Assembly: GCA_016744855.1 (NCBI GenBank)
Contig: JADGDO010000013.1
Coordinates: forward strand, 1-33,300
From: Candidatus Fermentibacteraceae bacterium
Lineage (GTDB): Bacteria; Fermentibacterota; Fermentibacteria; Fermentibacterales; JCC-6
DNA length: 33,300 nt
Reading direction: 5' to 3'
Notes under the pieces: model-generated
The model's input: the letters and a program-made list of their open reading frames with translations, nothing else
What the model was told of the DNA's origin: nothing
Databases searched by the model: none
In this document: piece by piece, positions 1 through 33,300 of the stretch
Layout of the letters: each line of letters opens with the position of its first letter
How positions within the stretch are numbered: the stretch's first letter is position 1
Program-made: the position numbers and the translations under genes

Positions 1-43
1 GAATAGCAGACAGCATTTCATTATTGCGGGAAATTGTTGCGGC

Positions 44-72
44 TTGATTTTCAGTCTTATACCTATTATTAC
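44..72 (+). promoter_or_regulatory. Possible sigma70-like promoter
   Basis: A TTGATT hexamer at 44-49 is followed after 17 nt by TATTAC at 67-72. This lies 35 nt upstream of the first start codon. Both boxes are imperfect and the region is AT-rich, so a chance match is possible. Confidence 0.25.
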
Positions 73-106
73 TTATACTAATGGTAAACAGTAGTAGGAG
101 GTTATA

Positions 107-1441
107 ATGAAAATCAGATTTCTCTTCATTTTACTGCTTCTTCTTACAACAGCAGGCATTGTTAATGCTTATGACACATGGCTGAATACATTCGACTGTC
201 CCGGTTTCTGTTACGATCTGTTTGTGCTGCCCCCGGAAGGTGGGGGTACTGTGTTCGCCTGTTACAGTTATCTAACCAAAGATGATCTTACTACCTGGCT
301 GGTGAAGGCTGACAACACCGGCGACATCATCTGGCAGCACAGTTATGATCTGCCACCAAGGGGGCTTGCACAGGTGCCCGGTGGAGGAAGTGTCCTCCTC
401 ATCGGCTATTCCACTGACTATAAGTTGATCAGATTCGATACAAGCGGAAACACTGTATGGAGTATTGATCTACCGGTTTCTGCAGCTGCTCTTCACATTA
501 CTGACGACGGGTACATTCTTCTTCGGTATGGATCTGAGATCCAGAAAAGGGATCTGGATGGTGGGATTATATGGACACTCCCTGAACCCCCTCAAATGGA
601 TGCTGTAACATGCATTAATGAGGCTCCTTCAATGCCCGGTGGTTTTACTGTGGCAGGTGAAGAAGACGGATGGTTCCAGCTCGGAATAGCAGACTCAAAC
701 GGCGTTGTCCCATGGACCGGGGAATTTCATGACCCTTACTATGGTTACGAATCGACGAATGGAGCTTACTCTGATTCTGAGGGGAACTGTTTCGGCTGTG
801 TTACCTACTCCACCAGTTATCCTCCACCGGATGCAGTGGGATGGGTTCTAAGGGTAGACGAAGGTGGTACACTCAACTGGTCAAAGGAGTTTAACCAAAC
901 GGGAGGCATTTGCCCTTCCCCTGAAGGTAATGTCGTGGTTGCAGGTAACGATGTCGGAGCTGAATTCTTCATTCGCTTCCTGACTCCTGAAAGCGGTGCT
1001 ACTACCTCGCTAATTCTGCACGGTATTCCGGGGGTCGCTATGTATCCTCAAGACATGGTTCCATGCTCTGATGGGGGATACCTTGTAGGAGGCTATGCCG
1101 AAGCCGATGTCTTCATCGCCAGAATCGATTCGCTGGGATTGATCAACGGCACAGGTATCGAGGACTCTGATGTGCTTCATCCTGAGATAACCGTTTCACC
1201 CAACCCCGCATCACTTTTTACTGAAATCAATGTCACATTACCTGTTGCCTATGAAGGAACAGCAGTTGTCTACGACCTGAGAGGCAGAAAGATTACTGCC
1301 ATTGTGATTCCTCCGGGAGAAAATGCTCTGAACTGGGATCTGAGGGATTCAGGCGGGAGGGATGTACCAAGCGGCTTGTACTGCGTAGTAGTAACTGCCT
1401 ATGATGCTACTGCAATTGGCAGGGTCATGGTGTTGAGATAA
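107..1441 (+). CDS. Secreted beta-propeller-like protein with C-terminal sorting domain
   Basis: This 444-residue protein has a signal peptide (MKIRF, a Leu-rich core, then NAYD) and was probably exported to the cell surface or medium. The body carries repeated blade-like units with a D-x-x-G turn followed by a Trp strand, such as ADNTGDIIW, DTSGNTVW, DLDGGIIW and DEGGTLNW. This resembles PQQ-type beta-propeller repeats. The last ~80 residues (from about 363) contain VSPNPAS, a beta-sandwich strand pattern, VYDLRGRKI and PSGLYCVVV, the hallmark of type IX secretion type-A sorting domains. The ATG follows AGGAGG at 96-101 with 5 nt spacing. No catalytic motif is visible, so a binding or structural role is as likely as enzymatic. 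Sorting by a true T9SS is inferred; no T9SS machinery lies in the window. Confidence 0.85.
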   Translation: MKIRFLFILLLLLTTAGIVNAYDTWLNTFDCPGFCYDLFVLPPEGGGTVFACYSYLTKDDLTTWLVKADNTGDIIWQHSYDLPPRGLAQVPGGGSVLLIGYSTDYKLIRFDTSGNTVWSIDLPVSAAALHITDDGYILLRYGSEIQKRDLDGGIIWTLPEPPQMDAVTCINEAPSMPGGFTVAGEEDGWFQLGIADSNGVVPWTGEFHDPYYGYESTNGAYSDSEGNCFGCVTYSTSYPPPDAVGWVLRVDEGGTLNWSKEFNQTGGICPSPEGNVVVAGNDVGAEFFIRFLTPESGATTSLILHGIPGVAMYPQDMVPCSDGGYLVGGYAEADVFIARIDSLGLINGTGIEDSDVLHPEITVSPNPASLFTEINVTLPVAYEGTAVVYDLRGRKITAIVIPPGENALNWDLRDSGGRDVPSGLYCVVVTAYDATAIGRVMVLR

Positions 1442-1916
1442 CTGCCCGGGACCTCACGCGTGGTGTTCCGACAGGGAAGGTCAGAAACCACTTGGTGATT
1501 TAGAAGCCAGTTTCGAAACTCCACAACAGTCCAGCTTCTTCCATGCGTGCTAAGATACTGAATTTCCTCTGTGGTACAGATGAAATCCATGTTCTGGAAG
1601 CCGACCTCTACTTTATCATGGTTCCAGTAGACTGCTTATCTAAAGGCAAGCAAGGAAACCGGATATCAGGGTTTAAATGTTTCGATTCAATTCTTCTCAA
1701 AATTACTTGTGATCTGTTCTGATTGGTAGTTTTAGTCGAAAAAATAGCAACAACTACCCATCTAAATCAGGATTAGAACAGACCGATTCAAGTGGTTTAT
1801 TTTCAGCTATTGAATTCATCCAAACTATGACGGTAACTAACCCAGTTGGCATCAAAAAATTCTTTTTGATGCTAGCTTGTGTTTATGAACATTTCTCAAT
1901 AACAGGGAGTGATGGT
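1442..1916. other. Gene-free intergenic region
   Basis: About 475 nt without a convincing gene. A 63-codon minus-strand frame at its left end overlaps the upstream gene and is unconvincing. The notable content is the imperfect palindrome at 1705-1793, annotated separately. Confidence 0.6.
1705..1793. repeat. Imperfect ~90-bp inverted repeat
   Basis: Three nested matching arms are visible: ACTTG (1705-1709) with CAAGT (1789-1793), TCTGTTCT (1713-1720) with AGAACAGA (1775-1782), and GGTAGTT (1725-1731) with AACTACC (1752-1758). The arms are colinear, so the DNA or RNA could fold into one interrupted hairpin. It ends 124 nt before the start of the cysteine-rich gene. It could be a MITE-like element, a structured leader, or a terminator remnant. 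Confidence 0.5.
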
Positions 1917-3350
1917 ATGATGAATGATCAGCTTATCGGTGGGGATCAAAGAGAAAGATTACTTAAAGATGTTTCTGAGGGTAATCTTGATGAAAACTTT
2001 ACAAAATTGACAAATTGCTTACCCGAAGTTGAAATGAGATTACTTGATCTGAAGGAACCCAGGGTTAAGATTGGCCAGAAGATTTTTGTCGAAACAGGTG
2101 GCATACGGTTACCGAAAGTTAACTACCTTACGGGTGGAATGGAAGAAGTACAGCTTACAGATGAATACCCTATTTTAGCCGAATTTGACAGTATTTCAGG
2201 TAAGAAGCGGGTAAAGTGTGATTATGATAAAGGTGTAATATCATTTACTGTCCCAGAGGGTGCAGTAGATTCTATGGTGAATTTCCTCATTCCAATGTGT
2301 GAAGAGAATGCTAAAAGTTGTTCTCTTGATAAGGATGCAGAGATGATTTCATCAGGGAATGATGTTCTATACCTCAAGGACAGCAGATACGTATATCTGC
2401 ATTACAGAGGTATTATGCTAATAGTCAAATGCGATTCCTGCAAAACAAATTCAATTTGCCCATTCGGAGCAATCAAGTTTGATTCGGAGGACAATTGCTT
2501 TGTTGATAAAAGCATTTGTAGAGGGCAAACCCGTGTAATCAGTGGAACTGAAAAAACACCTGATGGACGGTATGTAAATAGTGTGAAGTCTGAAATTCCA
2601 TGTTTTCTCTGTTTCAATGGAACAGAAAGCCTTTCCTCCAAATGTCTTCAGAGGAAAGTAAGCAAAGTTATGGATAGCTCAACGTGTGCCTGTGGTCAAT
2701 GTTCAGAGAGGATGCAGATCGTGGCTGGTGTATGCCTCAGAGGGCATTGTGATTATGATGCTATTTCAGGAGGGGCTTCTACTACCACTCGTTGCGGAAA
2801 TCAACCATCAATGGATAATCTTGGAGGAATCTATAAGGTTGATTTCGATAAGTGCGTTGGCTGCTATGAGTGCTACGACAACATTATTTGTGAGAGAGTA
2901 GTAATGAAAGCCCACATAAAGAAAAGGGCAAAAGCAAATTTTAACATCTTAAAAGTGAACTATGATCAAACGGTGAACCCCCATGTTGCTGAACTCCACA
3001 GCAAGTTCCCTGACAATAGGGTCTACTTCAGGATATGGGGAAGGGGGAGAAATGTTCTGATAGATCGTTGGATTGATGTTCAGTTCCCGCGCCCAGGAGA
3101 GTTAAGAGAACCTGTTCCTATTCTTCCTCATAGTATAGAAATGATCGACAGACTCTTCATAACAGCTTCAGTGAAGCCAGCTTTCTCTAAAGAACCACCA
3201 ATTGGTGCTGGACACCCGGTAGCAGAAACAAAAGTAATTGATTTGAAAAACATGATGAAATCACCTTATCCTAGATTAGCTAGTTTTTCTCTTAAATTCT
3301 TTGGAGTTATCGAGTTGGAGTATACTCTTTCAGAATTAGGTTACATCTAG
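1917..3350 (+). CDS. Cysteine-rich protein with two ferredoxin-like Fe-S motifs
   Basis: I do not recognise the family. From the chosen start the protein has 477 residues. The first ~160 carry little recognisable signal. The centre contains CDSCKTNSICPFGAI (C-x2-C-x5-C-P, as in 4Fe-4S ferredoxins), then more Cys-rich segments (CFLCFNG, CACGQCSE, CLRGHC). A second motif, KCVGCYECYDNIIC (C-x2-C-x2-C-x5-C), is followed by a Cys-poor C-terminal ~150 residues. Two iron-sulfur clusters, or a mix of Fe-S and zinc sites, are likely, suggesting electron transfer or a redox enzyme subunit. ATG 1917 has AGGGAG at 1904-1909 with 7 nt spacing; an in-frame upstream ATG at 1827 lacks such a site. The gene is roughly 41% GC by sampled lines, which looks lower than its neighbours and may mean transfer. 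It has no signal peptide and no partner gene beside it. Confidence 0.75.
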   Translation: MMNDQLIGGDQRERLLKDVSEGNLDENFTKLTNCLPEVEMRLLDLKEPRVKIGQKIFVETGGIRLPKVNYLTGGMEEVQLTDEYPILAEFDSISGKKRVKCDYDKGVISFTVPEGAVDSMVNFLIPMCEENAKSCSLDKDAEMISSGNDVLYLKDSRYVYLHYRGIMLIVKCDSCKTNSICPFGAIKFDSEDNCFVDKSICRGQTRVISGTEKTPDGRYVNSVKSEIPCFLCFNGTESLSSKCLQRKVSKVMDSSTCACGQCSERMQIVAGVCLRGHCDYDAISGGASTTTRCGNQPSMDNLGGIYKVDFDKCVGCYECYDNIICERVVMKAHIKKRAKANFNILKVNYDQTVNPHVAELHSKFPDNRVYFRIWGRGRNVLIDRWIDVQFPRPGELREPVPILPHSIEMIDRLFITASVKPAFSKEPPIGAGHPVAETKVIDLKNMMKSPYPRLASFSLKFFGVIELEYTLSELGYI

Positions 3351-3387
3351 AAAAATGCCACTGCCCCGAGCTGATCGGGGCAGTGGC
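3351..3387 (-). terminator. Strong terminator hairpin between convergent genes
   Basis: A perfect 13-bp stem (GCCACTGCCCCGA at 3357-3369 with its complement at 3375-3387) encloses a 5-nt loop. On the minus strand it is followed by ATTTTT, so it best serves the minus-strand TPR gene that ends at 3488. It starts 7 nt after the stop of the plus-strand gene and may stop both. Confidence 0.85.
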
Positions 3388-3487
3388 GTTCTGAAGCAAT
3401 TCTTGACCATACTGTAGAACCGGTTGCTCTCGAGTAGTCACTTAATGGCTTTGCTTCAGGTTTCTATCAGAGTCAAAGCTGTAAGCG

Positions 3488-5212
3488 CTAGTCTATCCCG
3501 TACTGATCTTTCAACCTGAAGGATTCAGTGATCCCATGCTGAACGCCGTTGTTAAAGGCTTCCTCATAGTCGGCAATGGCTTCATTTATCCTGCCGGCTC
3601 CTTCATAGCACTTGGCCCTGTTATAGAAAGCATCTGCTTTCCACTCCTTCCGAGTGTACCAGATAATCGCCTGAGAAAAGTCTTCAACAGCAGCATCAAA
3701 AGCTTTGTTAGCCATGTTTACTCTGCCCCTGCTGTAGTAGCCTCTGCCGTCATTGGGCTGCAGCTCGATCGCTTTGTTGTAGCATTCCAGTGCTTTCTGA
3801 TTGTTGCCTGCTCCATTGTAAGCATTGCCCAATGAGATCCAGGCATCCTTGTATCCTGGATCCATTTCCAGCGCTTTGCTAATAAATTCTATAGCTTCTG
3901 AGGAGTCACCGCCTGAGAGGTGCGTGTAGTAACCCAGGTTGTGGAGACACTTGGAAGTGTATCGCCAGTTCCAGTCACCCGGATAAATCTTTGCCTCGCC
4001 GAACATCTCAGAAGCTTTTCTGAAAGCTTCTATTGCGCTCTGGTAGTCGCTACGGTCTCCTTTTTCAATTCCTGATGTAAAGAAATCCATTGCAGATTGG
4101 TCTCCATAGGCATCTCTTCTTGCCTGCAGTGAGTAAGCATTACCGAAGTAGTCGGCCCTGGACAAGTCCTCCTTGGCCCGAGATTCATTGCCAAGTGCTT
4201 TATGGCATAGTGCTCTTGCATAAAATAGACCTGCCGAGAAGGGATTCTTCTGAATAGCGTTGTCAAGAATTTCAGCACCAAGCTCAGGTTTTCCCGATAC
4301 ACTTTAGAGGGTTCCAAGATTCTCAGGGTATCTTGAATTTTCCGAGTTCAACTGAATTGCTTTCAGATAATCTGCTTCAGCCTCCGCATCACGAGAGGTG
4401 AGATAAAAGAGCCAACCCCTTCTGCTGTAGGCTTCGGCTGAATCAGGAAAGAGTTCTATTGCTTTATTGTAACTGGTTTCCGCTTGATCATTGATTTTCA
4501 TTGAAGTGAGCTTATCGCCAAGCTCCAGTTTAATGTCAAACTCTTTTTTCTTTGTGCTGAAACCCTGAAGAAGGGCATCCTCTATCAGGTCAAGTGCCTG
4601 CTGAGTCTGATTCTGTGCCCAGCAGTCTCTGGCGAAAGCTATCTTTTCCTCTGGGGTGTTCAGTGGTTCACCGTTGTAGTTAAGCATGTATCCGGAATAA
4701 GCATCCCCAAGCTCTGCTGCTTTTCTGTAATCGGAATATGCCTCATCCTGCTTGTTCTGATTGAACCTGCTTATTGCTCTTTGCTGCCATGCTAGAGTGT
4801 GTGCTGGGTCTAGCTCAACAGCTTTTGTGAATTCTCCCTCTGCCTCTGCCGCCTTCCCAAAGGCATTGTTAAGAAGACTGCCCAATCGATAATGGGCTTC
4901 CGGGGAATCAGGATTGAAATCAACTGCCTTTTTCAGATGAAGGACAGCGCTTTCGTTTCTTCCCAGCCAGTACTCCGCCCAGCCCAGATGTGTATATGCC
5001 TCACTGTTCTCCGGATCCGCCTTTAGTGCTTTTTCTCCGTAGGCAACGGCATCTATGTACTGCCGTTTCTGGAACATTGCGCTGGAACAGAGGCTGTAAA
5101 GCCTGGACTGTTCCGTTTTGTCCACTCCCGAATCAATTGCTTTAAGGACCTCATCAATTGCATAGTTAAGAAGCCCTCTGTCCATTAGCTTTTCAACGAA
5201 TTCCAGACCCAT
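3488..5212 (-). pseudogene. TPR-repeat protein gene interrupted by one in-frame TAA
   Basis: Two minus-strand frames, 5212-4304 and the frame ending at 3488, are in the same reading frame and separated only by a TAA at 4304-4306. Reading through it continues TPR helices without a break: ENLGTL, stop, SVSGKPELGAEILDNAIQ, then ALCHKALGNESRAKEDLSRA. The joined product would have 573 sense residues made of tandem TPR units (for example AYTHLGWAEYWLGRNESA, AYSRRGWLFYLTSRDAEA and DAWISLGNAYNGAGNNQKA), normally a protein-interaction scaffold. The stop sits where TPR units often have Tyr (LGTL-Y), one base from TAC or TAT. The ATG at 5212 has an AGGGGGGG-type ribosome binding site and is preferred over an upstream TTG at 5233. 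Alternatives are a sequencing error, stop readthrough, or two separate polypeptides. No signal peptide is visible, so it is probably cytoplasmic. Confidence 0.8.
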
Positions 5213-5735
5213 TATACCCCCCCTTTGTAACAAGCAGCGTAAAAACCCAATAGCAGACTACTATTATTAACAATTATGAGTCAATTGACTACCCTATCAG
5301 AAAAGCAGTGTCGACACAATGCACCGCTATGTTATTGACCCAATAATCCTACTGGAATTCTCTGATCACGCTCTTCACTGTCTAGCTCTCATTTAAGTAT
5401 TCAAGCGAATTTCCCTTCCAGTTACTCGGGGCTTTAGATCCTGATACTCTTCATGGACTTGAGGGATACTGTCTAAGAAATTGCAGCATCCTTGAATAGG
5501 CAGAAAGCTAGCAGCTCATCTTCCTGGATGGAAACAGATTTCTCTCCTGTAAACTTCGTTGAAATGATCTCTGATTAAATTAGCTAGTCCGGGCAGAAGA
5601 AATGCCGCTTTTCTCTTGGTTTACCCGAGTCAGAACTTTTTCCTACAGGATCCATTCTTGCTTTTCGGGTGTATAGATTCTTTGAAGGCAGGTATACTGA
5701 GCTAGTTCGTACCTTGTATTGAATTTAGAACCTAG

Positions 5736-5838
5736 CTATTCCCGCAGCTCAACTTCGCACCCTCTGCCTTTCAATAAATCTGTTGTTTTCATTTTATTGC
5801 TCTCCTCACAAATGATGAGCTGGAGGCAATCGAAAAGC
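5736..5838 (-). pseudogene. 3' remnant of a leucine-rich-repeat gene
   Basis: Read on the minus strand, the end of this stretch translates as NKMKTTDLLKGRGCEVELRE followed by TAG. It matches the C-terminus of the intact LRR protein at 15783-16538, which ends NQMEIVDFLKSRGCAVELQE and TAG. Nucleotide identity is high over the last ~70 nt. An upstream FDCLQ also recalls LDCLK of the intact protein, with a short deletion between. Similarity fades above about 5838. No start codon or further repeats remain, so this is the tail of a lost paralogue rather than a gene. Confidence 0.75.
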
Positions 5839-6071
5839 TTGTTCAAAATGAATTGTCCAGCAGTCGTTCACTAACAGAATGAATTCCCATTCTTTTCGAG
5901 GAGTCTGCTCTGAAAAATCTCAACTTTTCTTAGCGGAAGTGAGACCGATTATGAGGGTCGGAGAGTTTACCTGCAGCCTTAGCAAAGTGCAGTAGACATC
6001 GATCGGTCGAGCTAATTAATTGCAGGACCATATCACAGGAGAACCGACGATTATTGTTTTGTGAAACTGAT

Positions 6072-6100
6072 TTGTTTTGCATAAAATAGATTTGTATACT
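6072..6100 (+). promoter_or_regulatory. Possible promoter for the radical SAM operon
   Basis: TATACT at 6095-6100 is a good -10 box, with TTGTTT at 6072-6077 spaced 17 nt upstream as a weak -35. It would leave a leader of about 120 nt before the gene at 6228. Other TATACT-like boxes exist nearby (near 6170), so the exact promoter is uncertain. Confidence 0.3.
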
Positions 6101-6227
6101 AAATGCGTTAGATGCTTGATAAGTGTTTATCTGTTGTTTGCGAGTTGAAAGGCAGAGTGGATTAATCAGTATACTATTAAGGTTATTTCAGCCTAAATTC
6201 ATCCTTTTTGTTGAGAGATAGTTGGGT

Positions 6228-7322
6228 ATGCGAACGCGTCGGCCAATATCGATCAATAACAGCCTTGTTCACGGAATATGCAATTACTCCTGCAGGTTGT
6301 GTGGTGTTAATAAGACGAACTACAGGGGGCCGAAAGAGTTTCAGCCGTATGATGTAACCAAAACCCTTATTAAACGGATACTTGAAGCTGCTTCTTCTGG
6401 GATATATGTACGTTACGTAGCCATTTCAGGTGATGGCGAGGCGACCCTACATCCGGAATTTGCAGACAGGTTGAGGATGTTTGGTGATATGCTCAGGGGG
6501 TGGGACGCATCCATAATGCCCCCACCGGAGATTTCAGTTGTCAGCAACGGTTCGTCGTTATACAAACCAGAGGTTATGGCACCCTTCAAGGAAAACAGTA
6601 TTTCGTTAATTATCTCTTTTCCCACAAACGATGCGGAGTCGTACGGATTGATAATGAAAGGCGACAGCGAACAGGGAGAAGCCCTGCTGTCCAGAGTCTT
6701 GCCGGGTATTGAGAAGGCGATGGCTCTTCGTGCATGCGGCCAACTTTCCAAGCTTTATTTTCACATTTCACCTCCTGAAATCGAGATTATCAGGCGTGAT
6801 TTTCCTGAAACGATCAACTGCTTAACCGAAATCGCACGCAGGAATGAACTTCATGAGATAGAGCTTGTTCTTTTCCCCGCAACAAGTAATCGTTCAGGCT
6901 TACTGCGCAATTCTGTTACGTCGGTCGAAATGTATAGAGATCTATTCAAACGTTACAACGGTCAGGCTGTCAATGGAGTGAAAATCAGAATGCAGCTAGT
7001 GGTTAAGCGTTTTTTTCATAGCAGGGTTGAGATAGTCGACCTTGTCAGGAGTTTCAGATTCCCGTGTCTCTGGAACGCCAATTTCTTTATTGCCGCAGAT
7101 GGAAGTTCTATATGCTGTAACGATCAATCAGTGCGAAATCCACAGGGCAATATTCTGAACGAATCAATTGAGACTTTGATGCAATGCAAAGAGCGGTTTT
7201 TACCGGATGAAGTATGTGCTGGATGCAACCAGTCACCACAGAATCTTAAAGGTTCATTTCAAGCGGTGTTTTTCTCCTTAATCGCAAGATTACGTTTGTT
7301 GTTCGCTAAGATTCGTAGTTGA
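6228..7322 (+). CDS. Radical SAM protein with SPASM-like Cys tail
   Basis: The protein has 364 residues from ATG 6228. The radical SAM cluster motif C18-x3-C22-x2-C25 (CNYSCRLC) sits unusually close to the N-terminus. It is followed by ISGDGEATLHPEF, a variant of the GGE motif that contacts S-adenosylmethionine. The C-terminal part (FPCLWNANFFIAADGSSICC, then GNI, then C-x2-C in VCAGC) has the spacing of a SPASM or twitch domain that binds extra Fe-S clusters, common in peptide and small-molecule maturases. A TTG 6 nt upstream is an alternative start; the ribosome binding site is weak (GAGAG at 6213-6217). It heads a set with a FeeM-like acyltransferase and a B12-binding radical SAM protein, suggesting modification of a small molecule or peptide. 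The substrate cannot be read from sequence. Confidence 0.85.
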   Translation: MRTRRPISINNSLVHGICNYSCRLCGVNKTNYRGPKEFQPYDVTKTLIKRILEAASSGIYVRYVAISGDGEATLHPEFADRLRMFGDMLRGWDASIMPPPEISVVSNGSSLYKPEVMAPFKENSISLIISFPTNDAESYGLIMKGDSEQGEALLSRVLPGIEKAMALRACGQLSKLYFHISPPEIEIIRRDFPETINCLTEIARRNELHEIELVLFPATSNRSGLLRNSVTSVEMYRDLFKRYNGQAVNGVKIRMQLVVKRFFHSRVEIVDLVRSFRFPCLWNANFFIAADGSSICCNDQSVRNPQGNILNESIETLMQCKERFLPDEVCAGCNQSPQNLKGSFQAVFFSLIARLRLLFAKIRS

Positions 7323-7438
7323 TGTTCTGCATCGGAATTGAAACGCACTAGCACCTGAGCAATACTTCTCTTACCGGGGGTGTTATCAATAAATGCGGGG
7401 GTGAAAGTATCGATTCCAAGGATGAAAATACGGATAGT

Positions 7439-8212
7439 GTGTTCTCGGATTCAATCCTTACTTGTAAGATAGATGAGATGAAGGATGCGTTCAGTTTGGT
7501 ATATAGAACGTATTTGCAATCCGGCCTTCAAAAGACAGATCGATCTTTGATGAGAATAGGATTTTCCAATCTTCTGCCCTCGAGTTACCTGGTGATCATA
7601 AAAAGAAATGGGAAAGTATGCGGTACACTTACACTGGTAAGAGAAACCGATGGAAGACTTCCAATTGACGAGCTTTTTAGTAAAGAGATCTGCAAAATCC
7701 GTGATACTGGTTCTACTATTTGTGAATTCTCAGCTCTGGCTGTCGATACAACCCTGTCGAATGAGCATCGTATTGAAATACTGATGTCTCTCTTTAGAAA
7801 AGCTTTTATTCTTGGGAGCGAACTTCTAGGCTGTACCGATTTATGCATAATGATCCATCCGCGTCATTCTACCTATTATCAGAGGAAATTCTTTTTTGAA
7901 AGAATCGGGAAACTGTTACCATTAGAAAAAGTGAACGGAGCACCAGCAGTTCCTTTAAGACTTAATCTAAAGACATGCAGGGAACAGATACGTGAAAATG
8001 ATCCGGAAATGTATTGGTATTTCTATGAAAGTGACCACCGGATTATCAAGGAGCGGACAGTGTGTGAACTGAACCACCGGAGAAGCCTGTACGATATTGG
8101 ATTGGTTAACCATTTCAGGAAAATAAAACCGAATCTGCTGGAGAACCTGACAAGGGAGGAAAAGCGGATACTGGAAGGTTACTACCCTGGATTAAAAACG
8201 GATTTAGCATGA
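7439..8212 (+). CDS. FeeM-like N-acyl amino acid synthase (GNAT-type)
   Basis: The 257-residue product resembles the FeeM family, which transfers an acyl chain from acyl carrier protein to an amino acid and is related in fold to acyl-homoserine lactone synthases. Features seen are an N-terminal VYRTYLQSG, a strand run SSYLVIIKRNGKVCGTLTLV (about 49-68), CEFSALAVDTTL (95-106), a helix, and IMIHPRHSTYYQRKFFFERIG (137-157). VNGAPAVPLRLNL follows. PRH-x3-Y and the FE-x-IG segment are typical of the group. The GTG start at 7439 has no good ribosome binding site and the frame is open back to 7352, so the N-terminus may be longer through a non-ATG codon. The gene overlaps the next by 4 nt (ATGA), so the two are translationally coupled. 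No acyl carrier protein lies nearby. Family assignment is fairly firm; the product is unknown. Confidence 0.75.
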   Translation: MFSDSILTCKIDEMKDAFSLVYRTYLQSGLQKTDRSLMRIGFSNLLPSSYLVIIKRNGKVCGTLTLVRETDGRLPIDELFSKEICKIRDTGSTICEFSALAVDTTLSNEHRIEILMSLFRKAFILGSELLGCTDLCIMIHPRHSTYYQRKFFFERIGKLLPLEKVNGAPAVPLRLNLKTCREQIRENDPEMYWYFYESDHRIIKERTVCELNHRRSLYDIGLVNHFRKIKPNLLENLTREEKRILEGYYPGLKTDLA

Positions 8213-9687
8213 AAGTACTATTGATCTCTTCAAATCGGGAGAGGCATCCCTGGCCGGTTCCCCCTATCGGTGCCTGCTATGTTGCTTCAGGTCTTGAGCG
8301 GGAAGGTTACGAAGTTCAACTGCTGGACATGCTTTATGTCGATAACCCCTCATCCGAGATATCTGAAAGAGTCATAGGGTTCGCTCCGGATCTGGTGGGG
8401 GTATCAATCAGGAATATTGACAATCTTGATCAGCAGTCCTCCTTCTTTTATCTGGAAGATATAAAAAGAGATATCATCGATCCTGTCCGAAAAGCGACAT
8501 CCGTTCCACTCGTGATCGGAGGTTCAGCTGTAAGCATCATGCCCGAACGTATCATGGATTATCTAGATGTGAATTACGCCATACATGGGGAAGGCGAAAA
8601 CGCTTTTGTGGAATTCGCGCGTAACATCGAATCGGAATCGGATACCTCTCTGACCGAGGGACTTCTGTACAGGGATGATGGGAAGATCGTAAGGAATCCC
8701 GTTACTAGAATTGAGAATCTTAATGACCTTGCATTACCTCGGATATACAGGTGGCTCGATTGGAGTAGATACGGCCTGGATTATTCTCCGTACCCTGTTC
8801 AGACTAAGCGTGGCTGTGCGCTGAAATGCAGCTACTGTGTTTACAACGAAATTGAAGGCTTCAGATACAGATTAAGAGATCCAGTTAAAATCGTTGATGA
8901 GATCGAAGAAATTGTAGCGAATTGTAAGCCAAGTGTGATAGAATTCACCGATTCAACTTTCAATATTCCGCTGGATCATTCCATTGCCATCTGCAGGGAA
9001 ATTATAAGGAGGGGGATCAGAACTTCCTTCAATACCATGGGGATCAATCCGGGGGCCGTTACCGCAGAGCTTGCCGAACTGATGAGGGAAGCGAATTTTA
9101 TCGAGGTTTCCTGTACACCCGAATCAGGCTCTGAGAAAATGCTGAAAGCGCTGGGCAAGAATTTCACACTGGAAGCTGTTGAACGAGCCGCCAGTCTTTT
9201 AAGCAGCAACGGCATACCTGTTATCTGGTATTTTCTCTTCGGGGGGCCGGGTGAGGATGAGTCCACTATCAAAGAAACATTCAAGTTCATCGAAAACAAT
9301 ATCAGCAAACTGGATCTTGTCTTCATTACAAGTGGAATAAGAGTGCTTCAGGGAGCACCACTTTGCAGCTACGCTCTATCGACCGGTCAGATTACCAAAG
9401 ATTCGGATCTATTGAGGCCCATATGGCTTCAGCCGAAGGGAATCAGCAGAAAAAAAATGCTGTACATCATCAACCGGGAGATAATCACCCACCCGAACTA
9501 TATCAACCTTCAGGATAATTCGGAGGAAACCATTTTCTCTTACCTCCTTAAAAGGATTTACTCAATTTTCAGGCTGAAAGAACCTCTCTGGACTAATGTC
9601 ATGCGAAGGGATATTCTTTACAGAATAACAGGATATAATCGTTACAGATTGAGAAATCTGAAGAAGAAATACGAGGAAACTTTGTAA
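8209..9687 (+). CDS. B12-binding-domain radical SAM protein
   Basis: The 492-residue protein has the class B radical SAM layout. An N-terminal Rossmann-like cobalamin-binding domain covers about residues 1-140 (MKVLLISSN start, PPIGACYVASGLE, VIGGSAVSI, IHGEGE). The radical SAM core follows, with C203-x3-C207-x2-C210 in RGCALKCSYC, and further core motifs are EFTDSTFNI, SCTPESGSEKML and WYFLFGGPGED. The last ~100 residues form a basic helical tail. The canonical DxHxxG cobalamin-binding signature is not obvious, as in many family members. Such enzymes catalyse methyl transfers or radical rearrangements on lipids, peptides and natural products. Its ATG overlaps the stop of the FeeM-like gene by 4 nt, so it probably acts on the same product. 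A hairpin with a T-run follows 28 nt after the stop. Confidence 0.9.
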   Translation: MKVLLISSNRERHPWPVPPIGACYVASGLEREGYEVQLLDMLYVDNPSSEISERVIGFAPDLVGVSIRNIDNLDQQSSFFYLEDIKRDIIDPVRKATSVPLVIGGSAVSIMPERIMDYLDVNYAIHGEGENAFVEFARNIESESDTSLTEGLLYRDDGKIVRNPVTRIENLNDLALPRIYRWLDWSRYGLDYSPYPVQTKRGCALKCSYCVYNEIEGFRYRLRDPVKIVDEIEEIVANCKPSVIEFTDSTFNIPLDHSIAICREIIRRGIRTSFNTMGINPGAVTAELAELMREANFIEVSCTPESGSEKMLKALGKNFTLEAVERAASLLSSNGIPVIWYFLFGGPGEDESTIKETFKFIENNISKLDLVFITSGIRVLQGAPLCSYALSTGQITKDSDLLRPIWLQPKGISRKKMLYIINREIITHPNYINLQDNSEETIFSYLLKRIYSIFRLKEPLWTNVMRRDILYRITGYNRYRLRNLKKKYEETL

Positions 9688-9715
9688 GGATAGTTATCCT
9701 TCCGGCAGATACTGG

Positions 9716-9741
9716 TTGTGTTTATTAGCAAACACAATTTT
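9716..9741 (+). terminator. AT-rich terminator after the radical SAM operon
   Basis: TTGTGTTT (9716-9723) pairs perfectly with AAACACAA (9730-9737) around a 6-nt loop, then TTTT follows. The stem is weak in GC, so termination may be partial and allow some read-through into the FIST/kinase genes. Confidence 0.5.
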
Positions 9742-9798
9742 GAGTAAGGGTTTACCTGAGTTCATTTTGGAGAAATAGTAACTGTAAAGGAGGAGAAA

Positions 9799-11007
9799 AT
9801 GGCGTATATAGGTTTCAGCAGTGATACCGATTCTAAAAAAGTTGGCCGGGAAGCGGCCCTTGCGGCGAAGAGCCAGTTCAAAAGCAAGGAAACCACCACT
9901 TGGGTACTCGCCTTCTGCGGTGGGCGGCATGAAACAGACAGTGTTCTTGCGGGAATAAGGTTCGAACTGGGTGATGTTCCGATTTACGGTGGGGCAACAG
10001 CTGGAATTATTACGAATGATTCAATCGGATATACTGGCTACGAATGTGGCCTCACTGTATTCACCTCCGCTTCTCCAGTACCCGATGTAGTTGTAAATAA
10101 CGATCTTGAAGCGGGTGAATTCAACGCTGGAAAAGAGCTCGGTCTCGCCCTGGATGAGATAACTGTCGAAGGTGACACAGTGCTTATCTTCTATACGAAC
10201 CTTCGATCAATGCCACCTCCTGTACTATATACTGGCAGCACGTTGATGGACGGACTTTACGCCGGGCTTAAGAAAAGTACGGTGAATGTCATTGGTTCAG
10301 GTCTGGTTGGAGATTTTTCATTTTCACCCAGTTTTGTTTTTGATGGACGCAAGACTGTGAAACATTCTATCATAGGAATAGTTGTTCCCGGAGGTATAAC
10401 TCCGCATACAAGAATTATGCATGGCTGCAAACCTATCAGTTTGTTTAAGGAGATAACTAGAATCGATGGTCCTGTCCTTTACGAACTTGATGGCCGTCCC
10501 GCAGCGGATGTTTTTAGCGAAATGCTTGGGATAGACTCGAAAGAATTGTGCAATACAAAGAAACCTTTCATAGTTACTATAGGCAAGAAGTATGGAGAAC
10601 CATACGCCCCTTTCAATGAGCAGATGTATGTGAATCGTCTTGTTATTGATTCTGACCATGAAAAGGGCTCGGTAACGATCTTTGAAGCGGACTTTCAGCA
10701 GGGCGATATGGTACAGGTGATGTCACGAGACAATCAGTTGATGGTTGAATCGGTCGGTAGTGGTACAGCTGAGCTGATCGAAAATACTGACTTGGGGAAC
10801 TCGGAGTTCGCCCTGTATATTGACTGTGCGGGAAGAGCTTCCGGCTTTAGCGGTTCTGAGATCGAAGAGGCTGATGTCGTAAGGAAGACAATAGGTAAGA
10901 GCGTGCCATTCCTGGGTTTTTACTCGGGTGTGGAGATTGCACCCTTTCTTGGGCGTAGCCGTCCACTGGACTGGACAGGAGTTTTAACAATATTCACAAA
11001 TGGGTGA
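9799..11007 (+). CDS. FIST domain sensory protein
   Basis: The 402-residue protein fits the FIST_N/FIST_C architecture of signal-transduction sensors proposed to bind small ligands. FIST_N-type features are the early VLAFCGGRHETDSVLAGIR, PIYGGATAGI and the run to VIGSGLVGDF. The C-terminal half contains FALYIDCAGR and ends VPFLGFYSGVEIAPF then GVLTIFTNG, the expected FIST_C closing strands. There is no signal peptide, membrane segment or transmitter domain, so it is a stand-alone cytoplasmic sensor. The ATG follows AGGAGG at 9788-9793 with 5 nt spacing. The histidine kinase gene starts 3 nt after its stop, which strongly suggests that ligand binding here controls that kinase. Confidence 0.85.
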   Translation: MAYIGFSSDTDSKKVGREAALAAKSQFKSKETTTWVLAFCGGRHETDSVLAGIRFELGDVPIYGGATAGIITNDSIGYTGYECGLTVFTSASPVPDVVVNNDLEAGEFNAGKELGLALDEITVEGDTVLIFYTNLRSMPPPVLYTGSTLMDGLYAGLKKSTVNVIGSGLVGDFSFSPSFVFDGRKTVKHSIIGIVVPGGITPHTRIMHGCKPISLFKEITRIDGPVLYELDGRPAADVFSEMLGIDSKELCNTKKPFIVTIGKKYGEPYAPFNEQMYVNRLVIDSDHEKGSVTIFEADFQQGDMVQVMSRDNQLMVESVGSGTAELIENTDLGNSEFALYIDCAGRASGFSGSEIEEADVVRKTIGKSVPFLGFYSGVEIAPFLGRSRPLDWTGVLTIFTNG

Positions 11008-11010
11008 TCT

Positions 11011-13092
11011 ATGAATAGTATTCAAGCTGAGAGAGAATTTTATCATCGGCAGTGCGACGAACTTGGTCGACGGGTGTTGAGATTACAGCAGGAACTTACC
11101 GAAGTTCAAAAAGATGTCAGGCGATCCCGCACCACCAATTCCCTTATACTGAAAACGTACCATTTGATCAACAGTGATATCTCTGTAGAGAGCATTGAAA
11201 ATCATTTCTTCCAGGCCATTATGAGCAGCATGTCGGCCGATCGTGTTTTCATTCTTCGTTACGATGAGGTAGCTGATACTTTTACCTCAGAGTTCACATC
11301 TGGTTTAATGAAAGATGTTAAGCCGGTAATCAAGTTACCGGGCAGGGCACCTGACTTTTTATTCGTAAACTCGAAAACAGAGCCTGACGCTATTGCAAGT
11401 ACTCTATGCAGCGCAATTGAATTACCATACATACTGTGGTCGTTCAACCGGCACGAAGGTGTTGCCCTTCTGATCGGCAACAACAGTGAGGATAAAATAT
11501 ACCGTTTCCCCTTTGAGGATAAAGACCGTAGCATTGTTGAAAGCTCTCTGAGTGTATTCACTGATATTGTAGGACGCAAAAAGGCTGAAAAGGCTTTGCT
11601 GAAATCGGAGGGAAGGTATCGCAGGCTTGTTGAGTCCTCACCAGAATCCATCTTTATCTTCAATGACAATAATCTCACCTTCGCCAACAATGCAGGGATA
11701 AGGCTTCTCGGAGCGGAAGGTCCGGACGAAATCAATGGAAAACCACTTCAGGATTTTATCCATCCTGATGATTACGAATTCGTAGTGGATTCAATAACCG
11801 AAATGCTTTTGAATCATCATGAAATCCCTCTTACTGAGAGAAGATTCAGAAGGGTCGACGGCTCCGTTGTTGATGTCGAGATGGTAGCCATACCCTTTAC
11901 TCACCCAGACAGGCTCGGGGTTCAGATCGTTGCACTTGATATTTCTGAACGCAAGAAGATTGAGGTAGAATTCTTAAGAGTCGAGAGAATAGAATCCATC
12001 GGTGTGCTTGCTGGAGGGATCGCGCACGATTTCAACAACATATTGACAGGAATACTGGGAAATATTGACCTGGCAAGGATGTTTTCGCCACCGGAAGGTG
12101 AAGCTATAAGGTATCTAGGCAATGCACAGCAAGCAGCGACCAGGGCTAAAGAGCTAACTTTCAAGCTTCTTACATTCTCCAAAGGGGGGGAGCCTCTCAA
12201 GGCAACTACCTTAATTTCGGAGATAATCACTGATTCAGTTAAATTCATTCTTAGCGGTTCGAATATTAGTTTTAAGTACAGACAACCTGATGATCTCTGG
12301 GCTGTTGATGTCGATGTGGTGCAATTCAGACAGGTCATCGAGAATTTAACAGTCAACGCCCATCAGTCGATGCCCGACGGTGGTCTTTTCACCATTACAG
12401 CAGAGAATGTAATGGGAAATACGGTACCCGTTGTCTTAGAGAAAGAAAGAAAGTTCGTAAAGGTGACAGTAAATGATCAGGGAACAGGTATTTCTGAAGA
12501 AAACCTTCAGAGGATATTCGATCCATACTTCACAACTAAGGACAAAGGAAGCGGTTTGGGTCTTGCTACTTCCTATTCAATAATTAAAAAACATGATGGA
12601 TTGATAACTGTTGAGTCTGAGCCAGGGCATGGCACAACATTTTTTATCTACGTTCCGGCAACAGATAAAACACCGCAGGTTGAGCCCGACAATGAGGAAT
12701 CTCCAAAGATTGGTAAAGGCAGAATACTGATAATGGATGATGAAGAAATGGTAAGTGTGGTCGCCGTTGAAATGCTGCGCAGTTTGGGTTTTGAGGCATC
12801 TGCTGTTCGGGAAGGGCAGGAGGCAATTGATGCTTATAAAGCTGCAAAAGAATCAGATAAACCGTTCGATGCAGTTATTATGGACCTGACTGTACCGGGA
12901 GGGATGGGAGGAGAGAAGGCAATAGTAAAACTCCTTGAAATCGATCCTGATGTTAAGGCAATTGTGTCAAGTGGTTACTCAAACAACCCTATACTTGCTG
13001 ATTATTCTAACTATGGATTCATGGGTTTCATTGCTAAACCGTTCAGTCTAAGTGACTTGAGTGATGGTTTGTTCAAAGTGCTGAATATCTGA
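11011..13092 (+). CDS. Hybrid histidine kinase: GAF-like, PAS, kinase, receiver
   Basis: The 693-residue cytoplasmic protein starts with a coiled-coil helix (about 5-40) and a GAF-like domain (about 45-190). A PAS domain (about 200-315, ESSPESIFIFND start) comes next. The dimerisation/phosphoacceptor helix has H339 in GGIAHDFNNILTGILGNI. The ATPase domain shows an N-box (ENLTVNAHQ, about 444-452), a G1 box (DQGTGI), FDPYFTTK and a G2 box (GSGLGLAT). The receiver (about 570-693) has acidic D576/D577, phosphoacceptor D625 and K676. All key residues for autophosphorylation and intramolecular phosphotransfer are present. No membrane segments are predicted, so input must come from the GAF/PAS domains or the FIST protein encoded just upstream. 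There is no DNA-binding output domain, so a separate effector lies elsewhere. Confidence 0.92.
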   Translation: MNSIQAEREFYHRQCDELGRRVLRLQQELTEVQKDVRRSRTTNSLILKTYHLINSDISVESIENHFFQAIMSSMSADRVFILRYDEVADTFTSEFTSGLMKDVKPVIKLPGRAPDFLFVNSKTEPDAIASTLCSAIELPYILWSFNRHEGVALLIGNNSEDKIYRFPFEDKDRSIVESSLSVFTDIVGRKKAEKALLKSEGRYRRLVESSPESIFIFNDNNLTFANNAGIRLLGAEGPDEINGKPLQDFIHPDDYEFVVDSITEMLLNHHEIPLTERRFRRVDGSVVDVEMVAIPFTHPDRLGVQIVALDISERKKIEVEFLRVERIESIGVLAGGIAHDFNNILTGILGNIDLARMFSPPEGEAIRYLGNAQQAATRAKELTFKLLTFSKGGEPLKATTLISEIITDSVKFILSGSNISFKYRQPDDLWAVDVDVVQFRQVIENLTVNAHQSMPDGGLFTITAENVMGNTVPVVLEKERKFVKVTVNDQGTGISEENLQRIFDPYFTTKDKGSGLGLATSYSIIKKHDGLITVESEPGHGTTFFIYVPATDKTPQVEPDNEESPKIGKGRILIMDDEEMVSVVAVEMLRSLGFEASAVREGQEAIDAYKAAKESDKPFDAVIMDLTVPGGMGGEKAIVKLLEIDPDVKAIVSSGYSNNPILADYSNYGFMGFIAKPFSLSDLSDGLFKVLNI

Positions 13093-13304
13093 TTCAGATT
13101 AAGAGGATTGGATCTTTTACAATGCCCTGACCTCTTATTCGTCCCGATAAAACTCCGATACCTACCTTCAGAACTTCAAGAGATTATTCAAAGTTAAGTA
13201 TACAACTCAAGTTTTTTTGTGGATTCAGTGACTGCCCCTTGCCTGCTTAGTGCAGACATAGGGCCGCGCTGTGTGGGTTAATCAGAAAATGGTGTGTTCG
13301 GTAA

Positions 13305-13742
13305 TCACTTGCCCAGAGATATAGAGATCGGAGTTGCATTTCCGATGTTGTCGCTTACGGGGCAGCGTTCTTCAACCACTTTTGCCCACTCATTCAGGGT
13401 TTCTTCACTCGCAGTGGTGTTGGGGCGGATTTTTACTTTGATGTGCTGGAATCCTGTTCTTTCATCAGAGGGCTGACCTAAAAATTTTGCAGGGTTCAAC
13501 CCGCCTTCGATGTCAATTTTCATCCCCTTGAAGTCGAAGCCCATTTCTTTGGCAACAATATGTCCAACAACATTAAGGCAACCGGAGAGGGCTCCGAGCA
13601 GATATTCCACCGGATTTGCTCCATTGTTACTGCCTCCGAGTGCTGCTGGTTCATCGATTATCATCTGGAAATTTCTTGCCTTAACCACTGTTCTGGTTGC
13701 GCTCTCGCATGTGGCGCTTATGCTGAAATTCATGTTCTTCAT
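13305..13742 (-). CDS. OsmC/Ohr-family protein
   Basis: The 145-residue product matches the OsmC family of thiol-dependent hydroperoxide reductases and relatives. Seen are ARNFQMIIDEP, GGSNNGANPVEYLLGALSGC with the first conserved Cys at 55, a long central helix, and ERCPVSDNI with the second conserved Cys at 127. Both cysteines of the redox pair are therefore present. The sequence resembles the YhfA-like branch more than Ohr. The ATG at 13742 follows AGGAG with 7 nt spacing on the minus strand. It is transcribed alone, convergent with the histidine kinase gene. The likely role is cytoplasmic peroxide or sulfur-compound detoxification. Confidence 0.88.
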   Translation of the reverse strand: MKNMNFSISATCESATRTVVKARNFQMIIDEPAALGGSNNGANPVEYLLGALSGCLNVVGHIVAKEMGFDFKGMKIDIEGGLNPAKFLGQPSDERTGFQHIKVKIRPNTTASEETLNEWAKVVEERCPVSDNIGNATPISISLGK

Positions 13743-13985
13743 TTATGGACTCCTATAGGAAAAGTGTTAAACTACTGGAACAGAATTATCTAATTCTGTT
13801 GTGCAACATTTACAGGTAGACTTGCTAATAGTTCCCGTGTTTTTCCGGCGGCTTTGAAGAATGCAGAGTGAAAGGTATCAGTTTGCTGAATAGGCAAATA
13901 GAGACAGAACATCTCACAGAAAAATCGGGAAAAGGGTTAGGTTCAAATAGGTGTGTTCCGGTCCAGCTCTTGATTTAGTTTTTGT

Positions 13986-14226
13986 TTACCTTTTGAAGAT
14001 GGGTAACAGGAAAAGCAAACTCAAGACCACAACCCAGGTAGCGCTATTATCCTTCTCTTTACCAGGGATTTGATTCAGGCCATTCATTTTTCTGACAGTG
14101 TGGCTTGATCTGATACCCTTGCTGCTGTTGCATGAAATGCAAGCTGGGAAGAGGTTTCCCACAGAGGTAGCATTTACCATCGGTCTTAGTATAGATCAGT
14201 TTTTTCTGCTTTGTCGTAAAACTCAT
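13986..14226 (-). pseudogene. HNH endonuclease gene disabled by an internal deletion
   Basis: An ATG at 14226 with a good AAAGGAG site 6 nt upstream begins MSFTTKQKKLIYTKTDGKCY then LCGKPL, the usual N-terminal half of a compact HNH nuclease (first zinc-type C-x2-C). That frame ends after 55 codons in unrelated sequence. The next frame carries the second half, NLFPACISCNSSKGIRS, the N-x-x-P-x-C-x2-CN-x2-K end of the HNH fold. The middle of the motif (the DH and GG segment) is absent, and the halves meet around GGGAAACCTCTT in different frames. The simplest reading is a deletion of roughly 25-30 codons plus a frameshift. The second frame ends in a hydrophobic stretch (WVVVLSLLFLLPI). Promoter and ribosome binding site look intact, so decay may be recent. 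Confidence 0.7.
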
Positions 14227-14257
14227 TTCGTACTCCTTTAAGTTATGTGCTAAAATC

Positions 14258-14291
14258 TAACATTGACATGTTAAAAAACATAACGTATTCT
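14258..14291 (+). promoter_or_regulatory. Promoter with overlapping palindromic operator for the toxin-antitoxin operon
   Basis: TTGACA at 14263-14268 and TATTCT at 14286-14291 are spaced 17 nt. The perfect inverted repeat TAACAT-TGAC-ATGTTA (14258-14273) covers the -35 box. It lies between the antitoxin gene, whose N-terminus is a Cro/C1-type HTH, and the divergent HNH remnant. Autorepression by the antitoxin is the natural inference. Confidence 0.65.
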
Positions 14292-14319
14292 TCGTCAACA
14301 CCTTTGGGAGGAGTAAGAG

Positions 14320-15081
14320 ATGAAGATTGGTCTGAGTATCAAGAGACTCAGGGAGAAACTTGGTATGCGACAGGAAGATATTGCGAAACAGGTTGGTCTT
14401 AGTCGAAGTACCATTGCTCAGATAGAAGGGGACAGACGCAGGGTAACTGTTGAGGAACTGGTTTTATTTGGGAGGGCAATGAATGTCTCTATTGAACACT
14501 TGGTTAACCCAGAGCTCTATCCTGACGAGGTCGTTGAACCTTCAAGTAGCGAGAATGAAGTTAGTTGCCACGAAAGAATCAGTATTCCTCAGAACAATTA
14601 TGACAAATTCAAGGAGGTGTTGCTTTACATCCTCACTAAAGTCGGGGCACAACCCAACATCGGAGAGACTGTTCTGTACAAACTTCTCTATTTTGTAGAC
14701 TTCAATTATTATGAAAAGTACGAGGAACAGCTTATCGGAGCAACCTACATTAAAAACACCTACGGACCTACTCCAACACATTTTCACAGGCTTGTCGATG
14801 AAATGATACAGGAAGGCAGCCTTGCTCGAGTATCAAATGAATACTTCAATTACCCACAGACAAAGTATCTACCGCGTATTGAACCCGATATGAAAGCATT
14901 CACGGCAAATGAGCTTGAAGTGATCAACGATGTTATAAGGAGATTGGGTAAACTGAACGCCAGTCGGATCAGCGAGTACTCTCACAAGGATATTCCATGG
15001 ATGACAGCACAGGAAGGTAAGCAAATTGAGTATGAATCTGTTTTTTACAGAACACCGGAGTATTCGGTAAGAGAGGACTGA
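14320..15081 (+). CDS. HTH-Panacea domain antitoxin (DUF4065)
   Basis: The 253-residue protein has an XRE/Cro-type helix-turn-helix (about 5-62, QEDIAKQVGLSRSTIAQIEG) and a short linker. A Panacea (DUF4065, SocA-like) domain follows from about residue 93 to 235, marked by YKLLYFVDFNYY, a GATYIKNTYGPTP segment and SEYSHKDIPW. Panacea domains are antitoxin modules found with many unrelated toxins; with a fused HTH they also repress their own operon. The ATG has a GGAGGAG site upstream. The RelE-like toxin gene starts 7 nt after the stop. The protein is expected to bind and neutralise the toxin and to bind the palindrome at 14258-14273. Confidence 0.88.
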   Translation: MKIGLSIKRLREKLGMRQEDIAKQVGLSRSTIAQIEGDRRRVTVEELVLFGRAMNVSIEHLVNPELYPDEVVEPSSSENEVSCHERISIPQNNYDKFKEVLLYILTKVGAQPNIGETVLYKLLYFVDFNYYEKYEEQLIGATYIKNTYGPTPTHFHRLVDEMIQEGSLARVSNEYFNYPQTKYLPRIEPDMKAFTANELEVINDVIRRLGKLNASRISEYSHKDIPWMTAQEGKQIEYESVFYRTPEYSVRED

Positions 15082-15088
15082 CGGGGCA

Positions 15089-15487
15089 ATGAAAATCCAA
15101 GGTATTCAACGTATAACACAGCATAAAGCCTTTGAAAAGGAGTTAAGAAGGCTTGGCAGGAAGTACAAAACAATACCTGAGGATCTGCTCACATTCATTA
15201 ACGTATCTGTCCGGGCTGTTCATCTTTTGGGGCAGAAACCCGAAGATATGGGACACTTTCCGATTCAAGGCCTTGGTATTGAAAACCACTGTTGTTTCAT
15301 CGCGAAAAGGTTTACTTGCAAAAGTTTGAAGGGGAAGGGTTCAAAGTCTGGAATCAGAGTCGTATACCGGTTTGAGAAGAATACTTTGGATCTGCTGTTA
15401 ATTGAGTTGTTTCACAAGAATGATAAGAAGTTGCCCGACCTGGATCGAGTAAAATCAATACTTGAATTGGACTATACCGATAAATGA
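15089..15487 (+). CDS. RelE/ParE-superfamily toxin paired with Panacea antitoxin
   Basis: The 132-residue basic protein has the RelE-like pattern. An N-terminal helix is rich in Lys/Arg (AFEKELRRLGRKYK). Strands follow around KSGIRVVYRFEKNTLDLLLI, then ELFHKNDKKLPDLDRVKSIL, matching the family's 'R-x-x-Y ... E-x-F/Y-x-K-x-D/K' end. RelE-type toxins cleave mRNA on the ribosome, while ParE types block gyrase; the sequence alone does not decide which. A central Cys-containing insert (NHCCFIAKRFTCK) is unusual and makes it longer than the ~95-residue canonical RelE. Its position 7 nt downstream of the antitoxin indicates a two-gene operon. Confidence 0.8.
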   Translation: MKIQGIQRITQHKAFEKELRRLGRKYKTIPEDLLTFINVSVRAVHLLGQKPEDMGHFPIQGLGIENHCCFIAKRFTCKSLKGKGSKSGIRVVYRFEKNTLDLLLIELFHKNDKKLPDLDRVKSILELDYTDK

Positions 15488-15640
15488 TAACTAATGAGCT
15501 TTATAGTAATGTCTTAGCTTTGCAATAGCTTCACAGATGAAAGACAATCTAGTCAGACGCTGGCCAATACAGCGTAGAAGTCTCCACTGTTTACGTAACA
15601 TGAAAATTATTGATTGAGCGAATACCTCTGAAATCATTCA

Positions 15641-15674
15641 GGGGCCGCGTGTTTTTCGCGACCCCATCTTTTTT
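15641..15674 (+). terminator. Terminator downstream of the toxin gene
   Basis: GGGGCCGCG (15641-15649) pairs with CGCGACCCC (15657-15665), with one internal C/A mismatch and a T-rich loop. ATCTTTTTT follows. It lies 153 nt after the toxin stop and also insulates the LRR gene, which ends on the other strand at 15783. Confidence 0.85.
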
Positions 15675-15782
15675 CATTGCTGGAAAGTAATCAGTTTTGC
15701 CAGATGCCTTTCTGAGTGTATCTGTTCTTACAAGACAGGTATGAATGGCTGATTCATGCTTTTTTTAACTGAATCAACTTAG

Positions 15783-16538
15783 CTATTCCTGTAACTCAAC
15801 AGCGCATCCTCTGCTTTTCAAGAAATCTACTATTTCCATTTGATTATTTGCCTCAAGATTTGATCGGTTTAGATAAACCTCTTTCAGGCAATCAAGTTCT
15901 TTAAGAACAGAGTAATCCTTGATATCTTCATGATCCCAAATATTGAGATCTTCGAGATTCTTCATTGCGCTCAAAAATGAGATGTCTTCTAATGTGCTGT
16001 TGCAGCCATCATCAGCTATTGCAAGTGCTTTGAGGTTTACAAGAGGAGTGAGAAAATCGATTGTGCTGATGGGAATGTTATCAATACAGAGTTCTTCCAG
16101 AGCTGTAAACTTTGCAAGCTCTTTGATTGTGCCTTCTTCCTCGAGTGAAAAACGCCAGTTGTCACTTAGATCAAGGGATCTTAGAGATCGCATACACTGA
16201 AGTGGATTCAGCGTGGTGATGTTTTCATTATCAGAAAGAAAAAGTGAAACAAGGTTATCAAGTTCAGCTATTTCCACCAGATCCTTGTCTTCTATTCCCG
16301 AATTCCGCACTTCAAGACTTTTAAGCCATGGTATTTCTTTTGAGAGATTCTCTGGTATTTCATCTGGGGAGATTGTCAGGTGATTAAGATTTTTCAGATT
16401 ATGAAGACCTGTCAAATCTTCTGCAGATAGTTCGATATTTTCAATGCCGTTAATGTGATCTTGAGTAATCTTTTCATCCTCAGCCAGATTCAACTCTGAG
16501 CTGATTTCTTCCTCAAGTTCGGTACTAAAATAAAGCAT
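15783..16538 (-). CDS. Leucine-rich-repeat protein
   Basis: The 251-residue protein is built of irregular leucine-rich repeats of about 22-25 residues, of the kind seen in internalin-like proteins. Units include LHNLKNLNHLTIS, LDNLVSLFLSDNENI, MRSLRSLDLSDNW, FTALEELCIDNIPI, LVNLKALAIADDG and MKNLEDLNIWDHEDI. An acidic N-terminal ~45 residues precede them. There is no signal peptide, membrane anchor or enzymatic domain, so it is probably an intracellular binding protein. The ATG has AAAGGAG upstream on the minus strand. It is transcribed alone. A tail fragment of a close paralogue survives at 5736-5838, showing that the family was duplicated in this genome. Confidence 0.88.
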   Translation of the reverse strand: MLYFSTELEEEISSELNLAEDEKITQDHINGIENIELSAEDLTGLHNLKNLNHLTISPDEIPENLSKEIPWLKSLEVRNSGIEDKDLVEIAELDNLVSLFLSDNENITTLNPLQCMRSLRSLDLSDNWRFSLEEEGTIKELAKFTALEELCIDNIPISTIDFLTPLVNLKALAIADDGCNSTLEDISFLSAMKNLEDLNIWDHEDIKDYSVLKELDCLKEVYLNRSNLEANNQMEIVDFLKSRGCAVELQE

Positions 16539-16789
16539 TATTCTCCTTTACTTTTTCCAGGTTTGCAGTTTATTATTTGCATCATGCATTGTTTGAGTGG
16601 CCGAAGAATAACTATTAAGTGCATCAATGTCTACAAGCAAATCTATGCTTCAATAGATTGAAATCAACAGAGATCTACAATGAAATGGTAAGCGAAATCG
16701 CAGCATTAGATTCTCTGAAGTAACCTTCTCCACCTGCTATTCAATATATTCACATTCCTGAATAATTTATTGCAGAAAGGTGTTGTCTG

Positions 16790-18616
16790 ATGGTCAGAAA
16801 AATTCCCTTGGAAGATTTTTTCCGTAAGCCCGAAAACGTGATGGTGCAACTCTCTCCTGATGGTGGGTATCTTGCCTGGCTAGCTCCATGGAAACACCGG
16901 ATGAATGTGTTTGTTAAGAATCTTGAAACTGATAAAGTTTTAAGGGTGACATCTGCATCAGAGCAGGATCTGAGGGGCTATGTGTGGTGTGGCGACAACT
17001 CAATAGTGTATGCGATGGATAAGGGGGGTGATGAGAATACCCGAATTTACGGTGTGAAGGCTGATGGGTCTGGATCGCTTGACTATACTCCCTTCGCTGG
17101 CGTTAAGTGCGGTATTATCGACCGTCTTGCAGATGATGATTCACATATTCTTTTTAGTATGAACAAGCGTGACAGAACACTGTTCGATGTATACAAGCTC
17201 AACGTCTTTTCAGGAGAGATGGTTCTTGTTGCCGAAAACCCCGGGAATGTTTCAAGCTGGGTTGCAGACCACACAGGTAGTATTCGGGTGGCGGCAACTG
17301 CCGACGGTCTTAACAGCGGTATTATTTATAGAGAGAATGAGTTAGAGGCTTGGAAAAAGGTGGCTTCGTACGATTTTAGAGAAAAAGCTGAGCCGCTCTT
17401 CTTCACACCCAACAACCAATCTATCTACGTTGCCTCCAATGTGGGCAGGGATAAAAAGGCTATTTTCAAGTATAATCTGACTGATGGTAAAGAAAGCACA
17501 CTCATTTTTGAGCATCCTGATGTGGATGTTTCTCGCTTACTCTACTCCAGAAAACTTGGAAAAGTGACAGGGGTTACATACACTACCAAGAAGAGAGTAT
17601 TCAAGCATTTTGACGATTCACGAGCCGCGATCCAGAAATTTGTTGATGAAAACCTGCCCGGTAACCACAATAGTCTTCTTTCCTTTGACAAGGAAGAAAC
17701 AAAGTGCATTATCCATTCCGGAAGTGACAGAAACAGGGGAAGCTATCACCTGCTTGATATAGAAAAATTGAAACTTGTAAAACTGTTCGATCTTTGCCCC
17801 TGGCTTAAGACAGAGGAAATGGCAGAGATGAAACCGATTTCCTACAAAGCACGGGACGGCTTTGTTATTCATGGCTATCTGACAGTTCCACAATCTGTTG
17901 AGCCTGGATTGCTGCCCATGGTGGTTCTTCCACACGGAGGTCCCTGGTCCCGTGATGGATGGGCATTTAAAGCACAGGTCCAGTTCCTGGCAAACAGAGG
18001 TTTTGCTGTTTTACAGATGAATTTCAGGGGATCCACCGGATACGGTAGAAAATTTCTTGAAGCAGGGTACGGGCAGTGGGGACTCTCCATGCAGGATGAC
18101 ATAACTGATGGGGTGAATTGGGCTATAGAAGCCGGTATTGCTGATGCTAAGCGCATAGCCATTTACGGAGTAAGTTACGGTGGTTATGCGGCGCTGATGG
18201 GAATTGTGAAAAACCCGGATTTGTATGCAGCTGCGGTTGATTATGTGGGTGTGTCAAATCTCTTTACTATTCTTGAAAATATGCCACCCTACTGGGAGTA
18301 CATGCGTGAAATGATGTACGAAAGAATTGGACATCCGGAAAAGGACAGAGAAAGACTTCAGAAAACCTCTCCTGCGCTGAACACCGATAAGATAAAAACG
18401 CCTCTGTTCATAGCACAGGGAGCCAATGACCCCAGAGTGAACAGGATAGAATCTGATCAAGTAGTTGAAGGTCTCAGAAAAAGAGGAATCCATGTTGAGT
18501 ACATGGTCAAGGATGATGAGGGACACAGTTTTGCCAAAGAAGAGAATCAGTTCGATTTTTATCGAGCGATGGAGAAATTCCTATACAGGCACCTTGGAAT
18601 GTCGGAGAGCACTTGA
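16790..18616 (+). CDS. S9-family (prolyl oligopeptidase-like) serine peptidase
   Basis: The 608-residue enzyme has an N-terminal beta-propeller (about 10-345, repeated strand segments such as LSPDGGYLAWLAPW) that gates the active site. A C-terminal alpha/beta hydrolase domain follows (about 350-605). The catalytic triad is visible: S462 in GVSYGGYAALM, D547 in GANDPRVNRIE and H579 in DEGHSFAKEEN. HGGPW (382-386) forms the oxyanion region. This pattern fits acylaminoacyl/dipeptidyl peptidases that release short peptides. There is no signal peptide, so it is probably cytosolic. The ATG at 16790 has AAAGG at 16776-16780. It stands alone, with 57 nt to the next gene, which could be cotranscribed. 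Confidence 0.93.
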   Translation: MVRKIPLEDFFRKPENVMVQLSPDGGYLAWLAPWKHRMNVFVKNLETDKVLRVTSASEQDLRGYVWCGDNSIVYAMDKGGDENTRIYGVKADGSGSLDYTPFAGVKCGIIDRLADDDSHILFSMNKRDRTLFDVYKLNVFSGEMVLVAENPGNVSSWVADHTGSIRVAATADGLNSGIIYRENELEAWKKVASYDFREKAEPLFFTPNNQSIYVASNVGRDKKAIFKYNLTDGKESTLIFEHPDVDVSRLLYSRKLGKVTGVTYTTKKRVFKHFDDSRAAIQKFVDENLPGNHNSLLSFDKEETKCIIHSGSDRNRGSYHLLDIEKLKLVKLFDLCPWLKTEEMAEMKPISYKARDGFVIHGYLTVPQSVEPGLLPMVVLPHGGPWSRDGWAFKAQVQFLANRGFAVLQMNFRGSTGYGRKFLEAGYGQWGLSMQDDITDGVNWAIEAGIADAKRIAIYGVSYGGYAALMGIVKNPDLYAAAVDYVGVSNLFTILENMPPYWEYMREMMYERIGHPEKDRERLQKTSPALNTDKIKTPLFIAQGANDPRVNRIESDQVVEGLRKRGIHVEYMVKDDEGHSFAKEENQFDFYRAMEKFLYRHLGMSEST

Positions 18617-18673
18617 GTTTTTATTGCTGGAAATGGTTTTAGTAAGCATCTGAAGCTTTTTAGAAGGAGACAA

Positions 18674-19819
18674 ATGAAAGGTCTTTTCAATCTGTTGCGG
18701 TTTGCTCTTCTGATAATCGCAGTTATCTGTTTTACCGCTGGATGCGGTGACTCTACTTCACAAGTCTCTGATGGACATACTTCCGGTACACAGGTGTACG
18801 AACTAGTTCCCCGACTGGTGCTTGGTGAGAATGAATTGGATGAGCATTATTCCCTTGGAGCTATTTCTGCAGTCCGCTTTCTTGATGACGGCAGGATAGC
18901 TGTGCTTGACCGGTTTGCTTATGGGGCTCGTATCTATTCTCCTACCGGTGAGTATCTACAAACAATAGGAGGGCAGGGAGATGGGCCTGGTGAATTCTGC
19001 AACCCAAGCTCCATGGCTGCTCTGAACGACAGGATTGTTATTGTTGATAAGTCTGCTTTCAGGGCAACTCTTTTCGATCAAGAGGGGAGATACATGGAAG
19101 AGTTAACCGATTCATGGTCATTCACCCCTCCCAGTTTTATTCACATGGTTTCAGATAGTTTTCTTGTTGGTGGAGTTACACACATGGATAGATCAGATGG
19201 TGTTTCCAGAATGAACTACATGGTGAATGTGATTAGTATAAACTTTGAGTGTGTTGACACATTGTATGAAAGTGCTTTCATCTATGAGCAGGGTAATGTT
19301 TCACAAATGCTTCAGATGACTCTCTTTTCAGCTTCACATACTACAGATGGTGAGGGAAACGTATTCGTTTCTGCTGCTTCGCCGGAAAACTATAGGATAG
19401 ATGGCTGGAATCATGCCGGCGAGAACTTTACAACTATTACCAGGGACTTTGATCCAGTTGAGAAATCTCCAGAAGAAATTGGAGTAGAAAGTGAAAGAAT
19501 ATCTCGATTGATCGAGGCTCGAAATCCTGGAGTGAGGCACACCTATACACCTATTCCATACAAGAACCAGATTTTACCCAATGGAGTTCATGCAGATGGT
19601 CTTAACAGACTCTGGGTACTCAGGGGATTGAGTGATCAGATAATATTCGATGTTTACTCGTACTCGGGGAATCTGTTGTTTTCTACCATTATGCTGGGGA
19701 TTGATCCCAATGAAATTCAGGAAGTACTCTGGTGGAGTATATCAGAACATGGTCTTGCAGTGTTTTCCCGTGATCCATGGGAGTCACCCCTGGTCTGGGT
19801 ATTTGATTTCCCTGAGTAG
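18674..19819 (+). CDS. Lipoprotein with 6-bladed NHL-type beta-propeller
   Basis: The 381-residue protein starts with a hydrophobic signal ending in TAGC (Cys at 24), a lipobox, so it is an envelope lipoprotein. The body resembles 6-bladed NHL/BF-type propellers. A blade-like unit reads LDDGRIAVLDRFAYGARIY, then GEYLQTIGGQGDGPGEF, and the next begins RIVIVDKSAFRATLFDQEGR; GDGPGEF is the characteristic loop. Later blades are more divergent. Such proteins bind peptides, glycans or ligands; no catalytic residues stand out. The ATG has AAGGAG 5-6 nt upstream. It lies just after the peptidase gene on the same strand, which may mean a shared transcript. Confidence 0.85.
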   Translation: MKGLFNLLRFALLIIAVICFTAGCGDSTSQVSDGHTSGTQVYELVPRLVLGENELDEHYSLGAISAVRFLDDGRIAVLDRFAYGARIYSPTGEYLQTIGGQGDGPGEFCNPSSMAALNDRIVIVDKSAFRATLFDQEGRYMEELTDSWSFTPPSFIHMVSDSFLVGGVTHMDRSDGVSRMNYMVNVISINFECVDTLYESAFIYEQGNVSQMLQMTLFSASHTTDGEGNVFVSAASPENYRIDGWNHAGENFTTITRDFDPVEKSPEEIGVESERISRLIEARNPGVRHTYTPIPYKNQILPNGVHADGLNRLWVLRGLSDQIIFDVYSYSGNLLFSTIMLGIDPNEIQEVLWWSISEHGLAVFSRDPWESPLVWVFDFPE

Positions 19820-19991
19820 TTTGGTTGTTAACCAAAAAGATTCATTGGCCTCTTACATTTTTCAAGGCTTTCTTACACCACTATCGCGGACTCTACTTAG
19901 AATCCATTTTTAACAGGATTAGTAATTAAGAAGTATAAATAGAAATGAGTACTATTGAAATATCATTTTACATCTTTATGAATACTTCCAC

Positions 19992-20570
19992 CTAAAAAAA
20001 CAATTCAGTACTGATTCCGAAGTGAGGACCTGTGAACGAGAAATCCTCTATAACTTTTGTGTTATTAATGAATCTGCTTACACTTAGTCTTCTATGATCA
20101 AGACCCAGATCAAGCCATATTGCTCCTATTTCAAATCTCCAGCCTAATCCAGCCAGGGCCAGGTACCTCGTTCCTGAAGCATTATCGAATGGTTTCGGTT
20201 CAGGAGGTTCGACGGTATCGCCATCTGCGAGTATTACGATGATATTTTCCGGCCAGGTTGCACACCATGATGCTCCCGCTGAAGTTTTGACAGCAAAACC
20301 TGTCTGCGGGTTACGAGTAAGCCATTCAACTTCTCCTCCAACACAGAATTGATTTCCTATGATTATCATTGAAGGAATAGGATAGGAGAGTTTTGCTCTG
20401 ATAAAGACATCGTTAAACACTCTTGGTCCTACGGCAAGGTAGAAACTCCATGGAGTGTGTGTGCCCTGCTCCCAGGCGAGAGGACTAATCTCGAACCCGG
20501 ATGAGACACTACCCCAAGGCAATGCAATAGCAGAACAGGATACAATAAGAACAATTGTAATGTACTTCAT
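19992..20570 (-). CDS. Predicted outer-membrane beta-barrel-like protein
   Basis: From the internal ATG at 20570 the product has 192 residues and begins with a signal peptide (MKYITIVLIVSCSAIALPWG). The frame is open to 20693, but the extra 41 residues are polar and would bury the signal. The mature part alternates hydrophobic and polar residues in strands ending in aromatic residues (SFYLAVGPRVF, YLALAGLGWRFEIGAIWLDL, FGISTELFF). The final Phe fits outer-membrane barrel proteins. No strong ribosome binding site precedes 20570. The specific function is unknown. It is convergent with the lipoprotein gene. Confidence 0.65.
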   Translation of the reverse strand: MKYITIVLIVSCSAIALPWGSVSSGFEISPLAWEQGTHTPWSFYLAVGPRVFNDVFIRAKLSYPIPSMIIIGNQFCVGGEVEWLTRNPQTGFAVKTSAGASWCATWPENIIVILADGDTVEPPEPKPFDNASGTRYLALAGLGWRFEIGAIWLDLGLDHRRLSVSRFINNTKVIEDFSFTGPHFGISTELFF

Positions 20571-20902
20571 TGTACGATTATAATCTTTGAAGAACCGACC
20601 GCAAACAGAAAACTGCACTGCTTTTGTGAACTTGAAGACAGACTTCGAGGATCTGGTGGCATTCTCATCTCTGAGAAAGTCAGATTGACACAAGAGGTTA
20701 GGCTACATATTGTTACTAGCAAGGCAATTTTATTTTTCCCGCTGAATTGTTGTTAGTGTCTTTGTTCGAACTAAAAACGGAATATCTATACTTGCCAATG
20801 ATAGTTTTCGATGATCGAAAATATCAGAATAGTATTGAAGTTTAGCTTGATTGTGGAAGTTGAAGGTGGATTTGATTTTGAAATACGCTGGAAGGAATTA
20901 CA

Positions 20903-21844
20903 ATGCGAGTAGCTCTCGGTGTCACTGTTGTTCTGTTTGCTTTTTCACTGGCTTTCAGTGCTAAGGAACTTGTTGGGTTTGAACCAAGGTCTCTCCAGCC
21001 AGAAACATGGTCAGGTTCTGCAGGCAAAGGGGCTGATATTCTATTTGTTTTCCTTGCGTATGATGATTTTAACCCAGATACAGTTTACGCCTGCGGTGAC
21101 CTCTACTGGAATCCGGACTTTCAACAAAGCGGTACTGGATGGTCTCTTAACTCAGTAGCTGGTTCCTGGGCCGAACCCTCTGGAACTCCCTATCACTGGT
21201 ACGGTGGCCTGGGTTCTGCAATGAGTTCTCTTGGCTACTCTTGGGAATGGTTTCCCGGTTACACAGGAAGATCCGGGCAGGTCATTCCAGACGCGGGAAC
21301 ACTTGCTGATTACAGCTGTGTTTTCATACTGACTTTCGATGCCTATCGTTCTGCCAGTGTTCTTTCAACTTCGACAAGATCAGTTCTTGATACCTATATG
21401 AGCAGTGGAGGCCACGTCGTACTTATCGGTCAGGATGCAGCCTACAGCGGCGTACCCGAGGTATGGCTGGATACATGGTTCAACTCCGGCACTATTCAGG
21501 GGGATGTGTCTACTGGAACAAGTCCTCTTTATGCAAATGGTATGTCCAGCTCATTTACTCTCGGATGGGCGGGAACCGCCTTGATAGAAAACTTTAGCTC
21601 AGGAGCAGGAGGTCATTCTGAAGGGCAGTGGTGGGCAGATGATCTAAGTGGAAATGGCTGTATAGTTAATGGTTCCTATGTGTACGCTTCAGCCAGTGAA
21701 CTCTATGGCAACATCTTCTCCACTCATGAATTCGAGTGCTGCAGCCCATCAGAGGTTGAATCGATATGTGAATTGATAACAGATTGGATACAGCTAACAT
21801 CACTTGAAAGGCATTCCTGGGGTGATATCAAAACGCTGTTTTAA
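20903..21844 (+). CDS. Secreted protein of unknown function
   Basis: I do not recognise the family. The 313-residue protein has a signal peptide (MRVALGVTVVLFAFSLAFSA) and is Ser/Gly/Trp-rich afterwards, typical of exported proteins in this lineage. A segment DILFVFLAYDDF, a later YSCVFILTFDAY, and GGHVVLIGQDAAYSGVP resemble the alternating strands of a Rossmann-like or glutamine-amidotransferase-like fold, but no catalytic triad is clear. There are paired cysteines near the C-terminus (FECCSP). It has no sorting domain. AAGGA lies upstream of the ATG. It is divergent from the barrel-like gene, with a ~330-nt AT-rich gap between them in which I see no further gene. Confidence 0.7.
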   Translation: MRVALGVTVVLFAFSLAFSAKELVGFEPRSLQPETWSGSAGKGADILFVFLAYDDFNPDTVYACGDLYWNPDFQQSGTGWSLNSVAGSWAEPSGTPYHWYGGLGSAMSSLGYSWEWFPGYTGRSGQVIPDAGTLADYSCVFILTFDAYRSASVLSTSTRSVLDTYMSSGGHVVLIGQDAAYSGVPEVWLDTWFNSGTIQGDVSTGTSPLYANGMSSSFTLGWAGTALIENFSSGAGGHSEGQWWADDLSGNGCIVNGSYVYASASELYGNIFSTHEFECCSPSEVESICELITDWIQLTSLERHSWGDIKTLF

Positions 21845-22025
21845 CCATGAAGTACCAGATGGCGGGCTGTTTCTGAAGTGTTCTTTAAGTATGCTTCAGC
21901 GTATTTTAGAATATTGCAGATGTTAAAGTAAGAACACTCTTCTGCAGGCTTGCTGATATGGATCAGATGGCATTGTGTGCTGGAAGGGTCTATTTTTCCC
22001 TGCTTATGCAGGAAAGGTGGCGATT

Positions 22026-23555
22026 GTGAAGCAGCAAGGTTTTGTTCCCCCGTATCTTTTCGTTTTTGTTACAGGTGCAGCAGTTATGGCGACTGAGATG
22101 TGCGCCTCCAGGTTTATTGCTCCCTGGTTCGGTAGCTCGATGATTGTGTGGTCGGTTTTAATTTCTGTTGTAATGGCTGCCATGTCATTGGGATACTGGT
22201 ATGGTGGCAGACTTGCCGACAAGAAACCCAGCTGGGATATCCTTTATATGCTGCCGGTAATAACCGGAGTTTTCATCTCACTGATACCTTTTGCTGGAAG
22301 GCTTCTCTTTACGGGACTTTCGGCAGGCATCAGGGGAACCCCTGTGAACATCATAGTGCTCGCTTTCATTGGAATCCTGGTGGTTTTTGTGCCCCCAGTC
22401 TTCGTTCTTGCCATGGTCAGTCCGTTCATGGTGAAGCTGCTCGCACGGTCCGAAAATACTGGAAGAATTACCGGTTCACTTTATGCCATGTCTACCCTAG
22501 GTTCCATAGTTGGTACACTCATTCCATCTCTGGTTACAATTCCACTGCTTGGCACAAAGGAGACAATGTTCCTCGCTGCTGGAATTCTCATTCTGCTGGG
22601 TTGTTCGGGTCTTATCGGAAGAAAGAAACTTAAGCTTACCTTTTTCCTTTTACTGCTACCAGCCGGAGGGTGGTTTCTCACCGGAAGTGCGATCCGAAAT
22701 GTTAGTGATGTGGTGCACGAAGAGGAGAGCATCTACCAGTATCTGCAGGTACAAGTGCGTGAGAATGGTTCAACTTACCTCATAAGCAATGAGGGAGGGG
22801 CGATGCAGTCTATTGCACGACTGAATGACAGACTGGATCCAGCCTCGACTTACTATGAGAGTTACCTGCTACTACCCTACATGCTGGAGAGACCTGATTC
22901 CGCCCGTGTTCTTGTGGTGGGTTCAGGTGCGGGAACAATACCTCACTTATTGGCAGTTCATGTAAGACCTTTCCTTCAGGGACTCGAAACCCATTCAGTT
23001 GAGATTGACCGCCGAACAACGGAACTTGGATACGAGTGGTTTGGGTCGACACCGGAGGATGGCGAGGTTTTCACGGCAGATGGAAGGATGTACCTTGGAG
23101 TAACCTCCGAAATGTACGATGTGATAGTTACGGATACTTACAGCAACCAGATTTACATTCCATTCCATATGACCACTCAGGAATACTTTACTTCGGTGAG
23201 AGAGCATCTTAATCCCGGTGGGATTCTGGCTATGAATGTGAACTGCCTCGATGAAGACTCTGAGATATTGCAGTCTATAGGAAGGACTGCTGCCTCAGTC
23301 TTCTCCGAAGTCTACATTTCAGAACCCGGTACAAAATGGAACTTCATGATAATTGCTTCTGATTCTTTGATTTCAGTTCCAGATGCAAGTTCTGTTCCCA
23401 ATTGGAACTCTGCGCTCGACTACACTGCCTTACTCATGCAGAATGAATTCCGACCCTTCTCTCCAGAGAGTGGAATGCTCCTGACAGACAACAGGGCTCC
23501 AGTGGAATTCATGACGGACAGAATGATAGTTAGCGAGGCCTCCGGTTCCATCTGA
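22026..23555 (+). CDS. Fused membrane/spermidine synthase-like protein
   Basis: From a GTG at 22026 the protein has 509 residues. The N-terminal half holds about seven hydrophobic segments (for example YLFVFVTGAAVMATEM, FIGILVVFVPPVFVLAMVS and FLAAGILILLGCSGLIG). The C-terminal half is a spermidine-synthase-like methyltransferase fold: RVLVVGSGAGTIPHLL (glycine loop), SVEIDRRT (acidic residue at the end of strand 2), FTADGRMY and YDVIVTDTY. This layout matches the fused MFS/spermidine synthase group, whose substrate is usually unproven. GTG 22026 is preferred because AAAGGTGG lies upstream; a GTG at 21975 would add a polar leader. Polyamine synthesis is possible, but no decarboxylase gene is nearby. 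Confidence 0.8.
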   Translation: MKQQGFVPPYLFVFVTGAAVMATEMCASRFIAPWFGSSMIVWSVLISVVMAAMSLGYWYGGRLADKKPSWDILYMLPVITGVFISLIPFAGRLLFTGLSAGIRGTPVNIIVLAFIGILVVFVPPVFVLAMVSPFMVKLLARSENTGRITGSLYAMSTLGSIVGTLIPSLVTIPLLGTKETMFLAAGILILLGCSGLIGRKKLKLTFFLLLLPAGGWFLTGSAIRNVSDVVHEEESIYQYLQVQVRENGSTYLISNEGGAMQSIARLNDRLDPASTYYESYLLLPYMLERPDSARVLVVGSGAGTIPHLLAVHVRPFLQGLETHSVEIDRRTTELGYEWFGSTPEDGEVFTADGRMYLGVTSEMYDVIVTDTYSNQIYIPFHMTTQEYFTSVREHLNPGGILAMNVNCLDEDSEILQSIGRTAASVFSEVYISEPGTKWNFMIIASDSLISVPDASSVPNWNSALDYTALLMQNEFRPFSPESGMLLTDNRAPVEFMTDRMIVSEASGSI

Positions 23556-23856
23556 TTGTTATCTGAACTACCTTAATTGCCTTCAGGTTGACTTTGGCAA
23601 TTGTTTGAGCTCTGAAACTCATACACTGGATTACCTGCTCTTCCTCTGTTCTGATATATCAAAACCATTTTATTCAAGTGGACAGATTTCTCAGTGAACT
23701 GGGTTAGTAGAGCGCTTGTATATAGATCACTAGAAACTCTTATCTTTGCATATCTGAATGATTTCAGTAAGTTCAGACAGTATGTCGTGACTGTTTTTGG
23801 GTTTGAGCGGATTATTAGTTCAATATTCGAGATGAAGAACGAGCAAAGGAGTTGAA
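23556..23856. other. Intergenic region with a weak hairpin
   Basis: About 300 nt without a gene. AATTGCC (23575-23581) and GGCAATT (23596-23602) could form a 7-bp stem, but no T-run follows, so it is a poor terminator. The rest is AT-rich and probably contains the promoter of the next gene. Confidence 0.5.
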
Positions 23857-24288
23857 ATGAAAGAAGAAACCACCTCTCTCCAGAAAGAAGCTTGGGATTA
23901 TCTTAAGCCAACGCAAATGATCGATCTAGCAACCTGGGATGGAGAATACCCGAGGCTTCGGCCAGTTAGTCTCATCTTTGATCAGGGCAGGTTCTGGTTC
24001 TGTACAGGCTCGAATGATGCGAAGGTCAGTCAGATGGAGAATTACCCCGTATTCGAGTTTTCACTTTTGCTTGAGAATGGTGATTCTCGAGGCACTCTCC
24101 GGTGTGCTGGAGCAACAGAAATCGTTGCAAACATGGAAACGAAGAAAACCATGGCAGGAAGAATTCCATTTTTTAGTGACTACTGGGATACACCAGATGA
24201 CCCGACCTTTTGCCTGGTAGAACTCCTGGTAAAACAGGTGGAGCTCATGCCTCCCGGGGAGATGCTGTCAAAGAAATTCAAAGTATAG
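23857..24288 (+). CDS. Pyridoxamine-phosphate-oxidase-like FMN-binding protein
   Basis: The 143-residue protein fits the PNPOx-like split-barrel family. The N-terminal helix is followed by MIDLATWDGEYPRLRPVSLI, then GRFWFCTGSNDAKVSQME (the strand and loop that usually contact FMN phosphate), then FEFSLLLENG and a C-terminal strand CLVELLVKQVELM. Members bind FMN, F420 or heme and act as small reductases; the true vitamin B6 oxidase is longer. The ATG has AAAGGAG with good spacing. It is monocistronic as far as can be seen. Confidence 0.82.
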   Translation: MKEETTSLQKEAWDYLKPTQMIDLATWDGEYPRLRPVSLIFDQGRFWFCTGSNDAKVSQMENYPVFEFSLLLENGDSRGTLRCAGATEIVANMETKKTMAGRIPFFSDYWDTPDDPTFCLVELLVKQVELMPPGEMLSKKFKV

Positions 24289-24512
24289 ATATTATTCTTT
24301 TTCTGGCGATCTTATTCAACTCTAAAAAAAGCTAAGGCACAGGTGAATGGTCCTAATTACGTTGGCATATCACCTAATTATCTGGAACACCATGAAGGAT
24401 TAAGGGTATAGATGTCAAATAGGAATATTCACACAATAAACGAAATTGATAATTGATCAAGTGAAGTTAGCCAGGTATAAGGCTTTTTTTGTTGTTACAA
24501 GAAGGAGAATAG

Positions 24513-25076
24513 ATGTCTAAATATGGGTGGATACTCGGAGCTTTGACAGTATGCCTCGTTGTTCAGGGATGCTCCCCGACTGATCCTGATCCGGCTTTAG
24601 AATCATATTCCAGGTCCGCGGAAGAGGTAATCGAGCAGTTTACTTCTGCATACAACAACAAAGATATGGATGAGTATGCGGACTGTCTTTCAGACGACTT
24701 TGTGTTCAAGGTGCATTTGGCTGAATGTTGGGGACCAAGTCCAAGCTATCCGGATTCTGAATGGTACCTTCCCACTGAGCTCTTGTATACCGAGGCTCTC
24801 TTTGCAGCCCCGGAATCTATATCTCTTGAAATGGAAATTCTTACCATAGAACCTTATGAGCCTCTTACAAACAGTGTTGCGGTTGAGTGTGAGTTCTCGC
24901 TGAAAGTATTCCTAACCCCGACAATGGGTTACCTCGCAACGGGAGATGTTGAATTCCAAGTTGAGGAAACTTCTACGGATGTTTGGTTTATCAGGGAATG
25001 GGAGGACATTTCTGAAACCAAGTCGAAGGAACGAGTAACCTGGTCAAGAGTTAAATGGATCTTTTACGAGGAATAA
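24513..25076 (+). CDS. Lipoprotein with NTF2/SnoaL-like domain
   Basis: The 187-residue protein has a lipoprotein signal ending VQGC (Cys 20). After a short linker comes AEEVIEQFTSAYNNKDMDEY followed by LSDDFVFKVH. This helix-then-hot-dog-cone start is typical of NTF2-like (SnoaL/DUF4440-type) domains. It ends in strands with ECEFSLKVFL and FIREWEDIS. The fold often makes small binding pockets or simple dimers, so a specific activity cannot be claimed. A GAAGGAG site precedes the ATG. A weak AGCC/GGCT hairpin followed by a T-run lies upstream at about 24469-24488. Confidence 0.75.
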   Translation: MSKYGWILGALTVCLVVQGCSPTDPDPALESYSRSAEEVIEQFTSAYNNKDMDEYADCLSDDFVFKVHLAECWGPSPSYPDSEWYLPTELLYTEALFAAPESISLEMEILTIEPYEPLTNSVAVECEFSLKVFLTPTMGYLATGDVEFQVEETSTDVWFIREWEDISETKSKERVTWSRVKWIFYEE

Positions 25077-25269
25077 CTCTGTAGCTCATATGCGAGATCC
25101 CAGAACCAAAATTGTCCATCCCGAGTGAAAACATGGAATTACCAACATCTACATGTATTTGCCTCTTCTGAGCCCCCTTATTCATGGGCAAAGTGGCATA
25201 TCTCCCTTGACTTAATGCAGCCTTTGAATGAGGATAAAGCTAGGGTATCCTAACAGAAAGGCGGAACAT

Positions 25270-26685
25270 ATGAAGTTTTTATTTGTTGTTGTGTTATTAG
25301 TCGGAATATCGCTAGGGAATGTGGACATACTGGTCCCATGCTCCGGAACCGTACCGATTGTGGGGTGGACTCAGGGGAACGAGTCGTATCTGATGTACTG
25401 TGAGGAAACGGCAGAGCCAATGAATATTGGTAGCTCCTACAGTGATATGTTTCTTTCTCTGCATGAGGCTTCAGGTCTTGATCCAGTTCTTATGGTGATA
25501 AGTGGTATGCTGACATCCTGGGATGAATCTGTAGTACTCAGAACAATAAACTTTTCGGATTTATCTGAAGTGGTTTATCGTGAGTTGAGTTCTGATGAGT
25601 TTTCACCTCCTCCGGGTTACTGCTCCTGGTTGAAATCACCAATACTTCCCAGGTATACCTCTAGTGATGAAGACAGACATGCCTTCATCGTAATGAACAC
25701 AGGATATACTGATGCTCTGGTACAGGATGAAGTTTGGATGACGACAGCTCCCGTTGACCCATGGTCGGCTGAGCTTATCGATCCTTCCGAAACAATTGCC
25801 TGGAATGCCTCCCCTTATATCCATGATGTTACTCTTTCAGGTCAGATACCCAGCGGTACTCTGCCTATGTTCTCACCCGGATCGGGGTACTCATGGGTTG
25901 AAATGGGGTACGATTATCATGGAGTATGCAGCTTCATTGAAGACGGTACATTGGGATGCGAAGATATTTATACGATTAATGAAGATGATCCGGATGTTAC
26001 TCCAGCAGTTCTATGCTCTGGGTATGGTCAAAGCGATCAACTTGCTTTGTGGAATGATGCAGAGGGGACTGTCTGGTCGGCGAATTTCACAACATCTCCA
26101 TCTGAACCGGTAAACTCGATTTTACCTCTGAGTCATATTGAGCTGCCGTTCGCTTCAGCCATGACCAAAACCAGAGAAGATGAGGGAATAGTACTGGTCT
26201 GGTATGATGGATCTAACATCATGCTGAAGTATCGGGACAGCGACTGGAATGATTATTCTCATGTTATTGAATCGGTAAGCTCTCTTGCTCCGGGGAACCT
26301 TGCAGTCTGCAGTGATACAGATGGATACTGGGTGGCTTGGAAGAATCCTACAAAAACTGTGGCCGAGTACAGGTTCATTTCCCGAGACACGGTAACCGGA
26401 ATCGAGGGATCAGGAACTGAAGTCGCTCAGGGAATTGAGATCTTCCTGGTGAACAATCCTGTACAGAGCTTTGCTTCATACTCGATTTCTTTGCCTGTTG
26501 ATGGCCACTATAGCCTGCAGCTGTATGATCTGACCGGGCGCAATCTTGAAGAGGTATCATCCGGTTTTGAAAGAAGCGGCGAAGGCATTCTCGATATGTC
26601 AGCTTATCCTTCAGGGGTTTACAGCCTAGTGCTTGAATCCGGAAACGGAGTTTCAGCTGTACGTATGCTGAAAATAGCTAACTAA
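25270..26685 (+). CDS. Secreted protein with C-terminal sorting domain
   Basis: From ATG 25270 the product has 471 residues and a signal peptide (MKFLFVVVLLVGISLGN). An in-frame ATG 42 nt upstream is rejected because AGAAAGG sits just ahead of 25270 and the extra residues are polar. The long middle region has Asp/Trp-rich strand motifs without a known domain name. The last ~75 residues (NNPVQSFASYSISLPVDGHY, LQLYDLTGRNLEE, YPSGVYSLVLESG) match a type IX secretion type-A sorting domain, like the protein at 107-1441. Surface anchoring or release is inferred from that. A strong terminator follows 26 nt after the stop. Confidence 0.82.
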   Translation: MKFLFVVVLLVGISLGNVDILVPCSGTVPIVGWTQGNESYLMYCEETAEPMNIGSSYSDMFLSLHEASGLDPVLMVISGMLTSWDESVVLRTINFSDLSEVVYRELSSDEFSPPPGYCSWLKSPILPRYTSSDEDRHAFIVMNTGYTDALVQDEVWMTTAPVDPWSAELIDPSETIAWNASPYIHDVTLSGQIPSGTLPMFSPGSGYSWVEMGYDYHGVCSFIEDGTLGCEDIYTINEDDPDVTPAVLCSGYGQSDQLALWNDAEGTVWSANFTTSPSEPVNSILPLSHIELPFASAMTKTREDEGIVLVWYDGSNIMLKYRDSDWNDYSHVIESVSSLAPGNLAVCSDTDGYWVAWKNPTKTVAEYRFISRDTVTGIEGSGTEVAQGIEIFLVNNPVQSFASYSISLPVDGHYSLQLYDLTGRNLEEVSSGFERSGEGILDMSAYPSGVYSLVLESGNGVSAVRMLKIAN

Positions 26686-26711
26686 GACTTCTAAATATCT
26701 GATACCAGAAG

Positions 26712-26748
26712 CACAGCCGACCAACTCAATGATGGTCGGCTGTGTTTG
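26712..26748 (+). terminator. 12-bp stem terminator
   Basis: CACAGCCGACCA (26712-26723) is perfectly complementary to TGGTCGGCTGTG (26733-26744) around a 9-nt loop, then TTTG and further T-rich sequence follow. It ends the transcript of the sorting-domain gene. Confidence 0.85.
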
Positions 26749-27164
26749 TATTTACATGCTCGCTATTCAATGATATCAAAATGTAAAAGAGTGTCTCTGA
26801 TGATGAACTCATCACTCACTTGTATGAAAGGTACTTGATGCCGTTAAGCAGGAGTCATCTCCCTCAAGTACACACCTGATGAATAACTACTTTCTATCAT
26901 TAGAATCCGCTAGAGATAGTTCGGTAGAATGTATCCGACTTCTGGAGAGAACGAGTTACGTATGATATTTGAACTAAGCTATTTGAATCTCTTCCTGTAA
27001 CAATTTTATTCCGAAAACCCATTGGTTGAAAATCCTCGAGTACTGAAGGTTACTTATGAGTAGCGGCATTGAAATGTATCCCAGCAGTTAAAATGGGGCA
27101 TCAATGCCTTGAAGCAATTTATTGCCGTTAAATGTTGGTCGCTGAGAAAAAGGAGGGGAAGGTA
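26749..27164. other. Gene-free leader region before the Gly-X-Y/terpenoid block
   Basis: About 415 nt without a gene. It is AT-rich and should hold the promoter for the block beginning at 27165, but I could not pick a convincing -35/-10 pair. Confidence 0.5.
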
Positions 27165-27215
27165 ATGCGACTTGTTAGTTCAAGTTCTATAGGAGCAGTA
27201 AACAGAGGAGGATGA
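27165..27215 (+). CDS. Possible 16-residue leader peptide
   Basis: ATG 27165 is preceded by AGGAGGGG (27151-27158) with ideal 6-nt spacing. The frame encodes MRLVSSSSIGAVNRGG and stops at 27213-27215, one nucleotide before the next ATG. Its last codons overlap the ribosome binding site of the next gene. This suggests a translated leader that couples or controls expression of the 27217 gene. It could also be chance, since it is short. No known leader or peptide family is recognised. Confidence 0.4.
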   Translation: MRLVSSSSIGAVNRGG

Positions 27216-27216
27216 A

Positions 27217-27813
27217 ATGCCAGGAGTTGATGAAAGGCTGAAAACATACGGCCTGTCTGCGGGAAGGGTTGCTCTTGAAGATGTAACTGTTCGATCAGGG
27301 GAGATTATGACCCTGAATAGCAAATCAAGAGTTGGCCATTATGAGAACCTTGAAACCAATTCGTTCAAAACCCTGAAGAGCTGGATTGGTGTTAGAAATG
27401 AAACAGTCAAGGAAAACCCACACATTATGGAAAGAGCTTCCATGAATGTCTCAGTACCGGGAAATTTGAAGCCGATGATGAGGCAACCCGCTACAGGCAG
27501 GTCTGTAGTAATGCCCAATCGGGTGTTGCTATCCATGAAGCAGCAAGTGAAACCTCTTGCTGCACAGTACCTGTATGGGAACAGTGCCACCCTTCAGAAA
27601 GCAGAAATGATTCTGGAGAGTATCTGGAAAAAAATTAATATTGGGATTTATCTGCTTCAAACAATTGAAGTTCAGGCGGGTGCTGTTCTTGATATTGGAA
27701 CCGATATTCAGGTTCTTTGGGCAAGCAGACTTAAAATTCATGACGGTGGACTTGTAAGAATTCATCTTGGGAATACGTTCAAGCTTGATGTAGATGTGCT
27801 CGAAAAAGTCTGA
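27217..27813 (+). CDS. Protein of unknown function, first large gene of the Gly-X-Y/terpenoid block
   Basis: I do not recognise the 198-residue product. It has no signal peptide. The first ~120 residues are basic and polar. The C-terminal ~70 have alternating strand motifs (IGIYLLQTIEVQAG, LDIGTDIQVLWASRLKIHDGG, VRIHLGNTFKLDV) that recall stacked-strand (beta-helix or bactofilin-like) folds. GAGGAGG lies upstream of the ATG. The next gene starts 24 nt after the stop with its own ribosome binding site, so they are likely cotranscribed. A structural partner for the Gly-X-Y protein is one guess. Confidence 0.7.
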   Translation: MPGVDERLKTYGLSAGRVALEDVTVRSGEIMTLNSKSRVGHYENLETNSFKTLKSWIGVRNETVKENPHIMERASMNVSVPGNLKPMMRQPATGRSVVMPNRVLLSMKQQVKPLAAQYLYGNSATLQKAEMILESIWKKINIGIYLLQTIEVQAGAVLDIGTDIQVLWASRLKIHDGGLVRIHLGNTFKLDVDVLEKV

Positions 27814-27836
27814 TGCTGTAAACAGGAGGTAAAAAA

Positions 27837-28499
27837 ATGGCTACTCAGTTCGAGATAATAGGCCAGCCTGGAACCGATGCAACAGATCAGGCTGCAAAAA
27901 ATGACTACTCAGATATGCCCGGTGCGAAGGATGCTGTCTGCAACTGGGATGGTGATGATGCCGCAAATTCTGGAACAAACGGTGCCAACGGAGCTGCAGG
28001 ATACCCCGGAAACACAGGTGGAGCCGCTCCTCATTGTGGAGATAGTATCTTTGAAGTTGGAGAAGTTATTGGTGATATTGAGGTAGTAGTTCACGGTGGA
28101 AAAGGTGGCAAAGGCGGCAAAGGCGGAAAAGGTCAAAATGGTCAGAACGGTCAGAATGGAGGAAACGGTAAGGGCTGCGAAGATGATAAGCCCGGAGGCA
28201 AAGGTGGCAATGGAGGTACCGGAGGAGTTGGAGGAAACGGTGGAGCCGGTTCCAACGGACCTGACCTTATTGTAAAGTACTACAGCACTACTTATCCAAG
28301 TTTAATCGGTCACTGCAATGCTGGTCAGGGTGGCAGCGGAGCGGCCGGTGGAGACGGTGGTGATTTCGGTCTTGGAGGAAAAAGAGGTGGTAACGGAGCC
28401 AGAGCTGCATCAGGCAACCTCGGACAACCGGGTTCATCCGGACAGACAGGTGCATCAGGTACAGTTTCCGGAGATGTGATATTTGTTAGAGTGACTTGA
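27837..28499 (+). CDS. Collagen-like Gly-X-Y repeat protein
   Basis: The 220-residue protein has no signal peptide. It contains several runs with Gly at every third position: GTNGANGAAGYPG (about 46-58), GGKGGKGGKGGKGQNGQNGQ (from 87), GGKGGNGGTGGVGGNGGAG (120-138), and a less regular run at about 162-208 (GGDGGDFGLGGKRGGNG). Two strand-like segments (IFEVGEVIGDIEVVV and PDLIVKYYSTTYPSLIGHC) and four cysteines (35, 67, 114, 160) separate them. Such runs can fold as polyglycine-II bundles or collagen-like helices. Lys in the first run is regular (GGK). AGGAGG precedes the ATG. A stable hairpin (28507-28535) follows the stop. The role is unknown; it could be a structural filament or a substrate of the downstream enzymes. 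Confidence 0.8.
   Translation: MATQFEIIGQPGTDATDQAAKNDYSDMPGAKDAVCNWDGDDAANSGTNGANGAAGYPGNTGGAAPHCGDSIFEVGEVIGDIEVVVHGGKGGKGGKGGKGQNGQNGQNGGNGKGCEDDKPGGKGGNGGTGGVGGNGGAGSNGPDLIVKYYSTTYPSLIGHCNAGQGGSGAAGGDGGDFGLGGKRGGNGARAASGNLGQPGSSGQTGASGTVSGDVIFVRVT
28095..28175 (+). repeat. Nine tandem 9-nt codon-triplet repeats encoding Gly-X-Y
   Basis: The first strong Gly-X-Y run (residues 87-113) is encoded by nine 9-nt units, four of GGN-GGN-AAA type followed by three Gly-Gln-Asn units and two variants. Wobble bases differ between copies, so it is not a recent perfect expansion. Confidence 0.75.
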
Positions 28500-28506
28500 T
28501 ACACTG

Positions 28507-28535
28507 GCAGGTGGAGGTGTTTTGCCTCCACCTGC
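28507..28535 (+). other. Perfect 11-bp hairpin between the Gly-X-Y gene and the next gene
   Basis: GCAGGTGGAGG (28507-28517) pairs with CCTCCACCTGC (28525-28535) around a 7-nt loop. No T-run follows, so it is more likely an RNA-stabilising or attenuating element than a full terminator. It would let the upstream part of the transcript be more abundant than the enzyme genes. Confidence 0.6.
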
Positions 28536-28579
28536 ACTTCGATTTGGAATTATGTGAACACAATTAAAAAGGAAGCACA

Positions 28580-29671
28580 ATGATGGACTTCGCAGGAACT
28601 CTTGCCGAAGAGCTTGGTTATTCGCTTTCCATAGAGCAGATTAAAAGCGTATTTCAAATTCTTCAACTGCCCCTGGATAAGGTATTATCAGAAGGAGAGT
28701 TCAGTGATTTTAACTCCAGAAAATGCTCGAAGAATGAATATGTTTCCAGAATAAATAACAACGGAGTTCCGTTGCAGATTGTTGTTTCAAATTCACAGGG
28801 AAGAAATGGACTGGGCTTTTTATCTGAAACTGGTGACATGAACTATCCGCATTCTGCAAGAGTTGCCGCTGCAGAAATCAGACTTGTAAAACTATTTGAA
28901 TCTTCCTGTGCACAGGTTGATAACGTATCAAATCGGTTCAAGAGGATTTCCTCCGTGCTACTGCCCGGAACTCCTGATGGAATAGACAATCTAAAGAGAG
29001 GTAGTTTCTGGTTTTCCCTCAGGTTCCTGCACTCTGGCAAATTCTACTGTTCTGTTTACTTTAATGGTAAATGGGGTAATGCATCCCAGCGCAATTCCAG
29101 ACCAGTCAAGCTGTTGGCTGAATACTCCTGTTTTGAATCAATTCTGCGTCTTAAATCAATCCAGAGTTTTCTAGAAGGTTTTTCCAGACCGATTGGGCAA
29201 GCAGTTAGCATTGGGACCACAAGAAACGGAGTCTGCAAGTTTTATTACAGGGCATCAGAGCCATCTACTGAGAATATTGAAGAGCTGTATTCCAGGTTGG
29301 GTATGAAAAACTGCTATAAGGATTTCATAACTTTTTCCAGAGCGGTGCTTCCACCGTTTCCTGTATTTCCAGAGCAGTCTATTGTCTTTTCGATAGAGTT
29401 CAATCTGGATGAAGACAAGTTCACTGGAATAAAAATTGATGCGTGCTCTCATTGTCTTCCACATGGAGACAGAGCATACGCTGAGCGGTGGTCAGAACTG
29501 TTGAACTGCTACAATATGTCACCAAGTGATTACATCAGAGCACTGGAAGTCTTGTCTGGCTCCGAACTCAACACAGACACAGTGAACCATGCCTTCTTGG
29601 GGGTAGGGCATGAAGTGAACGGATCGTTAAGGTTTAACGCTTATCTCAGACCCGGTGAAGTGATATTGTGA
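28580..29671 (+). CDS. Possible ABBA-fold (aromatic-type) prenyltransferase
   Basis: I do not recognise the family by direct motif, but the 363-residue layout is suggestive. There are five pairs of antiparallel strands separated by helices: about 63-70/77-82, 142-150/153-161 (FWFSLRFLHSGKFYCSVYF), 207-213/217-224 (VSIGTTRNGVCKFYYRAS), 267-275/280-288 (VFSIEFNLDEDKFTGIKI) and 336-343/348-356 (AFLGVGHEVNGSLRFNAYLR). Five beta-beta units with intervening helices is the ABBA prenyltransferase barrel (DMATS/NphB groups), and 300-400 residues is the right length. These enzymes move a prenyl group onto aromatic or peptide acceptors. AAAGGA precedes the ATG. The next gene overlaps by 4 nt. The assignment is an inference from strand pattern. 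Confidence 0.5.
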   Translation: MMDFAGTLAEELGYSLSIEQIKSVFQILQLPLDKVLSEGEFSDFNSRKCSKNEYVSRINNNGVPLQIVVSNSQGRNGLGFLSETGDMNYPHSARVAAAEIRLVKLFESSCAQVDNVSNRFKRISSVLLPGTPDGIDNLKRGSFWFSLRFLHSGKFYCSVYFNGKWGNASQRNSRPVKLLAEYSCFESILRLKSIQSFLEGFSRPIGQAVSIGTTRNGVCKFYYRASEPSTENIEELYSRLGMKNCYKDFITFSRAVLPPFPVFPEQSIVFSIEFNLDEDKFTGIKIDACSHCLPHGDRAYAERWSELLNCYNMSPSDYIRALEVLSGSELNTDTVNHAFLGVGHEVNGSLRFNAYLRPGEVIL

Positions 29672-30615
29672 AAAAGGCAAACACAGCAGCTCCAGCGAAA
29701 AAGCGAACAATAGAGGATAGAATTTCTGCCGGAATAAAATACATTTTTGATCTCCAGAATGAAGACGGTCACTGGGAAGACTTTCTTCTTCCTCCGGGCA
29801 GGTCGGACATGTGGGTAACAGCATACATTGGGCTTCAGATGAAAAACGCAACTCAACGGATGAAAGCTTTTTGCTACTTACCGCAATTGGAACGAGCTGC
29901 CAAATGGCTTGAGAAAACACGATCTGCTGGAGGAGGTTGGGGTTACAATCTCTCATGCCCCGCAGATGCAGATAGCACTTCATTTGCTATTCTCTTCTTA
30001 AGAGCCATGAAGAGGAACATACCAGGAGAATGTTCAGCTAGACTCAGAAGGTTTATCGGTCAGGATGGAGGTGTGAGTACATACATTCTTAACGATCCCT
30101 CTGACTACTGGGGGGCTTCTCATCCGGATGTTACCCCTGTTGCAGGGATGGCACTGTTACCTGATGTTAAATGCTGTAAATCTCTACTGGATAGAATGAA
30201 AAGATATGTTGTTGCAAATCAGAATGAAAATGGCATGTGGAATTCCTACTGGTGGAACACACCTCTGTACAGTACTTGTCAGAATCTGCTTTTTAGCCAT
30301 GAAACTAATGCTCCAGTAAAACTCAGCTTTATACTGAGTACACTCTCTTCCTTAACAATCAATTCTGCTTTTGAAATTGCTCTATTGGTGAACTGCCGCA
30401 GATTGCTCTATATCGCTTCTGATGAAGCTGCCGAAACCCTTGCCGAGATGCAGCTGTCCGACGGAAGCTGGAAGTCTGTTCCAATGCTTAGGGTAACCTA
30501 TTCATCGATGGCGAAGCCATGGCTTCTTCAGGAATCCGGAAAACTCTACAGGGATGATCATCACCTTTTCACCACAGCAACTGTTATCAATTCTCTCGCA
30601 AGTTCTCTTAATTGA
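29668..30615 (+). CDS. Terpene-cyclase/prenyltransferase-like alpha/alpha toroid protein
   Basis: The 315-residue protein has repeated helix pairs with QW-like turns: LQNEDGHWEDF, TRSAGGGWGYN, QNENGMWNSYWWNTP and MQLSDGSWKSVP. These are found in squalene-hopene cyclases and class II terpene cyclases. The stretch CPADADSTSFAILFL at about 97-111 holds D100-A-D102-S103-T, very close to the DxDD acid motif. The first two Asp are kept (the second is the proton donor in known cyclases) and the third is replaced by Ser. It is about half the length of squalene-hopene cyclase, so it contains one toroid domain. The GTG start overlaps the stop of the preceding gene (GTGA), so the two are translationally coupled. 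A cyclase, or a non-catalytic partner of the prenyltransferase-like protein, are both possible. Confidence 0.7.
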   Translation: MKKANTAAPAKKRTIEDRISAGIKYIFDLQNEDGHWEDFLLPPGRSDMWVTAYIGLQMKNATQRMKAFCYLPQLERAAKWLEKTRSAGGGWGYNLSCPADADSTSFAILFLRAMKRNIPGECSARLRRFIGQDGGVSTYILNDPSDYWGASHPDVTPVAGMALLPDVKCCKSLLDRMKRYVVANQNENGMWNSYWWNTPLYSTCQNLLFSHETNAPVKLSFILSTLSSLTINSAFEIALLVNCRRLLYIASDEAAETLAEMQLSDGSWKSVPMLRVTYSSMAKPWLLQESGKLYRDDHHLFTTATVINSLASSLN

Positions 30616-30650
30616 ACCTTTATCATTATCACAGCTCTTTAGGGAAAAGG

Positions 30651-31220
30651 CTACCGGGAACCGGCTCCATTGAGTATCAGATCCAGAAGGTCCTCATCTG
30701 AAACTGTTTGCTTTTTTGTCATGAAGGGTTTTCTTGCTCTGAAAACACCCATGATAAAGAATGAGAGAGTTCGGGTATCGATATCACTACGGAACGTACC
30801 TTCCTTCACGCCGAGTTTTACCAGGGAATCAATCAATGATACCATGACAGATTCAATCTGGGTAAAACCATCAAATGCCTCAGGTTCTGTCCAAGGGGGA
30901 GACTCCTGAAGAAAAACAATGATAGACATCAGCATGGGATGATGCATAATAAAACTGATGTAGGTATTGCCCAACTCAACAAGTCTGTTAAGGCTGTTAC
31001 CGCTTGTAGACAATCCAGCATCCATCATCTCTCCTCTAAGATCTTCAAGAAGATTCAGAGCCAGCTTGCCCAGCAGATCATCCTTGCTGGAAAAATGCTC
31101 GTAGATGGTACCTTTACCTACCTTTGCGGTAGATGCCACCATATCCAGAGTGATTTTGTGCGGTAGCTTTTTTGCGCAGAGTTCTTCTGTAGCTTCAAGA
31201 ATCCGGTTTCTAGTAGGCAT
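30651..31220 (-). CDS. TetR/AcrR-family transcriptional regulator
   Basis: The 189-residue protein has the TetR DNA-binding domain at the N-terminus (RILEATEELCAKK, then the HTH AKVGKGTIYEHFSSKDDLL) and a divergent helical ligand-binding half. The ATG has AAGGAAG upstream. It is divergent from the TolC/adaptor genes, and a palindrome with a promoter sits just upstream (31235-31280). Repression of itself and of the efflux genes is the usual arrangement. Confidence 0.92.
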   Translation of the reverse strand: MPTRNRILEATEELCAKKLPHKITLDMVASTAKVGKGTIYEHFSSKDDLLGKLALNLLEDLRGEMMDAGLSTSGNSLNRLVELGNTYISFIMHHPMLMSIIVFLQESPPWTEPEAFDGFTQIESVMVSLIDSLVKLGVKEGTFRSDIDTRTLSFFIMGVFRARKPFMTKKQTVSDEDLLDLILNGAGSR

Positions 31221-31234
31221 TTTTCTTCCTTAGT

Positions 31235-31280
31235 ACTGATTAGTCAGTCAGAAATATATACCTATAAGTCAATATGTCAA
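31235..31280 (-). promoter_or_regulatory. TetR-gene promoter with palindromic operator
   Basis: On the minus strand TTGACA (31280-31275) is followed after 16 nt by TATATT (31258-31253). Just downstream lies ACTGA-TTAG-TCAGT (31235-31248), a perfect 5-bp-arm palindrome covering the expected transcription start. It is a good candidate for autorepression by the TetR protein. Confidence 0.6.
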
Positions 31281-31291
31281 TGAGATACGCG

Positions 31292-31321
31292 CTGTAACAT
31301 ACTGTAACGTACTGAAATATA
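31292..31321 (+). repeat. Three 10-bp direct repeats upstream of the TolC-like gene
   Basis: The decamers CTGTAACATA (31292-31301), CTGTAACGTA (31302-31311) and CTGAAATATA (31312-31321) follow each other without gap. A 10-bp period places equivalent bases on one face of the helix, as in activator or repressor arrays. They may control the efflux operon that starts at 31373. Confidence 0.55.
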
Positions 31322-31372
31322 AATGCAACAATACATCTTCATCTTATCTCCAGATCAACAAAGGAGGTAAGA

Positions 31373-32668
31373 ATGTTTAAATCAATAGCTGCGGTTCTGA
31401 TGCTCACGGTGAGTTTCTACACAGCAGAGGGTTCTGTACTAACGCTTGAGGAGTCTGTTTCTGCTGCGTGCTCTAATAGAGCCGAAGTGAGTCAAGCTGA
31501 GTTGTCCATAAGATCAGCTGAAGCTGCTCATCTGGGTTCAACTCTTTGGTTTACGCCGACTGTATCCGCTGATGCAGGACTGTCTGCAATGGAAACAGAG
31601 ATGCCTGAAAGCGAGATGTACAGCTCAAGCATTAATATTAATGCGTCTATGAATCTGTTCAATCTTCAGAGCATTGGAAGAAGAAGAACAGCCTCAGTTG
31701 CTGTTAGCATCGCAGAGGAAGCTAGCAGAGCAACCAGAGCCGTTGTGATTTTCGATACTGCATCTAGTTGGTACTCTGTGCTTCAGGCTCAGGCGGCTTT
31801 GGAACTCGCAGATTTGAATCTGAGCACACAGGAGGAGATGTTTCGCCTTGTGGGAGAGAAATACAACCTAGGAATGGTAAGCAGATATGAATACCTTTCT
31901 GGGCATGTTTCACTAGAAAACACCCGCCCCGTGCAGATAGCTGCATCAGCATCACTTGAGAATGCACTGGGTAGCTTATCTGTTGCAATCGGACAAAGTT
32001 ACAATGAGATAGAAAGTGTTGAAGGATCTCTTGATGAAGAGTTGCAGGTTACCATCCCAGAATCACCGGAAGATCTTGCAGAGATTGCTATTGCTAAATC
32101 CTCAGAGGTTATTTTGGCTAGACTCAGCCTTGAATCTGCTTCGACTCAGACTTTTACAGCACATGCTGGATATGCACCATCACTACGGCTTAATGGAACC
32201 ATGGGATGGTCAAACGGTGATGAGGATCTGTTCGAACTTGGAAGCAATGACATGTCTAGAACAAGCTCAGTTGGTGTTTCACTTCATGTGCCCATCTTCA
32301 GCTCTTTTGGGACAGAAACTGCAGTGAAAACTGCCAGACTTTCAGAGCTTTCTGCCCAGTATGAGTTAAGCAGCGTAGAAAACGACACTAGGCAAAGTGC
32401 TCTTGAGGCGTGGAACAATATTCTCAGCTCTCAACAGCGGCTGGTCGGAGCAAACTCCCTTGTTCTTGAGGCTCAAGAGGCCCTGGAAATTGCCCAGATC
32501 ACTTATGAAGCCGGTTCAATTACAAGGCTGGACCTCGAACAGTCCATCCTGGGATTCGTAACTGCTAGAGAACACCGGTCAGAAGCGCAACTAGCGATGA
32601 GAATGGCTGAGTTAAACATAGCGATGCTTACCGGGGAAATTCATGAATTATGGGAGGTAGAAGAATGA
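31373..32668 (+). CDS. TolC-family outer-membrane efflux protein
   Basis: The 431-residue protein has a signal peptide (MFKSIAAVLMLTVSFYTAEG) and the duplicated TolC pattern: an N-terminal LTLEESVSAACSNRAEVSQA, a first long coiled-coil helix set, a strand/loop region, then a second set ending ALEIAQITYEAGSITRLDLE. The last is the family's conserved C-terminal helix motif. It would form the outer-membrane channel and periplasmic tunnel for an export pump. AAAGGAGG precedes the ATG. The adaptor gene overlaps its stop by 4 nt. Confidence 0.92.
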   Translation: MFKSIAAVLMLTVSFYTAEGSVLTLEESVSAACSNRAEVSQAELSIRSAEAAHLGSTLWFTPTVSADAGLSAMETEMPESEMYSSSININASMNLFNLQSIGRRRTASVAVSIAEEASRATRAVVIFDTASSWYSVLQAQAALELADLNLSTQEEMFRLVGEKYNLGMVSRYEYLSGHVSLENTRPVQIAASASLENALGSLSVAIGQSYNEIESVEGSLDEELQVTIPESPEDLAEIAIAKSSEVILARLSLESASTQTFTAHAGYAPSLRLNGTMGWSNGDEDLFELGSNDMSRTSSVGVSLHVPIFSSFGTETAVKTARLSELSAQYELSSVENDTRQSALEAWNNILSSQQRLVGANSLVLEAQEALEIAQITYEAGSITRLDLEQSILGFVTAREHRSEAQLAMRMAELNIAMLTGEIHELWEVEE

Positions 32669-33300
32669 GAAAGATATTATTCATCGCAACGGCTATTCTA
32701 CTGGTAACTGCATGCGGTATGCCTTCGGGCGGCAGGGAAGCTACTCCTGTTACAGTGGAGACAATGAATGTGCAGGAATCTGATGTGTCGAGCTGGGCGT
32801 ATTCCTACAGCAGGCTAGAAGGAGTAAATCAAGCAGATATCTATGGTTACAGCGGTACCGTGGAAAGCATACTTGTAGTATCAGGTGATTCTGTCGAGGC
32901 GGGAGAACTTCTGATGGTACTCAGCACCGACAGCGAAAGCACCTCAAACGCAAACGCTGCAGCAGCAATTGTTAACTCCGCAGAGGCTGCGCTTGCACAG
33001 TCGAACGATAATTTGGAAAGAGTGACTACTCTGCATGAAGCAGGAGGAATGAGCGATCAAGAACTGCTGAATGCTCAGCTTTCAGCTGAGATTGCAAGGG
33101 GTTCTCTTAACTCTGCACAGGCCTCCTTCTCCGGGACAGCTTCCAGAACAGAAAACTCTCGTGTCACCGCTCCTTTCAGTGGGGTAGTCGGGAGGATCAA
33201 CATTACCATTGGAGATCCTGTTTCTTCAGTGCAGCCCCTACTGACGGTTGCTTCACCTGAACTCCTAAGGGCTGAGGTTCTTCTACCGGAAGATGCTCTG
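32665..33300 (+). CDS. RND-type efflux periplasmic adaptor, partial
   Basis: The window shows the first 212 codons of a lipoprotein adaptor (signal ending LVTAC, Cys 17). GYSGTVESILVVSGDSVEAG is the typical lipoyl-like half-motif. A coiled-coil hairpin follows, and then RVTAPFSGVVGRINITIGDP, the second lipoyl half. It is the membrane-fusion partner linking the TolC-like channel to an inner-membrane pump that presumably lies beyond the window edge. GGAGG lies 7 nt before the ATG, which overlaps the tolC-like stop by 4 nt. The gene is cut by the end of the window, not broken. Confidence 0.9.
   Translation, partial: MRKILFIATAILLVTACGMPSGGREATPVTVETMNVQESDVSSWAYSYSRLEGVNQADIYGYSGTVESILVVSGDSVEAGELLMVLSTDSESTSNANAAAAIVNSAEAALAQSNDNLERVTTLHEAGGMSDQELLNAQLSAEIARGSLNSAQASFSGTASRTENSRVTAPFSGVVGRINITIGDPVSSVQPLLTVASPELLRAEVLLPEDAL

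Follow-up and report, generated by a model that had tools for sequence, protein, structure and literature searches.

The closest described counterpart of the enzyme pair considered here is NctPC (Hubrich et al. 2024), which holds an ABBA fold and an MstE-like domain in one enzyme and places a C20 (geranylgeranyl) chain on a peptide tryptophan and then cyclises that chain (PMC13290415). MstE, or merosterolic acid synthase (PDB 6sbb), is a monodomain class II cyclase, which protonates the terminal double bond of a prenylated aromatic acid and so cyclises it (PMC9401909). The ABBA fold is defined by five ββαα repeats (PMC3227686), and the key residues of TleC are the general-base Glu106, Arg119, and Lys187 (PMC4786772).

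The kind of enzyme pair found in the window (the whole 33,300-nucleotide stretch of DNA that was analysed) is already known from the one recent report on NctPC (PMC13290415). What is new in detail is that the pair is split and has Gly-rich neighbours, and that its distribution is wide but rare. Like NctPC, the window pairs a predicted ABBA-fold prenyltransferase with an MstE-like monodomain cyclase, and by analogy the logic would be transfer followed by cyclisation. Unlike NctPC, which is one polypeptide and is compared here by its description, the window pair is encoded by two separate ORFs, lacks a recognisable precursor peptide, and has Gly-rich and orphan genes upstream. A scan for small ORFs with Shine-Dalgarno sequences returned only larger genes and short, chance-like ORFs; the 198-aa and Gly-rich proteins both contain Trp. 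ChrPC-type maturases likewise have a cyclase domain and two-step logic, but their prenyltransferase is trans-IDS-like, a fold different from that predicted here.

Four ORFs lie on the same strand (+) and span 27217-30615, as the preliminary description had it. The stop codon of the ABBA gene (TGA, 29669-29671) lies across the GTG start of the cyclase gene at 29668, with shared letters GTGA, so the 4-nucleotide overlap that it reported is real. Shine-Dalgarno-like sequences precede the first three of these ORFs. A 16-codon ORF, whose ATG is at 27165, where the preliminary description began its block, and which ends 1 nucleotide before the ATG at 27217, is possibly a leader or a chance occurrence. 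The hairpin that lies after the Gly-rich gene and ahead of the enzyme genes has no clear U-tract; attenuator, partial terminator, and mRNA-processing site are candidate roles. It fits either separate units or an arrangement in which substrate is made at a high level and enzyme at a low one, as is seen in peptide clusters. The cassette contains no prenyl diphosphate synthase gene. Downstream of it, at 30651-33300, is an efflux operon that has its own TetR regulator. Elsewhere in the window, a RelE-like protein comes after an HTH protein whose C-terminal part is Panacea-like (14320-15487); these we take to be a toxin-antitoxin-like pair.

Table 1. Features of the cassette and of related loci
Feature	Location	Strand	Basis or source
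16-codon ORF, MRLVSSSSIGAVNRGG	Window 27165..27215	+	Strong Shine-Dalgarno-like sequence; read from sequence
198-aa orphan protein gene	Window 27217..27813	+	ORF; no relatives found
220-aa Gly-rich (GGX/GXY) protein gene	Window 27837..28499	+	ORF, composition
Strong hairpin, 12-13 bp stem	Window 28507..28535	+	Fold z-score -4.05; terminator-like scan
ABBA (PT-barrel) prenyltransferase-like protein gene, 363 aa	Window 28580..29671	+	Predicted structure and alignment
MstE-like monodomain class II terpene cyclase gene, 315 aa, GTG start	Window 29668..30615	+	Pfam, PDB match, motif
Single-ORF cyclase-ABBA fusion, 680 aa	L010 5065-7107		Clostridia MAG
Single-ORF cyclase-ABBA fusion, 741 aa	L011 3500-5725		Armatimonadetes MAG
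Single-ORF cyclase-ABBA fusion, 698 aa	L022 13511-15607		Paracoccus SMMA_5_TC
Split pair in the window's order	L012 4957-5982 then 5983-7083		Cyanobacterium
A/B-type large orphan proteins	L010:547-5065; L011:123-3507; L022:1805-13514; L012:769-4957; L023:8974-16582		

The terpene-cyclase-like protein proposed for the last ORF is borne out by its Pfam match (SQHop_cyclase_C, 1e-7), by its best PDB matches, which are the solved monodomain cyclases 8paj (1.4e-23), 8pak, and MstE (6e-17), and by its acid motif. The 315-aa protein is a single toroid domain with a D-x-D-[DST] motif, D100-A-D102-S-T (PADADST in the window), which aligns with GDADTT of MstE, and D-x-D-S-T is kept in the examined ABBA-linked relatives, both the fused ones and the cyanobacterial split one. 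From these sequence features the product belongs to the MstE-like monodomain class II terpene cyclases, and cyclisation itself is predicted. It shares D-x-D-[ST]-T with MstE; unlike MstE, whose substrate is a small prenylated aromatic acid, it is partnered with an ABBA protein. A cyclase tree places the window sequence next to the fused group (support 63/53) and does not resolve the ABBA-linked cyclases as one clade.

The product of the ABBA gene has no match in sequence searches of Pfam, NCBIfam, or the PDB, including the curated families Trp_DMAT and Orf2; weak Trp_DMAT matches occur in relatives only (L010, E 0.2; L012, E 0.05). An AlphaFold2 model built from three sequences, with the L010 and L011 relatives as rows of the alignment, is of low confidence (pLDDT 44), yet it has ten strands in five ββαα repeats. 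Foldseek searches with this model gave a best E of 1.9e-5, and the top 50 matches were all ABBA prenyltransferases; in VIA-align the best Z was 10.3, and all 50 rows listed were prenyltransferases of the same families. A model of the L011 ABBA domain, made from an alignment with L010 only and with the window sequence left out, is also of low confidence (pLDDT 47). It repeats the topology of the window model and matches more strongly, with a best E of 1.4e-8 and a TM of about 0.6 to bacterial DMATS. By sequence alone, the window protein and the fused domains are not significantly similar (hhalign P 0.11). The low-confidence model and the L011 relative together predict the ten-stranded barrel of five repeats that marks the ABBA superfamily, which is the fold that had been suggested for this protein.

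In alignments at 20-24% identity, Q66 and G79 of the window protein replace the catalytic Glu and diphosphate-binding Arg of the fused relatives, which retain both residues in GGxPxEFS...PALRY. The Lys/Tyr positions of three strands are kept (K154/Y156, K220/Y222, and Y355). Because Gln stands where the relatives have the catalytic Glu, activity of the window protein is uncertain. The protein resembles the indole prenyltransferases (DMATS1, 5-/6-DMATS, MpnD, and CymD) in its predicted ten-stranded barrel and several donor-site Lys/Tyr residues, but differs from them in its want of a sequence-family match, in the Glu-to-Gln and Arg-to-Gly changes, and in its position beside a cyclase.

The pair recurs in other genomes. 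A tblastn search with the cyclase led to a Deinococcus QL22 plasmid, in which the cyclase ORF extends through an ABBA-like tail and on into the gene that follows; this cyclase-ABBA fusion (L008:7980-10145) is broken by in-frame TGA and TAG codons. The fusion is annotated as two genes, and a remnant of gene B lies upstream. Scanning genomes with an alignment of cyclases turned up the single-ORF fusions of the Clostridia and Armatimonadetes MAGs, and the Paracoccus SMMA_5_TC fusion was reached by tracing a conserved upstream gene. In the cyanobacterium, the first gene of the split pair encodes a 341-aa protein with an NGYPVEFTF...SIRY motif, and the cyclase gene is directly next. The fused relatives run cyclase-then-ABBA, whereas the window and the cyanobacterium run ABBA-then-cyclase. 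Because relatives carry both domains in a single ORF, the pairing is real. The idea of a cassette was to fail if homologues of the toroid protein never stood beside an ABBA protein; relatives in other phyla are fused to or beside ABBA domains. As for the question of whether all four genes co-occur, the enzyme pair does so across phyla, but the upstream two genes were not seen with it.

The distribution is narrow within the window's own phylum. Among its 42 genomes the cassette is unique, save for a cyclase remnant in a sister species (40 residues, 62% identical, with a stop, at a different site), and a second sister species carries the TetR-efflux operon of the flank but no cassette. These observations indicate a rare, patchy, accessory cassette. 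The efflux operon was rejected as part of it, since its presence in a species that has no cassette means that it is not specific to the cassette. Scans of genome contigs and of plasmids with the window ABBA protein alone gave no match, and a profile of the fusion ABBA domains revealed no more convincing copies in 43 genomes of the L011 phylum or 348 of the L010 phylum. Viral contigs, PADLOC, and PHROGs also gave no match. Weak matches in L002, L003, L021, and L025 were dismissed as chance, being short and in some cases containing internal stops.

Large orphan beta-rich repeat proteins of about 620-900 aa, which fall into two families, A and B, and lack Pfam matches, are found directly upstream of the ABBA/cyclase genes at related loci, often as several paralogues in a row. 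The fusion is preceded by two such proteins, A and B, in L010, L011, and L022, and the cyanobacterial split pair by two A-type proteins; no A-type protein was found in the window's genome. A stretch with no recognised ABBA or cyclase gene encodes A-type proteins with likely signal peptides, judged by eye (L039:3239-5098 and 8764-10635), which suggests that the A family can be exported. On a Paracoccus plasmid (L026:7013-32865), the operon of A, B, and fusion genes includes a PLD-like protein, a tyrosinase, and a trypsin-like protease. Next to it are genes for a STAND-type ATPase and for two EAD1 proteins, of which one carries a trypsin domain, an arrangement as in described biological conflict systems. 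In L036:4196-6277 and L016:5074-7014, cyclase domains are fused to a polyprenyl-synthase-like domain, and M50 peptidase genes follow directly in L016 and past an ABC transporter in L036. These fusions are likely examples of proteins resembling ChrPC-type peptide maturases. Upstream of the cyclase in L036 lies an HTH protein similar to that of the window.

The Gly-rich protein was first described as a collagen-like Gly-X-Y protein. Its glycine period is beyond chance for its composition: Gly makes up 65 of its 220 residues and recurs at every third position for up to 9 triplets in a row, a run length that 3 of 5000 shuffles reached. However, the runs are mostly GGX and broken by hydrophobic stretches, and only 8 of the 220 residues are Pro, so "collagen-like" refers to a period and not to a demonstrated triple helix. 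The protein lacks the long unbroken Gly-X-Y tract and triple-helix-forming composition of collagen-like proteins, its NCBIfam match to SclB has an E of only 0.053, and its make-up appears to fit polyglycine-type packing better. It also contains 1 Trp, 5 Tyr, and 4 Cys. The Lys/Asn/Gln richness attributed to it is limited to roughly residues 87-113. The 198-aa protein has no Cys, 3 Trp, and, by eye, a strand-rich C-terminus.

The membership of the Gly-X-Y protein in the enzyme module, which the preliminary description assumed, is not supported. Neither it nor the 198-aa protein has detectable relatives in the other genomes of the 42-genome phylum set, and neither was seen with the enzyme pair at the other loci, which carry the unrelated large beta-rich proteins instead. 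The hairpin, which parts the two gene pairs, also counts against it. The Gly-rich protein or the 198-aa protein is nevertheless a candidate acceptor or companion, and decoration of the Gly-rich protein is possible. The other proposal of the preliminary description, a terpenoid pathway with the first two proteins as scaffold, found no support. The proposed prenylation/cyclisation cassette with a collagen-like protein thus keeps its enzymatic half, which is supported by the NctPC precedent together with the fold and linkage results.

On balance, the two genes at 28580-30615 seem to form a two-step terpenylation module, in which prenyl transfer is followed by ring closure. The ABBA-type prenyltransferase would move a prenyl chain, probably C15-C20, onto an aromatic acceptor, and the MstE-like cyclase would use its DxDST acid to protonate the attached chain at its end and would fold it into rings. 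Because both domains form one polypeptide in other bacteria, the two most likely work one after the other on a single substrate. Catalysis, donor length, step order, and acceptor are extrapolated for the window pair from its relatives and from described enzymes. By analogy with NctPC the acceptor is probably a peptide or protein made on the ribosome, and either the Gly-rich or the 198-aa product may fill this role. It is also conceivable, although unlikely, that the pair belongs to a small-molecule meroterpenoid pathway akin to merosterolic acid synthesis, with the ABBA protein prenylating a free phenol, indole, or amino acid, the cyclase closing the rings, and the Gly-rich and 198-aa genes as unrelated neighbours. 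MstE itself takes a prenylated small aromatic acid (PMC9401909), and most ABBA enzymes use small aromatics (PMC3227686); the hairpin between the gene pairs and the adjacent TetR-regulated efflux operon would also fit. However, no gene for aromatic-precursor synthesis or tailoring was recognised nearby, the efflux operon occurs in a sister species without the cassette, and elsewhere the pair lies directly downstream of large orphan proteins and not of biosynthetic genes.

A further reading, quite improbable, is that the ABBA protein of the window no longer catalyses anything and partners the cyclase in binding or assembly, or else that the cassette is in decay. The Gln and Gly substitutions would agree with this, as would the broken Deinococcus copy and the interrupted cyclase fragment that is all a sister species has. 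PatF is an ABBA protein for which no activity was detected, yet its pathway cannot do without it (PMC3668578). However, both window genes are full-length and free of stops, and the Lys/Tyr positions and the DxDST motif are kept. Moreover, NphB-type ABBA enzymes are not known to rely on the Glu that is replaced.

Modification of ribosomal peptides with cyclised terpenes has been described only recently. The locus and its relatives reveal the ABBA-plus-cyclase pairing in several phyla, both split and as cyclase-then-ABBA fusions, and outside recognisable peptide clusters. A bolder form of the terpenylation module, which we consider rather doubtful, is that the pair attaches the cyclised terpene to a large gene-encoded protein, namely the Gly-rich or 198-aa protein here and the A/B beta-rich proteins elsewhere. 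If true, a full-sized bacterial structural protein, and not a short peptide, would be lipidated with a polycyclic terpene. With large orphan proteins in the operon context, it becomes possible to test whether bacteria terpenylate whole proteins.
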